A stretch of DNA of 64,000 nt from NCBI RefSeq assembly GCF_023706045.1, contig NZ_BQYL01000001.1, forward strand, positions 2,276,001-2,340,000, read 5' to 3'. The notes below the pieces were generated by a model. It had not been told where the DNA came from, searched no databases, and was given only the letters and a program-made list of their open reading frames with translations. Position numbers and translations under genes: made by a program. Shown here piece by piece: positions 1-64,000 of this stretch (within the stretch, counting starts at the first letter, position 1; each line of letters opens with the position of its first letter). This stretch comes from Kangiella sp. TOML190. GTDB lineage: Bacteria > Pseudomonadota > Gammaproteobacteria > Enterobacterales > Kangiellaceae.

Positions 1-506
1 TTTAGCGATTGGCGAACTGGCATCACATGTTTAACACCTTGATGATAATCCGGCGCAAATAAAAAGCAAAAGTTGGTGGCATCGAGTAAATCTTTGCTCT
101 GCTGGGGCGTTAAATGGGTATTGATGTTTAGAGCTTGCATTAAGTCAGAAGAACCGCATTTTGAAGAAACTGAACGATTACCATGCTTAACAAGCTTGAT
201 ACCTAAACTGGATGCGACAAAAGCCACTAAAGTTGACACATTAATGGTGTTAAGACCATCGCCACCAGTTCCGCAGCAATCGCTAACCAAGTAGTCTCTT
301 TGCGGAAATGCAACCGCCTGACGCCGTAATGCCTTTGCTGCGCCCGCAATTTCATCTACCGATTCTCCTTTGGTCTTAAGGGCTGCTAGCATTGCAGCAA
401 CTTGGGGCACTTCTAGTTGACCTGTCAATAACTGATCAAAAGAGCTAGTCGCTTGCTGTAGACTAAGATCTTGACCTTGATATAAAGTTTCAAGCAACTG
501 CAGCAT
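1..506 (-). CDS. trpD: Anthranilate phosphoribosyltransferase, N-terminal part (gene runs off the window)
   Basis: TrpD transfers the phosphoribosyl group of PRPP to anthranilate, the second committed step of tryptophan synthesis. Reading from the ATG at 506 gives about 168 residues containing the family signatures in order: the PRPP-binding Gly-rich loop CGTGGDG around residue 80, the KHGNRS segment, and the FLFAPDYH...K substrate region near the window edge. The start overlaps the last 17 bases of trpG, which indicates translational coupling in the aroF-trpE-trpG-trpD operon. The C-terminal half lies outside the window. The identification is firm; the gene appears intact as far as it is visible. 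Confidence 0.95.
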   Translation of the reverse strand, partial: MLQLLETLYQGQDLSLQQATSSFDQLLTGQLEVPQVAAMLAALKTKGESVDEIAGAAKALRRQAVAFPQRDYLVSDCCGTGGDGLNTINVSTLVAFVASSLGIKLVKHGNRSVSSKCGSSDLMQALNINTHLTPQQSKDLLDATNFCFLFAPDYHQGVKHVMPVRQSL

Positions 507-1122
507 GGCTAGCTCCCGATTGATTCTGGTGTTTGTTAGTAGTCATCACCTGATCTACAAAGTTCATTAACAGCTGTTTACCATCGCGGGTCATAATGCT
601 TTCTGGATGAAACTGCAAACCATAAACAGGATAATTCTTGTGCGAAACAGCCATAACTTCATCATCATCGGCTACCGCATCAACATTCAAAGCAGCAGGC
701 AGCTTACAAGGCGACTTACCAGCTGAAAGCGAATGATAACGAGCAACAGAGATTGCATTATCGAATCCAGAAAACAATCCTTGAGCTTGGTGATTCAATT
801 TGGATACTTTGCCATGAACCACTTGCTCAGCATGTTCAATTTTTCCACCGAAGGCTTCGACTATCGCCTGATGACCTAGGCAAATACCCAACATGGGTTT
901 ATGAGGATAAAACTCTTTAATCAAACGCATGCTATGTCCCGCGTTTGATGGCGCACCAGGGCCAGGGGAGATCACTAGTGCATCTACTTCTTTAATCAAG
1001 GCTACCAATTGCATATATTCAAGATCGTTTCTAACGATAGTTACATGGTGCCCTAATGATTGAAATTCATAAGCTAAGTTATAAAGGAAAGAGTCGTAGT
1101 TATCGATAATTACAAGTTTCAC
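490..1122 (-). CDS. trpG: Anthranilate synthase glutamine amidotransferase subunit
   Basis: TrpG hydrolyses glutamine and passes ammonia to TrpE to make anthranilate from chorismate. The protein has the class I amidotransferase signature: IDNYDSFLYN at the N terminus, the nucleophile Cys in GICLGHQ, and the HPES catalytic His/Glu near residue 180. I choose the GTG at 1120-1122 as the start because it follows an AGGAGG ribosome site by four bases and forms a GTGA overlap with the trpE stop. An upstream ATG at 1158 would add 12 non-conserved residues and lies inside trpE. Length is then 210 residues, typical of a free-standing subunit. The same protein can also serve PabB for folate synthesis in some bacteria; this is not testable here. 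Confidence 0.95.
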   Translation of the reverse strand: MKLVIIDNYDSFLYNLAYEFQSLGHHVTIVRNDLEYMQLVALIKEVDALVISPGPGAPSNAGHSMRLIKEFYPHKPMLGICLGHQAIVEAFGGKIEHAEQVVHGKVSKLNHQAQGLFSGFDNAISVARYHSLSAGKSPCKLPAALNVDAVADDDEVMAVSHKNYPVYGLQFHPESIMTRDGKQLLMNFVDQVMTTNKHQNQSGASHAAVA

Positions 1123-2699
1123 GCGACCTCCTTTTGCTTTGATTCCATTGGAATACAAGCATTAATTACAGGCAAAGCTTTATGGTACGTTTCAGCACAT
1201 TCCTTTTTGGGACACGAATCATAAACAATGCCAGCTCCAGCGCTGATTGTAGCAACATCATTGCAGACATAAGCAGAGCGTATAACAATAGCGCTATCAA
1301 ATTCTTGATTGGCATTAAAGACACAAACTGCACCGCCATAATAACCGCGAGCGGACTGCTCCAATTGGCGGATAATTTCGTTAGCCTTGATCTTAGGCGC
1401 TCCGGTTAAAGTACCCATATTGGCGCAAGCTCGGTAGGCGTCAAACATATCAAAATCTCGGCTAAGCTGCGCTTTAACTTCGGACACTAAGTGCATAACG
1501 TGCGAGTATTTGACTACAGCTTTGAGTTGGGTCACTTTTCTTGTACCACTTTTGGCAATTCGCGCAATATCGTTACGCGCTAAATCCACCAACATCATAT
1601 GCTCGGCAACTTCTTTTTCATCACTAACCAGCTCATACTCGATCCGAGAATCTTCTTCACTATCGATACCCTTAGCAGTAAAAGCTCTTTTACGTGTTCC
1701 CGCGATCGGGTATAGACTTATCTCTTGATTAGCATCCACTTTTAGAGCACTTTCAGGACTTGCGCCTAGTAAGGTCCCTTGCTCAAACTGAATATAAAAC
1801 ATATAGGGACTAGGGTTCGATTGACGTAACTTGCCATAAGCTAGAAAAGGATCTTCGCAAGCCACTTGATAATTTCTCGATAGGACCACTTGAAATGCAT
1901 CGCCATCAATAATTCGTTGTTTGGCTTTTTCTACTTTTTTAGCAAACTCCTGATCGGAAAGCGAGACGGTAACTAGCTCCGAATCTTGATCAGACTTTGC
2001 ACTAACCAAGTTATCAAATTTAAAATTATGCTTATTGTCGCTAATTTGTTCTACAAGCCTGTGTTGCATCTGCTCTAATGCAACGCCTAGCCGGATCTTG
2101 TTTTTTGCGTTACTTCCAAAACCTTTGCAAATGAGCTTTGCAGATTGATTGTCTAAACTTTGAATTAATAGCTGATCAGCCACATAAAAACAAAAGTCAT
2201 CCGTAAGCTTTTCTACCACAGGCAAGCTTTCGAATTGATCCACTAGATCAAAGCTACAGGCGCCAATTAAATTGGTCGATTGGTTATCTTCACGATTCTC
2301 CGCTTCACACTGTCGAGCTAAAAATTTCAAAATCGTCAAACTTGAAACAGACTTTAATCGCTCGAGCTCTTCAATGGACGTTGTTATTGATTTTAGCGTT
2401 AATGCAATGCTTTTTTGTTGGCGATTAATATCAAAATCCGCAGCAATTGTCTCTAGCTCTAAGTCCGCTAGCAAACTTTCTCCATTATCATTTAACGCTT
2501 CAATAGTGATTTCCGAGTTACGAGCACTGACTCTAGCCGCTGCAGAAATCATTAATAAAGATTTGGGGTTATGGTGAGTTCCCGCCTCTGCAGTTTCTAG
2601 CAAAGCCGTATGTGTGCTATTGCCGCCAGTTAACCTATAAAATGCTTGGTATGGCGACAAACTTAAGGGCAATTTTTTACTTAACGTTGTAACTTGCAT
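1119..2699 (-). CDS. trpE: Anthranilate synthase component I
   Basis: TrpE converts chorismate plus ammonia to anthranilate. The 526-residue protein has the N-terminal regulatory half with an LLETAEAG segment, which corresponds to the LLES tryptophan-feedback element of characterised TrpE proteins. The C-terminal chorismate-binding half contains GDAFQVVLSR, PSPYMFY, the IAGTRKR segment, HMMLVDLARND and GTLTGAPK. Catalytic architecture is complete. Its stop overlaps the trpG start by four bases, and it follows aroF after eight bases, so all are one transcript controlled by the attenuators upstream of aroF. PabB and isochorismate synthases are alternatives, but the LLET element and trpG/trpD context settle it. 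Confidence 0.97.
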   Translation of the reverse strand: MQVTTLSKKLPLSLSPYQAFYRLTGGNSTHTALLETAEAGTHHNPKSLLMISAAARVSARNSEITIEALNDNGESLLADLELETIAADFDINRQQKSIALTLKSITTSIEELERLKSVSSLTILKFLARQCEAENREDNQSTNLIGACSFDLVDQFESLPVVEKLTDDFCFYVADQLLIQSLDNQSAKLICKGFGSNAKNKIRLGVALEQMQHRLVEQISDNKHNFKFDNLVSAKSDQDSELVTVSLSDQEFAKKVEKAKQRIIDGDAFQVVLSRNYQVACEDPFLAYGKLRQSNPSPYMFYIQFEQGTLLGASPESALKVDANQEISLYPIAGTRKRAFTAKGIDSEEDSRIEYELVSDEKEVAEHMMLVDLARNDIARIAKSGTRKVTQLKAVVKYSHVMHLVSEVKAQLSRDFDMFDAYRACANMGTLTGAPKIKANEIIRQLEQSARGYYGGAVCVFNANQEFDSAIVIRSAYVCNDVATISAGAGIVYDSCPKKECAETYHKALPVINACIPMESKQKEVA

Positions 2700-2707
2700 T
2701 TTAAGAC

Positions 2708-3730
2708 CTACTGCAGTTCTAGTTTTCGCCCACTGGCATGAATAAAGGGTGCTAATTGCTGAACAAGCTCTGAAAAATCGCTTGGCGATAAGGCTTGAGC
2801 AGCATCGGATACCGATTCTTTCGGCTCTCTATGACACTCAATGATTAGCCCATCGGCTCCGCAAGCTACTGCAGCTTTAGCCATTGGAGCAACTAAAGTT
2901 CTTACGCCAGTGCCATGAGATGGATCGACAATCACTGGCAAGTGGCTCTTTTCTTTAATAAATGCCACCGCATTTAAATCTAAAGTATTACGAGTGGCAG
3001 TTTCAAACGTTCGAATCCCACGCTCACAAATCATAACGTTTGGATTGCCTGTCGCTACTATGTACTCTGCCGCTAATAGCAACTCTTCTATGGTCGCCGA
3101 CAAACCGCGCTTCAATAAAACCGGCTTATTAGTTTCTCCAACCGCTTTGAGTAACGAGTAATTTTGCATATTGCGCGCTCCAATTTGGATAGCAGAGGTA
3201 TAATTAGCGACATCATCCAGATCTTTGATATCCATTAACTCCGTTATAGTATCCAGACCAACTTCTTTGCCCACCGATTGCATGATCTTTAAACCTTCAA
3301 CCCCAAGCCCTTGGAACGAATAAGGGCTAGTACGTGGTTTAAAGGCACCTCCTCTTAACACGCTGGCACCGGCGGCTTTAACGTATCTCGCCGTTTCTAA
3401 TAACTGATCTTCACTTTCGATCGCACAGGGCCCGCCCATAAGCGTAAATTGATCGGAACCCACTGGAGTGTCTCCAAGATTGATTACCGTATCTTGCGGG
3501 TATATTTCACGACTGACCAGTTTGTATTTAGTCAACACCGGTTTGATAAGGTCCACTTGCGGGTGATTCTCAAGATGAAGCGCTTGCAAAACTCGCTCAT
3601 CACCCAAAGCCCCAATAACGGTTCGTTCGACTCCTGGCATATGTAAAGGCTTGAGTCCTGACTGCTCGATGCGATTTAAGATCTCTTGCGCATCACTTTC
3701 CGATGAGTCGGCTTTTAAAATAATAATCAT
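2708..3730 (-). CDS. aroF: 3-deoxy-7-phosphoheptulonate synthase, type I-beta, first gene of the trp operon
   Basis: This enzyme condenses phosphoenolpyruvate and erythrose 4-phosphate to DAHP, the entry step of the shikimate pathway. It is the short type I-beta form with an N-terminal ferredoxin-like regulatory domain (residues 1-70) like the Thermotoga enzyme, then the barrel with GGPCAIES, LRGGAFKPRTSPYSFQGLG, the DPSHGTG metal/substrate motif and ECHREP. Length is 340 residues, normal for this class. It is the first structural gene after two tryptophan attenuators, so its expression should follow tryptophan supply. A second DAHP synthase of the other class (type I-alpha) lies beside pheA at 50280, so the cell has divided this step between branches. 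Which effector binds the N-terminal domain cannot be told from sequence. Confidence 0.93.
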   Translation of the reverse strand: MIIILKADSSESDAQEILNRIEQSGLKPLHMPGVERTVIGALGDERVLQALHLENHPQVDLIKPVLTKYKLVSREIYPQDTVINLGDTPVGSDQFTLMGGPCAIESEDQLLETARYVKAAGASVLRGGAFKPRTSPYSFQGLGVEGLKIMQSVGKEVGLDTITELMDIKDLDDVANYTSAIQIGARNMQNYSLLKAVGETNKPVLLKRGLSATIEELLLAAEYIVATGNPNVMICERGIRTFETATRNTLDLNAVAFIKEKSHLPVIVDPSHGTGVRTLVAPMAKAAVACGADGLIIECHREPKESVSDAAQALSPSDFSELVQQLAPFIHASGRKLELQ

Positions 3731-3782
3731 ATTGCTACCTGTTTATATTCCTAATTGCTATGCTTTTAAAAACTTGGGACAT

Positions 3783-3813
3783 AAAAAAACCCGCTGGTGA
3801 TAGTGACAGCGGG
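3783..3813 (-). terminator. trp attenuator 2 (intrinsic terminator with alternative antiterminator)
   Basis: On the minus strand the transcript has a 7-bp stem (CCCGCTG / CAGCGGG, loop about 10 nt) followed at once by seven U. The 5' arm can instead pair, with one bulged base, to GCGGCTTT at about 3848-3855, inside the last codons of leader peptide 2. This is the mutually exclusive 2:3 versus 3:4 arrangement expected of a ribosome-controlled attenuator. It lies between leader 2 and aroF. Confidence 0.85.
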
Positions 3814-3840
3814 CTTTTGTATGTGAATAACTGATAACTC

Positions 3841-3918
3841 TCAGACACAAAGCCGCCGTAACCAGTTCCACCACCAGTTTTGAGCCATGTTTTGTACCAA
3901 TTGAGTTATTCGTTTCAT
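3841..3918 (-). CDS. trpL: trp leader peptide 2 (25 residues, four Trp codons)
   Basis: The ORF ATG at 3918 to TGA at 3841 encodes a 25-residue peptide with the run NWWWNW: three consecutive Trp codons, one Asn codon, then a fourth Trp codon. It is placed directly before attenuator 2, and its final codons (L-R-R-L-C-V) overlap the proposed antiterminator arm, which is the classical geometry of trpL. The ribosome site is weak (GAACGAAG about 5-12 bases upstream). It is the second of two such leader peptides in series. Ribosome stalling here at low charged tRNA-Trp should favour readthrough into aroF-trpEGD. Confidence 0.88.
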   Translation of the reverse strand: MKRITQLVQNMAQNWWWNWLRRLCV

Positions 3919-3952
3919 ACTACTTCGTTCGATTCTAATTAATTCTAGCCAT

Positions 3953-3976
3953 AAAAAAAGCCCGCTGATGCGAGCT
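3953..3976 (-). terminator. trp attenuator 1 (intrinsic terminator with alternative antiterminator)
   Basis: Minus-strand transcript: stem AGCTCGC / GCGGGCT with a 4-nt loop (ATCA), one G-U pair, followed by a run of U (the A-run at 3953-3959 on the plus strand). The 5' arm plus one more base, AAGCTCGC, can pair over 8 bp with GCGGGCTT at 4016-4023, just after the stop codon of leader peptide 1. That is a clear terminator/antiterminator switch. It shares its A-run and CCCGCTG sequence with attenuator 2, consistent with origin by duplication. Confidence 0.85.
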
Positions 3977-4026
3977 TCTTGTTTATCTATTTGTCTATTT
4001 CAGATAAATGCAACTAAGCCCGCTAC

Positions 4027-4074
4027 TTAAGTAACGTGCCACCACCAACTTTTAAATGCATTTAATCTTTTCAT
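4027..4074 (-). CDS. trpL: trp leader peptide 1 (15 residues, three Trp codons)
   Basis: ATG at 4074 to TAA at 4027 encodes MKRLNAFKSWWWHVT. Three consecutive Trp codons precede the stop, and the first attenuator follows. Like leader 2 it begins Met-Lys-Arg. No Shine-Dalgarno sequence is visible upstream. The predicted promoter at 4081-4109 would start transcription at about 4074, the A of this ATG, so the peptide may be made from a leaderless transcript. The promoter geometry supporting this is seen; leaderless translation itself is inference. Confidence 0.85.
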   Translation of the reverse strand: MKRLNAFKSWWWHVT

Positions 4075-4080
4075 GAGGCT

Positions 4081-4109
4081 AAAGTAATCCAATCTCGAAA
4101 CGCGGTCAA
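4081..4109 (-). promoter_or_regulatory. Sigma-70 promoter of the trp operon
   Basis: Minus strand: TTGACC (4104-4109), a 17-bp spacer, then TACTTT (4081-4086). The position downstream of the parA-like stop and directly upstream of trpL1 fits the operon promoter. The expected start site, about 7 nt past the -10, is at the trpL1 ATG. I found no sequence resembling a TrpR operator (CTAG-type palindrome) over it. Confidence 0.65.
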
Positions 4110-4123
4110 GCAATAAATCATAT

Positions 4124-4834
4124 TTATTTTGTTTTAGCGAATTTATCGACCTGTGCTTCGGTTTTAATGCGGTGATTACCTTGTTTATCTAAAAGACGCT
4201 GAATGCCGGATGTTAAGGACCAAATTTCTATTTTTGCGGCCTGATCGTGCCACTCAGCCACCGTTAAACCTTGAGCAAAAGAGTCCAAATAAGCCACACG
4301 ATTACCAAGCTTGGCGGGCAAATCTTCTATTTTTAGCACTTTCTTAGCTTCATCCACTACCGCCTCGGCCGAATTGGTTCTAACCCGATAGCGATTCCAG
4401 CAAATGCGCGTTTCTAGGTTTGGATTTATGGCTTTTGCTTCTTCAATAATTTCCGCCAAGTGTTTAGTCGACCAAACCTCAACTTGCGATGGACTTAAGG
4501 GGATCAAGGCTAAATCAGAAAGCATTACAACCGCTCGGGTTAGATTGGTAATTCTGGGGTGGCCGTCAATTAGAATGTAATCGTAGGTATCCAGATTATC
4601 GCGAACCATTTTTTGCAGTTGTGATAAATTTTTAGCGACTGCTATATCGAGGTTTTCGATAACATACTTATCGTTGCGAATTTGATACCAGGTATCGAGC
4701 GAACTTTGCGGGAAGTCCGTATCAATCATCAACACATTAGACTGATCGGAAAGTGTTGATGCAATATTAGCACATAAGGTTGTCTTTCCTGCCCCGCCTT
4801 TCATTTGGACAAAACTCACAATTTTTGCACGCAC
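4124..4834 (-). CDS. ParA/MinD-family ATPase, orphan
   Basis: A 236-residue deviant Walker-A ATPase: KGGAGKTT at residues 12-19, the A' motif MIDTDFPQSS near residue 36, and a Walker B-like YILIDGHPR near residue 86. Family members position plasmids, chromosomes, chemoreceptor arrays or other cargo on the nucleoid. There is no ParB, parS-like repeat or cargo gene next to it, so its cargo is unknown. The start is GTG at 4834 with a purine-rich GGGGAG upstream. The second residue of the usual ParA signature dipeptide (Asp-Gly-Asp-Pro/Asp-Thr-Asp-Pro-Gln) is altered to Asp-Thr-Asp-Phe-Pro-Gln, as in several short stand-alone ParA proteins. It is separate from the trp operon, which has its own promoter. 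Confidence 0.8.
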   Translation of the reverse strand: MRAKIVSFVQMKGGAGKTTLCANIASTLSDQSNVLMIDTDFPQSSLDTWYQIRNDKYVIENLDIAVAKNLSQLQKMVRDNLDTYDYILIDGHPRITNLTRAVVMLSDLALIPLSPSQVEVWSTKHLAEIIEEAKAINPNLETRICWNRYRVRTNSAEAVVDEAKKVLKIEDLPAKLGNRVAYLDSFAQGLTVAEWHDQAAKIEIWSLTSGIQRLLDKQGNHRIKTEAQVDKFAKTK

Positions 4835-4939
4835 CCTCTACTCCCCAATATTTTTTTAACTTAGGATTTAATTCTACCTAACCTTAAAAAATTGGCAAGC
4901 CATCATCAGCTTAACAAGTGTAAACCACTGATTTACAAT

Positions 4940-4963
4940 AAAAAAAGCTCCCGAAGGAGCTTT
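4940..4963 (-). terminator. Intrinsic terminator of the pilus cluster
   Basis: Minus strand: AGCTCC, a TTCG tetraloop, GGAGCT, then about seven U. It lies 19 bases past the pilE stop and closes the fimU-pilVWXY1E transcription unit. On the plus strand only a short T run follows. Confidence 0.85.
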
Positions 4964-4981
4964 GATAGTCGTTATGGTTAG

Positions 4982-5407
4982 TTAACAGGTTGATCCTGAT
5001 TCAGGCCAGCATCCATTGTTGGTTTTTGTCCAATTCTTTGCTCCTGACTGATTTATAGTCAAACTACCATCACTTGCGGGCTGAGATCCGGTTGGCGTAG
5101 CCGTTAACGTGTAAGTTGTTGCAGTAACATTGTCCACTCCAATATTGTAGTAAGCCGCTCCCCCCTCTACTGGAACTTGGCTAGGTATATCGGCATTGGT
5201 TAAACCTTGGTAACTAAAATTGTTATTGGCTTTATACCGTTCGGCAGCTTGAACTGCACTCATAAGCGCCGCCATCGCATCACCACGTTTAGTTCGAATA
5301 ACATAGTTTTGATAAGATGGGATGGCTATTGCAGCCAAAATAGCTACAACAACAACTACAATCAAAACTTCTACTAAAGTAAAACCAGCTTTATACTTCT
5401 TCATCAT
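4982..5407 (-). CDS. pilE: Type IV pilin-like protein PilE
   Basis: A 141-residue type IV prepilin: short basic leader, prepilin peptidase site G/FTLVE with Glu at +5, and a long hydrophobic N-terminal helix ending AIPSYQNYVIRTKR. The small globular domain ends in a Cys-rich tail (GCWPESGSTC) that can form the usual C-terminal disulfide loop. In Pseudomonas the gene at this position is the minor pilin PilE, which joins the PilVWX/FimU/PilY1 initiation complex to the major pilin. Gene order here is the same, so minor pilin is the better reading than major subunit. It follows pilY1 by five bases. Confidence 0.88.
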   Translation of the reverse strand: MMKKYKAGFTLVEVLIVVVVVAILAAIAIPSYQNYVIRTKRGDAMAALMSAVQAAERYKANNNFSYQGLTNADIPSQVPVEGGAAYYNIGVDNVTATTYTLTATPTGSQPASDGSLTINQSGAKNWTKTNNGCWPESGSTC

Positions 5408-5412
5408 AAACC

Positions 5413-8325
5413 CTATTCAGTTGTTTCACGCCATTTAGCAGTTTTAGTCTGTAGCAAGTCATCTAAGTCTACAGGAATAGTGCCTATTAAGAACTCACCA
5501 TCGTAGAAAGTGCTGCCGTCAGGTTTAACACCAGTTTGAATAACACCTAACAAACCATCAACAATTGAGCCTAAAGCAGTATCCATAGATCTGTCAAGAG
5601 AAGTAACAACACCATCATTATCAAAGAAGTTATCAACAATTGGGGTCGAGTCTGCAATTTTCATACCGTAAATTCTGTTTAACCCTGTAGGCGGTGTACA
5701 TACATCCGCACTTTGTTGCGGCGTGTAGGTTGTAAAGAATGTTCTTCCATTAAAGGTAGTTGAGTCAGACAAGATTTTTTCATTTAGATCAAGTGTTATA
5801 TACCAGCCCTTATCTCCATCAGCAAATAGCTCCTGTTGAGTTTTAAAGTTGCTAGATGTTGGATCCGTATTGTTATTTAGATCAGTACTATTAATAGTGG
5901 TGGTAAATGTTTTCGTTGCAATCGACTCATCATAAACTAAATGAAACCTATCGGTTGTGCCCGTATCCAAAGGATGCGCTCGGTATCCGCTACCAATCCC
6001 TATCATTGCAAAGATTTTCCCATCAAAACTATCAAAAACTATATCAGGTCTATTATAAAAACGATTGTTACCGCTAAACCCACTTAAATCAGCGACCTTA
6101 CCAGATTTAAAGTCAGAAGCACTACCGCTAAGAGGCATATCTACACGGTAGATTTTTCCTGAGATATCGGATATGTAGGCAGTGTCCAGAAACTCATCAT
6201 TATTACTATCGATAAAGGTGATGTCAGCAGGAACACTCGAATCTATAAAATTATTTAAAGAGGAAATATCTTTACCGAAGTCCTCGCCACTTCTCCACTG
6301 GAGAATATGGAAACTGTTACCTTTTTGGCCACCAGAAGTAGACTGATAGGTATAATCATCATTACGATCATCATAGCCCCCTCCAAACATAACTACTCTT
6401 CTGTTGCCATTATATTTTAAGCGTCCCACTACAGGCTTTGACCAAGTTTGTCCAAGGTTAGGAATTTCAGTTATACGCTCATTATTATAAAATAAAGGAA
6501 CGTTCGCAGCATCAACACCATCATTACCTATATCATCTCTAACAGTAAAGCGCATAATTGGCGCACCCGCCTTACTTACATCAAGAGCATAATAACGGTT
6601 TCCGCCTCGGCGCTCTCCAATATAGAGCATAGCTATGTCATTGTCAGGATTAGGTAATGCATCTACTGAATTATTTTTATTTCTATCTCGGATATAAACA
6701 GTGATATCACCGTCTAAGCCATAATCACGAAGATCTGGCGAAGATAAATCATAATTATTTTTCCAGTTCTTAACATTTTTAAACATTTGTCTTGGCATGA
6801 AAGACCAACGTAAATTACCTGTGCTAGGGTTTATCGCATGTAAGTAGCCTTGATTTGTGCCTACAAATACCGTTCTTTTATTAGCGTCATAATTTAAAAC
6901 CGTTGGTCTAGAATGAAGAGGATCACCAAATCGATTTATGGTTACATCTTCTTCAGAAGGTTCTATATTCCCGTTATTATTTAAATCATAATCAGTAACG
7001 ATTTGCTTTTCTGCTATCCATTTAAAATATTCTTTCGCTTCTGCCCTAGTGGTTCCAGTTCCAAATAATTCTTCAATTTGCGCATCAGATAACTGTGCTT
7101 CAAGCGCTTCATTAATTACATTTTTTGGGTTAGTGCTTAAGCCATTTGAAAATAAGTTTGAATAGACTAGGCCGCTATCATCAGATCTTGGGCCAGCCCC
7201 GCCATAAATAACATTATTACCATCTGTAGCTCCCCAGGCACTTGTTGCAGTATCTAAAAACTCACCTGTAGTTTGATCCACAGCAGGGCCACCAACATTA
7301 TCAGGTTGGGCCGTATCTTCTGATCGAATTTCACCCTCTTTAATATAATATTTCTTTAAATTACCTGCCCAAACATTACTCGCGGAAGGGCGATACATGG
7401 CTAGAAAAACCTCATTGCCATTGGTTAAACGATTACTCTGACTAATCGGAACGCTTGGTGCAACAAAACCCGCTGATTCAGTATCGGTATCAATTGCAGA
7501 CTGTAAGGCATCGATTAAACTCTGGGTATCATTAGCGGTGTTATAAGTACCGCCACCACGATTTTCAGCCATATCTTGTAGCCAACTGCTCGCGTTAGTA
7601 TCAAACAACGCTAGTGCAATTGTGCTTACCGCAATAGTAGACTGTGTATTGCCTGCCACCTGAGGCGTAGTAGAAATATATTCGGCCAAGTCTGACATAC
7701 AAGCTCGACCTGAGTTTGCGGTTGAACAATCATCAGGGACGCCATCATAGGCTCGAATGCCGTCTCTAACTGTGTCATTGAAACGTGTAGGCTGGCCATC
7801 AGTAATCAACACCATATTGTTCTTTAAGCTACAATTAGCTGTAATTGGGCTGGTAAAACCTGGTAAATCACCTCGAAAGTAGCGTGTTGCATCGTACATA
7901 GCACGACCTGTAGGCGTCGAACCAGCACCATCCAAGGCATTAATTTCAGTAATCAATCTTTGTCTTTGAGTCTCTCCTCCACCTAAGTCAAAGTCTAAGG
8001 CTCTCACTTCTTCGAGAATAACAGCAGTATCGCCACTATTAAAGCGCATGGCCCCGACCCTAGTGTTGTCCGGTAAACTATTTAAGAAGGCTGTAGTAGC
8101 CGCTTGTAAAACTTCCATTCGACTATCTTCGGCTGCAGTCGGATTTTGGTTATCCGCATAGGTTACCCAATCCATTGAGCCTGAGCGATCCAGTACCAAC
8201 ATAATATTTTGAGGCGTTGTTTGGCCGAAAAAAATCTCTGTGTCATCGCTTAAAACAGGTGCAGCCATAAAGACTCCTGTTAGCAATGACGTTATGAATA
8301 CTTTTAAAAAACTTGATAATTTCAT
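5413..8325 (-). CDS. pilY1: Type IV pilus tip adhesin / assembly protein PilY1
   Basis: A 970-residue secreted protein with an N-terminal signal peptide (about residues 1-26), then a von Willebrand A domain with a complete MIDAS start, D46-x-S48-x-S50. The C-terminal half is the PilY1 beta-propeller. It contains a calcium-loop-like segment YDLNNNGNIEPSEED and the FVGTNQGYLHAINPSTG blade that is characteristic of the family. Known PilY1 proteins cap the pilus with the minor pilins, bind surfaces and take part in mechanosensing; calcium binding in the propeller regulates twitching in Pseudomonas. It is smaller than the Pseudomonas protein (about 1160 residues), mainly through shorter linker regions. 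Cotranscribed with pilX and pilE. Confidence 0.93.
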   Translation of the reverse strand: MKLSSFLKVFITSLLTGVFMAAPVLSDDTEIFFGQTTPQNIMLVLDRSGSMDWVTYADNQNPTAAEDSRMEVLQAATTAFLNSLPDNTRVGAMRFNSGDTAVILEEVRALDFDLGGGETQRQRLITEINALDGAGSTPTGRAMYDATRYFRGDLPGFTSPITANCSLKNNMVLITDGQPTRFNDTVRDGIRAYDGVPDDCSTANSGRACMSDLAEYISTTPQVAGNTQSTIAVSTIALALFDTNASSWLQDMAENRGGGTYNTANDTQSLIDALQSAIDTDTESAGFVAPSVPISQSNRLTNGNEVFLAMYRPSASNVWAGNLKKYYIKEGEIRSEDTAQPDNVGGPAVDQTTGEFLDTATSAWGATDGNNVIYGGAGPRSDDSGLVYSNLFSNGLSTNPKNVINEALEAQLSDAQIEELFGTGTTRAEAKEYFKWIAEKQIVTDYDLNNNGNIEPSEEDVTINRFGDPLHSRPTVLNYDANKRTVFVGTNQGYLHAINPSTGNLRWSFMPRQMFKNVKNWKNNYDLSSPDLRDYGLDGDITVYIRDRNKNNSVDALPNPDNDIAMLYIGERRGGNRYYALDVSKAGAPIMRFTVRDDIGNDGVDAANVPLFYNNERITEIPNLGQTWSKPVVGRLKYNGNRRVVMFGGGYDDRNDDYTYQSTSGGQKGNSFHILQWRSGEDFGKDISSLNNFIDSSVPADITFIDSNNDEFLDTAYISDISGKIYRVDMPLSGSASDFKSGKVADLSGFSGNNRFYNRPDIVFDSFDGKIFAMIGIGSGYRAHPLDTGTTDRFHLVYDESIATKTFTTTINSTDLNNNTDPTSSNFKTQQELFADGDKGWYITLDLNEKILSDSTTFNGRTFFTTYTPQQSADVCTPPTGLNRIYGMKIADSTPIVDNFFDNDGVVTSLDRSMDTALGSIVDGLLGVIQTGVKPDGSTFYDGEFLIGTIPVDLDDLLQTKTAKWRETTE

Positions 8326-8351
8326 AATCTGTTCCTTAATATTTTATCCGG

Positions 8352-8906
8352 TTATAAACAAGAGGCTAGAGGAGTAGTAGCCCATTGGTTAATGTTTGTT
8401 TTGGAGTCATCGGCTGAATCTACACCATCATTGTCGTAATCTAGAAACCCAGTTCCAACTAATTCAACAGCATGACATTTAATCCCTGCACCAGCTCCTG
8501 CAGAATAACCTTGACAGAGACTTGCATCCGCACATCCACGATAGAAAGTTCTCGTATAAGCCGAAATACCAGACTCAAAACTTGTGGTACATGTTGCCAA
8601 TGGCTTACCTTGACCATCAATACATGTTTTGTAACCTGTATTATGGTTCCTAAAATTGTTATTAGTATTAGTAACTACGGCGATAGCATTATTCCAAACC
8701 ACAATATCTTCTCTTAAACTACCAAGAACCGCATTGTTTGCACTTTGCGCCGCATGGAAAGTAACACTCTTTTCTTGGATATTAATCGCCTGTTTTTCGG
8801 AGAGAATCCCTGAGCGCATAATTGCTAAACCAACGACGGTAAGTGCAACAAAAAGCAGCATTGTCATCAACAAAGAAAAACCTTTTTGGTTAGACATCAT
8901 ATTCAT
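8352..8906 (-). CDS. pilX: Minor pilin PilX
   Basis: A 184-residue protein beginning with a prepilin-like leader (MNMMSNQKG/FSLLM) and a long hydrophobic helix. The Glu normally found at position +5 of the mature protein is replaced by Met, a feature known for the related GspK-type pseudopilins that sit at the very tip. PilX-like proteins have the same leader followed by an alpha-helix of the form GLAIMRSGILSEKQA. Four or more Cys lie in the C-terminal domain. Its position between pilW and pilY1 supports the name; sequence alone would only say minor pilin. Confidence 0.85.
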   Translation of the reverse strand: MNMMSNQKGFSLLMTMLLFVALTVVGLAIMRSGILSEKQAINIQEKSVTFHAAQSANNAVLGSLREDIVVWNNAIAVVTNTNNNFRNHNTGYKTCIDGQGKPLATCTTSFESGISAYTRTFYRGCADASLCQGYSAGAGAGIKCHAVELVGTGFLDYDNDGVDSADDSKTNINQWATTPLASCL

Positions 8907-8915
8907 AAAAAACCT

Positions 8916-9650
8916 TTATACACCTATTAATAAAGTTGACTGCCTATTTAAAATCGGGACTGTGGCTGAAAATACTCTTCTGAGTTTTTTATCAGTAAAG
9001 TCAAAATCCGTATCAAATAATTTTAAGGTCTGGTTTCTGCCATCGGGTAAAGAATTTTCCGTGCTGATGATCAATCCAAATCTTACCGTGATGATCTTAG
9101 AGCGATCAGTTACACCACTTAGCGGAACATAATCAACACCAACACCATTATAAAAACCATACTCAACTTGAAAATTATCCACGTTATCAATAAGCGCCAC
9201 GTTATTACAAACTAATGAGCCGTTTACTATCTGGTATCTATTCGTTATACGCGCCCCACCAGCTACTGCCACACCATTACAATCAGCGGCATCAGTACCA
9301 TCAGTGCGACAGTCATTACGAGCTATAGAGCTGTCACACGATTCGAAACTAACAGCAATAACATCTGCAACAGTGCCTCCACCATCACTTGACGCAGTAG
9401 TTATAGAATTATCTAAACCAAAAATCTCAGTATTTGAATCGTTAACCCAACCGGTCTTCTGAATATCATTTTTTAAAACAAGTAGAGCTAGCTGAGCATC
9501 ATTCTGAATATTAATAGAGCCTTCGTTGACTACATTAGTCTGTTTAGTAGAAAGATAAATTGTAATAGTCGCACCAAGAATAATAAGAGATAAAGTTATT
9601 CCTACTAGCAACTCAACTAACGTCATACCCGATATGTTTTTTTTCATCAT
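8916..9650 (-). CDS. pilW: Minor pilin PilW
   Basis: A 244-residue prepilin with cleavage site SG/MTLVELLVG (Glu+5 present) and the PilW-type continuation DAQLALLVLKNDIQKTGW, where the Gly-Trp (G[WY]) is shared by the family. I place the start at the ATG at 9650, which follows the AGGA of the pilV stop region. A more upstream ATG at 9680 would add ten residues and overlap pilV by 20 bases without a clear ribosome site. It is part of the pilus initiation (priming) complex with PilV, PilX, FimU and PilY1. Confidence 0.88.
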   Translation of the reverse strand: MMKKNISGMTLVELLVGITLSLIILGATITIYLSTKQTNVVNEGSINIQNDAQLALLVLKNDIQKTGWVNDSNTEIFGLDNSITTASSDGGGTVADVIAVSFESCDSSIARNDCRTDGTDAADCNGVAVAGGARITNRYQIVNGSLVCNNVALIDNVDNFQVEYGFYNGVGVDYVPLSGVTDRSKIITVRFGLIISTENSLPDGRNQTLKLFDTDFDFTDKKLRRVFSATVPILNRQSTLLIGV

Positions 9651-9660
9651 TTGCGTGGTC

Positions 9661-10263
9661 CTATGGAATAATATCGACAATTACGCACGAAAATCTGCTG
9701 TCGTTGATAACATTAATTTTGGTGCTACAGGCATTTGTGCCGTCATCGTAAGTATCAGTACCGTCTACATCAGCTCTAGAAGTCGGAGCCCAAGCCACGT
9801 ACATCTTATACCTAGAACCATTACTACAGTTATCACCATCACCGCCATTATTATCGAAGCATGCAGCTCCCATACGCGCTTCCGCAACTCCTGAATCAAA
9901 AAGCTTAATGCAGGAGCTTTCCTTGTTATAAGTCGCTAACGCATCATCAGCACAGTTTCCTGTGCATGTTAAAGTTGGCCTAGCTGCCGGAGGTGCAAAG
10001 TTACACCATTCATCAAAGCTACCAGAAGCGTTATCACTGACGTAAACGTTATTTGCATCACCAGCTATAAACTCGCTATTTGCACGCATTTTTGATGTAG
10101 CCTCTTCAATAACCGAAATGGCTTGACTACGAAAATAACTTTCTTGAGTAACGTTTACAGTTTTCACCTGCAAAGCAGCATAAGCTAGCATGCCAATCGC
10201 CACCACCAAGATGGTTATTAAAACTTCAATTAAAGCTAAACCTTGATTTTTTAAATTATTCAT
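9661..10263 (-). CDS. pilV: Minor pilin PilV
   Basis: A 200-residue prepilin with site QG/LALIEVLI (Glu+5 present) and the PilV-typical GMLAYAALQVKTV continuation. The globular part is Cys-rich (about nine Cys), suggesting disulfides in the periplasm. It lies between fimU and pilW, as in Pseudomonas. Tight spacing on both sides indicates one transcript. Confidence 0.88.
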   Translation of the reverse strand: MNNLKNQGLALIEVLITILVVAIGMLAYAALQVKTVNVTQESYFRSQAISVIEEATSKMRANSEFIAGDANNVYVSDNASGSFDEWCNFAPPAARPTLTCTGNCADDALATYNKESSCIKLFDSGVAEARMGAACFDNNGGDGDNCSNGSRYKMYVAWAPTSRADVDGTDTYDDGTNACSTKINVINDSRFSCVIVDIIP

Positions 10264-10293
10264 TTAACTAACCTTTAAACCGAGTGTAAGCAC

Positions 10294-10788
10294 CTATACA
10301 GAGCATGCAGTATCAATTTTTTGAACTTTAGCACTACCAGAAATCGACAAAACAACTTTTCGACCTTTACCATTATCATCACAAAAAGTAACACCATCAT
10401 TATTTCCCCAAGGATTAGGAGCCGCCACAAAACCATTGGTATTAAACGTTACAGTTCCTTTGCTACCGCTAGATGATGAGGTTAAAAAATTATTAAAAGC
10501 ATTCCGATCAAGAACCGTATCGTTATTACTTGTAACTGTCACCGTCCAACCATTAATCCAAGAACCAGCTTTGGGAGCTAAAGTCACTTGAGAGCGATTC
10601 TTTATCGCCTCACTTCGTGCAGAGCTAATCGCCCCTAACAGTTCATTTGCCGTACCTGTCAAACGATTCGCTTTAATCAGGCTATCAAACGACGGTACTG
10701 CAATAGCCGCTAAAATAGCGACCAAAGAAATCGTTACCATCAATTCGATTAATGTAAATCCCTTTGTGTTAGGACTGTTCAAGTTCAT
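10294..10788 (-). CDS. fimU: Minor pilin FimU/GspH family (FimT-like)
   Basis: A 164-residue prepilin: NTKG/FTLIELMVTISLVAILAAIAVPSF at the N terminus, then the GspH/FimT domain with the conserved ELLGAISSARSEAIKNRSQVTL segment. I choose the ATG at 10788, preceded by GGGGAA, giving a short normal leader. An ATG further upstream (10872) would add 28 unrelated residues. It is the first gene of the pil cluster, adjacent to ispH exactly as in Pseudomonas, and would sit near the top of the pilus tip complex. Either of the names FimU or FimT would fit by sequence. Confidence 0.86.
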   Translation of the reverse strand: MNLNSPNTKGFTLIELMVTISLVAILAAIAVPSFDSLIKANRLTGTANELLGAISSARSEAIKNRSQVTLAPKAGSWINGWTVTVTSNNDTVLDRNAFNNFLTSSSSGSKGTVTFNTNGFVAAPNPWGNNDGVTFCDDNGKGRKVVLSISGSAKVQKIDTACSV

Positions 10789-10823
10789 AAATTCCCCACT
10801 TTTTTGATATCTATAATCTACTT

Positions 10824-10845
10824 GGATGCCCAAAGAAAGGCATCC
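10824..10845. promoter_or_regulatory. Inverted repeat in the 5' leader of the pilus operon
   Basis: GGATGCC - 8 bases - GGCATCC forms a 7-bp hairpin 36 bases upstream of the fimU start. It has no T-run, so it is not a terminator. It could stabilise the transcript or be an operator; neither is shown. Confidence 0.4.
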
Positions 10846-10880
10846 TAAGAACGACAAAAGGTTTAATTTCACCGATAAGT

Positions 10881-10909
10881 GGTTAATTAAAGTTGATAAT
10901 TTCTGTCAA
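10881..10909 (-). promoter_or_regulatory. Possible promoter of fimU-pilVWXY1E
   Basis: The minus strand has a perfect TTGACA (10904-10909) and 17 bases later TTAACC (10881-10886), a poor -10. The rest of the 264-base gap to ispH shows no gene. The promoter call is tentative. Confidence 0.35.
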
Positions 10910-11052
10910 ATCAAGAGGTTATAAGCGGAAATTGACGGTAGATGAGATGAACTTCATAAAAAAACAGGCTTTGGGTGATAAGTTGCTTATCTTTATTTTC
11001 TTACGTATTCGGCCTGCTAAATTAGCTTTATAAAATTGCTTTTGCTGTAAAT

Positions 11053-11982
11053 TTATCTGAGTTCTGATGGCAATACAAAAACGATGCTTTCTTTAACGCC
11101 ATCATATTCTAGGGGTTTAGTTCCACCATTTTGTTCAAGAAAATCAATCACTTCCTTGACTAAAACCTCAGGAGCAGAAGCACCGGCTGTAACCCCGACA
11201 CGACTAACGCCTTCCAGCCACTCAGCTTGGATCTCGGTTGCATTGTTTATCAAGTAAGACTGGCGGCCTTCGGTAACCGCTAATTCTTGTAACCGCGAGG
11301 AATTAGAAGAATTTTGAGCACCAACCACTAAAATTAGTTCGCAATTTTTAGCCAGCTGCTTAACCGCATCTTGGCGATTTTGGGTGGCATAGCAAATATC
11401 GTCTTTTTTAGGGCCGTTTATGCTGGGAAATTTTACCTTCAAAGCTTCAACGATTTTCTGGGTATCATCGACTGACAAGGTAGTTTGGGAAACATAAAAC
11501 AGTTTATCCGCATCCATCACCTCAAGCCGCTCTACGTCCTGAATATCTTCAACCAAATAAATTCCACGTTCGGCATTGTCATATTGCCCCATAGTGCCTT
11601 CTACTTCTGGATGACCTTTATGGCCAATGAGAATACACTCCTCATCGCGGCGACTGTGTCGCGCCACTTCCATATGAACCTTGGTTACTAACGGACAAGT
11701 CGCATCAAACACCTTTAAATTTCGTGCTTTTGCATCTTTTCGTACTTGCTGGGAAACGCCATGAGCGCTAAAAATCAAGGTGCTGTCTCTTGGCACTTCG
11801 TTTAAATCTTCGATAAAAACCGCACCTTTTTCACGCAGACCATCGACCACAAATTTGTTGTGCACCACTTCGTGTTTAACATAAATCGGGGCGCCAAATA
11901 GTTCCAAAGCTCGGTTAACGATTTCAATAGCGCGGTCAACGCCGGCACAAAAACCACGAGGGTTAGCTAATACGATTTCCAT
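11053..11982 (-). CDS. ispH: 4-hydroxy-3-methylbut-2-enyl diphosphate reductase
   Basis: IspH (LytB) carries out the last step of the non-mevalonate pathway, reducing HMBPP to IPP and DMAPP with a [4Fe-4S] cluster. The three cluster cysteines are present at the expected places: Cys12 in [10 protein letters not shown], the Cys of [11 protein letters not shown] near residue 96 and that of [10 protein letters not shown] near residue 197. The catalytic-pocket EEC-type segment and C-terminal TAGASAPE are also present. It has 309 residues, normal length. It is the last gene of ribF-ileS-lspA-fkpB-ispH. Confidence 0.97.
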
Positions 11983-12045
11983 AACAACTTCTCGGTTTTA
12001 GCGTTAGGTTGAAACCCTAATCGCCAGCAAATACCTATTTAAATT

Positions 12046-12474
12046 CTATCGAATTTCTAAAACTTCGACTTCTAAAACAATCTCTTGATCGGAAAGCGGA
12101 TGATTAAAATCCACCGTAACCGAGTGACCTTTAAGCTCCCGGATCATACCAGGTAAGCTGCCACCACCCATTTGTTCAAAGGCGATAATTGCGCCCTCTT
12201 CCAGCTTCACATCCACCGGAAACTGGTTAATATCCATAAAGTGGATATTGTCAGGATTGACTGGCCCAAACAGATCGGAACCCGCCAATTCGAACTTCTT
12301 GGTCTGCCCTGACTCCATCCCCAAGAGTTGTGACTCTAAGCTGTCGGTTAAACTGCCATCGCCAAACACAAACCATACGGGCTTGCCATCAACTCGGGTC
12401 GAATCCGCCGCCGAACCATCCTTTAATAATACATTAAAATGAACCAGAGCTTTGGAGTCTTTTTTAATGGTCAT
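12046..12474 (-). CDS. fkpB: FKBP-type peptidyl-prolyl isomerase, SlpA family
   Basis: A 142-residue FKBP of the SlpA type: N-terminal FKBP strands (ALVHFNVLLKDG), an inserted flap (insert-in-flap chaperone domain) with FFEGPVNPDNIHFMDINQFP-like sequence, and the HPLSDQEIVLEVEVLEI C-terminal signature. It acts as a cytoplasmic prolyl isomerase and chaperone. It starts three bases after the lspA stop, in the order lspA-fkpB-ispH that is conserved across gammaproteobacteria. Confidence 0.92.
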   Translation of the reverse strand: MTIKKDSKALVHFNVLLKDGSAADSTRVDGKPVWFVFGDGSLTDSLESQLLGMESGQTKKFELAGSDLFGPVNPDNIHFMDINQFPVDVKLEEGAIIAFEQMGGGSLPGMIRELKGHSVTVDFNHPLSDQEIVLEVEVLEIR

Positions 12475-12477
12475 GGT

Positions 12478-13011
12478 TTAGTCCAGATCTTTTTTTTGCT
12501 TTTTAGTGGCGTTTTCAGGATTTTTAAAGGCATCGATTAATAATAAACCCACCCCAATAAGGATCACGCTATCGGCAATATTAAAAGTCGGCCAATGATA
12601 ACCATCTTTGGCCAGATACCAATCAATAAAATCAATCACATAACCGTAAGCCACCCGATCATAAAGGTTACCTAGAGCACCACTTAACACCAGCGCCATA
12701 CCGATATTTTGCAGCTTTTTCTCCGCCGGCGTGCGTCGCAGCCAAACCAATAATAAAATACTGATGCCGCTAGCGATAGCGGTAAAAAACCAGCGCTGCC
12801 AACCATCTTGATCACCTAAAAAGCTGAATGCTGCGCCATAGTTGTAAGCAAGATTTAGATCGAAATGCGGCATCACCTCGACAATCGGCCCGTCAAATAC
12901 TGGCGCTAAATTAGCATCGGCCCATAACTTGGTTGCTTGATCGAGTGCTAGGAAAATAATCGTGATCCAGAGCCAAACCCAACCCGATTGCTTAATGCTT
13001 AATTTGCTCAT
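12478..13011 (-). CDS. lspA: Lipoprotein signal peptidase (signal peptidase II)
   Basis: LspA cleaves signal peptides of diacylglyceryl-modified prolipoproteins in the inner membrane. The 177-residue protein has four predicted membrane helices. Its aspartyl-protease dyad is in NLYDRVAYGYVIDFIDW, with the first Asp in NLYDR and the second in the DFIDW segment. The N-terminal NLAYNYGAAFSFL motif is also present. It lies between ileS and fkpB. Confidence 0.96.
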   Translation of the reverse strand: MSKLSIKQSGWVWLWITIIFLALDQATKLWADANLAPVFDGPIVEVMPHFDLNLAYNYGAAFSFLGDQDGWQRWFFTAIASGISILLLVWLRRTPAEKKLQNIGMALVLSGALGNLYDRVAYGYVIDFIDWYLAKDGYHWPTFNIADSVILIGVGLLLIDAFKNPENATKKQKKDLD

Positions 13012-13042
13012 AACACATTAAAACCCTTTTATTTTATGTAAA

Positions 13043-15852
13043 TTAAGCATGATGGCGCTGCTCACCATCGCCGACCACGTTTTCCACGCAGCGATTGCAA
13101 ATGGTGGGATGTTCAGGATGAGCGCCAACGTCTGCACGATAATGCCAGCAACGTTCGCATTTTTCAGCCTCGGCTTTATGAATCACCAGTGATAAGCCTT
13201 CCAGCTCCGTGCTTTGCCCTTCGCTACTTTTAGTAAGCTTGGCTTGTGAGGTAATGGTCACAAAGCGGATCTCATCTTCGAGCTTAGACAAAACCGCGTA
13301 CAACTCATCATTAACATTCAAGTCGACTTCTGCTTCGAGTGAACCGCCAATCACACCTTCTTTACGCTTAGCTTCAAGCGCTTTATTAACTTCGGTTTTA
13401 ACCGCAGAAATGGTTGCCCAGTCAGTTTGCGAAATTTGCGTATCCACACAAGCAAACAAACCCTGATACCATTCAGCCACGAAAACATTAGCTTCGCGTT
13501 CAGCTGAAACTGGCGCGGGTAAATGTTGCCAGATCTCGTTAGCGGTAAAGCTTAAAATCGGTGCCATCCAACGCGCCAAAGCCTCAGCAATATGGTACAT
13601 GGCGGTTTGGCAAGAACGCTGTGCAAGGGAGCCTTTTTTGGCGGTATATTGACGATCTTTGATGATGTCTAAATAGAAAGACCCCATATCGATCGAGCAA
13701 AAATGGTGGATTTTTTGCGCTACCACCCAAAAGTTATAATTATCATAAGCTTCGATAATATCTGCCTGCGCTTGAAAAGCGCAATCAATCGCCCAACGGT
13801 CCAGTGCCACCAATTCTTCTTTAGGTACTAGATCCGTTTTCGGTTCAAAACCTTCTAAATTCGCTAATAAAAAGCGCGAAGTATTACGCAGACGACGATA
13901 AGTATCGCCTGTACGCTTTAAAATTTCTTCGGAAACCGCCATTTCGCCACGATAATCCGCCGACGCCACCCACAAACGCAAGACATCAGCGCCAAGCTTA
14001 TTGATCACATCTTTTGGCGCTATCACATTACCCAACGACTTAGACATTTTCTTACCGTCTTTGTCTACTACAAAGCCGTGAGTTAAGCAGTGCTTATAGG
14101 GCGCATTACCATAGATCGCGACCGAGGTTAACAAAGATGACTGGAACCAGCCGCGGTGTTGATCTGAGCCTTCTAAATAGAGATCCGCAGGGCGTGCTAG
14201 ATAATCACGCGCTGCCAACACACAATAATGGGTCACTCCCGAATCGAACCAAACGTCGAGGGAGTCATCAATCTTTTCGTATTTATCGGCATCGACCAAT
14301 TCTGCCGCATCCAAGTCATACCAAGCCTGAATTCCCGCTTGCTCGATTTTTTCAGCCGCTTTTGCCATCAATTGAGCAGAGTCGGGATGCGGCAAGCCGC
14401 TTTGCTTATCGATAAATAAACATAAAGGCACGCCCCAAGTTCGTTGGCGTGAAATACACCAATCAGGACGCGATTCCATCATCGATTCGATACGCGCTTC
14501 ACCCCATTCAGGAACCCATTTGACCTTTGTAATCTCTTCCATCGCCTTGGCTTGCAGACCTTTTTGATCCATCGAAATAAACCACTGCGGCGTAGCCCGA
14601 TAAATCAATGGCGTTTTGGTGCGCCAACAGTGTGGATAAGAATGGCGTAGTTTATCTTGATGCAGCAAACGACCTTTTTCACTAAGCAAATCTACCACCG
14701 GCTGATCGACTTTATAAACGTGTTGTCCTGCAAAAATAGGGGTTTCATCATTAAAGACACCGTTAGCCATAACATAATTTAATACGCCAAGAGCATACTT
14801 CTGCCCCACCACAAAATCGTCTGGGCCATGATCGGGCGCTGTATGCACTAAGCCTGTACCGGTTTCAGTGGTAACGTGCTCGCCTAAAATAATCGGCAAG
14901 TTTTTGTCATAAAATGGATGTTCAACTTTTAGCTTTTCAAGCTCAGAGCCTTGGCAATGCGCAAGAACTTCATAAGACTCGATTTCCGATTCTTTCATCA
15001 CACTTTCAACTAGCGCTGAAGCTAATACAAAATTTTCACTACCTGAATCGGTGTTGGCTTTGACCAATACATAATCTAGATCCGCATGCACCGTAACCGC
15101 CTGACTCGAAGGTAAGGTCCAAGGAGTGGTGGTCCAAATAACTACCGAAGTGTCACCGCTGATGTCTGGATTACCAAAAGCCTCTAAAAAGCCTGCTTGG
15201 TCGGCCAAGGGATAGCGAACATAAATTGAAAAAGAAGTTTTATCTTGATACTCCACTTCCGCTTCGGCCAGCGACGAGCCGCCAACCACGCTCCAATAAA
15301 CGGGCTTGGCATCTTTTTTTAGATGACCATTTTCAACGATTTTTGATAAGGCGCGTACGATATTGGCTTCAAAGCCAAAGTCCATGGTGCGGTAAGGATT
15401 ATCCCACTCGCCTAACACGCCCAAGCGAATAAAATCTTCACGCTGCGCATCCACTTGTTTTTGTGCATATTGGCGGCATTTTTCACGGAATTCAGCATGG
15501 CTAACTTTAGCACCAGCCTTGCCTACTTTTTTTCTACGTTATTTTCAATCGGCAAGCCGTGACAGTCCCAACCCGGAACGTAAGGCGAATCAAAACCACT
15601 CAAGGTTTTGCTCTTCACCACCATATCTTTCAAGATTTTATTAACTGAGTGACCAATGTGGATATTACCGTTGGCATAAGGTGGGCCATCGTGCAAAATA
15701 AATTGCTCACGACCAGCTCGCGCCTTACGGATCTGACCGTAAAGATTCTTTTTTTGCCATTGGGCTAAAACCTTTGGCTCACGCTGCGGCAAATTACCGC
15801 GCATTTCAAACTGGGTTTTCGGTAAATTTAAAGTGTTTTTATAATCACTCAT
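13043..15852 (-). CDS. ileS: Isoleucyl-tRNA synthetase, interrupted by a -1 frameshift at 15526-15532
   Basis: Two frames together give a complete 936-residue IleRS (the E. coli enzyme has 938). The first frame (15852 to a TAG at 15523-15525, 109 residues) holds the HIGH motif in [12 protein letters not shown] and [13 protein letters not shown]. The second frame continues without loss as [17 protein letters not shown], through the editing domain and the KMSKS motif (KKMSKSLGN), to the zinc-binding C terminus CERCWHYR...CNRC at the end near 13060. The junction is GAA AAA AAG TAG; slipping back one base on A AAA AAG restores exactly the expected protein. IleRS is essential, so the gene must be expressed. 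Either one A has been lost from the deposited homopolymer (7 A instead of 8), which is the simplest explanation, or the cell recodes it. Neighbours ribF and lspA are in the normal order. Confidence 0.9.
15526..15532 (-). other. Slippery heptamer A AAA AAG within ileS, in frame, followed by TAG
   Basis: In the frame of the N-terminal part the minus strand reads GAA AAA AAG TAG, so the heptamer is correctly phased for tandem -1 slippage. It is the same heptamer used in E. coli dnaX. Seven bases downstream a 6-bp stem with two G-U pairs is possible (GGCTGG / TTAGCC, 8-nt loop). No upstream SD-like stimulator is visible. Confidence 0.55.
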
Positions 15853-15876
15853 GCTGTTCTCAGTCAGTTTTTCAAT

Positions 15877-16815
15877 TTAGTATAAAATTTGTTTTGCCGC
15901 TTGTATGTCAAAGGCAATTTGCTGTTTTAAGCCATCAATCGAGGCAAACTTTTTCTCATCGCGAATTTTAGCCACCGGCTCAACCCAAATTCGCTGGCCG
16001 TAAATCTCTTGGTCAAAGTCTAATAAGTGAACTTCTAAACGTTCACTTGAATCTTTTAATGTGGGTTTGCGACCAACATTTGCAACCCCAGCAAGCCCCT
16101 CGTTAGCATCAGTTTCTAAGCCAAAAACTTTAACCGCATAGACTCCTTGCAATGGGCTTTTGCGACGCTTTAGGACGATATTAGCTGTTGGTACGCCAAG
16201 TTCACGACCTTGTTTATCGCCGTGGGCAACCTTACCGCTAATAGCGTAGTGTCTACCAAGCATCTTTTGCGCTAAAGCAAAATCACTAATCGCAATCGCG
16301 GCTCGAAGTTGGCTACTGCTAATTCTGACCGCCCCATTTTGACGCTCTAGCACTACCGATTCATTAGCTTCGATCGCAAAGTCATAGCTTTTTAAAAATT
16401 CAAAGTCACCTTGGCGCTGATAGCCAAAGCGAAAATCATCACCGATAAAAAGGTGTTGAACCCTTAATGCCTGTTTTAAGATCTGCTCGACAAAATCGTG
16501 CGCGCTTAGCTCGCGAAATTCCTGATTAAAGCGAAAACACAACACATAGTCCACGCCTAAGAGCTGCAACTGCTCAAGTTTGTCGCAGAGCTTGTAAAGC
16601 CTTGCCGGTGGATCCGCCTGACGAAAAACTTCTTGCGGATGTGGTTCAAATAAAATAACCACGCTCGGTAAGCCAAGCTCCGCGGCCTTAACAGTCAGCT
16701 TGCGAATAATCGCTTGATGACCTAAATGAACACCGTCAAAGTTGCCAATAGTAGCAACGCAGCCGTGTTCAAAAAGAGCCTCTGGGCAGTTGTAAAGCCC
16801 GCGAATTAAACGCAT
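15877..16815 (-). CDS. ribF: Bifunctional riboflavin kinase / FAD synthetase
   Basis: RibF phosphorylates riboflavin to FMN and adenylylates it to FAD. The N-terminal FAD synthetase domain has TIGNFDGVHLGHQAII near residue 25 and the FIGDDFRFGYQRQGD segment. The C-terminal kinase domain has HGDKQGRELGVPTANI and GVYAVKV. I use the ATG at 16815, giving 312 residues (E. coli 313). A TTG at 16851 would add 12 residues with no ribosome site. It is followed after 24 bases by ileS, the usual order. Confidence 0.95.
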   Translation of the reverse strand: MRLIRGLYNCPEALFEHGCVATIGNFDGVHLGHQAIIRKLTVKAAELGLPSVVILFEPHPQEVFRQADPPARLYKLCDKLEQLQLLGVDYVLCFRFNQEFRELSAHDFVEQILKQALRVQHLFIGDDFRFGYQRQGDFEFLKSYDFAIEANESVVLERQNGAVRISSSQLRAAIAISDFALAQKMLGRHYAISGKVAHGDKQGRELGVPTANIVLKRRKSPLQGVYAVKVFGLETDANEGLAGVANVGRKPTLKDSSERLEVHLLDFDQEIYGQRIWVEPVAKIRDEKKFASIDGLKQQIAFDIQAAKQILY

Positions 16816-16850
16816 GAATATTTTAAGTGTTAGCCTAACCAAAGCGGGCA

Positions 16851-16856
16851 ATTATA
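16851..16856 (-). promoter_or_regulatory. -10 element of the ribF-ileS-lspA-fkpB-ispH operon
   Basis: A perfect TATAAT on the minus strand 36 bases upstream of the ribF ATG. The -35 region 17 bases further up (TTATTT) is poor, so a promoter is likely but not certain. Confidence 0.5.
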
Positions 16857-16992
16857 GCGATAAACGGCTCTTGAAATAAGTATTATTTGAGAAACTCAAG
16901 CAAAAACTTGGCTAAAAGCCGACCAATCATTGAGATATAGCGGCAGTTATGCAATTATCCAGCTAAATCTTTGATCTTTATTGGCAAAACCC

Positions 16993-17781
16993 ATGCGTCA
17001 AGAGCGTCTAAACCTAACATTCGACGGTAAAATTGCCCGAGTTGAGCTTAATCGAACAGAAAAACGCAATGCCGTTGACTATGAGATGTTTCTTGCGCTT
17101 CGCACAGCGCAACGCAAGATAGCCAAACAACAAGGTATTCGCTTAGTCATTATCTCCGCGCAAGGACAAGATTTTTGCTCAGGGCTCGACGTTAAATCGG
17201 TTATGGCTGATAAAAAAGCCGTAGTTAGATTAATGTGGAAATGGCTGCCAGGCAATGCCAATTTAGTACAACAGGTCTCGATTGGTTGGCGTCGCTTAAA
17301 AATGCCCGTTATCGCCATTATTCAAGGCCGTTGCTGGGGCGCAGGCTTGCAGATCGCGCTTGGAGCTGATTATCGAATCGCCCATACTGAAAGCTCTTTT
17401 GCCATCATGGAAAGCAAGTGGGGACTGATACCGGACATGGCTGGTAATATCAGTTTGCGAGACATCATGAACAAAGATCAGGCGCTAAGACTTGCCATGA
17501 GCGCCGAAGAAATAGCTGCCAATAAGGCATTAGAGCTGGGTCTGATTTCAGAAGTGGTTTCAGATCTCAATCTGGCTGCCAATAGCTTCGCTGACAAGCT
17601 ACTTGAGCGTTCGCCGGATGCAGTAGCAACCGTCAAACAGCTTTATCATCGTCGCTGGCAAAGCTCGCCGCGGCGCTGGCTGGCTAGCGAAACATGGGCC
17701 CAATGGAGAATGATTTTTTCTAAAAATCAATCTATTGCGGTTAAACGTCAGCAAGGCAACACTAGAGACTATCTGGATTAA
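16993..17781 (+). CDS. Crotonase / enoyl-CoA hydratase-isomerase family protein
   Basis: A 262-residue crotonase-fold protein. The oxyanion-hole region is GQDFCSGLDVKS (residues about 55-66), and the second half has PVIAIIQGRCWGAGLQIALGADYRIA. The position of the first catalytic Glu of hydratases is Glu in IMESKWGLIPDMAG; the second one falls in a segment lacking an obvious Glu, so hydratase activity is uncertain and an isomerase or other acyl-CoA chemistry is possible. There is no Shine-Dalgarno sequence before either the ATG at 16993 or a TTG at 16981; I prefer the ATG. Divergent from ribF; followed after 16 bases by a lipoprotein gene. Confidence 0.85.
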   Translation: MRQERLNLTFDGKIARVELNRTEKRNAVDYEMFLALRTAQRKIAKQQGIRLVIISAQGQDFCSGLDVKSVMADKKAVVRLMWKWLPGNANLVQQVSIGWRRLKMPVIAIIQGRCWGAGLQIALGADYRIAHTESSFAIMESKWGLIPDMAGNISLRDIMNKDQALRLAMSAEEIAANKALELGLISEVVSDLNLAANSFADKLLERSPDAVATVKQLYHRRWQSSPRRWLASETWAQWRMIFSKNQSIAVKRQQGNTRDYLD

Positions 17782-17797
17782 CGACTAGGATTAACTA

Positions 17798-18412
17798 ATG
17801 AATTTTTCTAAACCGCTATTTATGGTTACAGCTTTGATGCTTAGCAACAGTTTGTTAGTTGGCTGTCAAAGTGCAAACGTTTCAAACAGCGCAAATGCCT
17901 CGAGTTCTAAGCCTGCGGCCTTTGTGGAGTTGGATCGCACACAAAGCGAATTTTTTGATAATTTGAGCAAACGATGCGGCCAAACTTTTGTCGGTTACAG
18001 CGTTTTTCCTGACGATCCCAAGCATGATTTTGCGGGCAAGCAGCTAGTGGCTAAGATCGCCAGCTGCTCAAAGAATGAAATTCGCATTCCTTTTAGCGTT
18101 GGTGAAGATCATTCTCGCACCTGGATTATTAGCAAAACGGCTAACGGACTTTTGCTTAAGCACGACCATAGGCATCATGACGGCACGCCTGACGAAATCA
18201 CTCTGTATGGCGGCTACGCCAAAGCCTATGAAGAGCAGCAGCCATCTCAATACCAACAATTTTTTCATGCCGATGCCCACACTGCCGAACTCATACCAGC
18301 GGCAAGCAGTAACGTTTGGATGCTACAAATCGAGCCACAAACTGGCGACTTGATTTATTACCTAGAGCGCCATCAACAACCGCGCTACAAAGCTCGATTA
18401 CGCCAAAAGTAG
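17798..18412 (+). CDS. Putative lipoprotein of unknown function
   Basis: A 204-residue protein with a signal peptide ending in the lipobox LLVGC (Cys23), followed by a Ser/Asn/Ala-rich linker, so it should be lipid-anchored. Position +2 is Gln, not Asp, which predicts sorting to the outer membrane. The mature part has a Cys-Gly-Gln-Thr-Phe segment and the string LLLKHDHRHHDGTPDEITLYGG, here shortened to its key His/Asp cluster HDHRHHDG, which could bind metal. I do not recognise a family with certainty. It lies 16 bases after the crotonase gene and is probably cotranscribed with it. Confidence 0.7.
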   Translation: MNFSKPLFMVTALMLSNSLLVGCQSANVSNSANASSSKPAAFVELDRTQSEFFDNLSKRCGQTFVGYSVFPDDPKHDFAGKQLVAKIASCSKNEIRIPFSVGEDHSRTWIISKTANGLLLKHDHRHHDGTPDEITLYGGYAKAYEEQQPSQYQQFFHADAHTAELIPAASSNVWMLQIEPQTGDLIYYLERHQQPRYKARLRQK

Positions 18413-18511
18413 CGTTAATTTCAGCCGTTATTGTATCGAGCCACCAAAATGACTTGTAAAGAAATCAAACAGATAGCACTACAAATCAAATAGTTAGCTA
18501 AGTTATTGGTT

Positions 18512-18565
18512 TTAATGCAAATTTGCATTAATTTTTAACTACTGGTTATCACTGATTTTGTGATA
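18512..18565. promoter_or_regulatory. Two palindromes upstream of the HD-GYP gene
   Basis: A perfect 20-bp palindrome TTAATGCAAATTTGCATTAA at 18512-18531, then a second inverted repeat TATCAC - 7 bases - GTGATA at 18547-18565. Both are in the 197-base gap before the HD-GYP gene. They look like operators, perhaps for two regulators; no factor is identified. Confidence 0.5.
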
Positions 18566-18609
18566 CAGTCTACATTATTGGATCACTTTACGTATCGTTT
18601 GAGTAGGCT

Positions 18610-19881
18610 TTGTTAGTTAAAACCAAAATTTCTGTCGATGCCCTAGAAATAGGCATGTTTGTAGTCGAGTTGGATCGGCCATGGACAGATCTACCTTTTA
18701 TGCTGCAAGGACTAATGATTAAAGATGAATTTGAAATTCGCACCTTGCGGCAGTTCTGTGACTATGTCTATATCGATTATGATTACAGCCAGCAACACAA
18801 AGATGCCAAACAGCAAGAGCAAGAAGCCCTAAAAAACGCCAATCAAAACTTTAGTCGCTCCACGGCTAACAAGGCTGTAACGGGTTCTTTACGCCCCAAA
18901 ACGGAAATCGAGAATGAGTTGCCACGGGCACACCATCTTTACCAGCAAGCTAAAAATCATCTGGAAGATTTGTTTAGCTGTGCCAAGCGCGATCAAAAAC
19001 TCGATTTAACTCATACTAAATTAGTAGTTAAAGAATGTATCAGCAGCATCGTTTCTAATGCTAACGCCCTCTTCTGGTTAACCCGTATTCAAGAATCTTC
19101 CGATAGGGAAGCTAACCACAGTTTAAGAGTCTCAGTATTATCAATAGCTTTAGGGCACTATATTGGTCTTAGTAGTCATGAGTTAGAGCAGCTCGGTACT
19201 GCAGCGCTGTTGCACGATATCGGTAAAACTCGCATACCCGATGATATTTTGAACAAAGCCGAACACTTAAGTGATGCCGAGCGACGCGTTTTGCAAAGAC
19301 ATACCACCATTGGTTATGAGCTACTAAACGAAGACGACTCTCTTGCCAACATCATTAAAGAAGTCGCTTTGCACCACCATCAAAGACCCGATGGCAAAGG
19401 CTACCCTTTGCAAAAAGAACAAACTCATCTATCAACTTATACCCGCATTGTTTCAATTGTCGATGCCTATGATGATATGACCCATAACTCGCCTTATCGA
19501 ATTGCCATGTCGCCGCGAATGGCGCTGAAAGAATTATTTGCTGAAGCCGGAAAGCAATTTGATAAAAAGCTTAGCTATTCTTTTATCAAAATGATTGGGC
19601 TTTACCCTGTGGGTAGTTTAGTGAAAATGACTAATGGTGAAGTCGCTTTAGTGGTGGCTGATAATGAAGAGCAAAAACTTCGTCCAACCATCGAGTTAAT
19701 TTACGATCCTTATGGCAAGACTCGCCCACCGCAGCAGCTCAACCTGAAGCAGAAACCTTTAGATGAATACGGCTTTCCTTACGAAATTGCTGCGTCTTTG
19801 CCCGACGGTGCTATGGGTATGGATATGCAACACTACATTAGTGAGCGTTTAAAAGTGCATAAGTTGCAAGCTTCGGCCTAA
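18610..19881 (+). CDS. HD-GYP domain cyclic-di-GMP phosphodiesterase with N-terminal DUF3391
   Basis: A 423-residue cytoplasmic protein. Residues 1-140 match the DUF3391 architecture (ISVDALEIGMFVVELDRPW start). Residues about 170-350 are an HD-GYP domain with an intact HDIGK metal-binding dyad, HHHQRPDGKGYP, and the DAYDDMT motif. All canonical catalytic residues are present, so hydrolysis of c-di-GMP to GMP is expected. The start is TTG at 18610, with GAGTAGG six bases upstream; an internal start would cut into DUF3391. In related bacteria such proteins regulate motility and biofilm. The two palindromes upstream may be its operators. Confidence 0.9.
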   Translation: MLVKTKISVDALEIGMFVVELDRPWTDLPFMLQGLMIKDEFEIRTLRQFCDYVYIDYDYSQQHKDAKQQEQEALKNANQNFSRSTANKAVTGSLRPKTEIENELPRAHHLYQQAKNHLEDLFSCAKRDQKLDLTHTKLVVKECISSIVSNANALFWLTRIQESSDREANHSLRVSVLSIALGHYIGLSSHELEQLGTAALLHDIGKTRIPDDILNKAEHLSDAERRVLQRHTTIGYELLNEDDSLANIIKEVALHHHQRPDGKGYPLQKEQTHLSTYTRIVSIVDAYDDMTHNSPYRIAMSPRMALKELFAEAGKQFDKKLSYSFIKMIGLYPVGSLVKMTNGEVALVVADNEEQKLRPTIELIYDPYGKTRPPQQLNLKQKPLDEYGFPYEIAASLPDGAMGMDMQHYISERLKVHKLQASA

Positions 19882-19933
19882 AATACTATTGCCAACTAGC
19901 GAACCAACTTTGCCTTACTCAGATCGATTATTT

Positions 19934-21310
19934 CTAATAACCATCGCAGAATAAAACCCCCTGCACTCCTCTAACCGTCCAGTCGCCAGTACCACCCGCC
20001 GCCAATGGCATTCTAGGGTATTTGTAAGAACCATCATCAAGCCTGTCGTTATTGAGAATATAGGCTACCTGATTAATCAAGCGGCTAGCCCTTACTTGCG
20101 TTTTCCAAGAGCGGTAGCCATTTGGCCAATCTAGGCTGTATTGACGCGGACGAGTGCCACCCCAACCAGGAATAGTACCAATGGCTTCAAAGCGCTCGCC
20201 AAGTTGACTCACGCCAGCTTCTGCCAATAAAAAGTCCAAACGCGAAATCACACTGGCCGCAACTCGGCTGTTCCAAGTGGCCATCGGCAGTCGTCCTACC
20301 TGACCATTGAGATGGTCGGTACAAACTGCCGCCAAATACGACCAACCCGAGTTCATCTTAGCCGGCGAATCTTCATCGCCATGCACCGCAGCCGCCATTA
20401 CCGACTGCACATTCTCAATACTAATGTCCTTTTGCGGCGTGCCGCTAACCTGAAACAGTTCATGTGCCGTTTTCACTGCCATATCACGCCACTCTTGATC
20501 CCAACTTTGCCCCTTGTCTAGCGTTTTTGCCAGCTCATTGGCGCGGTAGTAAAGCGGATCGAGAGTTGCATGGTGCAGCGAATAGCCAATCCGAGGTTTT
20601 GGCCAGAAAAATGCCGACAAACGATTGTCCCAACCAGATACCGTATCGCCTGCAGCTTGTTTTAGATAATAGGCTTGAAAAGGAGCATCTTGGATCCAGT
20701 CGATCATGGCGCGTACAAAATCAATATCTGGCGCATCCTTATCCGGCACATAAGGCGGATAGGTATCTTCACCTATCAGTTCGACCCCTTGGTCATCGAG
20801 CACCACGGGATCTTTGGAGCGGACTTCAATATCTGCTTGTACCCGCGCTTCAGCATACGCCATATAATCGTCCTGCTCGGCAAAACTCATGGCATTCCAA
20901 ATCTGCAAAGCCTTATCGGACAAGTTCGCACTCATCAGCTCTTGGCCATTGCTATCCGTCAAGCTGCTGATCTCAAATAGCACCTTATAATCACGCAAAA
21001 AAACATCATCCACCTGCTGCTCGTTACGGTAGGACCAAGGTACCATCATGCGGCACAACACTTCCAAACTAAAGCGCCTGTCATCACGAATCAAATCGCT
21101 CAAACTGTTGCTAGAAGCTTCGATTGGCATCTTGGCATATTTCCAATCGAGCAAACCGCCACCAGCAATTTTCGGCGCAAAACGCTTAAACCAAACCTTC
21201 CAAGCGGCTAAAAACAACGCCTTATTAATCGCAAAATCATCCGCATGTTTAAAAAACATCAAAGAATGAGTGCTGGGGTTTCGCTTAAGGTTAGGGGTAT
21301 TCGAGCTCAT
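19934..21310 (-). CDS. Conserved-looking protein of unknown function, 458 residues
   Basis: I do not recognise a family. From the ATG at 21310 (AGGA upstream) it encodes 458 residues with no signal peptide and no membrane segment. It is rich in Trp and Tyr, particularly in the C-terminal 150 residues (GWSYLAAVC, ATWNSRVAASV, GWGGTRPRQYSLDWPNGYRSWK). These motif-dense stretches look like a folded core rather than low-complexity sequence. A TTG 63 bases upstream is the alternative start and would add a hydrophobic N terminus. It is a single gene on the minus strand between two plus-strand units, so it is monocistronic. Confidence 0.6.
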   Translation of the reverse strand: MSSNTPNLKRNPSTHSLMFFKHADDFAINKALFLAAWKVWFKRFAPKIAGGGLLDWKYAKMPIEASSNSLSDLIRDDRRFSLEVLCRMMVPWSYRNEQQVDDVFLRDYKVLFEISSLTDSNGQELMSANLSDKALQIWNAMSFAEQDDYMAYAEARVQADIEVRSKDPVVLDDQGVELIGEDTYPPYVPDKDAPDIDFVRAMIDWIQDAPFQAYYLKQAAGDTVSGWDNRLSAFFWPKPRIGYSLHHATLDPLYYRANELAKTLDKGQSWDQEWRDMAVKTAHELFQVSGTPQKDISIENVQSVMAAAVHGDEDSPAKMNSGWSYLAAVCTDHLNGQVGRLPMATWNSRVAASVISRLDFLLAEAGVSQLGERFEAIGTIPGWGGTRPRQYSLDWPNGYRSWKTQVRASRLINQVAYILNNDRLDDGSYKYPRMPLAAGGTGDWTVRGVQGVLFCDGY

Positions 21311-21445
21311 TAAAATCGGATTTCCTGCTAGATTGATTGTGATAACAATAGCGAGAAAGGCTGATTTGTGCAAACTGCAAACAAAACCGCTTCTATTTAG
21401 CCTAATCTACTTGCTTATTTTCTGTAAGAGAATTAGCAACTGAGC

Positions 21446-21451
21446 TATAAT
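21446..21451 (+). promoter_or_regulatory. Probable -10 of mfd
   Basis: A perfect TATAAT about 128 bases upstream of mfd; the -35 region (TGTAAG at 17 bp) is weak. The gap holds nothing else recognisable. Confidence 0.35.
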
Positions 21452-21578
21452 CCCTTTTTGATCAAGTGCTTGCTCGAATTTCTAATAAATAACTTTTAGC
21501 ATTAGATGCTGCAAATCTTAAGCATCAAAGTATTGTCCCGATAACTAACATACGCAACTAAAGACCCTATAGAGAACT

Positions 21579-24500
21579 ATGCTGCCTGAGTTACACATAC
21601 CGCAACCAGAGATTAAAAACAAAACCAACTATGTGAATTATTGGTCAGGGCTAGCTGGCTCCAGTCGTGCTTTGGCGATTGCCCAATTAGCGGCAGACAG
21701 TGAAAACCCTTTGCTGGTGATGGTTGAAGACGTTCACGACTTGTGGCTACTGCAAAAAGAACTGGCCTACTTTCTAAAAACCGTTAGCGATCATGAGATC
21801 CCTTTATTGGTGTTCCCCGATTGGGAAACCCTACCCTACGATAATTTTTCGCCGCACCAAGACATTATCTCGCAACGTTTATTGAGTCTTTATCAACTAC
21901 CGCGACTCAAACAAGGGATCGTTTTAATCTCTGTCAATAGTTTACTGTTACGCTTGCCGCCTAAAGCCTATATTGAGCAAAACAGCCTAATGTTGCATGC
22001 CGGCCAAGCGCTGGATATACATGAGGTTCGCAGCTTATTTGAGCAAGCGGGCTATCAAGCAGTAAATCAGGTATTCTCGCATGGCGAATTTGCCGTACGC
22101 GGCTCTATCTTGGATCTGTTCCCCATGGGCTCGGAAAAGCCTTTGCGAATTGACTTTTTCGACGATGAAATCGACACTATCCGCTATTTTGATCCCGAAT
22201 CGCAACTCTCCAATCAGCAATTAAATAAATTCGAGCTTTTACCCGCCAAAGAGTTTCCAACGGGTGACGATGCGATTGCCCTTTTTCGGCAAAATTTTCG
22301 GGCGGAATTTGAAGTAAACTTACAAAATGTCTGGCTCTATCAAGAAGTTTCTAATGGCGCAACGCCCGCTGGGATCGAATATTATTTACCTTTATATTTC
22401 AATGAACTAAATAACTTCTTCGATTATTTGCCAGAACAAAGTGTTTGTCTCAGTTTAAGCGACTTTGGCGCAGGACTAACTAACTTTTGGCATGAAATCA
22501 CAGAACGCTATGAGCAGCGTCGGCACGATGTAGAAAGACCGATTCTAGCGCCCAATCGACTGTATTTATCGGTCGAAGAACTCAATCAACAATTGAAAAA
22601 TCAGCTACGGATCCATCTCGCAGCGTCCAAAGTTGCCGATCAGTTAGAAGCTGCATTAATTGCAGCTCCGATCCCAGATTTAACTATCGAACACAAAGCC
22701 AAGGATCCTTTAGCCAAACTACGCTCTTTTTTCAACCATTGGCAAGGTACAACCTTTATCGCCAGCGAATCTGCTGGCCGCCGCGAAGCCTTAAAAGAAT
22801 TGTTGGCACGGCATAATATCAAGACCACTGCTATAAACTCTTTAAACGAATTGGCAACACTTGAGCCTAAGCAAGTGGCTATTGGGGTTGCTCCTTTAAC
22901 TGCGGGTTTTGCCTACCAAAATATCGCCATCATTACCGAAAATGAATTGTTTGGCGAACAGGTGTTACAAAAACGCCGTCGCGAAGCAAAACAAAGCCCG
23001 CAAGCAGAAGACGTTATACGCAACCTCGCTGAGCTTAAGGAAGGCGATCCGGTGGTGCATTACGAGCAAGGCATCGGTCGCTATCGTGGTATGGTTAAGC
23101 TTAATTCGGGTGATATTGAAGCTGAATATCTAATGCTTGAGTATTCGGGTGGCGATAAATTTTATTTACCAGTGCAATCGTTGCACCTGATCAGCCGCTA
23201 CTCTGGCTCCAACCCCGAATTAGCGCCTTGGCATAAATTAGGTACCGATTCTTGGGATAAAGCCAAGAAAAAAGCTGCCGAGCGTGCTCGCGATGTGGCT
23301 GCGGAACTGCTCGATGTGTATGCTCGCCGCGCGGCAAAAGAAGGCATTGCTTACACTATGGATGAGGCGGATTACCATCGCTTTGCTGCCGAATTTCGCT
23401 TCGAAGAAACCGCCGATCAAACCACCAGTATTAACTCTGTCATTCGCGATATGACTTCGCCACAACCAATGGATCGCTTAGTGTGTGGCGATGTTGGTTT
23501 TGGTAAAACCGAAGTGGCATTACGCGCCGCATACGTGACAGCACAAGCCGGTAAACAAGTTGCAGTTTTAGTTCCAACCACTTTGTTAGCGCAACAGCAC
23601 TTTGAAACCTTCGCTGATCGTTTTGCCGACTGGCCGATAAAAGTGGCGCAGCTATCGCGCTTTGCAGGCGCCAAAGAAACCAAGCAAACTCTCGCCGGCC
23701 TTAAAGCGGGCACAGTGGATATAGTAGTCGGAACTCATAAACTGATTCAGGGCGATATTGAGTTTAAACGCTTGGGGCTTTTAATTATTGACGAAGAGCA
23801 CCGCTTTGGAGTTAGGCAAAAAGAACAACTAAAAAAATACCGTTCAGAAGTGGATATTTTAACCTTAACGGCGACTCCTATTCCGCGCACCTTGAATATG
23901 TCGATGTCGGGAATGCGCGATCTGTCGATTATCGCAACCCCGCCTGCGAAAAGGCTGTCAGTTAAAACTTTCGTGCGCGAATACAATAAACCGCTGATCA
24001 GAGAAGCGATCTTAAGGGAAACCTTACGCGGTGGTCAGGTCTATTTCTTACATAATTCGGTGGAATCTATCGAACGCGCGGCACATGAGCTACAAGAACT
24101 GTTACCCGAAGCGCGGATCCAATTTGCCCATGGCCAGATGCGCGAAACCCAACTGGAACAAGTGATGCGTGACTTTTATCATCAGCGTTTTAATGTTTTG
24201 GTTTGCACCACCATCGTCGAAACTGGTATCGATAATCCCAATGCTAATACCATGATTATTGAACGGGCCGATAAATTTGGTTTGGCGCAACTGCACCAGC
24301 TTAGAGGCCGCGTGGGTCGCTCGCATCATCAAGCTTATGCCTACCTATTAACTCCAGCCGAGCGCAAAATTACTCGCGATGCCGAAAAGCGTCTCGAGGC
24401 TATTTCGCAACTCGAAGATTTAGGCGCTGGCTTTACCCTAGCCACCCACGACTTAGAAATTCGCGGCGCAGGCGAACTGCTGGGCGACGAGCAATCGGGA

Positions 24501-25037
24501 CAAATGCAGGCGGTAGGTTTTAACCTATATATGGATATGCTCGAGTCGGCGGTTAAAGCCTTAAAAGAAGGCAAAGAGCCAAGTTTACAGCAATCCCTAA
24601 AACAAAAAACCGAAATCGACTTAGGCGTTGCCGCGCTTATTCCTGATGATTATGTAGGCGATGTCGCCACCCGCTTATCGCTGTATAAACGCATCGCCAA
24701 TGCCGAGTCAATCGACAAGCTAGAAGCGCTAAAAGTTGAATTTATCGATCGTTTTGGCTTATTACCCGATCCCTTAAAAAATCTCTTCGATGTAAGCACA
24801 TTAGCTATCGAAGTTGCTGATTTTGGGATCTCGAAAATCGATCTGGTTAAGTCCGGCGTACGCATTGCCTTTAGCCAAGACACCAAGGTCGATCCAAGTA
24901 AATTGATTCGATTAATACAAATGAATCCCGCGCTGTATCGTTTTGAGAATAATGTGGTCTTAAAAATATTGACCGAGCAAGAGGAACTTGAACCTTTATT
25001 AAAAATGATCCAACTTGTAGTGGAAAAAATTCGCTAA
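21579..25037 (+). CDS. mfd: Transcription-repair coupling factor
   Basis: Mfd displaces stalled RNA polymerase and recruits UvrA to damage. The 1152-residue protein has the UvrB-homology N terminus, the RNA polymerase-interacting CarD-like domain (GDPVVHYEQGIGRYRGM, about residue 485), and a RecG-like translocase. The translocase shows Walker A GDVGFGKTEVALRAA (about residue 638), DEEH Walker B in IDEEHRFGVRQKE, and TATPIPRTLNMSMSG. The C-terminal TRCF domain follows. Normal length (E. coli 1148), intact. csiV follows, as in many gammaproteobacteria. Confidence 0.97.
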   Translation: MLPELHIPQPEIKNKTNYVNYWSGLAGSSRALAIAQLAADSENPLLVMVEDVHDLWLLQKELAYFLKTVSDHEIPLLVFPDWETLPYDNFSPHQDIISQRLLSLYQLPRLKQGIVLISVNSLLLRLPPKAYIEQNSLMLHAGQALDIHEVRSLFEQAGYQAVNQVFSHGEFAVRGSILDLFPMGSEKPLRIDFFDDEIDTIRYFDPESQLSNQQLNKFELLPAKEFPTGDDAIALFRQNFRAEFEVNLQNVWLYQEVSNGATPAGIEYYLPLYFNELNNFFDYLPEQSVCLSLSDFGAGLTNFWHEITERYEQRRHDVERPILAPNRLYLSVEELNQQLKNQLRIHLAASKVADQLEAALIAAPIPDLTIEHKAKDPLAKLRSFFNHWQGTTFIASESAGRREALKELLARHNIKTTAINSLNELATLEPKQVAIGVAPLTAGFAYQNIAIITENELFGEQVLQKRRREAKQSPQAEDVIRNLAELKEGDPVVHYEQGIGRYRGMVKLNSGDIEAEYLMLEYSGGDKFYLPVQSLHLISRYSGSNPELAPWHKLGTDSWDKAKKKAAERARDVAAELLDVYARRAAKEGIAYTMDEADYHRFAAEFRFEETADQTTSINSVIRDMTSPQPMDRLVCGDVGFGKTEVALRAAYVTAQAGKQVAVLVPTTLLAQQHFETFADRFADWPIKVAQLSRFAGAKETKQTLAGLKAGTVDIVVGTHKLIQGDIEFKRLGLLIIDEEHRFGVRQKEQLKKYRSEVDILTLTATPIPRTLNMSMSGMRDLSIIATPPAKRLSVKTFVREYNKPLIREAILRETLRGGQVYFLHNSVESIERAAHELQELLPEARIQFAHGQMRETQLEQVMRDFYHQRFNVLVCTTIVETGIDNPNANTMIIERADKFGLAQLHQLRGRVGRSHHQAYAYLLTPAERKITRDAEKRLEAISQLEDLGAGFTLATHDLEIRGAGELLGDEQSGQMQAVGFNLYMDMLESAVKALKEGKEPSLQQSLKQKTEIDLGVAALIPDDYVGDVATRLSLYKRIANAESIDKLEALKVEFIDRFGLLPDPLKNLFDVSTLAIEVADFGISKIDLVKSGVRIAFSQDTKVDPSKLIRLIQMNPALYRFENNVVLKILTEQEELEPLLKMIQLVVEKIR

Positions 25038-25154
25038 ATACCGATTGGATTAAGGCCAAAAGTCAAGACTAGCCATTTTTGTTAAGCGTGCTACACTTTG
25101 TCTTTTCGGATGGGCTGTTTCATATAGGCTATTGCAAATGGCTATGACACGATT

Positions 25155-25850
25155 ATGACAAAAATAAAAGCACTAACGATTTCTATAACTTTGGCGGCAT
25201 TGTTGCTGCTCACCGCCCTGCCTGTGGCAAAAGCGCAAACCATTTTCAATGTGGAACTGGTGCTATTTAAGCGACTCGATGCTACCGGCCAATTTAATTA
25301 TTTAGCGAAAGAACAACTAAGCGACTATAACCTCGAGTTGGAGCAAGAATACTCTTTGGTAAACCCGGTCTTATTGCCTGATGGTTTTAGCCCTTTGAAA
25401 CGCCAAGAACATCGTATGGAAGGGGTTTATAATCGCCTAAAATCAAGTGCCAATATGCGCCCTTTATTGCACCTAGCCTGGCGACAACCTCTCAACGATA
25501 AAGAGCAAACGCCTTGGCTGTTTTTCTCGGTAGGAGATGATCCTGAGAAAAAGGGTTTACAAGAGTTTATGGGCAATATTCGCTTTAGCCGCAATGAAGG
25601 CTTGTTGGTCGAAAGTTCAGTGCTAGGTTTTAAAGCTGCCGATCCAAACATTCTGACCGAAGGCGACATGCTTGAAGGAAACAGCTCGCAAGCTCCAGAA
25701 GCCTTAGCGGGTTATTTTATGTTATCGGAAAATCGTAAAATTAAAATCAACAAGCTGAATTATTTCGATCATCCAACCATGGGGCTACTGCTTAAAGTGA
25801 CTCCCTATCAAGCCTCACTTGCTGAGCAAGACGCGCTTGAAGCCGAATAA
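25155..25850 (+). CDS. csiV: CsiV family protein, exported
   Basis: A 231-residue protein with a signal peptide (cleavage near VAKAQ, residue 28), then FNVELVLFKR and the family-typical LLHLAWRQP and FDHPTMGLLLKVTPY segments. CsiV was described in Vibrio as a peptidoglycan-binding partner of outer-membrane lipoprotein LpoA, acting on the penicillin-binding protein PBP1A. The mfd-csiV order is the same here. Whether an LpoA partner exists cannot be seen in this window. Confidence 0.8.
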   Translation: MTKIKALTISITLAALLLLTALPVAKAQTIFNVELVLFKRLDATGQFNYLAKEQLSDYNLELEQEYSLVNPVLLPDGFSPLKRQEHRMEGVYNRLKSSANMRPLLHLAWRQPLNDKEQTPWLFFSVGDDPEKKGLQEFMGNIRFSRNEGLLVESSVLGFKAADPNILTEGDMLEGNSSQAPEALAGYFMLSENRKIKINKLNYFDHPTMGLLLKVTPYQASLAEQDALEAE

Positions 25851-25888
25851 AATAAAGGCCGAAGCAAAGAAACAAACTAGGAACCAAT

Positions 25889-27028
25889 ATGAGTAATATT
25901 ATTGTTTTAGGTGCGGGAATGGTCGGTAGCGTGATGGCGCGTGACTTGTCGGAAAAACATGACGTGACCATTGCCGATATCAATAAACTTACCCTAAAAG
26001 CCCTAAAAAAACGTCTTACCCAAGTCAACACCTTGGAACTTGACAGCACCAACCTTGAAGCACTGAAAAGTGCAATCGAACCATTTGATATGGTGGTTTG
26101 CGGCGTTCCAGGGCATCTCGGCTTTGTGACCCTTAAGAATATTATTGAAGCTGGCAAAAGCGTGGTGGATATTTCTTTTGCCCCAGAAAATTGCTTGGAG
26201 CTGGATTATTTGGCCAAAAAACATGACGTCACCGCGGTTATTGATTGCGGCGTGGCACCGGGTATGGATAACCTCTTATTAGGCTTCCATAAAACCCGCA
26301 TGGAAATAGACCATTTTGAATGTCTGGTCGGTGGCCTACCGAAAGAGCGCCGCCGTCCTTTTGAATATAAAGCCTCTTTTTCACCAATCGATGTGATCGA
26401 AGAATATATGCGCCCTGCCCGTTTTATTGCGCATGGGCGCACCGTAACCCGCGAGCCATTAAGCGATCGTGAGCTGGTGGAATTCGATAAAATTGGAACT
26501 TTAGAAGCCTTTAATACCGATGGCCTGCGCAGTTTGATGTTTACCATGAAAGACATTCCTAACATGAAGGAAAAAACCCTGCGCTATCCGGGCCATGTGG
26601 AATCAATCCGCACCCTAAAAGCCAGCGGTTTTTTCGATAAAGAGCCGATTCAGGTTAATGGCATGGAAATATCACCGCTAGAATTCACTTCAAAAGTGCT
26701 GATTAACGAATGGAAACTCAAACCCAAAGAAGAAGAATTTACCATTATGCGGGTGACCATTCGCGGCCAAGAAGGTGGCAAGCAAAAAGAATACATCTAC
26801 GAGCTATACGACGAATACGATAAGGTTAAACACGAAACTTCCATGGCTCGCACCACTGGCTTTACCGCCACCGCGGTTACTCAACTGTTGCTGCGCGGCA
26901 AGTTCGACAAAAAAGGCGTCTTTGCGCCGGAACATATTGGCGGTCATGCCGATTGTTGCAAAACCGTGATTGACTATCTGGAAGAACGTCGGGTACGGTA
27001 TCGGCTAGACGAAAACACCTTAAGCTAA
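25889..27028 (+). CDS. Saccharopine dehydrogenase-family oxidoreductase (possible L-lysine 6-dehydrogenase)
   Basis: A 379-residue NAD(P)-dependent enzyme with a Rossmann motif GAGMVGS at residues 8-14 and the two-domain saccharopine dehydrogenase fold (CGVAPGMDNLLLG, C-terminal Zn-free catalytic domain). In the same region there is an aldehyde dehydrogenase of the aminoadipate-semialdehyde type (28781). Lysine 6-dehydrogenases of similar length belong to this family, and with that aldehyde dehydrogenase would convert lysine to 2-aminoadipate. That pairing is inference from context; saccharopine reductase or another substrate remains possible. It is followed by a small EF-hand gene after 49 bases. 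Confidence 0.8.
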   Translation: MSNIIVLGAGMVGSVMARDLSEKHDVTIADINKLTLKALKKRLTQVNTLELDSTNLEALKSAIEPFDMVVCGVPGHLGFVTLKNIIEAGKSVVDISFAPENCLELDYLAKKHDVTAVIDCGVAPGMDNLLLGFHKTRMEIDHFECLVGGLPKERRRPFEYKASFSPIDVIEEYMRPARFIAHGRTVTREPLSDRELVEFDKIGTLEAFNTDGLRSLMFTMKDIPNMKEKTLRYPGHVESIRTLKASGFFDKEPIQVNGMEISPLEFTSKVLINEWKLKPKEEEFTIMRVTIRGQEGGKQKEYIYELYDEYDKVKHETSMARTTGFTATAVTQLLLRGKFDKKGVFAPEHIGGHADCCKTVIDYLEERRVRYRLDENTLS

Positions 27029-27077
27029 GCCAACCATTATTGAACCGCGAATTTATCAAAATTTAAAAGAGAGACTC

Positions 27078-27317
27078 ATGAAACCACTAACCGAAAAACA
27101 CATCGCCGAAGTTAAAGAAAGCTTTGCCTTTTTTGACCGTGATAATAATGGCGAAATCGACGTTGAAGAGTTTGAAAAACTGCTAAAAGTATTAAGCCCC
27201 GACGCCACCGAAGCGCAAGCCCAACGCGGCTTTGAATTGATCGACGAAAACAACGACGGCCATATCGACTTTGACGAATTTTTAGAATGGTGGCAAACCT
27301 GCTGGTGGGAGTTTTAG
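27078..27317 (+). CDS. Small EF-hand calcium-binding protein
   Basis: A 79-residue protein made of two canonical EF-hands. The loops are DRDNNGEIDVEE (residues 16-27) and DENNDGHIDFDE (residues 55-66), each with Asp/Asn at 1, 3, 5, Gly at 6, hydrophobic at 8 and Glu at 12. It has no signal peptide, so it would act in the cytoplasm, in the manner of calerythrin- or calmodulin-like bacterial proteins. No target is known. It has an AGAGAG-type ribosome site and follows the lysine-dehydrogenase-like gene on the same strand. Confidence 0.85.
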   Translation: MKPLTEKHIAEVKESFAFFDRDNNGEIDVEEFEKLLKVLSPDATEAQAQRGFELIDENNDGHIDFDEFLEWWQTCWWEF

Positions 27318-27557
27318 AGTTACTTCGATGGAGAAAAGGTATTTGTTAGGGCTTATATTTCACTCTAACCTAGGTTAAATGAGACAGAACTAAAAAATAG
27401 ATCTGTCCCCTTTTATGTTTTCTAAAAAACAGAGCTACTTCACAAAAGCACTTCTAGCTTGTTGTTTATAGAGTATTTATATGTTAGTTTTTTTCTGCCT
27501 TGTGCTTCTCCAAGGCAATAACAATAAATTTAAGGAATTACTTGTACCAATAGTTGT
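27318..27557. other. Intergenic stretch, AT-rich, without a gene
   Basis: Apart from the REP-like scrap at 27383-27407 I see no gene here. The sequence becomes noticeably more AT-rich from here to about 28500 than its flanks, consistent with an accessory insertion between the EF-hand gene and the aldehyde dehydrogenase. Confidence 0.5.
27383..27407. repeat. REP-like scrap with GACAGA/TCTGTC arms
   Basis: The segment has inverted arms GACAGA and TCTGTC, an A-rich centre and the run AGATCTGTCCCC just after. Solitary sequences of this kind (a GGGGACAGATCTATTTTT core on the other strand) are known from gammaproteobacterial intergenic regions near REP-associated tyrosine transposases. No transposase gene is near, and the match is from memory, so it is provisional. 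Confidence 0.4.
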
Positions 27558-27656
27558 GTGATTACAGTATACCCTGACGGCACAACAAAAATAGAAGACT
27601 GTTGTGGCGGAAGAGTAGAGTCCGTTACCTACGGACCACATGAAGAAGAAAAATAA
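27558..27656 (+). CDS. Possible 32-residue protein with a Cys-Cys-Gly-Gly motif
   Basis: A GTG at 27558 opens a 32-codon frame ending at a TAA (27654-27656), with ITVYPDGTTKIEDCCGGRVES in outline; the frame is also open for 5 codons upstream (CTNSC). No good ribosome site and no ATG are visible, so it may be a remnant. The CCGG and a DGTTKIED stretch give it a protein-like look, but it is too short to place. Confidence 0.25.
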   Translation: MITVYPDGTTKIEDCCGGRVESVTYGPHEEEK

Positions 27657-27680
27657 TTAGAAAATATTACTTTCCAAATT

Positions 27681-27709
27681 GAAACTTCCCGCTTCCTTAG
27701 GGGAGTTTC
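27681..27709. terminator. Hairpin upstream of the unknown gene at 27735
   Basis: GAAACTTCCC - 9 bases - GGGGAGTTTC forms a 10-bp stem with one G-T wobble. There is no T-run on either side, so it is a weak terminator or an RNA structure between the small ORF and the gene at 27735. Confidence 0.4.
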
Positions 27710-27734
27710 AGCAATATAATATCTAGGATATCAT

Positions 27735-28447
27735 ATGAAAAAAAATATTGTAATAGCTATTTTAGCAATTTCTTTGTCAACTTTGATTATATACTATTTC
27801 ACTAGCGATAAAGACAGTTCAAGCCTTTCATCAAACCACATCAGCCATAAAAAAGTATCAAAGCAAAACTTATCATCAAATGACCACTCTATCACTCGTG
27901 ATGACGATGAAAAAAAAACACCAACCTGAATCATCACAGTTCTGAAAGTGAAGCTGGTCATACACATGGAACACAAAAGTTTGAGATATGTGAATACGAC
28001 CACAATAACATTTGCAAATTAAAAACCAATAAAAATATAGCCACTTTCGTCATCGATCCCCATAGCAATACACTTAGTGTTAAAAAGGCAAATACCGTTA
28101 TTAATAGCTCTAACTTTTATGACATGCTTACATCCCAAGCAGCTAATTTTGGCAGTGATGAAAGCATTCAACTTCAAAACACTTTTAATAATCAAGTTTG
28201 GGAAACGATAACGGCCACGCAATCAGAGTTAGCGATGGACAACCGAGGCGTACTTTGTAGTAATGCCATGTGTGGTTTTAATGTAACCTATAATAAAGTT
28301 GACAGCTGGCAAACTTTCTACAAAGAATTTGTAAGTAATAATGTATCACTAGGAAATCTCTTTGTGTCCATTCAAAGTGATGGTCATCAAAAACATACTA
28401 GGTTTTTGTTTTTCCCTGGCAATAACTCCCCTGTGATAAAAGACTAA
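27735..28447 (+). pseudogene. Membrane-anchored protein of unknown function, frameshifted at a run of nine A
   Basis: Two frames give one continuous protein of about 237 residues. The first (27735-27929) has a hydrophobic N-terminal anchor (NIVIAILAISLSTLIIYYF) and a Lys/Asp-rich linker ending DDDEKK. Then an A-run at 27910-27918 changes phase by -1. The next frame runs on as NTNLNHHSSESEAGHTHG and ends at 28447 with VIKD. The second part holds a Cys-rich core (FEICEYDHNNICKLK; CSNAMCGFNVTYNK). I do not recognise the family. The start follows AGGA by eight bases. A true frameshift, transcriptional slippage on A9, or an under-called homopolymer are all possible; as in ileS, one extra A would restore the frame. 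It is AT-rich and unlike its neighbours, suggesting it was acquired. Confidence 0.45.
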
Positions 28448-28780
28448 GAGTGATGAGGTACGGTTTGATTTACCGTACCTCATATAAGTTAAAAGTTAAC
28501 ACATTTTCGTCCCCGTAAGATCATCCGGCCAGAATGGCATAGAAATTGAACAGTGAATAACTTTTCCTAATCCAAAAAGCTAACAGCAATAGCTTTGCTT
28601 GGCAACTTCTCCGACCAGCCGCAAAACTGCCTATTTCTTAGCCACAAAGCCTAAAATTCACTGGCGAAAAAGCGCCTCTGGTGGTATGGTAGCGCCGCAT
28701 ATTATTTCAGGGCAATTTGCCATTATTTTTAGGCATTTATCATCCTTTTGCCCTACTTTAATCAATTTTAGAGGTTTTCT
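28448..28780. other. Gap between unknown gene and aldehyde dehydrogenase
   Basis: It contains a strong 12-bp hairpin at 28453-28483 (terminator-like, no T-run) and no gene. A TTCACT...TATGGT pair around 28657-28690 could be the promoter of the aldehyde dehydrogenase gene, but is weak. Nothing else is seen. Confidence 0.5.
28453..28483 (+). terminator. 12-bp perfect inverted repeat after the unknown gene
   Basis: ATGAGGTACGGT - 7 bases - ACCGTACCTCAT. The stem is long and perfect but is followed by ATAAG, not a T-run. It starts six bases past the TAA of the gene at 27735. Confidence 0.5.
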
Positions 28781-30301
28781 ATGGATTTCTTAAAAGAGCT
28801 AGGCATTCAAGATATCAATCAATCGGCGAGCTGGGGCCAAGGTTACACCGACACTCAAGACGCGGGCATTATTGAATCTTATAACCCTGCTACTGGCGAA
28901 TTAATCGCGAAAGTTTACGCAAGCTCGGCCACCGACTACGAAAAAGTGATGACCGAAGCCGAGGCAGCATTCGCCGAGTGGAGAAGAGTCCCTGCCCCAT
29001 TGCGTGGTGAATTAGTTCGTAAAATTGGCGATGCCCTTAGAAAACATAAAGACGCTTTAGGTAGCTTGGTGGCTGCTGAAATGGGCAAAATCAAAGCCGA
29101 AGGCGATGGCGAAGTTCAAGAAATGATCGATATGGCGGATTTCGCCGTTGGCCAAGGCCGTATGCTTTACGGTAAAACCATGCACTCGGAGCGCCCAGAG
29201 CATCGTATGTACGAGCAGTGGCACCCGCTTGGGATCACTGGTGTTATGTCGGCTTTTAACTTCCCTGTAGCGGTTTGGTCTTGGAATGCGTTTATTGCGG
29301 CCATTTGTGGCAACACTACCGTTTGGAAACCGTCTCCAAAAACTCCTTTGTGCGCAATCGCTGTACAAAACATCTGTAACCAAGTTTTAGAAGCTGAAGG
29401 CCTTAAAGGCATTTTCGGCTTGTTTATCGATACGGATGAAAACCAACTTGCGAATAAATTTATCGAAGACACCCGCGTTAAAAAGATGTCATTCACAGGC
29501 TCTAGCGTAGTTGGTCGTATGGTTGGAGTTAAAGTTGCTGAGCGCATGGGGAAATGTTTGCTTGAGCTTTCGGGTAATAATGCGTTAATTGTTGACGAGA
29601 GCGCAGACTTAAACCTAGCAGTGCCGTCCATCGTATTCGGCTCGGTTGGTACTGGCGGTCAGCGCTGTACTACTACTCGCCGTTTAATCGTTCACCGCAG
29701 CCGTATGGACGAAGTGGTAAACGCTATCGTTAAAGGTTATGGCCAAGTAAAAATCGGCAATCCGTTAGATTCTGATACCTTAATGGGCCCACTAATCGAC
29801 GAGCAAGCGGTTCAAAACTTCGAAAACTCTGTCGCTAAAGCTAAAGAAGCCGGCGGCGAAGTTTTATTCGGTGGTAAACGCATCGATGGCCCTGGTCATT
29901 TCATTGAACCAACCATCATCAAAGCAGAAAACCACTGGGATGTTGTTCAATCTGAAACTTTCGCAGCGATTTTATACGTGATGCCATTCGATACCATCGA
30001 AGGAGCTATCGCCATGCAAAACCATTCAAAAGCCGGTCTTTCTTCGGCTATCTTCACTAACCATGTGCCTAACGCTGAGAAATTCTTGTCGTCTGTGGGC
30101 TCTGACTGCGGCATCGCTAACGTTAACATTGGCACTTCCGGTGCTGAGATTGGTGGCGCCTTCGGTGGCGAGAAAGAAACTGGCGGCGGTCGTGAAGCTG
30201 GCTCTGACGCTTGGAAAGCCTATATGCGTCGTCAGACCAACACCATTTTCTGGGGCGATACCCCAACCCTAGCGCAAGGCATTACTTTCGATCTAGGCTA
30301 A
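28781..30301 (+). CDS. amaB: Aldehyde dehydrogenase, ALDH7/antiquitin family (aminoadipate-semialdehyde dehydrogenase)
   Basis: A 506-residue NAD(P)-dependent aldehyde dehydrogenase of the antiquitin type. The catalytic Cys is in [12 protein letters not shown], the general-base Glu in LELSGNN, and the NAD loop in [10 protein letters not shown]. The ALDH7 marker [19 protein letters not shown] is present near the C terminus. ALDH7 enzymes oxidise 2-aminoadipate 6-semialdehyde to 2-aminoadipate in lysine catabolism, and the enzyme also acts on betaine and lipid aldehydes. The saccharopine/lysine-dehydrogenase-like gene upstream fits that role. The symbol follows the Pseudomonas lysine gene and is a family-level assignment. 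Confidence 0.87.
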
Positions 30302-30309
30302 TGTAATTT

Positions 30310-30338
30310 AGGCCACTGTTTGTTGTGGCCTCGTTTTT
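30310..30338 (+). terminator. Intrinsic terminator after the aldehyde dehydrogenase gene
   Basis: AGGCCAC - 8 bases - GTGGCCT, followed by CGTTTTT. It ends the aldehyde dehydrogenase transcript before leucine dehydrogenase. Confidence 0.85.
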
Positions 30339-30408
30339 AATAAAAATTTGTTCCAATGTTTTCAAGAACTTAAGTAATTAAGTTTAAGTTCTTAATAAGG
30401 AGAATAAT

Positions 30409-31443
30409 ATGGCAGTTTTTAACCTAAGAGCATACGACTCACACGAGCAAGTGGTGTTTTGTCGCGATGTTGATTCTGGTTTAAGAGCAATTATCTGTAT
30501 CCACAACACCAACCTTGGCCCAGCGGTCGGCGGTTGTCGTATGTGGGATTACAACTCTGACGAAGGCGCCTTAATCGATGCCTTACGCCTATCTCGCGGC
30601 ATGACCTACAAAAATGCCATGGCGGGTTTGAAAATGGGTGGCGGTAAATCGGTTATTATCGGCAATTCTAAAACCATGAAGTCGGAAGAATTGTTCCGCG
30701 CTTTTGGCCGTTTCGTGGATAAATTAAGCGGCAAATACATTACAGCTGAAGACGTGGGCATTAACCCGAACGATATGGCTATCGTGAACAAGGAAACCTC
30801 GCACGTTTTAGGCCTTGAGGGCAAGTCGGGCGATCCTTCTCCTGTTACTGCCTATGGGGTGTACAAAGGTATTAAAGCCGCCGCTAAGCACAAATTAGGT
30901 CGTGATGATTTAGACGGTTTAAAAATCTCAGTGCAAGGTTTAGGCCATGTGGGTTATTACTTGTGTGAGCACCTGAAAAAAGAAGGCGCTCAATTAATCG
31001 TAACCGACATCAACCAAGATAACTTGGACCGTGTGGTGAATGATTTCGGTGCTAAAGAAGTTGGTATCAATGAAATCTACGAACAAGAAGTTGATATTTA
31101 CGCTCCTTGTGCTTTGGGTGCCACGGTTAATGACAACACTTTAAAGCGTTTAAATACAAAAATCATCGCGGGCGCAGCGAATAACCAATTAGCAGAAGAT
31201 CGCCATGGCGATATCTTAATGCAACGCGGTATTCTTTACGCTCCTGATTATGTTATTAACGCTGGCGGTATCATCAACGTAAACTTCGAAGAAAATTACG
31301 ACCAAGCAAAAGCCTTGGAAAAAGTGGACGAAATCTACGGCACTCTTACTGAAGTATTCGAAGCTTCCGATGCCGAGGGCCGCCCAACGAACGTGATTGC
31401 CGACGAAATCGCAAGACGCCGTGTCTCTGCCGCTAAGCAATAA
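30409..31443 (+). CDS. ldh: Leucine dehydrogenase (Glu/Leu/Phe/Val dehydrogenase family)
   Basis: A 344-residue amino acid dehydrogenase. N-terminal substrate domain with LGPAVGGCRMW and the catalytic-Lys motif GLKMGGGKSV; C-terminal NAD domain with VQGLGHVGYYL. YVINAGGIINVN completes the family pattern. Length and the ITAEDVG segment match leucine dehydrogenases, which deaminate branched-chain amino acids oxidatively, better than the longer glutamate dehydrogenases. It has an AAGGAG ribosome site ten bases upstream. It stands alone between two terminators. Confidence 0.88.
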   Translation: MAVFNLRAYDSHEQVVFCRDVDSGLRAIICIHNTNLGPAVGGCRMWDYNSDEGALIDALRLSRGMTYKNAMAGLKMGGGKSVIIGNSKTMKSEELFRAFGRFVDKLSGKYITAEDVGINPNDMAIVNKETSHVLGLEGKSGDPSPVTAYGVYKGIKAAAKHKLGRDDLDGLKISVQGLGHVGYYLCEHLKKEGAQLIVTDINQDNLDRVVNDFGAKEVGINEIYEQEVDIYAPCALGATVNDNTLKRLNTKIIAGAANNQLAEDRHGDILMQRGILYAPDYVINAGGIINVNFEENYDQAKALEKVDEIYGTLTEVFEASDAEGRPTNVIADEIARRRVSAAKQ

Positions 31444-31458
31444 TCACTGTTAAAACGT

Positions 31459-31487
31459 AAAAAAGCAGCCAATTGGCTGCTTTTTTT
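31459..31487. terminator. Bidirectional terminator between leucine dehydrogenase and padR
   Basis: GCAGCC, AATT loop, GGCTGC, with A-run on the left and T-run on the right. It works for the converging transcripts; the padR stop is three bases away. Confidence 0.9.
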
Positions 31488-31489
31488 AC

Positions 31490-32041
31490 TTAAAGCCGTA
31501 GCTTTATCAATTCAGTCGCCTCTTGACACCAGTCAACTATCGCGCCAACTTTTTTCACCCCCATCATTAAAGTCAACAATGGGTAAAACTGCTCATCGGG
31601 TAAGTCATAAGGAAAATTGTCGGTTTCTTTTTTTGCTTGCTCTAAAGTATGGCTAAGCTGCTGATGCCATTGCTGCATTTCCTGATGCAGAGATTGCATA
31701 AATTCAAGTTTTTTCTCGGTAGCATCTAAACTGTTGAGAAAAAACGTTTGCGCCAAATAGGCATGGCGCTCGGTGTGCACCGCTGGTCCCTGCTCGATCC
31801 AAGCCACCAGATCTTCAATCCCTTGTTGAGTAGTTTGATAGACCTTTTTATTGGGGCCTTTATTCGAGGCTTCTTCGAAGATAGACAGCTTGCCTTTGTC
31901 GGCAAGCTTTTTTAATTGCGGGTAGATTTGCGATAATTCAGCGGACCAGAAGTTGCTAAATATCTCATCAAACATTTTTTTTACATCGTAACCACTTTTC
32001 GGTTCTTGCAAAATCCCCAATAAAATATGTTGTAAACTCAA
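31490..32041 (-). CDS. PadR-family transcriptional regulator
   Basis: A 183-residue protein with the PadR winged-helix (ILLGILQEPKSGYDVKKMFDE; QIYPQLKKLADKGKL; the wing NKKVYQTTQQG) and the longer C-terminal dimerisation domain typical of the larger PadR subfamily. Such proteins repress their own operon and respond to phenolics, drugs or other ligands. Its neighbour upstream in the same operon is a membrane protein, and the twin palindromes at 32798-32841 are the best operator candidates. The ligand is unknown. Confidence 0.9.
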   Translation of the reverse strand: MSLQHILLGILQEPKSGYDVKKMFDEIFSNFWSAELSQIYPQLKKLADKGKLSIFEEASNKGPNKKVYQTTQQGIEDLVAWIEQGPAVHTERHAYLAQTFFLNSLDATEKKLEFMQSLHQEMQQWHQQLSHTLEQAKKETDNFPYDLPDEQFYPLLTLMMGVKKVGAIVDWCQEATELIKLRL

Positions 32042-32050
32042 ATCCGCATC

Positions 32051-32761
32051 CTAAATTTCTTTAAATTTCCGCTGATAATGGCGCGTCCAAATAATCTGAG
32101 CAGGAATACCGATCACTGCAGGCAAAATCCACGGAATAACGGCTATAAAACCTTCCAAACCTATATCGAAGATACGAGTGACACCAAATACCGCAAAGGC
32201 TGTGTGGAAAGCTATTCCAGCGCCTAACATCGAACCCAAGTGTTCGTAAAGCCACGCCTTGTTAGAACTATGCTTACCCTTGATGTACTTCAATATGCCA
32301 AAGCCCGTTAACAGTCCCACCGGGCTCAGCGCTAATAATACCACCATCGAGTCGGGTTTGATGATAAAGGCAAAGGCAATAATACAAATACTTGCCACTA
32401 AACTTATATAAGCCATGCTATTCCAATACAGCGTATTCATGATCAGAGGATCTTTTTTCGAAGCCAGCACTGCAACGCCATAACTGATAATGATGTAGGT
32501 CACTACCGAGAGGTATGCTAAGAAAAGTAAGGGGGCATAACTATTAGGCGACATATTTTTCTCAATGATTTCAGGTATATATAAGAACAAGCCTGCCAAA
32601 GCCGACAAAACTACCAACCTGCCTAGCCAAGTCCAATACTTGCCCATTTGGCGGTGAATTTTGCCGCCTTTTTTGCTGAAAATTGGGATCCAAAATAATC
32701 CTAAACCAACAAAACCACCGATCATGTGGGTGTAACGTAAAATCTCATGCAATATTTCCAT
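32051..32761 (-). CDS. Multi-pass membrane protein, in operon with padR
   Basis: A 236-residue protein with about seven predicted helices and a His/Arg-rich start (IHRQMGKYWTWLGR). It resembles uncharacterised DUF2306-like integral membrane proteins, but I cannot assign a function. It lies nine bases upstream of padR and shares its promoter region; expression is presumably PadR-controlled. A transporter role is possible, not shown. Confidence 0.7.
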   Translation of the reverse strand: MEILHEILRYTHMIGGFVGLGLFWIPIFSKKGGKIHRQMGKYWTWLGRLVVLSALAGLFLYIPEIIEKNMSPNSYAPLLFLAYLSVVTYIIISYGVAVLASKKDPLIMNTLYWNSMAYISLVASICIIAFAFIIKPDSMVVLLALSPVGLLTGFGILKYIKGKHSSNKAWLYEHLGSMLGAGIAFHTAFAVFGVTRIFDIGLEGFIAVIPWILPAVIGIPAQIIWTRHYQRKFKEI

Positions 32762-32797
32762 CTGGCACCTACCAATCTATTTCCACTGTAAAAATCA

Positions 32798-32841
32798 CTA
32801 TATAAATTGATATATAGCTTACTATATAATTTTTTATATAG
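32798..32841. promoter_or_regulatory. Twin 20-bp palindromes upstream of the padR operon
   Basis: CTATATAAATTGATATATAG (32798-32817) and CTATATAATTTTTTATATAG (32822-32841), each with CTATATA/TATATAG arms, start-to-start spacing 24 bases. The pair lies 37 bases before the start of the first gene of the operon and overlaps any -10/-35 there, so they look like PadR operators for autorepression. Confidence 0.65.
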
Positions 32842-32869
32842 TCAAGTGGAGAGCAGCTTTCAAATGTAA

Positions 32870-33754
32870 CTAAGCGTGATTGGTGGTTTTTGAATGTCGA
32901 TAGCGGTAATAGATCCCAGCAATATTGGCGCAGATCACAAGCCCCGCTCCGATGAGTTTATTAGCTGTAAGTTCTTCATTTAGCAGGAAAAAACTTAACG
33001 CCATAGCGATCGGTACATAAAGGTAGTAAACAATGGAGGTGACCACATGGTTAAGCTCGGTGGAGATCTTAACCCACAAGCTATGGCCAATCAGGGTGCT
33101 CAAAACACCTAAAATAACCAAGCCCATAATGGCTTCTTTTGATAGCTCAAACTCCGCAGCAGGTAGAAATGGTAAACCGAGAGCAAACAACCACATAGCA
33201 ATAAAGAACTGGCCAAATGCCCTTCTCTGATGATTAATATGACGGTATTTTTGGTGCAAGATAGGCAAACAGGCGTACAAAGCGCCCGATAGAACGCCAA
33301 GCAACAAACCCAAAGTCATATCGTTTTTCAAATCAAACTCGGGCAGTACAAAATAAACCCCAACAAAAGCCAGCAACACGCAACTCAACTCGAATAGTGT
33401 TGGCTTTTGCCCATGAAACCACCAACCCAAAAGCAACAGATGAGCACCATAAGTGGAAACGCCAATAGCAGCGATAGAGGCTGTGGAAAGTTGGATACTG
33501 TAAAAATAGCTCAGCCAATGAATAGAAAAAGTGAAGCCAATCAACATAATCGCCGGCCAGTTTTCTTTCTTCGACCAAACCGATTGTTTAAGCAGCTTGG
33601 CAATGAGGTAAAGACCAACCACACTTATTGCTAATCGCACAAAACCTACCAGCCAAGGGTCCACTTGAATTTGCTTTATGGTCACCGGCACCAAAGCCAT
33701 AAAAAAGACCGCGATGATGGCTAAGCCAATTAAACGCCAAAAAGAAGTTTGCAT
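32870..33754 (-). CDS. EamA/DMT-superfamily transporter
   Basis: A 294-residue protein with ten predicted membrane helices in two EamA repeats: the first repeat starts near residue 5, the second near 150, with the family PxxALYACLPI-like and STLIGHSLWV segments. These proteins export or import small metabolites. The substrate cannot be told. It is not obviously part of the padR operon, which lies downstream, since the palindromes and 108 bases intervene. Confidence 0.85.
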   Translation of the reverse strand: MQTSFWRLIGLAIIAVFFMALVPVTIKQIQVDPWLVGFVRLAISVVGLYLIAKLLKQSVWSKKENWPAIMLIGFTFSIHWLSYFYSIQLSTASIAAIGVSTYGAHLLLLGWWFHGQKPTLFELSCVLLAFVGVYFVLPEFDLKNDMTLGLLLGVLSGALYACLPILHQKYRHINHQRRAFGQFFIAMWLFALGLPFLPAAEFELSKEAIMGLVILGVLSTLIGHSLWVKISTELNHVVTSIVYYLYVPIAMALSFFLLNEELTANKLIGAGLVICANIAGIYYRYRHSKTTNHA

Positions 33755-33894
33755 CTATGTTTTACTCGGTCATTACAAAGAGTATTAGGACGAACTAATC
33801 TCGTGAACATAACTCGGAGTATCAAAGCAGCGTCCGAAAATACCCAGAGATTACCACACCATTTAAAATCGCTCGCAATAACAGAATCAGCAAC

Positions 33895-35433
33895 TTAACG
33901 CGCAAGCCTGAAATCCTTGGGGCGAACCCCCATCAAAACCAATAATAGGCCATACGCAGCAATCGTAGCGCCAATGGTAGCCACAATCATGCCAATGGCT
34001 TCAATACGCGTCCAAGCTTGCCATTGGTCGATTGAGAAATCGAAATACCATAATCCGGCCAGTAACAATCCACTGGCAATAACCAGTTTTAAGATCCAAA
34101 TGGCGGTGGATTTTGAAATTTGCAAATGGTCATGTTTGTGTAGGTAGCGATACAACAAAATGGCGTTAATAAAGGCTGAAATGCTGGTGGCAACGGCTAA
34201 GCCCACATGACCAAAAGGTTTAAACAAGGCAAGATTTAAGACGATATTACTAACTACCGATATGATGCCAATCTTGACCGGCGTTTTTGGATCTTGGCGC
34301 GAATAAAAGCCCGTAAGGAAAACTTTTACCATCATAAAGGCGATTAACCCTAAAGAATAAGCTTGTAAGCTCTGCCCTGCTTTAAACGAATCGTGCGCAT
34401 CAAAAGCACCATGTTGAAAGACCGTGATCATGATCGGTTCTGCCAGCCATAAAAGGCCTATAGCGGCTGGAATGCCAATCATCAACACCATCCGCAAGCC
34501 CCAATCAAGCGTACCGCTAAAGTGCTGCATATCTTCTTTAGCGAAATATTTAGACAGGGTTGGCAGTAACACCGTGGCAATGGCAATACCAAAAATACCC
34601 AAAGGAAATTCGAGCATCCGATCGGAATAATAGAGCCAAGAAATACTGCCTTCATCGAGCAAGGTGGCGATCTGCGTATCGATCAGCAAATTAATTTGAC
34701 TCACTGAGGCGCCAAAAATAACGGGCAGCATCAACTTCATAATGCGTCTTACCGCGCTATCTTTCCAAGCCCACTGCGGCTTGACCAGATAACCATACTT
34801 CCACAAGTAAGGAATAAATAACAGCAGCTGCAAAACTCCTGCAATAAAAATACCCCAAGCCAAAGCATAGGTGGAATCGCTAAAATACGGCACTCCCCAA
34901 ATCGCCATACCGATTATCGAAACGTTCAATAAAATTGGCGCAAAAGCGGGAATGGCAAATTTATTCAGGGTATTCAATACCGCGCTGTACATGGCCACCA
35001 GCGAGATAAAAAAGATATAAGGAAAGGTGATTTTTAACAGCTCGGAGGCATGATAAAACTTATCCGGATCATTGACATAAAAGCCAAAGCCGAAAATCGC
35101 CATCAAGCCTTGCGAACCTAAGACGCCTATAATGGTAACAATAAATAAAAAGCCGCCTAAAGTACCTGAAACTTTGCTCAACAGTTGTAAAGTTTCTGTT
35201 TTAGAGCGCTTTTCATAATATTCGGAAAAAACTGGCACAAAAGCGGTAGCAAAAGCGCCTTCGGCAAACAGCCTGCGTAAAAAATTAGGAATTTTTTGCG
35301 CCACCAAAAACACATCTGAGCGCCCTTCCGCGCCAATAATGTGTGCCAGAACGACATCCCGCGCCAGCCCTAAAAAGCGTGACATCATGGTCCAGAAACT
35401 AACGATGGTGCTGGATTTGAGTAAATTTGCCAT
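33895..35433 (-). CDS. murJ: Lipid II flippase
   Basis: MurJ flips lipid II across the inner membrane for peptidoglycan synthesis. The 512-residue protein has 14 predicted helices of the MOP superfamily. The N-terminal SFWTMMSRFLGLARDVVLAHIIG and FARRLFAEGAFATAFVPVFSEYYE-type signatures (here FLRRLFAEGAFATAFVPVF) are diagnostic. It is divergent from rpsT, as in Pseudomonas. Unlike there, ribF is not next to it; a block of about 17 kb separates the two. Confidence 0.95.
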   Translation of the reverse strand: MANLLKSSTIVSFWTMMSRFLGLARDVVLAHIIGAEGRSDVFLVAQKIPNFLRRLFAEGAFATAFVPVFSEYYEKRSKTETLQLLSKVSGTLGGFLFIVTIIGVLGSQGLMAIFGFGFYVNDPDKFYHASELLKITFPYIFFISLVAMYSAVLNTLNKFAIPAFAPILLNVSIIGMAIWGVPYFSDSTYALAWGIFIAGVLQLLLFIPYLWKYGYLVKPQWAWKDSAVRRIMKLMLPVIFGASVSQINLLIDTQIATLLDEGSISWLYYSDRMLEFPLGIFGIAIATVLLPTLSKYFAKEDMQHFSGTLDWGLRMVLMIGIPAAIGLLWLAEPIMITVFQHGAFDAHDSFKAGQSLQAYSLGLIAFMMVKVFLTGFYSRQDPKTPVKIGIISVVSNIVLNLALFKPFGHVGLAVATSISAFINAILLYRYLHKHDHLQISKSTAIWILKLVIASGLLLAGLWYFDFSIDQWQAWTRIEAIGMIVATIGATIAAYGLLLVLMGVRPKDFRLAR

Positions 35434-35579
35434 TGTCTATTTCTAAGGACAGACTTTAAGTCTGCCCTATTGCTGTTCCCCGATTTATGCGGCAATTCTA
35501 AGGGATAAAGCCGATCCTCACCAGCTAAAGCCGGCAAAAGCCACAAAAATGCCAGAATTGGCGCAATATTGCCGATAAA

Positions 35580-35621
35580 TTGGGCTTTTCACTTGAACAA
35601 AAGCCCAAATACGGGTATATT
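35580..35621 (+). promoter_or_regulatory. rpsT promoter overlapping a 10-bp inverted repeat
   Basis: TTGAAC (35593-35598), 17-bp spacer, TATATT (35616-35621), followed by the GC-rich TCGCGTCC discriminator. The -35 sits in the loop of a perfect inverted repeat TTGGGCTTTT - 9 bases - AAAAGCCCAA (35580-35608), so a regulator binding the repeat would block the promoter. Confidence 0.6.
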
Positions 35622-35673
35622 TCGCGTCCTTAAATTTATGTATTTTTAGTGAAACCTTTTTAGGAGAAACACC

Positions 35674-35934
35674 TTGGCTAACATCAAATCTGCCAAAAAA
35701 CGTGCACGTCAGGCTGAAGGCCGTCGTCAACACAACGCAAGCCGTCGTTCTATGTTGCGTAGCTACATCAAGAAAGTTGTATACGCAATCGAAGCTGGTG
35801 ATAAGAAAACTGCGCAAGCCGCTTTTGAGCGCGCTGTTCCAGTGATTGACGTAGCTGCTAACAAAGGCTTAATTCACAAGAATAAAGCTGCACGTCACAA
35901 GAGTCGTTTAAACGCTCGCATCCAAGCGCTATAA
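35674..35934 (+). CDS. rpsT: Small ribosomal subunit protein bS20
   Basis: S20 is an 86-residue, Lys/Arg-rich 30S assembly protein. The start is TTG at 35674 after a TAGGAG ribosome site, followed by the standard [25 protein letters not shown] terminus (first part quoted in outline). E. coli rpsT also starts with UUG and is autoregulated by S20 through this weak start; conservation of TTG here suggests the same control. A terminator follows. Confidence 0.97.
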
Positions 35935-35983
35935 TTTAAAAAACTTAATTTGTTTTAGAAGTTTAGCTGCTTAGCAAGATTCT

Positions 35984-36018
35984 AAGGCCGCCTTTCGAAA
36001 AGGAAGCGCGGCCTTTTT
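35984..36018 (+). terminator. rpsT intrinsic terminator
   Basis: AAGGCCGC / GCGGCCTT outer stem, with an inner CCTTT/AAGG extension, followed by TTTTT. Strong. Confidence 0.92.
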
Positions 36019-36129
36019 GCGTTTGGTGGTTATAGTTCAGTCCGATTACTTGGCACACTAATGCTTGCCTATGCTGAGCTCTTAGTAGATGATAACTAGC
36101 GTTAAGTCGTTGGCAAATAAGGACTATTG

Positions 36130-37170
36130 ATGCAAATCGCACTGATAATCAGCACCCTAGTATTAGCTCTGGTAACCTTTCTACCGCTAATGAAACTCTC
36201 GCATTGGGTGATTCGGGATCTGGATTTTCCGCGAGTGCAAATTGCCTTTTTGTTGGGGCTAAATCTCTTTATTGGCTTATTGTTTTTAAACCTCTGCTTG
36301 CCAGTAAGTTGGCTGCTTATTGTCGTTAACCTAATCTGCCTAGCACGACAAGGCTGGTGGATTTTACCTTATTCAAGAGTTTGGCCAAAAGAAGTTAAAC
36401 CATCCAAGTCACAAGATCCAAATAACCAGATCTGCATTATGACTTCCAATGTGTTAACGCCTAATCGCAATTCTCAAGCTCTGCTAGCGCTTGTTGAAAA
36501 GCATCAGCCGGACATTTTATTGACCCTAGAAACCGATAACTGGTGGCAACAGCAACTAGCGGCACTAGAAGATTCTATGCCCTATACCATTAAGCAACCG
36601 CTGGATAATCTTTATGGGATGCACCTATACTCGCGTTTGCCAATTGAAAACTCGCAAGTTAAATTCTTAGTCCAAGAAGGCGTTCCCTCTTTCCACCTAA
36701 AAGTGGTTCTGCCCTTTGGGCAAAAAGTAAAAATGCACTTATTGCATCCCGCCCCGCCCAGCCCAACAGAAAATACCGAATCAACCCAAAGAGATATCGA
36801 ACTGCTGATTGTGGCTACCAGTGTCGCCAAATCAGATGAGCCCGTTATTGTCACAGGCGATCTCAATGATGTGGCCTGGTCAAGAACCACCCGCTTGTTC
36901 CGTAAAATTAGTGGGCTACTCGATCCAAGGATCGGCCGTGGCACTTTCAACACCTTCCATGCTGACTATCCCTTGTTGCGATGGCCTTTAGATCATCTAT
37001 TTCACAGCGCCCACTTTAGTTTACAAGAAATTAAAACGCTGACTTCGATTGGCTCAGATCATTTCCCGTTACTAACGCGACTGGCTTTCGAGCCTGATAA
37101 TGCTGAGCAACACTCAGGTTTAGAAGCTGAGAATAAGGATTACCAGATCGCAAAAGAGTTAATCCAATAA
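36130..37170 (+). CDS. Endonuclease/exonuclease/phosphatase (EEP) family protein, membrane-anchored
   Basis: A 346-residue protein with two to three N-terminal membrane helices (residues 1-75), then an EEP domain. Conserved positions are seen: TSNVL (Asn), TLETDN (Glu), HPAPPSP, VTGDLNDVAW (Asp/Asn) and the terminal GSDHFPLL (Asp/His). The catalytic set is complete. These proteins are often called YafD-like; the substrate is unknown, and a phosphodiesterase acting on periplasmic or lipid substrates is plausible. ATG at 36130 with AAGGA upstream is preferred over the TTG three bases earlier. Confidence 0.85.
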   Translation: MQIALIISTLVLALVTFLPLMKLSHWVIRDLDFPRVQIAFLLGLNLFIGLLFLNLCLPVSWLLIVVNLICLARQGWWILPYSRVWPKEVKPSKSQDPNNQICIMTSNVLTPNRNSQALLALVEKHQPDILLTLETDNWWQQQLAALEDSMPYTIKQPLDNLYGMHLYSRLPIENSQVKFLVQEGVPSFHLKVVLPFGQKVKMHLLHPAPPSPTENTESTQRDIELLIVATSVAKSDEPVIVTGDLNDVAWSRTTRLFRKISGLLDPRIGRGTFNTFHADYPLLRWPLDHLFHSAHFSLQEIKTLTSIGSDHFPLLTRLAFEPDNAEQHSGLEAENKDYQIAKELIQ

Positions 37171-37332
37171 ACAAACCTCAAATTTACGATCAAACCGTAA
37201 GCCTTTAAAATTAATTTTAAAAACGATAACTCCATCCGTTAAATATTTCACAGAACCTTTCTGCGACACTTTTGGCGGCTTCTATTTGTGCTATTTTCAA
37301 AGAGTATTTATCACTAGCAAGGAGCAGATATT

Positions 37333-37662
37333 ATGAGCCAAGATTCATTCCAAGTAGTCAACTATCAATACTACCATTGGTCCTCACGCAACAGTGGCAA
37401 AACCAACCTCAACCTAGAAGGAGTCGGTGGCAAAAGATGCTCGGTGTGGTTCGAAGAAGATCCGGAAGCAGAATTAGCCGAAGCGCACCAAATCGCGCCC
37501 AACGTTTACTCGTTTTGTTACCACCATCACCAATTGGCAGCCTTGATCGATATGTTGCGCAACGAAAAGCCTGTTTACGTTTATTTTAACAATGATAACG
37601 GCTTTAATAATTCCAGAATCTCGACCAATTACGAGCCCGTTGGTGAAGGTGAAGAAAGTTAA
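37333..37662 (+). CDS. Hypothetical protein, 109 residues
   Basis: A 109-residue cytoplasmic protein with AAGGAG eight bases before its ATG. It is rich in Tyr, His and acidic residues (YYHWSSRNSG; FCYHHHQLAAL) and ends in an acidic tail. I do not recognise a family. No membrane segment is visible. It stands alone; the 150 bases after it hold nothing visible before the converging marR gene. Confidence 0.7.
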   Translation: MSQDSFQVVNYQYYHWSSRNSGKTNLNLEGVGGKRCSVWFEEDPEAELAEAHQIAPNVYSFCYHHHQLAALIDMLRNEKPVYVYFNNDNGFNNSRISTNYEPVGEGEES

Positions 37663-37812
37663 GTTTAGACTCTAGCAAAGATGCAAAACTCGACAGTCAA
37701 TTTCTTTAAGTCATTGATTAATAATTATTATTGCAGCCTTCACCATCGTATGGATTTCGAGTAGCCTTAACGCTATCTAAAATTGAGCTGTCAGATTATT
37801 TTGATATTACAC

Positions 37813-38283
37813 TTAAAGCTGCTGCAGTAAGCTGGATAGGGCTTCGATATCGGTTTTAAACTTTGTTAACTCTTGTGGTTGAGCCGATTCAAGCGACTCG
37901 GCAATCGCCTCAATGCGCTTTTTTCTAGCTTGCTCCATCAGCTTTTTACTTTTGCGAGTGGCTGAAACGTAAACCACGCGTTGATCGGTTTTAGACTTAG
38001 CCTTGATCACGTAACCGTCTTTTTCCAAGTTTTTAACAATTCGCGTTATCGCTGGCGCACTGACCTGCTCCATAGTGGCAAGTTGGTTCACTGTTTTTGA
38101 ACCGACATAAACCAGAATCGACAAAATAGAAAGCCGCTCTGGAGTCAAACCCGTTGCTAGATCCTGTTTTCTAGCTTGCCGCAACAAATGAATGGCAAGC
38201 TTGTGCAACTGATTCGCCAACTGATTGGTTGGATTCTCAGCCATTCCTTCAGGCAAGCCGGTTGGCAGCGATAAATTTGACAT
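37813..38283 (-). CDS. MarR-family transcriptional regulator
   Basis: A 156-residue MarR: winged helix with LTPERLSILSILVY, VNQLATMEQVSAPAITRIVKNLEKDGYV (recognition helix) and the wing SKTDQRVVYVSATRKSKKLM. It is divergent from a VOC-family gene, with the operator-like palindrome at 38303-38322 between them. Such regulators often respond to phenolic or oxidative ligands; the ligand here is unknown. Confidence 0.9.
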   Translation of the reverse strand: MSNLSLPTGLPEGMAENPTNQLANQLHKLAIHLLRQARKQDLATGLTPERLSILSILVYVGSKTVNQLATMEQVSAPAITRIVKNLEKDGYVIKAKSKTDQRVVYVSATRKSKKLMEQARKKRIEAIAESLESAQPQELTKFKTDIEALSSLLQQL

Positions 38284-38302
38284 AGGTTAAGTTTTACGCG
38301 AT

Positions 38303-38322
38303 TATTTAACTCATGTTAAATA
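38303..38322. promoter_or_regulatory. Candidate MarR operator
   Basis: TATTTAAC - TCAT - GTTAAATA: perfect 8-bp arms in the marR/VOC divergent gap. The arm composition is typical of MarR-family sites. It probably controls both genes. Confidence 0.6.
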
Positions 38323-38348
38323 TATCTTAGTTTGCCGCGGAAAGAAAG

Positions 38349-38711
38349 ATGATCACAGGAATTCAGCAAATTCACGTACAAGTCGAAAATATCGAAAGGG
38401 CTATCGATTTTTATCAGAACACCCTCGGTTTAACCTTAGTTATGTCGTTTCCAGATCAAAGTATGGCTTTTTTTGATTGTGGCGGCACGCGGCTCTACCT
38501 CGGCAAAAATCCTGAATATGACTCCAAGGCATTTATCTACTACCGCAGTGATAACCTCGAAGCTGATGTGCAAAACTTGAAAGCAAAACAGGTTTTCATT
38601 GTTAAAGAACCCATAATGATCCACAAAACGGATCAAAGCGAAAGTTGGCTTTGCGCTTTTAAAGACTCTGAAGGCAATATCTTACATCTGATGCAGGATA
38701 AATCGATCTAG
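38349..38711 (+). CDS. VOC-superfamily (glyoxalase/bleomycin resistance-like) protein
   Basis: A 120-residue protein of two beta-alpha-beta-beta-beta units, with QIHVQVENIERAIDFYQNTLGL at the start and the metal-ligand-like SEGNILHLMQD at the end. VOC proteins include glyoxalase I, dioxygenases and antibiotic-binding proteins; the small size and divergent MarR gene suggest detoxification. Substrate unknown. Its 3' end overlaps the converging GGDEF gene by four bases. Confidence 0.85.
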   Translation: MITGIQQIHVQVENIERAIDFYQNTLGLTLVMSFPDQSMAFFDCGGTRLYLGKNPEYDSKAFIYYRSDNLEADVQNLKAKQVFIVKEPIMIHKTDQSESWLCAFKDSEGNILHLMQDKSI

Positions 38712-39814
38712 CTGTCAAAAACGATCTTATCTCTACCGGTATTTTTTGCTTGTAACATACGATCGTCAGCAAGGTTGATTAAATCCAAAGGTTGAGTACC
38801 CTCTTGCGCGCATTCAACAATACCAACACTCACTGTCAGCTCAAGCACCAGTCTAGGGTTGACTCTAACGCCTGCAGCAAGGACTTTTCGGAGTGCATTA
38901 ATTAACACCACTGCTTCTTCTTTGGTGGTATTTGGCAATAGAAAAGCAAATTCTTCTCCACCCCATCGCGCAACTTTATAAGGTGAGCGGTAATGCTCTG
39001 TAAAAACTTCGCCTACCGCGCGCAATGTGCTGTCGCCGACCGCATGACCATACTCGTCATTGATGGCTTTAAACTCGTCAAAGTCGAGAAATACCAGCGC
39101 TAAAGGTTGTTGTTTGCTGACGGATTTAGCAATTTCCAATGGAAACACATGCTCGAAATAAGCTCGGTTTTTTAGGCCGGTTAAACTGTCTGTTCCCGAG
39201 TAAATAACTAGCTTGCGTACCCTCAGCACAAAAAAGGCCGCTACCAATGTCATGATCGTGATAATGGCTATTCGGCCTAGTTGCAACGGCCAACTAAATA
39301 AACCATAACCATTAGAACTGATCTGCTGCTCACTTAAGTCAAAGGCTAGATCCAAATAAATGACCAGTAGCATATATTGAAAAGCTGCCAATAAGCCGGT
39401 AAATACCGTCATTTGTAGATTCAGTCGCAAGCTGGTAGCAAAAATAATAATGCCGTAGATTTGCCATATCACCAGACTATTAGTTGCAATCACGGGGTTG
39501 CTGTTTAAGGCAATCAAGAGCAGAACTATCGTCACCAGACTGATGTCAAGGAAGCTCACCACCCAACCCAAACGGAATAACTTTTTATTTTTAGAGACTA
39601 TCCAATAGACCAGCACCGCAAAGCTAACTGCGAGCGCCGTAATCACGAAACTGATAAAAACTTCTATCCGAGAATCTTCAAATAGCAAGTATTGAGAAAA
39701 AGGAATTAAACCAATGGTCAGGTAGGTTATTAGCCGGATAACGGCAATAAGTCGCTCTCCCGCTTCGGTGGCGTCGAGCAAAAAAGTATCTTTAAATCGA
39801 TAGCGAGTGCCCAA
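38708..39814 (-). CDS. Membrane-bound diguanylate cyclase
   Basis: A 368-residue protein with about six N-terminal membrane helices (residues 20-200) and a C-terminal GGDEF domain. The active-site motif is GGEEF near residue 286, preceded by LFLDFDEFKAINDEYGHAVGD-type sequence (here VFLDFDEFKAIND). No RxxD inhibitory site is seen five residues before GGEEF. Active c-di-GMP synthesis is therefore expected without canonical product inhibition. It has no cytoplasmic sensory domain. An HD-GYP phosphodiesterase is at 18610. Confidence 0.9.
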   Translation of the reverse strand: MGTRYRFKDTFLLDATEAGERLIAVIRLITYLTIGLIPFSQYLLFEDSRIEVFISFVITALAVSFAVLVYWIVSKNKKLFRLGWVVSFLDISLVTIVLLLIALNSNPVIATNSLVIWQIYGIIIFATSLRLNLQMTVFTGLLAAFQYMLLVIYLDLAFDLSEQQISSNGYGLFSWPLQLGRIAIITIMTLVAAFFVLRVRKLVIYSGTDSLTGLKNRAYFEHVFPLEIAKSVSKQQPLALVFLDFDEFKAINDEYGHAVGDSTLRAVGEVFTEHYRSPYKVARWGGEEFAFLLPNTTKEEAVVLINALRKVLAAGVRVNPRLVLELTVSVGIVECAQEGTQPLDLINLADDRMLQAKNTGRDKIVFDS

Positions 39815-39913
39815 CGAGTACCCCCAAATGATCTTAATGGCTTGATATTGTTAACAAAAATGCCATTGATTGCAAATTAATCAAGTCACTAAAATTACGG
39901 CAAAACGGTCGTT

Positions 39914-41158
<1,245 letters not shown>

Positions 41159-41172
41159 TTACGTTTAGAAAC

Positions 41173-41199
41173 AAAAAGCCCCGACAAATGCCGAGGCTT
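41173..41199 (-). terminator. Terminator between rpmA and obgE
   Basis: Minus strand: AAGCCTCG - 8 bases - CGGGGCTT with one T-G pair, then TTT. It should set the ratio of ribosomal proteins to Obg, by partial readthrough. Confidence 0.75.
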
Positions 41200-41223
41200 T
41201 CTATATTGCTTTTTTAAATTCGA

Positions 41224-41478
41224 TTAAGCGTCGATAGAAACAAACTTACGGTTGTTTTTACCCTTAACTTCGAATTTAACTTTGCCGTCAGCTTTGGCAA
41301 ACAAAGTATGGTCACGACCGATACCAACATTTGCACCTGCGTGGAAACGAGTACCACGTTGACGAACAATAATAGAGCCTGCAGTTACTTCTTCACCGCC
41401 GTAGCGCTTAACACCAAGGCGTTTACTTTCGGAATCGCGTCCGTTTTTGGTACTACCACCAGCTTTCTTATGAGCCAT
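41224..41478 (-). CDS. rpmA: Large ribosomal subunit protein bL27
   Basis: L27 is an 84-residue protein at the peptidyl-transferase centre. It starts [20 protein letters not shown] with no N-terminal extension, so processing by a Prp protease is not needed. It is preceded by rplU after 14 bases with an AGGAGA site. Confidence 0.98.
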
Positions 41479-41492
41479 CTTATAGTCTCCTC

Positions 41493-42065
41493 TTAGCCTT
41501 TAGCTAATTCTTTTGCTTGCTCGATCCAGCCTTCACGCTCGATACGGCCTTTAAAACTTAATTTCTCGTCGAACTCAGTAACGTCAGCTTCAGTCCAAGC
41601 TGCGATTTGAGCGAAAGAGGTTACGCCTGCTTCGTGCAATTTTTTAGCAAGAACAGGACCGACACCTGAAAGCTTAGTTAAGTCATCGCCTTCAGTCTTA
41701 GCTGCGGCTTTTTTAGGAGCGGCTTTCTTAGCTGGAGCTTTTTTCTTAGCACCACCAACCACAATGTCGTTGATCTTAACTTCAGTGAACCATTGACGAT
41801 GGCCCATTTGCTTCATGTGGTGCTTACGACGCTTGAACTTAAGAATTTTAACTTTCTTAGCGCGACCGTGGTTTACCACTTCAGCAGAAACAGAAGCACC
41901 GTCCACTAATGGCTGACCTAAAGTCACATTATCGCCATCAGCAACCATCAATACTTCTTCGAAATCGATGTTTGAACCAGTTTCCGCTTCGATCTTCTCA
42001 AGGCGTACTACTTGGCCAGCTTTAACGCGGTGTTGCTTACCACCACTTTTAATTACTGCGTACAT
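41493..42065 (-). CDS. rplU: Large ribosomal subunit protein bL21 with a C-terminal helix-hairpin-helix extension
   Basis: The first about 103 residues are bL21 ([18 protein letters not shown] start; [15 protein letters not shown] near the end). A Lys/Ala-rich linker ([17 protein letters not shown]) follows, then about 65 residues with an HhH-like [20 protein letters not shown] segment and [11 protein letters not shown]. The usual L21 ends before the linker; extensions of this type are known in some alphaproteobacteria. I use the ATG at 42065 (AGGAG-like CTGGAG upstream); an ATG at 42152 would add 29 odd residues. First gene of rplU-rpmA. Confidence 0.93.
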
Positions 42066-42411
42066 ATTTATTCTCCAGTTAACGACCTTTCTGTATATCT
42101 CAACAGAATGGTTAATATGCATCATTTCTGTCTGATCTAGGCTCGAAAGCACGAGATAGACCGTTTGAGGGCGCGAATTTTAAGGGAAATCGGCATTTGA
42201 GGCAAGCATTATCGAGCAAAAAACCTATAAAACAACAATAAAATAAGGATTTTTTGTATTTTTAGCTAAAAAGCCCCCGTTATTGGTCTGATCAGCATAA
42301 AAATCGATTAAAATAAGTACCTTTCAGGCAATTAGCACTTGACCGAAACCGCCAGTCTCACTAGGATTGCGAGGCATTTTAATGATAATTAACCGTTCTT
42401 GTAAATAGGCC
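42066..42411. other. Divergent gap between rplU and ispB
   Basis: 346 bases without a gene. It holds the rplU promoter (42177-42205) and the roughly 100-base rplU leader, which has a TCGTGC / GCACGA stem at about 42141-42156. Nothing else is firm; the ispB promoter is not clear. Confidence 0.5.
42177..42205 (-). promoter_or_regulatory. rplU-rpmA promoter
   Basis: Minus strand TTGCCT (42200-42205), 17 bp, TAAAAT (42177-42182), followed by the GC-rich TCGCGCCC discriminator expected of a stringently controlled ribosomal promoter. Confidence 0.7.
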
Positions 42412-43431
42412 ATGCAAACAGCGATGCTAGCAAAAACCAACACTAATACCGTTATGACACTTGATGATATCCGCGCTTTAGTCGATCGCGAGTTTGAAAA
42501 CACCAACCAAATTATTTTGGATCGGTTGCAATCGGACGTGGTTTTAGTCAATCAAGTAGGCCAATATATTGTTGCTGCGGGCGGTAAACGCTTGCGTCCA
42601 ATGTTGCTACTATTAGCTGCCAAGGCATTGAATTATCAAGAAGATCCCATCAAATCACAGTCTATCTTGGCTGCGGTTATCGAAATGATCCACACCGCAA
42701 CTTTGCTGCACGATGACGTTGTGGATGAATCTGATTTACGTCGTGGTCGAGAAACCGCCAATTCCCTATTCGGCAATCAAGCCTCGGTGTTAGTGGGTGA
42801 TTACCTCTACAGCCGCGCTTTTCAGATGATGGTAGAAGTGGGTGAAATGCGAGTGATGGATGTTTTATCGGACACCACCAACCAAATTGCTGCTGGCGAG
42901 GTCTTGCAGCTGATGAATGTGAATGATCCCGATGTCAGTGAAGCCAGTTATTACCAAGTGATTGAGCGTAAAACCGCTATTTTATTTGCCGCCGCGACTC
43001 AATTGGCAGCCATTATTAGTGGCGCTGATAAGGCAACCGAAACGGCTTTACAGGAATACGGTATGCAACTGGGTATCGCCTTCCAGCTAATTGATGATGC
43101 GTTAGATTATGCTGCAGATACCGCAGATTTAGGCAAAAATGTCGGTGACGATCTAGCCGAAGGCAAACCTACCCTGCCGCTGATTCATGCGCTAGAAAAT
43201 GCCGATGAAGCAGGCCAAAAGTTTATCCGCTCGGCAATTGAGCATGGTGGTCTTGAGCAGATGGACGACATTTTAGCGATTATTAAGCAAACTGGCGCGA
43301 TTGAATACACCTATGCTGCGGCTGAAGCGGCTATTGGCAAAGCTGTAAACGCCTTAGCGGTCCTTGAAGACTCACAATATAAAATAGCCTTGCTAGAGTT
43401 AGCACAGCTATCCTTAAAACGCGCTTCTTAA
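42412..43431 (+). CDS. ispB: Octaprenyl diphosphate synthase
   Basis: A 339-residue trans-isoprenyl diphosphate synthase that makes the ubiquinone side chain. The two Asp-rich motifs are present: LLHDDVVDESDLRRGR (first) and QLIDDALDY (second). LQIMNVND-like and GGKRLRPMLLLL segments fit the IspB family. It is divergent from rplU, as in most gammaproteobacteria. The start could be Met1 or Met15; I keep the ATG at 42412. Confidence 0.93.
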   Translation: MQTAMLAKTNTNTVMTLDDIRALVDREFENTNQIILDRLQSDVVLVNQVGQYIVAAGGKRLRPMLLLLAAKALNYQEDPIKSQSILAAVIEMIHTATLLHDDVVDESDLRRGRETANSLFGNQASVLVGDYLYSRAFQMMVEVGEMRVMDVLSDTTNQIAAGEVLQLMNVNDPDVSEASYYQVIERKTAILFAAATQLAAIISGADKATETALQEYGMQLGIAFQLIDDALDYAADTADLGKNVGDDLAEGKPTLPLIHALENADEAGQKFIRSAIEHGGLEQMDDILAIIKQTGAIEYTYAAAEAAIGKAVNALAVLEDSQYKIALLELAQLSLKRAS

Positions 43432-43765
43432 AACCTTAACTTGGTTCTTAATTGCGATTTTAATTTAAATTTTAAACAGGGCATATTCCATAGCGGTTGT
43501 TGCGGTTCGAATTACTCTCACTTTGTGCATCCAAAATCACCATCCAAAATCGTTCATTAATAAAGCTAATCTGCCAACTGGTCTTACTTTCTGTTTTCTA
43601 TTGCAAATAATTCTTGTTTGGACTCGCACCTGCTTATTTTTTCTGCGATAATACCGCGCAATTTTATAAGTATTATTTATTAGCGGTTTGCTCGCTTGTT
43701 TGCGCATAATTTGCCTGTAGCAACTGATAATACTCAAATTTTGACAGAACATTCAGGAGTGGAGA
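43432..43765. other. Gap between ispB and pckA
   Basis: 334 bases; no gene, no clear terminator. A CATAAT near 43707 may be a -10 for pckA, without a good -35. No leader peptide is seen. Confidence 0.35.
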
Positions 43766-45376
43766 ATGTCACTTGATCTAAACCAGCTTGATCTTGCCCA
43801 ATATGGTATTTCAAACGTTGCAGAAATCGTTTACAACCCGTCTTACGAGTTACTATTTGAAGAAGAAACTCGCACTGATAACCAAGGTTATGAACGAGGC
43901 GTTGTGACTGAGTCAGGTGCGGTATCAGTTGACACTGGTATTTTCACTGGCCGTTCTCCAAAAGATAAATACATCGTGATGGATGATGTGACACGCGATA
44001 CGGTCTGGTGGTCAAAAAATGGCGTGAATGATAACAAAGCCATTTCTCCTGAAGTATGGAGTGATTTAAAAGCATTAGTTACCAAGCAACTTTCTGAGAG
44101 CCGTTTGTTTGTGGTTGATGCTTTTTGTGGCGCAAACGAAGACACTCGCTTAAAAGTACGCTTTATTACTCAAGTGGCATGGCAAGCGCACTTCGTGAAA
44201 AACATGTTTATCCGCCCCACTGATGCTGAACTAGAAGGTTTCGAGCCAGATTTCGTGGTAATGAACGGTTCTAAAACCACCAATCCTGATTATGAAAAGC
44301 ACGGCTTAAATTCTGAAAACTTTGTAGCCTTCAACTTAACCGAAAAAATTCAGTTAATTGGCGGGACCTGGTATGGCGGCGAAATGAAAAAAGGTATGTT
44401 CTCGATGATGAACTACCTATTACCACTTCGCGGCATTGCTTCTATGCACTGCTCGGCCAATGTGGGCAAGGATGGTGATACAGCTATTTTCTTCGGCTTA
44501 TCCGGAACTGGTAAAACAACCCTTTCAACCGATCCGAAACGCGCTTTGATTGGTGATGACGAACACGGTTGGGATGACAACGGCGTGTTTAACTTTGAAG
44601 GTGGCTGTTATGCAAAAACCATCAAATTAAGCAAAGAAGCTGAACCTGATATTTATAATGCCATTCGTCGCGATGCCTTATTGGAAAACGTAACGGTTGA
44701 TGCTTATGGCAAAATCGATTACGACGATAACAGCAAAACCGAAAACACCCGTGTGTCTTACCCGATTTATCATATTGATAATATCGTTAAGCCAGTGTCA
44801 AAAGCTGGTCATGCCAAAAAAGTGGTGTTCTTAACTGCTGATGCTTTCGGGGTTTTACCACCGGTAGCCAAATTAACACCAGAGCAAACTCAATATTACT
44901 TCCTGTCCGGATTCACTGCCAAACTAGCCGGCACAGAGCGAGGCGTAACCGAACCAACACCTACCTTCTCGTCCTGTTTTGGTGAAGCTTTCTTGAGCCT
45001 ACACCCAACCCAGTACGCTGAAGTTTTGGAAAAGCGCATTAAAGAAAACAACGCTGAAGTTTACTTAGTAAACACTGGTTGGAACGGTACTGGCAAACGT
45101 ATTTCTATCCAAGACACTCGCGGCATTATTGATGCGATTATGGATGGTTCAATCGAGCAATCAAACTTCACTCAATTGCCTTACTTTAACTTAGCCATCC
45201 CTACCGAGTTAACGGGCGTTGATACTAATATCCTAGATCCGCAAGATACTTATGAAGATAAAGCGCAGTGGGATGCCAAAGCTAAAAAGCTTGCTGGTAT
45301 GTTTGTTGATAACTTCAATCGTTTTGCCGATAACGAAGCAGCGCAAGCACTCATTGCAGCGGGGCCTAAGGCCTAA
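43766..45376 (+). CDS. pckA: Phosphoenolpyruvate carboxykinase (ATP)
   Basis: PckA converts oxaloacetate and ATP to PEP, the first step of gluconeogenesis. The 536-residue protein has [10 protein letters not shown], the kinase P-loop [11 protein letters not shown] near residue 250, the metal site [19 protein letters not shown], and PTQYAEVL. It carries the ATP-dependent family pattern rather than the GTP form. A ribosome site AGGAG lies eight bases upstream. The protein is intact and alone in its unit. The presence of amino-acid-degrading enzymes nearby fits a gluconeogenic, protein-using life style; this is inference. Confidence 0.96.
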
Positions 45377-45400
45377 GGTTTAAAGCTAAGCCCCATTGTC

Positions 45401-45423
45401 ATCCTGCGGTTTAACCGCAGGAT
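45401..45423. repeat. Palindromic repeat ATCCTGCGG...CCGCAGGAT
   Basis: A near-perfect 11-bp-arm palindrome with a one-base centre. It is in the 3' region of pckA, upstream of the main terminator, and could be the core of a GTCATCCTGC-type intergenic repeat. Confidence 0.5.
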
Positions 45424-45434
45424 ATCGCCTTTGC

Positions 45435-45471
45435 AAAAGCCCAGCACTATTAATAAGCTCTGGGCTTTTTT
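45435..45471 (+). terminator. pckA intrinsic terminator
   Basis: AAAAGCCCAG - 15 bases - CTGGGCTTTT followed by TT. Stem of ten pairs with flanking A/T runs; works for either strand. Confidence 0.85.
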
Positions 45472-45505
45472 ATGTCTTCCGGCACGGGTCATCCCACCAA
45501 TAACC

Positions 45506-46066
45506 TTACTTAAGAGCCAAACCTTTTTGTTTTAGGTGCTCTTCAAACCGCCGCCACTTTCGGTGAATTTTACGCCTCCCAAAATAGCTGGAGTAGCTAC
45601 TGATAGGTAAGAATTCGGTATTACCAATATCATCGACGATAATCGCTTTCTCAATATTGCCGCCATTGTTAACACAAACAATATTTTTTGGGTTTAATTC
45701 TTTAGTAACAATTGAATATTTTAGTAGATAGGACTTAAGGCGAAGCAAAGCTTGGCTAGCTCCAACTGGCACGCCCTGCTTTAAATAATACTCTAAGGTT
45801 TTAGACGGCTGATTATTGTTGTCCATAACTAAATCGAATAGATGCCCCAAGCCGATATTGGTTTGCTCCATTCCGTGAAAGCGAGTCAAATAATCCCAAC
45901 CGATATTACGCTTTGATAAGAGTTTATAGTAACCCAACTCGCGTTTGTGCTCCGGCGATTTGGAATCAAAACTGACTTTTATACATAAATTGTTTTTATC
46001 AGGATGCCGGTAGCAAGCTCTATGCTCACCCTTAGCTATAAACAAACTATCGTCTAAATTAATCAA
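45506..46066 (-). CDS. YrbL/PhoP-regulatory-network family protein
   Basis: A 186-residue kinase-like protein: FIAKGEHRACYRHPDKNNLCIKVSF at the N terminus (nucleotide-binding strand with a Lys), the KTLEYYLKQ segment, and LNPKNIVC / IVDDIGNTEF, which corresponds to catalytic and metal loops (Asn and Asp of the kinase fold). The E. coli member is YrbL, controlled by PhoP, with an unclear role. The catalytic Asp of the first loop seems replaced (KELNPKNIV lacks an obvious HRD), so it may be an atypical or inactive kinase. Its context here does not reveal its role. Confidence 0.75.
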   Translation of the reverse strand: MINLDDSLFIAKGEHRACYRHPDKNNLCIKVSFDSKSPEHKRELGYYKLLSKRNIGWDYLTRFHGMEQTNIGLGHLFDLVMDNNNQPSKTLEYYLKQGVPVGASQALLRLKSYLLKYSIVTKELNPKNIVCVNNGGNIEKAIIVDDIGNTEFLPISSYSSYFGRRKIHRKWRRFEEHLKQKGLALK

Positions 46067-46124
46067 CTGACTTTCTCTATATCAACCCAATAGTGGCCGC
46101 TATTATTAAAAAGAACATAGTTTA

Positions 46125-47015
46125 CTAACGTTCATACACCACAGCCAACCGATTAAAATTACTATCAAAAGCAAGTCGACTGATGCTTTTAATACCAAGA
46201 TAAGATAAATCGGTTATGAGTCTTTTTTCATCGGCACTCAATCGATATAACTTGGAGTTGTCGCCAAAAACCACCTCTTTGTCATTCAGCCAAACATAGT
46301 CTTGGACGCCTTGTGGTAATACGATACCAGTGTCATGGCTATCGTGATTTTCATCCAGCCAATAAATACGATGAGTAGTCTCCTCTTCTACCGTATAGCT
46401 CACTTTGTTTTCTGAAATTCGCTGTAGGCAGCGACCAATGTTCTCTGCTAACACTAGCGGCTTATCATTAGTATTGGTCTTCAACATTTGCAAGGTCATA
46501 ACATCACCCAACACAAAAACGGCAGCTTCAATGTCATTAAGCCAAGCATGATAGCCAACGGGCTCTATATCTTTTGTAATAGTAGTTTGTGAACCACGGC
46601 TAATATTCATCTTATTAAGATACTGTTTGCCATTAGCATCAGCGACACCAATGATAGTTAAATATCCACTTCGGTAAGGCGTAGGAGAATATTCGCTAGA
46701 GTCTATTGAATTGCTGATATTACTTAATTGTTTCGATTCAAAGCTATAAGCCATAACGTCAGTTTGCGACTTTCCACGTTGCTCTTTAATGCCTCGCGTA
46801 AAATAAATGGTTTGACCATCATTAGAAAACTTAGGTTGATTGTCATAGCCATTTCTATAGGTTAAATGAAAAGCTTGAGCCTTCTCATCTTTAGAAAATA
46901 ACGTCTTTAAATCAAAAATTGCGATATCCGTTGTTGGTAAAGCAGCCTTTGCAGACATAGCAAAGCCGCCGCAGATAATGGCCAAACTAATGACCAGAAA
47001 ACTTCTAATTTGCAT
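46125..47015 (-). CDS. Secreted TolB-like beta-propeller protein
   Basis: A 296-residue protein with a signal peptide (cut near AMSAKAALP) and WD40-like/PD40 repeats: HLTYRNGYDNQPKFSNDGQTIYFTR near residue 50 is the TolB-type blade, and further blades follow. It is periplasmic or secreted. The start is ATG at 47015, which overlaps the TAA of the upstream nucleotidyl cyclase as TAATG, so the two are translationally coupled. I infer a functional link but cannot name it. Confidence 0.75.
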   Translation of the reverse strand: MQIRSFLVISLAIICGGFAMSAKAALPTTDIAIFDLKTLFSKDEKAQAFHLTYRNGYDNQPKFSNDGQTIYFTRGIKEQRGKSQTDVMAYSFESKQLSNISNSIDSSEYSPTPYRSGYLTIIGVADANGKQYLNKMNISRGSQTTITKDIEPVGYHAWLNDIEAAVFVLGDVMTLQMLKTNTNDKPLVLAENIGRCLQRISENKVSYTVEEETTHRIYWLDENHDSHDTGIVLPQGVQDYVWLNDKEVVFGDNSKLYRLSADEKRLITDLSYLGIKSISRLAFDSNFNRLAVVYER

Positions 47016-48808
47016 TATTTTAAATCTGCTAAAGGTTGCGCAATAAAGCAAACTACCATATCGCCGGCTTGGCGCTCTCCAACCGACTTTTTCAAAGCAA
47101 GTCGTTGCTCTTTAAATAAGAATGGCGCGTCAGCTTGCAAAGCATAATGGCGCACATTTTCTGACACCAAAACTTCGCCTGGTGCTGCCATGCTCTCCAA
47201 ACGAGCTGCAAAATTTAGCGCATCACCTTCGATATCGAGCTGTTCAGTAATTTCATTGTGAGTAATTTTAACGTCGCCTACATCCAAGCCAATACGCACG
47301 ACAAAACCAGCTCCTGTAAGGACTTTTTGCATCATGGCAGCACATTGCAGCGCCTGCGAAATGGTAGAAAAAGTCGCTCTTAAGGAATCACCTTCCATAT
47401 TCGGATAACTTGCTTGCCATTGTTTCATCACCGGTTTTAGCAAACCTCGGAACAAAGAGAGGCGTTCAGTTCTTTCTTGTTTATCCCAATTTGAAAAACC
47501 TTTTAAATCGGTGAACAAAACTGCCATGCGACGCATTTTTGCATCACTGTCTTGCTCAGAAAGCTCTAGTAATTTGGGCCAATACCGATCCTTAATCTCT
47601 TGCATCGACTCACGAATTTCTGACTGTAATTTACGCTCAGACTGTAAGCTGATTTGAATCGATTGCAACTTATCCGCTTCTTGCTGCAAGCTCGCTTCCA
47701 ACATGGATGGATTTAAGCCACCTGTATCCTCGACCACCAATACTACTTGTGTATCGCCGGGTTCATTACGCACTTCACGGATCCGTAATTTACAACCCCA
47801 AAAACTCGCTTCTAAATGCTCAATTAAGAAGGGTAACGTTGCTAGATCTTGGTAAGACAAGAGGCGTTGGTAATAAAGCTGAAAACTGATCTTGTCGGCA
47901 AATAACTTTTCAAACTGATTCTTAGTGTAATGAGTATATTCTCGCCCGCGCTGATCCCAACTAGCATGGGTACAACTTAAACCACGAATAGACCAACCTT
48001 TACTTTGGATCTGCCACAATTTTGCCGAACTTAAATCAACCCCATCTAAATTGGCTTTAGATAAATTAGATTCCCGCAAATCTGCACCGCGCAAACTGCT
48101 GCCGGAAAAGTTAAAGTCGCTCAAGTCCAAACGCGATAAATTACAGTTGTTCAAGATTGCATGATGCATGGATGCACCTGTTAATTGACAACTGGATAAG
48201 TCCACATCAGAAAGATTAGCTCCTTCCATATTGGCATCAATTAGATTAACACCGTCAAGATTCGCACCAATCAACTTAGCTTGGCGTAAATCAATTCCCT
48301 CTAAATTTTGCTGGCGCAAATCCGCGCCTGACAAATTAGCACCCTTTAGGTTCTGCCCTCGCAAGTCTTGATCTTTGAAATCCACATTAGAAAAATCCGC
48401 TTGGTGACACATGGCGGTCAGAAAATTAGCATGCAACACATTAGCATGACTTAAGTTGGTCTGATATAAATTAGCCGCTATCAACTTGGCATTGTTAAGG
48501 TTGCAATAACACAAGTTGGCTTGACTTAAGTTGGTCGCGATCAAAATAGCATTTTTTAGATCCGAATAAGCCAAATTGGCTTTGACCAAACTTACCTCAG
48601 ACAGATCTACGTCCGATAAATCCATACCACGTAAATCTTCACCATCCAACACAATCTTGGCCTTGGGATTTTTATGACGCCACTCGTTCCAAACAAAGGA
48701 GCCTGCACCAAGCAAATCTAGCAACGCTTCACGCGATAGCGAATGCTCAGGCTTGACTTCTGCTTGCTCGCGAGCTTCAGCAGATTTATTTTTGCTGGGG
48801 TTATTCAT
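47015..48808 (-). CDS. Pentapeptide-repeat protein fused to a class III adenylate/guanylate cyclase
   Basis: A 597-residue protein. Residues about 50-270 are a long run of A(D/N)LXX pentapeptide repeats, predicted to form a right-handed quadrilateral beta-helix. A linker with a coiled-coil-like segment (LQSIQISLQSERKLQSEIRES) follows, then a class III cyclase domain from about residue 420. The domain has the first metal-binding Asp in FTDLKGF, the second in MEGDSLRATF, and the NFAARLESMAAPGEVLVSE signature. Both metal residues look present, so catalytic activity is expected; whether the product is cAMP or cGMP is unclear. No signal peptide. It is coupled to the beta-propeller gene downstream. 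The combination is unusual. Confidence 0.85.
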   Translation of the reverse strand: MNNPSKNKSAEAREQAEVKPEHSLSREALLDLLGAGSFVWNEWRHKNPKAKIVLDGEDLRGMDLSDVDLSEVSLVKANLAYSDLKNAILIATNLSQANLCYCNLNNAKLIAANLYQTNLSHANVLHANFLTAMCHQADFSNVDFKDQDLRGQNLKGANLSGADLRQQNLEGIDLRQAKLIGANLDGVNLIDANMEGANLSDVDLSSCQLTGASMHHAILNNCNLSRLDLSDFNFSGSSLRGADLRESNLSKANLDGVDLSSAKLWQIQSKGWSIRGLSCTHASWDQRGREYTHYTKNQFEKLFADKISFQLYYQRLLSYQDLATLPFLIEHLEASFWGCKLRIREVRNEPGDTQVVLVVEDTGGLNPSMLEASLQQEADKLQSIQISLQSERKLQSEIRESMQEIKDRYWPKLLELSEQDSDAKMRRMAVLFTDLKGFSNWDKQERTERLSLFRGLLKPVMKQWQASYPNMEGDSLRATFSTISQALQCAAMMQKVLTGAGFVVRIGLDVGDVKITHNEITEQLDIEGDALNFAARLESMAAPGEVLVSENVRHYALQADAPFLFKEQRLALKKSVGERQAGDMVVCFIAQPLADLK

Positions 48809-48885
48809 CTGTATTTTAATATCTACTTTACTAATACCCTATTTATACCACATTGGTTGTGCGGACAAAATAATTAATATGACTC

Positions 48886-48914
48886 TTGACAAACAAGATC
48901 GAACGATAAACAAT
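48886..48914 (+). promoter_or_regulatory. Promoter of the pheL-pheA-aroG operon
   Basis: A perfect TTGACA (48886-48891), then AACAAT at 17 bp (48909-48914), or TAAACA at 15 bp. The predicted start site is 48919-48921, at the pheL ATG. Confidence 0.6.
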
Positions 48915-48920
48915 CAAACC

Positions 48921-48971
48921 ATGAAAACATTGAATTTATATCCATTTAGCTTCTTTTATGCTCAGACTTGA
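48921..48971 (+). CDS. pheL: pheA leader peptide (16 residues, three Phe and two Tyr codons)
   Basis: ATG at 48921 to TGA at 48969 encodes MKTLNLYPFSFFYAQT. The cluster TTT-AGC-TTC-TTT (F-S-F-F) flanked by two Tyr codons is the sensor, directly before an antiterminator/terminator pair. No ribosome site is visible; the promoter puts the transcript start at or next to the ATG, so leaderless translation is likely. It controls pheA and the DAHP synthase. Confidence 0.88.
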   Translation: MKTLNLYPFSFFYAQT

Positions 48972-48974
48972 GTA

Positions 48975-49019
48975 GGAGGCTTTTTGGATCAAAAACCTCC
49001 ATTTAGGAGGTTTTTTTTT
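48975..49019 (+). terminator. pheA attenuator (antiterminator 48975-49000, terminator 48994-49019)
   Basis: Terminator: AACCTCC, 5-nt loop, GGAGGTT and a run of nine T. Alternative: GGAGG-C-TTTTT (48975-48985) pairs with AAAAACCTCC (48991-49000) across a 5-nt loop with one bulge. The two structures share AACCTCC and exclude each other. This is a textbook attenuator. Confidence 0.9.
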
Positions 49020-49051
49020 GCACACGCTAAAGCTAAAAGGTTGGCAATCTT

Positions 49052-50242
49052 ATGAGTAACGATGAATTAAAAACACTTCGCACCGCCATAAATCAGCTCG
49101 ATAAAGAGCTATTGCAGGTGTTTGCCAAAAGACGCCAGCTCAGTAAGCAGGTGGCACAAACTAAGTACCAAAAGCAACTCAATATTCGTGACCAAGCACA
49201 GGAAAAAAAACTGCTAAGTCAACTGCTATCCAATGCTGATAAACTGGGTTTGGACTCTGCAACCACTTTGAGCTTGTTTCATAATATCATTGAAGACTCA
49301 ATACGCACTCAATACGACTACTTTCTTTCCCAAGAGCACAGCGCTGAACAGCCTATAACCTTAGCTTTACTAGGCAGCGATACTTCCTACAGTGCGATTG
49401 CTGCAAAAAATCATTTCGCCACCAAGAGCAGCGACTATAAGCCACGCTATTTCAAAAATTTTAAGCAGATTTTTGACAGTTTAAAAACTGATAAATGCAA
49501 TCATGCTTTGGTACCGATTGAAAATACTAACTCCGGTAATATCACTGATATCCATGACCTATTGCTCGAATACGACGTAAAGATTGTTGGCGAAGAAAAG
49601 CTCAAAGTTAAGCATTGCTTGATTGGGATCGCGAGCGCGTCTTTGGATCAAATTACTGACGTATATTCACACCCACAAGCAATTAGCCAGTGCAAAAGCT
49701 TTCTAGATGAACACTCTAAAATCACCAGCCACTTTCGCTCCAGCACCAGCGCCGCCATTAAGTTAGTGGACGAATACCAAAACCCGAGCATTGCGGCTAT
49801 CGCCAGTGAGGAAGCGGCGGTTGAGTCGGGCTTGAGCATTCTGCAAGCAGGAATTAACAATTACCAGGAAAATTACACGCGCTTTTTACTGGTAAGTAGA
49901 AAGGAGATCCAGGTTCCAGCAAAAATACCCGCTAAAACCAGTATTGTGTTAACCACCAAACAACAAGCGGGTTCTTTAGCCGATTGTTTACTGATCTTAA
50001 AAAACCATCAAATAAACATGACCAAAATCGAATCCAGACCTATTTCCAGTAAACCTTGGCAAGAAATGTTTTATATCGATTTTGAAGGTAATACTGAAGA
50101 TATGGATATTGAAAAAATGTTATATGAATTGGAGCGCACGGCTCACCAGATTAAAGTTCTGGGTTGTTATCCGCAACACGATATTTTAGCAACCCACCTT
50201 GATGCAAAGACGCTTAGCGATATTGAGCATAATGCGACTTAA
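49052..50242 (+). CDS. pheA: Bifunctional chorismate mutase / prephenate dehydratase
   Basis: PheA makes prephenate and then phenylpyruvate. Residues 1-90 are the chorismate mutase (RTAINQLDKELLQVFAKRRQLSKQVAQTK). About 105-280 is the dehydratase with NHALVPIENTNSG and TRFLLVSRK. An ACT domain at 295-380 (TSIVLTTKQQAGSLADCL; ESRPISSKPWQ) is the Phe-feedback element. Length 396 residues, intact. It sits behind the leader peptide and attenuator, and a DAHP synthase follows after 37 bases. Confidence 0.95.
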   Translation: MSNDELKTLRTAINQLDKELLQVFAKRRQLSKQVAQTKYQKQLNIRDQAQEKKLLSQLLSNADKLGLDSATTLSLFHNIIEDSIRTQYDYFLSQEHSAEQPITLALLGSDTSYSAIAAKNHFATKSSDYKPRYFKNFKQIFDSLKTDKCNHALVPIENTNSGNITDIHDLLLEYDVKIVGEEKLKVKHCLIGIASASLDQITDVYSHPQAISQCKSFLDEHSKITSHFRSSTSAAIKLVDEYQNPSIAAIASEEAAVESGLSILQAGINNYQENYTRFLLVSRKEIQVPAKIPAKTSIVLTTKQQAGSLADCLLILKNHQINMTKIESRPISSKPWQEMFYIDFEGNTEDMDIEKMLYELERTAHQIKVLGCYPQHDILATHLDAKTLSDIEHNAT

Positions 50243-50279
50243 TTGTTTTATTACTTGGATGCCTTGATAAGGATGTGCT

Positions 50280-51329
50280 ATGACCATAAAAACTAACAAT
50301 TTAAACATTGAAAAAATCGATATTTTAACCTCGCCAGAGGATCTTAAACTCGATATCCCCTTAACTGACAAAGCCAGTGAACTGGTCGCAGGCACTCGGC
50401 AAGCCATCAGCGACATACTACAAGGGCAGGATCAAAGGCTAATGATCATTTGCGGTCCCTGCTCGATACATGACATTGATTCGGCCAAAGAATACGCCAA
50501 GAAGCTCAAAACTTTAGCGGATCGCTACCAAGATAAATTTTTGATTTTGATGCGAGTTTATTTTGAAAAACCGCGCACTCATATTGGCTGGAAAGGTTTT
50601 ATTAATGATCCAGAGCTTAATGGTAGTTTCAATGTCAAATCTGGCTTAAGGCGTGCTCGCGCCTTCTTGGCTTGGTTGGCCGAGCTGGGCTTACCTGCCG
50701 CAACTGAAGCATTAGATCCAATTTCGCCACAATACTTATCCGATCTTATTAGCTGGGCGGCCATTGGCGCTCGTACCACCGAATCACAGACCCACCGTGA
50801 AATGGCTTCCGGTTTATCAATGCCAGTCGGTTTCAAAAATGGTACCGATGGTTCTTTAGACGTTGCCACCAATGCTTTAATAGCCGCCAAGTCAGCACAC
50901 AGTTTTATGGGGATCGATAGTCAAGGCCAAGTAGCGCTGATCAGAACCAAAGGTAATCCTGATGCCCACATTATTTTGCGTGGCGGCAAAAAACCCAATT
51001 ATCAAAAAGAAGATATCGACGAGTTAGAGCAAAAACTGCAATCACTTCAAGTCAACCCGAAATTTATTGTGGACTGTAGTCACGGTAACTCGAATAAGGA
51101 TTACCGAAATCAGCCAACGGTTTTTCATGATATTTTGCAACAAAAACAAGCTGGCAACCAATCGATCATTGGCGTTATGTTAGAAAGTCACCTAAAAGAA
51201 GGCAATCAGCCCATATCGGCGTCAAAAGATAAACTCGACTATGGGGTTTCCATCACTGATGCTTGTATTAGCTGGCAAACAACCGAAACTTTGCTAGAAA
51301 CCGCTTATCAGAAAAGCGAACTAAACTAG
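50280..51329 (+). CDS. aroG: 3-deoxy-7-phosphoheptulonate synthase, type I-alpha
   Basis: A 349-residue AroFGH-class enzyme: MIICGPCSIHD, RVYFEKPRTHIGWKGFINDP, GSDGSL-like KNGTDGSLDVA, and the C-terminal VDCSHGNSNKD. The class differs from the type I-beta enzyme of the trp operon. The Phe- versus Tyr- versus Trp-sensitive subtype cannot be assigned here. Cotranscription with pheA makes the Phe-type most natural; the symbol is used with that reservation. Confidence 0.88.
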   Translation: MTIKTNNLNIEKIDILTSPEDLKLDIPLTDKASELVAGTRQAISDILQGQDQRLMIICGPCSIHDIDSAKEYAKKLKTLADRYQDKFLILMRVYFEKPRTHIGWKGFINDPELNGSFNVKSGLRRARAFLAWLAELGLPAATEALDPISPQYLSDLISWAAIGARTTESQTHREMASGLSMPVGFKNGTDGSLDVATNALIAAKSAHSFMGIDSQGQVALIRTKGNPDAHIILRGGKKPNYQKEDIDELEQKLQSLQVNPKFIVDCSHGNSNKDYRNQPTVFHDILQQKQAGNQSIIGVMLESHLKEGNQPISASKDKLDYGVSITDACISWQTTETLLETAYQKSELN

Positions 51330-51437
51330 TCACGCAAATACCGATTGGCTTTGTTAGCAGTTGCCATTACACTGCTATTTTTATGGTCTATATCAACAAT
51401 TGACTACCCAGATAATCGCTTATTTTGGAGTGTTATT

Positions 51438-51785
51438 ATGCATCCTTTTGAAGAATTTCGGCAGCAACGCCAAGCTGGTAATGAAGCTGCTTTAGACACC
51501 AATAGTCTACTGGTTAAACGTTTTTTTGGACTGGATAAAACCGCTTATGGTGATGGCGCACTGGATAAAAAAACTAAAGAGTTGTTAGGCTTAGTCTGCT
51601 CGATGGTTTTGCGTTGCAATGATTGTATCGATTATCACCTCGAACAATCCGTTACACTGGGTTGGCAGCAAGATGAGCTCGATGAAGCTATGGGCGTCGC
51701 GATGCTGGTTGGCGGCTCGATTGTAATTCCTCACTTGCGTCATGCTAAGAGTAGTCTTGCCTTTCTATTCGAAGAAAAAGCGTAA
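51438..51785 (+). CDS. Carboxymuconolactone decarboxylase / AhpD-like family protein
   Basis: A 115-residue helical protein with the redox motif CNDC in LRCNDCIDYHLEQSV and the His that follows in this family. The start is the ATG at 51438 behind GGAG. An upstream TTG/ATG frame from 51345 would give a longer, hydrophobic, unlikely N terminus. AhpD-like proteins are peroxiredoxin partners or peroxidases with CxxC. It follows aroG by 108 bases; a link to it is not established. Confidence 0.85.
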   Translation: MHPFEEFRQQRQAGNEAALDTNSLLVKRFFGLDKTAYGDGALDKKTKELLGLVCSMVLRCNDCIDYHLEQSVTLGWQQDELDEAMGVAMLVGGSIVIPHLRHAKSSLAFLFEEKA

Positions 51786-51833
51786 GCGCAAAATGATTAG
51801 CCAAAAGCTGCGAATTACGACTTTTTGAGGGCG

Positions 51834-52562
51834 CTAGTCTTTGGCCAGCGCCTTGCGAATAAAAGGCTTCGTCAGTTTGCGTTGTGCCTGCAAAGAAGCT
51901 CTATCCAGTTTATCCAATAGATGATTTAAGTTTGCTAGGTCCCTTTGCTGACGACTAATAAGGTATTGGGCGGCATCTTGATTAAGCTCCATACCTGCTT
52001 GATGGGCTTTACTCATCACAAACTCTAGCTTTTCTTCGTCACTGAGCGGTTTAATTGCGTGGATCAGCATGGCGCTTAAACGCGATTTCAAATCTGCCAG
52101 CTCTAAGGTTAGACTTGCTGGCGGAAACTCTGCGCTAATGACCAAAGATTTGCCCGCTTCTTTTAGCCGGTTGTATAAATTAAACAGCGCTTGTTGCCAT
52201 TCAAGGCTGTTGGGCTGCCGAATGATAGCTCCCAGATTATCCACGCAAACACAATCAAAATAATCCAAATCGGCCAATACTTGATGCGATAAAAAATCCG
52301 CTTCTAGCGGAATATAAACCACGTTAAACTCTGCTCGCTCTGAAATGGTTTCAGCCGAAGCGACTGGCTCAGAAGCTAGGTGTGCTAACGCTTGCAATAA
52401 GTGAGTTTTACCTGTACCCGTTTCGCCGTGAAAGTAAATAAACTCGGCATCGCCCTGAGCGATCCCTTTGAGCTGTTCAATCAGCAACCGATTCTGCCCT
52501 TGAATGAAATTATCAAAGGTCGCATCAACTTTTAATTCGTATTGAAAGGGGATTTGCTGCAT
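51834..52562 (-). CDS. hda: DnaA-related regulatory inactivator Hda
   Basis: Hda with the beta-clamp stimulates hydrolysis of DnaA-ATP and so limits initiation. A 242-residue AAA+ protein: N-terminal QIPFQYEL (clamp-binding-like), ATFDNFIQGQN, Walker A HGETGTGKTHLL, Walker B VCVDNLGAI, and sensor II region near SDEEKLEFV. It is followed downstream by nothing; upstream are pgsA-like and DUF2066 genes, the usual association. Confidence 0.92.
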   Translation of the reverse strand: MQQIPFQYELKVDATFDNFIQGQNRLLIEQLKGIAQGDAEFIYFHGETGTGKTHLLQALAHLASEPVASAETISERAEFNVVYIPLEADFLSHQVLADLDYFDCVCVDNLGAIIRQPNSLEWQQALFNLYNRLKEAGKSLVISAEFPPASLTLELADLKSRLSAMLIHAIKPLSDEEKLEFVMSKAHQAGMELNQDAAQYLISRQQRDLANLNHLLDKLDRASLQAQRKLTKPFIRKALAKD

Positions 52563-52590
52563 TGAGACTTTAACTATTTACCCACTAGCG

Positions 52591-53163
52591 TTAAGGGCTT
52601 GCGGTTTTATTGGCATCCAGTTTGTGTTGCCGATAGGCAACACAACCCAAATATATGTAGTGAAGTCCACTGATGATACAGGTGCTGATCAAAAGCCACT
52701 CTAAACCCACTAAGATCATCGCAGAAATTGGGTACCAAGAAAGACTAATTAGTACCAATAATACTAACAAAATTAGTAACGCGGTGTTCCACTTCGAGAT
52801 TAGCGATGGCTGCATTTCATAACGACCAACTTTAAAGTGATACCAAGTAGCACCAGCCACAATCACAATATCTCGGATCGTCGCTACCCAAAAAAGATTC
52901 CACGAAATTTGTCCTTTCATCGCTAGCAATAGCAAGGCGGCAAACAATAGTAGTTTATCGGCGAGCGGATCGGTAATCGAGCCAAAACGACTTTGCCATT
53001 TAAAACGCTTTGCTAACAAGCCGTCTAATCCATCGGAAACGCCTGCAATCAGAAAAATAATCAACGCCGGTTGATACTGCCCTGCTTGCAAATACCAAAT
53101 AAAAGGAACAATCAAAAATACCCTTAAAATGGTTATTGCATTAGGAAGAAGGCTTAAACTCAT
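52591..53163 (-). CDS. CDP-alcohol phosphatidyltransferase family protein
   Basis: A 190-residue integral membrane enzyme with the CDP-alcohol motif DGLDGLLAKRF...G...D...D (GSITDPLADKLL), containing all four conserved Asp. It has about six helices. Position beside hda and DUF2066 is shared by many gammaproteobacteria, where it is annotated as a PgsA-like protein (phosphatidylglycerophosphate synthase family) and the true pgsA lies elsewhere. The exact product is not certain. Confidence 0.87.
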   Translation of the reverse strand: MSLSLLPNAITILRVFLIVPFIWYLQAGQYQPALIIFLIAGVSDGLDGLLAKRFKWQSRFGSITDPLADKLLLFAALLLLAMKGQISWNLFWVATIRDIVIVAGATWYHFKVGRYEMQPSLISKWNTALLILLVLLVLISLSWYPISAMILVGLEWLLISTCIISGLHYIYLGCVAYRQHKLDANKTASP

Positions 53164-53199
53164 CTATCGACACCCATCCATACTATCATCACCAGTGCT

Positions 53200-54300
53200 T
53201 TAATTACGCCAGCTGTAGATAAGCGCCGAAGGCGCGTTAGAGCTAAAATCACTCAGATCGCCACTGGAACGACGCAAATTACCACTAACCTCAAGCGCAT
53301 CGACTAGGTATTGGGTAGCCGATTGTAATTCCAGCTGAAACAACACATCACCACGTTTAACTTCTATCGCATTAACGCTTGAAACCATACTAAGATTACT
53401 CAAAATACTTTGCGCCTTAGCGTAGGCTTGCATGCTATCGATCCCTTGCAGCAATAGATAGTTAGTTTGAGTTTGATTAGACAGAACCACCGCCAACTTA
53501 GTGGCTAACCGATCGGCAACGCGATTAACCATCTTAGCCACCGCTTGTTGGCTAGAAGCACCGCTAGTGGTAAAGCGCATGGTATCGCTACCCAAGTCAG
53601 CCACCCAACTGCCTTGCCAGCCACTGGCTGCTTGGCTCACGCTACCCATCACCACATAATCGGCGCCATAGCGTTTCGATGCCTTGTTAACCGGCTCTTG
53701 AAACTTACCCCAAACATCCGCAGCTGAAATAGCGGATTTATCTTCTAAATCCATCAGCGGCAAAATGATCGGCAGGCCACGACTGTTAGCTTCTTTACGC
53801 GCGGCAATAGCAGCACCGTCTTGCCCATCAGCGGCTATTTTACGCGCTCCATTATTATCAACCGCAATCCAATAAGTACCAGCAGGTCGATTATTGTTCC
53901 AAACTGGTTGTCCAGAGTTTTTCAATAACCGAGTTACCGCACTAGGATCAAAACTGACTTTCAGTAATAAAGGCTTACGATAAATCTTTTGTTCTTCAAA
54001 ATTGAGTTTTTGATAAGAATAAAGACGCATATAAGAAGCGGCATCGCGCAAGGAAGCTTTAATTGCCGAAGCGTTTAGAACCTTCTCATGACCGCTGGCG
54101 CGCACTAACACTTGAGCAAAAGCATTGGATAAAGCGCGGTTGCGAGCCGATTCGGACTGATCGCTAACGGGCCAACTGGAGGTATAGAGATCGGGCATCA
54201 CCTCGGCTTTCGCAACTGGCAGCAACAAACAGCTCACGAGCATGAGTAAGCTCAGCTTTGAAAGTAACCACGCCAGTGTCTTAGTGGAAGCTGTGTTCAT
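53200..54300 (-). CDS. DUF2066 domain-containing exported protein
   Basis: A 366-residue protein with a signal peptide (MNTASTKTLAWLL..., cut near VAKAE, residue 32). DUF2066 begins with VMPDLYTSSWPV and contains RNRALSNAFAQVLVRASGH. Function unknown. It is next to purM/hda in many gammaproteobacteria, which makes the family call firm. Confidence 0.85.
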   Translation of the reverse strand: MNTASTKTLAWLLSKLSLLMLVSCLLLPVAKAEVMPDLYTSSWPVSDQSESARNRALSNAFAQVLVRASGHEKVLNASAIKASLRDAASYMRLYSYQKLNFEEQKIYRKPLLLKVSFDPSAVTRLLKNSGQPVWNNNRPAGTYWIAVDNNGARKIAADGQDGAAIAARKEANSRGLPIILPLMDLEDKSAISAADVWGKFQEPVNKASKRYGADYVVMGSVSQAASGWQGSWVADLGSDTMRFTTSGASSQQAVAKMVNRVADRLATKLAVVLSNQTQTNYLLLQGIDSMQAYAKAQSILSNLSMVSSVNAIEVKRGDVLFQLELQSATQYLVDALEVSGNLRRSSGDLSDFSSNAPSALIYSWRN

Positions 54301-54524
54301 AATTTTGACCTATTTGGGTTGCCCTATTGTTATAATATTCAATGCGTTAGTGATGAATGATTAATTAAAGCTTGGGATGCACAAAGCTTTGCCTCATTTT
54401 ATCAGCTTTTACGCAAGACGCTAGGCTTGAACTTTGATTCTTCAGTCTTCAGCGCAAAAACCTTAGCTTTCTGACTGGCAAAATAATAGTGAACCAGTTC
54501 AGATACTATTCAGATTCCTTAACT

Positions 54525-54530
54525 TATAAT
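54525..54530 (+). promoter_or_regulatory. -10 of the OmpA-like lipoprotein gene
   Basis: A perfect TATAAT 41 bases before the ATG; the -35 at 17 bp is poor. The 270-base gap to the divergent DUF2066 gene contains no other clear feature. Confidence 0.4.
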
Positions 54531-54570
54531 TGCTTCCAATAAAATTAAACCGAAAAGAAGAGACATTATC

Positions 54571-55245
54571 ATGCTAAATTTCAAATCAACAAAACCGCTT
54601 GTATTAACCGCAGGACTGACCATCGTAGCAGCTTTCGCATCCGGCTGTACTACCCTAGATCCCTACACTGGCGAAGAAAAAACCAGCAAAGCTGTCAAGT
54701 ATGGCGGTATTGGCGCTGTGGTTTGTGGCATTATTGGTTCTACTCGCAACAGCCGTAGCGCTCGTAATGCAGCCTTAGGTTGTGGTGCTATTGGCGCTGG
54801 TATTGGTGCTTATATGGATCACCAAGAAAAAGAATTACGCGAAGAGCTTGCCGGTACTGGCGTTGGCGTACAACGCGATGGTGACCGAATTAACCTGATT
54901 ATGCCAGGCGATATTACCTTCGAAACAAACCGTTATGACATTCAAGGCAACTTTTATCCCGTCTTAAACTCGGTAGCAAAAGTGCTTTATAAGTATAAAG
55001 ACACTGACTTAGAAGTCGCTGGCTTTACTGACTCAACTGGCTCTGACGCTTATAATCAGCAATTATCTGAAAAACGTGCTGACAGTGTTGCGGGTTATTT
55101 ACGCGGGCAACAGGTAGCGCCACAACGTCTTAGAAGTGTTGGTCTTGGCGAAGCTTATCCTATCGCTTCAAACGACACTGAGTCGGGTCGAGCGCGTAAT
55201 CGCCGTGTGGAATTAAAAATTATTCCTATTCAACCAGCAGGCTAA
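54571..55245 (+). CDS. OmpA-family outer-membrane lipoprotein (YiaD-like)
   Basis: A 224-residue lipoprotein: lipobox FASGC (Cys26), followed by Thr at +2 (outer-membrane sorting), a Gly-rich glycine-zipper segment (GGIGAVVCGIIG...GAIGAGIGAYM), and a C-terminal OmpA domain. That domain has DSTGSDAYNQQLSEKRAD and ARNRRVELKI, the residues that bind diaminopimelate in peptidoglycan. It has an AGAAGAGA ribosome site and a terminator after it. It probably tethers the outer membrane to the cell wall. Confidence 0.9.
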   Translation: MLNFKSTKPLVLTAGLTIVAAFASGCTTLDPYTGEEKTSKAVKYGGIGAVVCGIIGSTRNSRSARNAALGCGAIGAGIGAYMDHQEKELREELAGTGVGVQRDGDRINLIMPGDITFETNRYDIQGNFYPVLNSVAKVLYKYKDTDLEVAGFTDSTGSDAYNQQLSEKRADSVAGYLRGQQVAPQRLRSVGLGEAYPIASNDTESGRARNRRVELKIIPIQPAG

Positions 55246-55273
55246 TAAAGCTTCTAGCGATTAGCAAAACATC

Positions 55274-55298
55274 AAGAGCGCTTTTAGCGCTCTTTTTT
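55274..55298 (+). terminator. Terminator of the OmpA-like lipoprotein gene
   Basis: AAGAGCGC - TTTTA - GCGCTCTT with an added T-run. Stem of eight pairs. Confidence 0.92.
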
Positions 55299-55443
55299 AT
55301 GGGCCGTTTCAGCTCTATTTGCCGTTAATTGGGACAATTTACCAAGCTATTTACTGGCTATTATCGACCTACCGCTCAACTTCTAGTAAAATTGGCGCGC
55401 AAAATTGCTTTTATCCATTTTATTGAAACTATTAGGAATTTCG

Positions 55444-56481
55444 ATGAGCGACAAACAATCCTTGAGTTATAAAGACGCTGGCGTGGACATTGATGCTGGT
55501 AATGCCCTAGTTGACCGCATCAAAAACATCACCAAGAAGACTTACCGCCCAGAAGTCATGGGCAACATTGGTGGTTTTGGCGCACTATTTGATCTTCCTA
55601 CTGGCTACGAAGAACCGGCTTTAGTTGCCGGAACTGATGGTGTCGGCACCAAGCTACGACTGGCGCTGAACATGAACAAGCATGACACCGTCGGTATTGA
55701 TTTAGTTGCCATGTGCGTTAATGACTTGATCGTTCAAGGTGCTGAGCCTTTATTCTTCTTGGATTACTATGCAACTGGCAAGCTTGACGTTGACGTAGCT
55801 GCGGATGTGGTTACGGGTATTGGCGAAGGTTGTTTGCAATCAGGCTGTGCCTTGATTGGCGGTGAAACTGCAGAAATGCCAGGGATGTACGAAGGTGACG
55901 ATTACGATTTAGCTGGCTTTTGCGTCGGCATTGTCGATAAGAAAAAAATTATTGATGGTAAAGGTGTGAAATCGGGTGACGTATTATTAGGGCTAGCTTC
56001 AAGCGGTCCTCATTCTAACGGTTACTCGTTGATCCGGAAAATCTTGGAAGTATCTGGCGAAGACGTTAACCGCGAGTTTGAAAATGGCAAAACCCTTGGC
56101 GAAACCTTGTTAGAGCCGACGCGAATTTACGTTAAGCCACTACTGCGCCTATTTAAAGAAGTTGAGGTTAAAGCCATTTCGCATATCACCGGCGGCGGTT
56201 TGCAGGAAAACTTACCACGAGTGATGCCCGCTACCAGCAAAGCCATCGTCGATACCAACGCTTGGCAAATGCCGAAAGTGTTCCAATGGTTACAAGAGCA
56301 AGGCAATGTGGATCGACTGGAAATGTATCGCACCTTCAACTGCGGTATTGGCATGATTTTGGTGGTTGCTGAAGAAAATGCCCAAGCAGCGCAAGATCTA
56401 TTGGAAGCCCTTGGCGAAACCGTCTATCGCGTCGGCACCATTGCTAACCGCGAAGGCGATGAAGAGCAAGTGGTGCTTTAA
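55444..56481 (+). CDS. purM: Phosphoribosylformylglycinamidine cyclo-ligase
   Basis: PurM closes the imidazole ring in purine synthesis (FGAM to AIR). The 345-residue protein (same as E. coli) has [37 protein letters not shown] and [11 protein letters not shown], with C-terminal [11 protein letters not shown]-like ([10 protein letters not shown]). The start ATG at 55444 follows AGGAA; an earlier in-frame TTG adds 13 hydrophobic residues. It is followed by purN. Confidence 0.97.
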
Positions 56482-56534
56482 GCACTGACCCTTTGCTAGT
56501 CATAAGTAACTCGCCAGAGCTTAACCTTTACAAA

Positions 56535-57191
56535 ATGACCATACATTCGCAAAAGTCCATTGTCGTGTTAATTTCCGGCAATGGCTCCAACCTTCAAGCC
56601 CTTATCGACGCACAATCACAAGGGCTTTTTCATGGCGAGACTTTTTCTGGAAAGATCAAGGCAGTAATCTCGAATAAGCCCGATGCTTACGGTCTGGTAC
56701 GGGCAGAAAAAGCTGGAATTGACGCGCTTTGTGTCGATCACCATCAATTTAATCAAAAATCGAGCTTTGAAGCTCAACTGATTGAAACTATTGATCAATA
56801 TCAACCCGATCTACTGATCTTAGCCGGCTTTATGCGCATTTTAAGTTCAGACTTGGTTCAGCATTACTTGGGCAAAATAATCAACATACACCCTTCTCTC
56901 TTGCCAAAATACAAGGGGTTACACACCCACCGGCAAGTGCTTGAGAATGGCGATAAAGAACACGGCACCAGCGTCCACTTTGTTACCGCAGAGTTAGACG
57001 GCGGGCCCATCATCGCGCAAAGGCGGATATATGTTGAAGCTCACGACACTGAACAAAGTTTGGTGGAAAAAATCCAACAGCAAGAACATCAGCTCTACCC
57101 ACAAGTGGTCTCTTGGTTCTGTGCAGACAAGCTCGAATTTAGACAAAAAGACGGGACAGCAAGAGCAATACTCGATGGCAAAATTTTATAA
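56535..57191 (+). CDS. purN: Phosphoribosylglycinamide formyltransferase
   Basis: PurN transfers formyl from 10-formyl-THF to GAR. The 218-residue protein has ISGNGSNLQALI, LAGFMRILS, the catalytic INIHPSLLPKYKG with Asn/His/Asp (ELDGGPIIAQRR). The start is the ATG at 56535; a TTG at 56493 would add 14 residues without support. The end overlaps the start of the next gene by 17 bases. Confidence 0.95.
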   Translation: MTIHSQKSIVVLISGNGSNLQALIDAQSQGLFHGETFSGKIKAVISNKPDAYGLVRAEKAGIDALCVDHHQFNQKSSFEAQLIETIDQYQPDLLILAGFMRILSSDLVQHYLGKIINIHPSLLPKYKGLHTHRQVLENGDKEHGTSVHFVTAELDGGPIIAQRRIYVEAHDTEQSLVEKIQQQEHQLYPQVVSWFCADKLEFRQKDGTARAILDGKIL

Positions 57192-57921
57192 ACGCTTAGT
57201 CTGGGTACAGCTTGGGCTACTTATTTTACTCTTTGGGATCCCCAAATTGATTGCCGAAGATCGTTATGTGCGGGATGCCTTACAGCCCTACAGTATCGAA
57301 TACGACGTGATTGCCGATGGCGATAAGCTGGGTACTGCCAGCCGCCAACTTGAGCAGTTAAGTAACGGTCAATGGCAAATTGCCATGCAATCCCAAATCC
57401 GTTATTACCTGCTCAAAGATGAACGCCAAGAAACCAGTCGCTTCGAAGTAATTGATGATCAGATTTTTCCCGTTCAATACCGACGTATCGCTGACAGCTC
57501 CTTTAAAGACTCTAGCCTTATTCAACAATTTGACTGGGCCAACCAGCACGAAACGGGCTCCTACAAAAAGGACAAATGGGATATTGAACTGCCCGATGGC
57601 GCGCTCGATCAACTGACTCAGCTTTTAATGATCAGACGACAATTGCTCAGCCAAAGTCCGCTTGAGCCTATCACCATTAGTTATCGCGGTTCTATTCGCA
57701 CTCAAAACTTTAAAGTAGTCGGCGAAGAAACTCTGGATCTTGCCATGGGCAAAATAAAAACCGCCAAAATCCAACTGGATGAAAAAGGTGGCAAACGCCA
57801 AACCAACTTTTGGTTAGCGCTGGAAAAAAATTTCCTACCAGTGCAAATTCAGCGCATCAAAAAAGGCGAAGAAGAAGCAAGGTTAGTGGCCACTAAATGG
57901 TCAGAAAGCGCCAACATTTAA
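57175..57921 (+). CDS. DUF3108 domain-containing exported protein
   Basis: A 248-residue protein with an N-terminal hydrophobic signal segment (VWVQLGLLILLFGIPKLIA) and a DUF3108 domain with YSIEYDVIADG, TSRFEVIDDQIFPVQYRR and GKIKTAKIQLDEKGG. DUF3108 proteins are found next to purN in many gammaproteobacteria; the function is unknown. It starts 17 bases inside purN. An upstream ATG at 57031 in the same frame would lie entirely in purN, and is rejected. Confidence 0.83.
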   Translation: MAKFYKRLVWVQLGLLILLFGIPKLIAEDRYVRDALQPYSIEYDVIADGDKLGTASRQLEQLSNGQWQIAMQSQIRYYLLKDERQETSRFEVIDDQIFPVQYRRIADSSFKDSSLIQQFDWANQHETGSYKKDKWDIELPDGALDQLTQLLMIRRQLLSQSPLEPITISYRGSIRTQNFKVVGEETLDLAMGKIKTAKIQLDEKGGKRQTNFWLALEKNFLPVQIQRIKKGEEEARLVATKWSESANI

Positions 57922-57942
57922 CAATTAAAACAAGGAGTTAGC

Positions 57943-58377
57943 ATGATATTATTAAACAAACTTGGCAGTATCAGTTGCATTATTATTGCTACTCTATCAA
58001 TAAGCCCCCTTTATGCCGAAAACCAGCCTACAAAAGCTCCTAAAGGCTTAACCGTTGAACGCGCCATCGCTAACCCGCAAGATTTTAACTTTGCCAATAA
58101 TGATAATATTCGCCCCGAACCGAGCGACTTTACGATTGTTAATTATGTGCTGCTCAGTAATGAAGAAGGCGAGCGTTGGGTAACTTTAACTTTGAAAAAC
58201 ACTTCTTCAGGTCATCGAATTTTTGATAATGATCAAGTGATGGCACTTTTTGCAAACGGCAAACGCTACTCACCATACAGCAAAAGTCTGCGCTTCGAAG
58301 GTAAAGAGGTGCAAACCTTTGCCCTCAATTTTGGTAAAAGTAAATTCCCAATTTTAGAGGTTTATACCCGCGATTAA
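57943..58377 (+). CDS. Hypothetical exported protein, 144 residues
   Basis: A small protein with a signal peptide (cut near PLYAEN, residue 26) and a single beta-rich domain (RWVTLTLKNTSSGHRIFDNDQVMALFANGK). It follows DUF3108 by 21 bases behind an AAGGAG site. I do not recognise the family. Its 3' end overlaps the end of the converging gene by four bases. Confidence 0.65.
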   Translation: MILLNKLGSISCIIIATLSISPLYAENQPTKAPKGLTVERAIANPQDFNFANNDNIRPEPSDFTIVNYVLLSNEEGERWVTLTLKNTSSGHRIFDNDQVMALFANGKRYSPYSKSLRFEGKEVQTFALNFGKSKFPILEVYTRD

Positions 58378-58772
58378 TCGCCTAACGTAAAACCATCAGG
58401 ACGATCATTAACAAAGTGCACAATAACACTGGCGTCTTCCCATTCGGTTAATCCAAAATCGAAATCGAAGCTACCCGTTTCGTTTTGCATAAAAACCTCA
58501 TCCAACACTAACTCACCCAAACCTTTGCAAAAATCTTGAACTTCACCTTGTCTATTACAAAAGCTCAGTGCTGCTTGTTTGAATTCCGATAAAGAATTTA
58601 TTACCTTCTTGGCATCTTGAAGGGAGTCTAGATTTGGTTGGCGACGACCGCCATTTAAAGCAAAGCCAATAATTTCGCCATCCTCATCGGTTATATCAAA
58701 ACGCCAATAATCTAACAGGTAATCTATTTTTCCAAGATCAGCATCTTTAAAGTGTATATTCGACTTCAACAT
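58374..58772 (-). CDS. Hypothetical protein, 132 residues
   Basis: A cytoplasmic, acidic protein (LLDYWRFDITDEDGEIIGFALNGGRR at the N-terminal half; FDFDFGLTEWEDASVIV at the end). It has one Cys pair (SFCNRQGEVQDFCKG). I do not recognise it. Upstream is dcd on the same strand, 22 bases away, so it may be in its operon. Confidence 0.6.
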   Translation of the reverse strand: MLKSNIHFKDADLGKIDYLLDYWRFDITDEDGEIIGFALNGGRRQPNLDSLQDAKKVINSLSEFKQAALSFCNRQGEVQDFCKGLGELVLDEVFMQNETGSFDFDFGLTEWEDASVIVHFVNDRPDGFTLGD

Positions 58773-58794
58773 TATAGCGCACTCTTACTTCAGG

Positions 58795-59361
58795 CTAGGT
58801 CTTAGGTAGCGTTACGCCCGTCTGACCTTGGTATTTACCACCACGATCACCGTAAGAGGTTTCGCAGATCTCGTCCGATTCGAAGAATAGCATTTGTGCT
58901 ACGCCTTCGTTGGCGTAGATCTTCGCGGGCAATGGTGTGGTATTAGAAAACTCCAGCGTAACGTGCCCTTCCCATTCCGGCTCTAGTGGCGTGACATTGA
59001 CGATAATTCCACAACGCGCATAAGTAGATTTGCCAAGACACACGGTTAACACTGAACGCGGAATACGGAAATATTCAACCGTCCGAGCTAAAGCAAAAGA
59101 GTTTGGCGGGATAATACAAACGTCAGACTCGACGTCTACAAAACTTTGCTCATCAAACTGCTTCGGATCGACCACGCTGGAATGAACATTGGTAAAAATC
59201 TTAAACTCATTCGAGCAGCGGACGTCATAGCCATAACTCGAGGTGCCGTAAGAAACGATACGTTGATCGTTTTGATGACGCACTTGACCCGGTTCAAACG
59301 GCTCGATCATGCCTTCGTTTTCCGCCATTCTACGGATCCATTTATCGGACTTTATACTCAT
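58795..59361 (-). CDS. dcd: dCTP deaminase
   Basis: Dcd converts dCTP to dUTP for thymidylate synthesis. The 188-residue protein has [37 protein letters not shown] and the catalytic Glu in [14 protein letters not shown]. Length is near the E. coli 193. Located beside mrp, as in Pseudomonas. Confidence 0.95.
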
Positions 59362-59386
59362 AGTTTTTTATCTCTTATAATATGCC

Positions 59387-59467
59387 GTCATTACCAGAAG
59401 TGATAACGACAAAGTAATCTCATTAAAAGATTGCCACGCCATTTTTATCAAAATGGCTCGCAATGAC
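59387..59467. repeat. Intergenic repeat with imperfect inverted ends
   Basis: An 81-base element: GTCATTACCAG at the left end and CTCGCAATGAC at the right, which are imperfect inverses (GTCATTrCsAG). The centre has GTAATCT / GATTGC, likewise inverse. Elements of this kind (GTCATTGCGAG...GTGGCAATC) recur in gammaproteobacterial intergenic regions. It lies between dcd and mrp. Confidence 0.65.
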
Positions 59468-59501
59468 AAGTTTATTTATTAGCTCATTCTCAAAAATTAC
59501 T

Positions 59502-60596
59502 TTAAGAATTTTCTATCGTAATGGTTGGAAAATCCGCTCTAAACTCTTTTGCTTGCAATGAAAGTTTTGCTGCAAGTTTCAGCGCTATCTCTTTGTATTT
59601 ATTTGATATTTCACTTTCTGAATCTTTTACCAAGCTCGGCTGACCATTATCCGTATCTTCTCGAATGGACAAAGCTAGCGGCAAGCTACCTAACAGCCCT
59701 ACGCCAATTTCTTGGGCTAATTTATCACCACCACCCGCACCAAAAATATGCTCTTGATGACCGCAATTGCTACAAGTATGGATCGCCATATTTTCAACCA
59801 CGCCCAACACAGGCACCGAAACTTTATTAAACATGCTAACGGCTTTTCTGGCATCGGCTAGCGCAATGTCCTGTGGCGTGGTTACCACTAAGGCGGCTGT
59901 CACTGGAATTTTTTGCGCCATAGTCAATTGGATATCGCCAGTGCCTGGCGGCAGATCAATAACCAAATAATCCAAGTCATCCCATTGAGTATCATTAACC
60001 AGCTGCTGCAAGGCGCCAGATGCCATCGGACCACGCCAGACCATGGCTTGCTCAGGCTTAACCAAATAGCCAATCGACATGGACTGTAGGCCGTGCGCTG
60101 CAACCGGATAAATGGTCTTTTTATCACTCGACTCTGGGTGCTTATCGGTAGCGCCCAGCATAATTGGCATACTAGGGCCGTAAATATCTGCGTCCAAAAT
60201 ACCAACCTTGGCCCCTAAATTTTGCAAGGCCAAGGCTAAATTGACGCTGGTGGTGGATTTACCCACGCCGCCTTTACCAGAGGCGATAGCAATAATGTTG
60301 CGAACTTTGGGCATGGCCTGGACTTTTGCCGGATGAGCATGTGCATCCACTTTCCAGTCGACCGCTAGTTGGTAGCTATATTGACTATCCCATGACAACA
60401 AATACTGCTCTAACCTTTCTACAAATTGTGCTTTAACTGAATCAATAGGAAAACCCAGCTTAAGTTTGATGCTAGCGATATCGTTATTAGCACCACCAAT
60501 CGCAATAGCTTTAATCGCCGCCTCGTTAATGGGCGCAAAGTCCCATTGAGGCTCGAGGTAATTCAGCAGTGCTTGTTTTAAAGTTTCGACAGACAA
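59502..60596 (-). CDS. apbC: Iron-sulfur cluster carrier protein Mrp
   Basis: A 364-residue P-loop ATPase: N-terminal MIP18/DUF59 domain (residues 1-95), then GKGGVGKST near residue 107, DADIYGPSMP and the CxxC in TCSNCGHQEH that holds a bridging [4Fe-4S] cluster. It is divergent from metG, a very conserved arrangement. Confidence 0.93.
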   Translation of the reverse strand: MSVETLKQALLNYLEPQWDFAPINEAAIKAIAIGGANNDIASIKLKLGFPIDSVKAQFVERLEQYLLSWDSQYSYQLAVDWKVDAHAHPAKVQAMPKVRNIIAIASGKGGVGKSTTSVNLALALQNLGAKVGILDADIYGPSMPIMLGATDKHPESSDKKTIYPVAAHGLQSMSIGYLVKPEQAMVWRGPMASGALQQLVNDTQWDDLDYLVIDLPPGTGDIQLTMAQKIPVTAALVVTTPQDIALADARKAVSMFNKVSVPVLGVVENMAIHTCSNCGHQEHIFGAGGGDKLAQEIGVGLLGSLPLALSIREDTDNGQPSLVKDSESEISNKYKEIALKLAAKLSLQAKEFRADFPTITIENS

Positions 60597-60783
60597 GGGT
60601 TAACCCTGCTTTATCAAATAGTGGTTAGTGGCACAAAGTCTAAGTCTTTTGCCTTTCAAAACCAAGTCGAATCAGGGCTTTTCGGTAATTATTTAATGAA
60701 AAAATCGCTGAAAACCAGTATATTTGCGCCTATTCAATGATAAAACTTTATGGCGCTTACAAACGCCCGTCGAAATTTATAAT

Positions 60784-62820
60784 ATGACCGATTCTGCAAA
60801 GCGAAAAATACTGGTGACCAGCGCCCTGCCCTATGCCAATGGCGATATTCACATTGGCCATTTATTGGAGTATATACAAACCGATATTTGGGTGCGCTTC
60901 CAAAAATCTCGCGGCCACGACTGCTATTACGTCTGTGCTGATGATACCCATGGCACTCCTGTGATGCTTAGAGCGCAAAAAGAAGGCAAAACTCCAGAAA
61001 ATTTTATCGCTGAACAAAAAGCCAATCATGAGCGCGATTTTGCTGGAGCCTTGATTGGTTTCGATAATTTTCACTCAACCCATAGTGCTGAGTCAAAAGA
61101 GCTAACCCAAGGTATTTATCTCAAGCTAAAAGAAAACGGGCATATTAGCTCAAAAACCATCAATCAGTTATTTGATCCCGAAAAGAATATGTTTTTACCG
61201 GATCGCTTTGTCATAGGTACTTGCCCTAAATGCGGCTCAGAAGATCAATACGGCGATAATTGCGATAACTGTGGCGCCACTTACAACCCGACCGATCTAA
61301 AAAATCCTAGATCGGCAGTTTCTGGCGCAACCCCAGTGCTAAAAGAATCGCAACACTTTTTCTTCGATTTAAAAGGCTTTGAAGGCTTTTTACGAGATTG
61401 GCTATCAAGCGATAATCATGTCCAGCCGGAAGTGCAAAACAAAATGAATGAGTGGCTGGACGATTTGCGCCAATGGGATATTTCGCGCGATGCACCTTAT
61501 TTTGGTTGGGAAATCCCGAACGAGGAAGGTAAATATTTCTACGTTTGGTTGGATGCCCCTATCGGCTATATGGCCAGCTTTAAAAACCTATGCGATAGAA
61601 CCGACGGCTTGAACTTCGAGGATTATTGGAATAAGGATTCTAATGCTGAGGTGTATCACTTTATCGGTAAAGATATTATTTATTTCCACACCCTCTTTTG
61701 GCCATCGGTGCTCAAGGGTGCTGGCTATCGCACGCCAAGCGCAGTTTGGGCGCACGGCTTTGTGACGGTTAATGGTCAGAAAATGTCGAAATCCAAAGGT
61801 ACTTTTATTAAAGCCAAAACCTATTTGGAGCATCTTAATCCTGAATATTTACGCTATTACTATGCAGCAAAATTATCGAGCAAAATTGATGATTTCGATT
61901 TAAACCTTGAAGACTTTGCGCAGCGAGTCAATTCAGATTTGGTTGGCAAACTGGTTAATATCGCAAGTCGTTGTGCTGGATTCATTACCAAGCAATTCGA
62001 TGGCAAACTAAGCACCATTATAGCCGAGCCGACGTTACTTAATGAGTTCATGGAAGCCTCTGACTCTATAGCAGAGTTATACGAAGCTCGTGAGTTTGGC
62101 AAAGCCATTAAACAGATCATGGCGCTAGCTGATAAGGCCAATGCCTACATTGCTGAAAAAGAACCTTGGAAGCTGGTTAAAGACGATCAAACCAAGCAGG
62201 AAGCCCATGAGGTTTGCAGCTTGGGGATCAATATGTTCAAAGTATTAGTGACTTATCTAACGCCAGTATTACCTGCCTTGGCAGAAAAAACGCAACAATT
62301 TCTTAACCTGTCCAGCATGGATTGGTCAAATGCGCAGAATGTCTTAACCAATTATAAAATCAATAAATTCAAGCCAATGCTACAGCGAATTGAGATGAAA
62401 ACTATCGAGAAAGTCATCGAAGCGTCAAAAGAAGATTTAGCGGCTGAAGCTGATAAAGAATCGACAAAAGCATTATCCGATCCGATAAAAGACGAAATCC
62501 AGTTTGGTGATTTTGATAAAATTGATTTGCGTATCGCTAAAATTGCTAAAGCTGAGCATGTAGAAGGTGCCGATAAACTATTGAAACTTCAGCTCGACTT
62601 AGGCGAAGGAGTTTTAAAGCAAGTGTTTGCCGGTATTAAATCTGCTTATAACCCAGAAGATTTAGAGGGAAAACTGACTGTGATGGTGGCTAATTTAGCG
62701 CCACGCAAAATGAAATTTGGCCTATCAGAAGGTATGGTCTTGGCTGCTGGGCCTGGCGGAAGTGACTTATGGATCTTGAATCCTGATGAGGGTGCTCAAG
62801 CAGGTATGCGGGTAAAATAA
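60784..62820 (+). CDS. metG: Methionyl-tRNA synthetase
   Basis: A 678-residue MetRS: HIGH in [12 protein letters not shown], zinc knuckle [18 protein letters not shown] near residue 146, KMSKSKGTF near residue 335, and a C-terminal tRNA-binding domain ([17 protein letters not shown]). The full length with that domain matches dimeric E. coli MetRS (677). I use the ATG at 60784; an upstream one gives 20 extra residues. Divergent from mrp. Confidence 0.97.
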
Positions 62821-62838
62821 CGAGAGAAACCAAAAACT

Positions 62839-63363
62839 ATGACAGCTGTGACAACAATACAAACTCCTGCCGAAGAAAGCTTAGAAGTTATCGAACAGGT
62901 TCCTGAAATTATCCATACGTTTAAAAACTATGGTTTGACCTGGCTGGTATATGCCGCTCTTACTTTTTTAATGGTCGGGATTCTTTGGTATGCCATTCGA
63001 AATTGGCACTTCTTGATTAAATGGTTATTTGCTTCGGTTATTTTTGCTGGCGCTTTAACCCCTACCCACCCTAGCGAATATGCCACTACCTATTCGCCTT
63101 TGATCCTAAGTTCCATGGTGGAATTGTTCGATGGCAATCAAGCCACTTTTATGGCCGATATTAAGACCATTGCGCTTTATTGGGCTATACTCTTCGCGGC
63201 TGGTATTGTTATTTGGTTTGGTATCAGACGCTTTAAAGCGCAAAGCGAAAATGGCCGTAAAGAAAAACAACCAATGGATACCGAAGCCGTTATGGCAACG
63301 CCAGTAGATAGCCATTCAAGAATCGATCCGAAAGTCAATGAAGCGACTGCGGATAAAGACTAG
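62839..63363 (+). CDS. Hypothetical membrane protein, 174 residues
   Basis: A protein with three predicted membrane helices (about residues 32-52, 58-78, 110-130) and a hydrophilic C-terminal tail. It starts 18 bases after metG and is probably cotranscribed with it. A short external loop contains TPTHPSEYATTYSPL. I do not recognise the family. Confidence 0.65.
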   Translation: MTAVTTIQTPAEESLEVIEQVPEIIHTFKNYGLTWLVYAALTFLMVGILWYAIRNWHFLIKWLFASVIFAGALTPTHPSEYATTYSPLILSSMVELFDGNQATFMADIKTIALYWAILFAAGIVIWFGIRRFKAQSENGRKEKQPMDTEAVMATPVDSHSRIDPKVNEATADKD

Positions 63364-63388
63364 CCAAACGACTAAACTAAAAACTAGC

Positions 63389-63413
63389 AGCACTAGCTTG
63401 ATAACCTAGTGCT
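63389..63413. terminator. Inverted repeat between the membrane protein and ggt
   Basis: AGCACTAG - 9 bases - CTAGTGCT, no strong T-run (AACTCCCC on the right, TTAGTTTTTAG on the minus side). It lies between converging genes and could terminate both. Confidence 0.55.
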
Positions 63414-63434
63414 AACTCCCCTTTCATAAGAAAC

Positions 63435-64000
63435 TTAATAACCAGCGGCTTCAGCATTTGGACGACGCGGATCTGCCGAGCCGTAAATGTAATCACCCAC
63501 TTGTATCGATTGGGTCGAGCCCATAGTGCTTGAAGGATACAGCTTGTGGCCTTTTTGCTTTAGAAGCTCCAAGCTATCGGCATTAATTGCAGGTTCAACA
63601 AACAATCTATCCGGCAGCCATTGATGATGAATACGCGCGGTATGAGTCGCCTCAGCAACATTCATACCGTGATCAACCAAATTAACAACCATTTGCAACA
63701 CCGTAGTAATAATGCGACTACCACCAGGGCTGCCAGTAACCAGCTTTAACTGACCATCTTTAAATAACATAGTTGGCGTCATGGAGCTTAATGGACGTTT
63801 TTTTGCTTCAATGGCATTCGCTTCACCGCCAATCAAACCATAACCATTGGGCGTGCCAGGTTTGGCAGAAAAATCATCCATCTCATTGTTCAATAAAATT
63901 CCGGTGCCTTCGACAACAATTCCGGAGCCGTAGGAAAAGTTAAGGGTATAGGTATTGGCAACGGCATTACCCCATTGATCCACTACCGAAAAATGGGTGG
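63435..64000 (-). CDS. ggt: Gamma-glutamyltransferase, C-terminal part (gene runs off the window)
   Basis: The visible 188 residues are the small (catalytic) subunit of a gamma-glutamyltranspeptidase. The N-terminal segment reads THFSVVDQWGNAV; the nucleophilic Thr of the TTH[FY]S motif lies just off the right edge, so only the residue after it is seen. GSGIVVEGTGILLNNEMDDF and PLSSMTPT follow, and GSPGGSRIIT is the glycine-rich gamma-glutamyl site. The enzyme degrades glutathione in the periplasm. The large-subunit half lies outside. Confidence 0.93.
   Translation of the reverse strand, partial: THFSVVDQWGNAVANTYTLNFSYGSGIVVEGTGILLNNEMDDFSAKPGTPNGYGLIGGEANAIEAKKRPLSSMTPTMLFKDGQLKLVTGSPGGSRIITTVLQMVVNLVDHGMNVAEATHTARIHHQWLPDRLFVEPAINADSLELLKQKGHKLYPSSTMGSTQSIQVGDYIYGSADPRRPNAEAAGY

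Follow-up and report, generated by a model that had tools for sequence, protein, structure and literature searches.

In E. coli, attenuation of the trp operon works alongside repression: one treatment of the system puts basal read-through at the attenuator at 10-15%, next to about 70-fold control by TrpR (Elf and Ehrenberg, PMC1183508), and an account of E. coli without TrpR describes attenuation alone as lowering burst size in a graded way, with saturation at medium tryptophan (PMC13178558). The tandem terminators at rimP, so far as their description goes, are another serial arrangement in the literature. Our literature search recovered no tandem Trp leader-peptide attenuators, an earlier description still being possible, and in two papers that use the words "tandem Trp" these refer to adjacent codons or residues. 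The locus described here shares with E. coli-type trpL (Rfam RF00513) a leader ORF carrying a Trp-codon run, a 2:3 antiterminator opposed to a 3:4 terminator, and trp genes downstream, but it differs in that two such units lie in series, both score below the Rfam cut-off, TrpR was not found, unit 1 is probably leaderless, and a DAHP synthase gene comes first. The initial annotation had proposed that a single operon is preceded by a serial pair of tryptophan attenuators, and this is supported; no TrpR that could act at the promoter was found.

The window, by which we mean the whole 64-kb stretch of DNA analysed, carries all of these elements on the minus strand. The upstream neighbour of the leaders is a ParA-like gene ending at 4124 (its best NCBIfam match, ParA_partition, is under the cut-off), and between it and the start of the DAHP (3-deoxy-7-phosphoheptulonate) synthase gene at 3730 lie two ORFs with Trp runs, each with a strong hairpin and a T-run. 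DAHP synthase is the first structural gene (2708-3730; NCBIfam NF006421, 478 bits, and TIGR01361, 378 bits), and is followed by trpE, encoding anthranilate synthase component I (1119-2699; NCBIfam NF010079, 578 bits), and by trpG (490-1158), with trpD, trpC-F, trpB, trpA, aroA and aroC belonging to the same operon past the window edge. The whole Trp branch is thus found in one operon together with DAHP synthase, EPSP synthase (aroA) and chorismate synthase (aroC) (window 490-3730; 1308-8506 in the related locus L043), and because aroA, aroC and DAHP synthase are included, tryptophan control of this operon may touch the common aromatic pathway too. In two related loci, CCAGGGATGGACTGTATG-type repeats are present between the last terminator and DAHP synthase (L034 and L037, with several copies in L037).

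The putative promoter (4081-4109) has a -35 hexamer TTGACC at 4109-4104 and a -10 hexamer TACTTT at 4086-4081, separated by a 17 nt spacer, and the ATG of leader 1 is just 6 nt beyond the -10 box. Leader peptide 1, MKRLNAFKSWWWHVT, is encoded at 4074-4027, and in the minimum free energy (MFE) fold a 1:2 hairpin (CGTTAC/GTAGCG, 4021-4036) overlaps its last codons and stop; the same hairpin was also read by eye, though not counted, in other members of the genus. Region 2 of attenuator 1, AGCGGGCTTA (4015-4024), pairs with region 3 as antiterminator, and intrinsic terminator 1, made up of regions 3 and 4 and a T-run at 3959-3953, spans about 3953-3980. Leader peptide 2, MKRITQLVQNMAQNWWWNWLRRLCV, is encoded at 3918-3841, with region 2 of attenuator 2, ACGGCGGCTTTG (3848-3859), located within its 3' end, and with intrinsic terminator 2 of the same composition at about 3783-3820 (T-run 3789-3783). 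The coordinates initially given for both leader ORFs are right, and so is the claim that each is followed by a terminator, as the two hairpins have z-scores of -6.6 (terminator 1) and -7.4 (terminator 2) and none of 200 shuffles is equally stable. An antiterminator pairing is likewise recovered by MFE folding in both units, with the correction that the pairs number 9 and 12, where 8 and 8 with a bulge had been counted. The MFE structure of each window unit holds the 2:3 antiterminator, by small margins, when the ribosome is placed at the first Trp codon before the last arm of the terminator has been made.

Both units therefore have the parts of a trpL-type attenuator: a Trp-run ORF before trp genes, an intrinsic terminator, and a competing antiterminator. 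When both strands of the window were scanned for a short ORF with WW or WxW and a strong terminator no more than 150 nt downstream, these two places were the only ones found, and none was found in 10 locally shuffled windows; a genome-wide pattern search with a variable gap matched unit 1 and one other place. A simple consensus scanner reported neither promoter nor terminator between 3500 and 4500, because these elements fall outside its thresholds and loop limit. No Rfam family matched anywhere in the window at gathering thresholds, but at E-values up to 10 the Trp_leader model matches each unit on its own, in the sense orientation and over its full length (model positions 1-100 of 100), at 3952-4053 for attenuator 1 (34.5 bits, E 2.3e-5) and 3781-3882 for attenuator 2 (23.2 bits, E 0.022), both below the RF00513 gathering cut-off of 41 bits. 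Of 17 relatives examined at E-values up to 1, all have at least one sense-strand match and eight have two; the cut-off is exceeded by one match (L028, 53.8 bits) and, as printed, equalled by a second (L010, 41 bits), with one additional antisense match in L003 left out of the count. No T-box was matched at gathering thresholds in the window, nor among the 19 matches at E-values up to 10 between 3700 and 4200. Leader 1 is too short for the Pfam and NCBIfam scan, and the leader-peptide models of these collections gave no family for leader 2; as a positive case beside it, the single leader of a locus in family f21 (L194) matches Pfam PF08056 Trp_leader2 with 63.6 bits.

We consider it very probable that the two units act as serial, ribosome-mediated tryptophan attenuators on one transcript, lowering basal read-through and multiplying the range of control in place of the missing repressor. 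RNA polymerase would start at the start codon of leader 1 or a few bases from it. With charged Trp-tRNA plentiful, the ribosome would reach the end of the leader and cover region 2, so that the 3:4 terminator forms; with charged Trp-tRNA scarce, it would stall on the Trp run and leave region 2 free to pair with region 3, allowing read-through. About 140 nt further on the polymerase would face the same test at unit 2, and only transcripts that pass both units would extend into the structural genes (DAHP synthase, trp and aro). Because the read-through fractions would multiply, basal expression is predicted to fall while the range and the log-sensitivity rise. When basal read-through is set to 11% in a toy race model with assumed rates, the range is 9 with one attenuator and 81 with two, and the log-sensitivities sum, such that a multiplied dynamic range is expected on arithmetic grounds. 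A more elaborate version, to which we give a rather low probability, is that the pair goes beyond redundancy and is a two-step check with different inputs, in which scarcity of Trp-tRNA is sampled twice, a few seconds apart, by leaderless and by Shine-Dalgarno-poor initiation, and which would act as a proofreading AND gate that filters out brief dips and reports on the state of the initiation machinery.

To see how widely the arrangement occurs, relatives with DAHP synthase were sought in 61 genomes of the genus, family and order, in 394 of the order and in 369 of the class, and three further genomes of the order were taken from named records. The classifiable set consists of 60 DAHP-synthase-led operons of the order with enough upstream sequence; outside it are one with a broken gene start (G029) and three at contig ends (G031, G048 and G397). 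Two units, each with a Trp leader and a terminator, are present in 44 of the 60 and one unit in the other 16, and the tandem loci span five families. Both units are found in all 20 genomes of the genus and in 14 of 16 judgeable members of the rest of the family (three more are not judgeable); outside the family, tandem loci belong to f4 (1), f13 (1), f14 (3) and f15 (5). The Trp run of leader 1 is WW or WWW in 20/20 genus genomes. Leader 2 is down to a single Trp codon in two of the 44 tandem loci (G020 and G022), in the genus its length ranges between 18 and 34 residues, and its sequence drifts outside the Trp run across the 44 loci.

The 16 single-unit loci are those of two members of the family (G025 and G035), three f6 genomes, one f23 genome, Salinivibrio, Enterovibrio, Ferrimonas, five f7 genomes and two f25 genomes, and in the seven loci of f7 and f25 there is a second Trp-rich ORF from which the terminator is absent. 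The proposal had been said in advance to fail if close relatives lacked one of the leaders: no such loss occurs in the genus, whereas G035 and G025, which are more distant members of the family, keep only one unit. On the DAHP synthase tree these two are nested inside the family, so unit losses do happen, and the unit left in G035 looks by eye like unit 2 of its neighbour G032. On the same tree the tandem label requires four changes, against a mean of 14.3 for shuffled labels. As a contrast we used 53 trpE-led operon starts from 52 genomes of the same order (G143 contributing two), picked from 223 of 247 genomes with a match, of which 47 have one unit, one has two and five have none detected. 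The double version had been called unusual, and this is so for trpE-led operons (1/53), but in the lineage studied here the double version is the rule. In the one tandem case among the trpE-led loci (L209 of G263, family f7), the paired Trp leaders, each with its terminator, lie immediately upstream of trpE.

Beyond the order, 105 loci (29 from 49 matching genomes of the class, and 76 named) were scanned for ORFs containing WW, not for terminators. Such ORFs occur in 13 of the 105, most of them high-GC frames without context, and no tandem pair was seen, the scan not being built to be exhaustive. By eye, three loci of family f145 in another order of the class (L147, L149 and L154) have a single Trp-run leader and a hairpin before DAHP synthase and look like true attenuators; their ATG lies close behind a TTGAC promoter, giving them a leaderless appearance. 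A Trp leader is also visible by eye in L144 and L145.

The terminator-less second ORFs have features of their own. In f7, a second short ORF follows the single attenuator both in DAHP-synthase-led loci (L126, L137, L138, L140 and L141) and in trpE-led loci (L204 and L207), with the nearly invariant peptide M-L-x-x-K-V-K-S-W-F-(I/M)-W-W-L-(Q/L)-P-(I/L)-Y-A-G. Over all pairs of five sequences there are 61 synonymous and 12 non-synonymous codon differences, where about 20% of single-base changes would be synonymous by chance; this count leaves out L204 and L207, whose stops differ. The ORF could encode a conserved arrest or coupling peptide. In f25 (L128 and L139) a short ORF beginning MKPMKLTWRWR occupies the same position after the single attenuator, again with no terminator.

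The 44 tandem loci were used to examine the geometry of the units. The distance from the first Trp codon to the start of region 2 is 13-34 nt in 88/88 units, with medians of 20 nt (unit 1) and 19.5 nt (unit 2), and a ribosome on the first Trp codon leaves region 2 free in every one of them (44/44 for each unit); on the last Trp of the run, it leaves region 2 free in 44 (unit 1) and 37 (unit 2) of 44. Before region 4 has been made, the MFE structure contains the antiterminator in 43/44 units 1 and 40/44 units 2. With the ribosome at the stop codon the terminator forms in 44/44 (unit 1) and 43/43 (unit 2), and region 2 is covered, given the assumed footprint, in 35/44 and 31/44. Compared with shuffled windows at p up to 0.05, the antiterminator stands out in 39/44 units 1 and in only 21/44 units 2, the values for the window being p 0.03 (unit 1) and 0.07 (unit 2).

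Covariation is seen in both pairings. Paired double changes in the 2:3 antiterminator number 19 cells against 9.3 in shuffled columns (unit 1) and 24 against 8.8 (unit 2), and in the 3:4 terminator 29 against 8.7 and 26 against 6.1, in each case exceeding all 1000 column shuffles, although these counts are inflated by kinship of the sequences. When positions with a double change are counted instead, the terminators are above most shuffles (reached by 1 and 27 of 1000 for units 1 and 2), the antiterminators are not above shuffles (reached by 549 and 389), and the number of pair types exceeds shuffles for neither pairing in either unit. Five of the 88 units were skipped, and these include both window units, in which the core triplets are missing (CCC in unit 1, and GGG of region 2 in unit 2).

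We then considered whether only one attenuator is functional and the other a remnant, which might be leader 2, for want of a Shine-Dalgarno, or else the unit that two members of the family have lost. The initiation signals of leader 2 are indeed weak: over the 44 loci the median anti-Shine-Dalgarno duplex energy of leader 2 is -2.7 kcal/mol, between those of leader 1 (-0.4) and DAHP synthase (-5.9), and in the window leader 2 has no recognisable Shine-Dalgarno (+0.1 kcal/mol), making its translation the weakest link; the duplex of -3.1 upstream of leader 1 in the window is formed by a stretch that is the promoter. The single-unit genomes G035 and G025 within the family also agree with a dispensable unit. 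However, the Trp run, the spacing of region 2, the antiterminator and the terminator are kept in both units over 44 loci, weaker cases aside, while the rest of leader 2 drifts around them. We therefore regard a remnant as quite improbable. Translation of both leaders, and termination in vivo that responds to tryptophan, are inferred.

Serial action further depends on the two units lying on one transcript. A TTGAC motif, 16-18 nt, and a -10-like box with an ATG 6-8 nt further are found at 36/44 tandem loci, including 20/20 in the genus; of the remaining eight, five have the ATG at 34-37 nt (four of these being f15) and three have no such promoter. Transcription usually starts about seven bases past the -10 box, and leader 1 is therefore probably translated from a leaderless transcript. 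If leader 2 had its own promoter, the units would act in parallel, with two start sites of which one is filtered twice and the other once. Scored against the consensus, none of the 34 segments between the units with room for a promoter beats shuffles, and 10 of the 44 have no room; the distance from T-run 1 to the ATG of leader 2 is 0-82 nt (median 39.5), being below 36 nt in 19/44. Consensus scoring of this type would miss weak or activated promoters, but together with the promoter positioned 6-8 nt before leader 1 in 36/44 loci, these findings make parallel units highly improbable. A second promoter between the units is thus unsupported, and since the gap is also often too short to hold one, the series arrangement is the best reading.

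The probable leaderless start of leader 1 bears on another alternative, that the leaders chiefly yield trans-acting RNAs or peptides such as rnTrpL and peTrpL of Sinorhizobium meliloti, with the terminators forming their 3' ends. As far as the source describes it, S. meliloti rnTrpL has the ATG of trpL at its 5' end and is trans-acting (PMC7298713), and leader 1 looks leaderless too. Leader 2 varies over the range of lengths given above within the genus and in sequence outside its Trp run, which fits a role in cis, and so we hold a chiefly trans function to be very improbable, although a trans role may be added to the cis role. The suggestion that region 4 of unit 1, freed in the read-through RNA, helps antitermination at unit 2 by pairing with its region 3 deserves only the slightest credence, as this cross-duplex is stronger in the window (-17.8) than the 2:3 pairing of unit 2 itself (-13.2) but same-genome pairing (-13.8) is no better than that between genomes (-13.7), with 1740/5000 permutations as stable, and thus gives no sign of selection.

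Serial attenuation on one transcript remains our preferred reading, and a duplication had been suggested as its origin. A shared MKR start does not serve as a mark of this, as MKR begins leader 2 in 1/44 tandem loci, the present one, and leader 1 in 4/44, so that its sharing is put down to chance, and the likeness of the terminators falls away as a mark too, being common to the whole group. The similarity of attenuators 1 and 2 (z 7.6 in the window) is no higher than that between different genus genomes (z 7.7), and attenuator 1 compared with attenuator 1 between genera gives z 7.5; there is consequently no sign of a recent copy, and recent duplication of one unit is not supported. An ancient duplication of a unit of about 100 nt is possible.

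Why two units should be present may relate to the repressor. No TrpR gene was found in this genome, the control genomes E. coli and B. subtilis being positive, and none scores over the cut-off in the 44 tandem genomes, some of which are incomplete; one fragment below cut-off is present in G015. Among single-attenuator genomes TrpR is absent in 34/59. Single-unit relatives with TrpR include G065, G380 and G395, and among the DAHP-synthase-led operons all three single-unit f6 genomes have it. Counted by genome, TrpR is present in 0/45 tandem (G263 included) versus 25/59 single (p 5e-8), with the five trpE-led genomes in which no unit was detected, four of them having TrpR, placed in neither group. 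Counted by family, with families sorted by hand, the figures are 0/5 versus 6/15 (Fisher p 0.26). Since genomes are not independent and the family-level difference is not significant, we regard an association between tandem units and loss of TrpR across the order as no more than suggestive.

An organism without TrpR must reduce leak by other means, among which serial attenuators are a direct choice. Attenuation stacked serially for one amino acid, and kept where no TrpR was found, is in effect a natural test of how a range of control can be built without a repressor, and natural comparisons are at hand in the single-unit genomes G035 and G025, the trpE-led tandem genome G263, and the genomes with a single unit and TrpR (G065, G380 and G395). 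Among the attenuators seen here, those of f145 are similar in having a Trp leader and hairpin before DAHP synthase and an ATG near a TTGAC promoter, but have one unit only in the stretch read. S. meliloti and Streptomyces lividans belong to other bacterial groups than this genome. Both have leaderless trpL, with the Trp leader ORF at the 5' end of the transcript as is probable for leader 1, but a tandem pair is absent from the description in those sources (PMC7298713, PMC8079986). Salmonella mgtCBR resembles the present locus in placing two serial leader ORFs, mgtM and mgtP, on one transcript; as described there, however, its leaders sense ATP and proline respectively and its stem-loops are unlike intrinsic terminators (PMC3641672), whereas here both leaders have Trp runs and both are followed by intrinsic terminators. 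The probable leaderless state of leader 1 and the apparent lack of a second promoter between the units are additions to what the initial annotation had noted. In a T-box, tRNA is bound by the RNA itself. The tandem Trp T-boxes of Bacillota trp operons, reported in that source only from Bacillota (PMC12452182), follow the same logic of repeated tRNA-Trp sensors in series, and the locus described here is a parallel to them in which the sensor is different, being a ribosome on a leader ORF.
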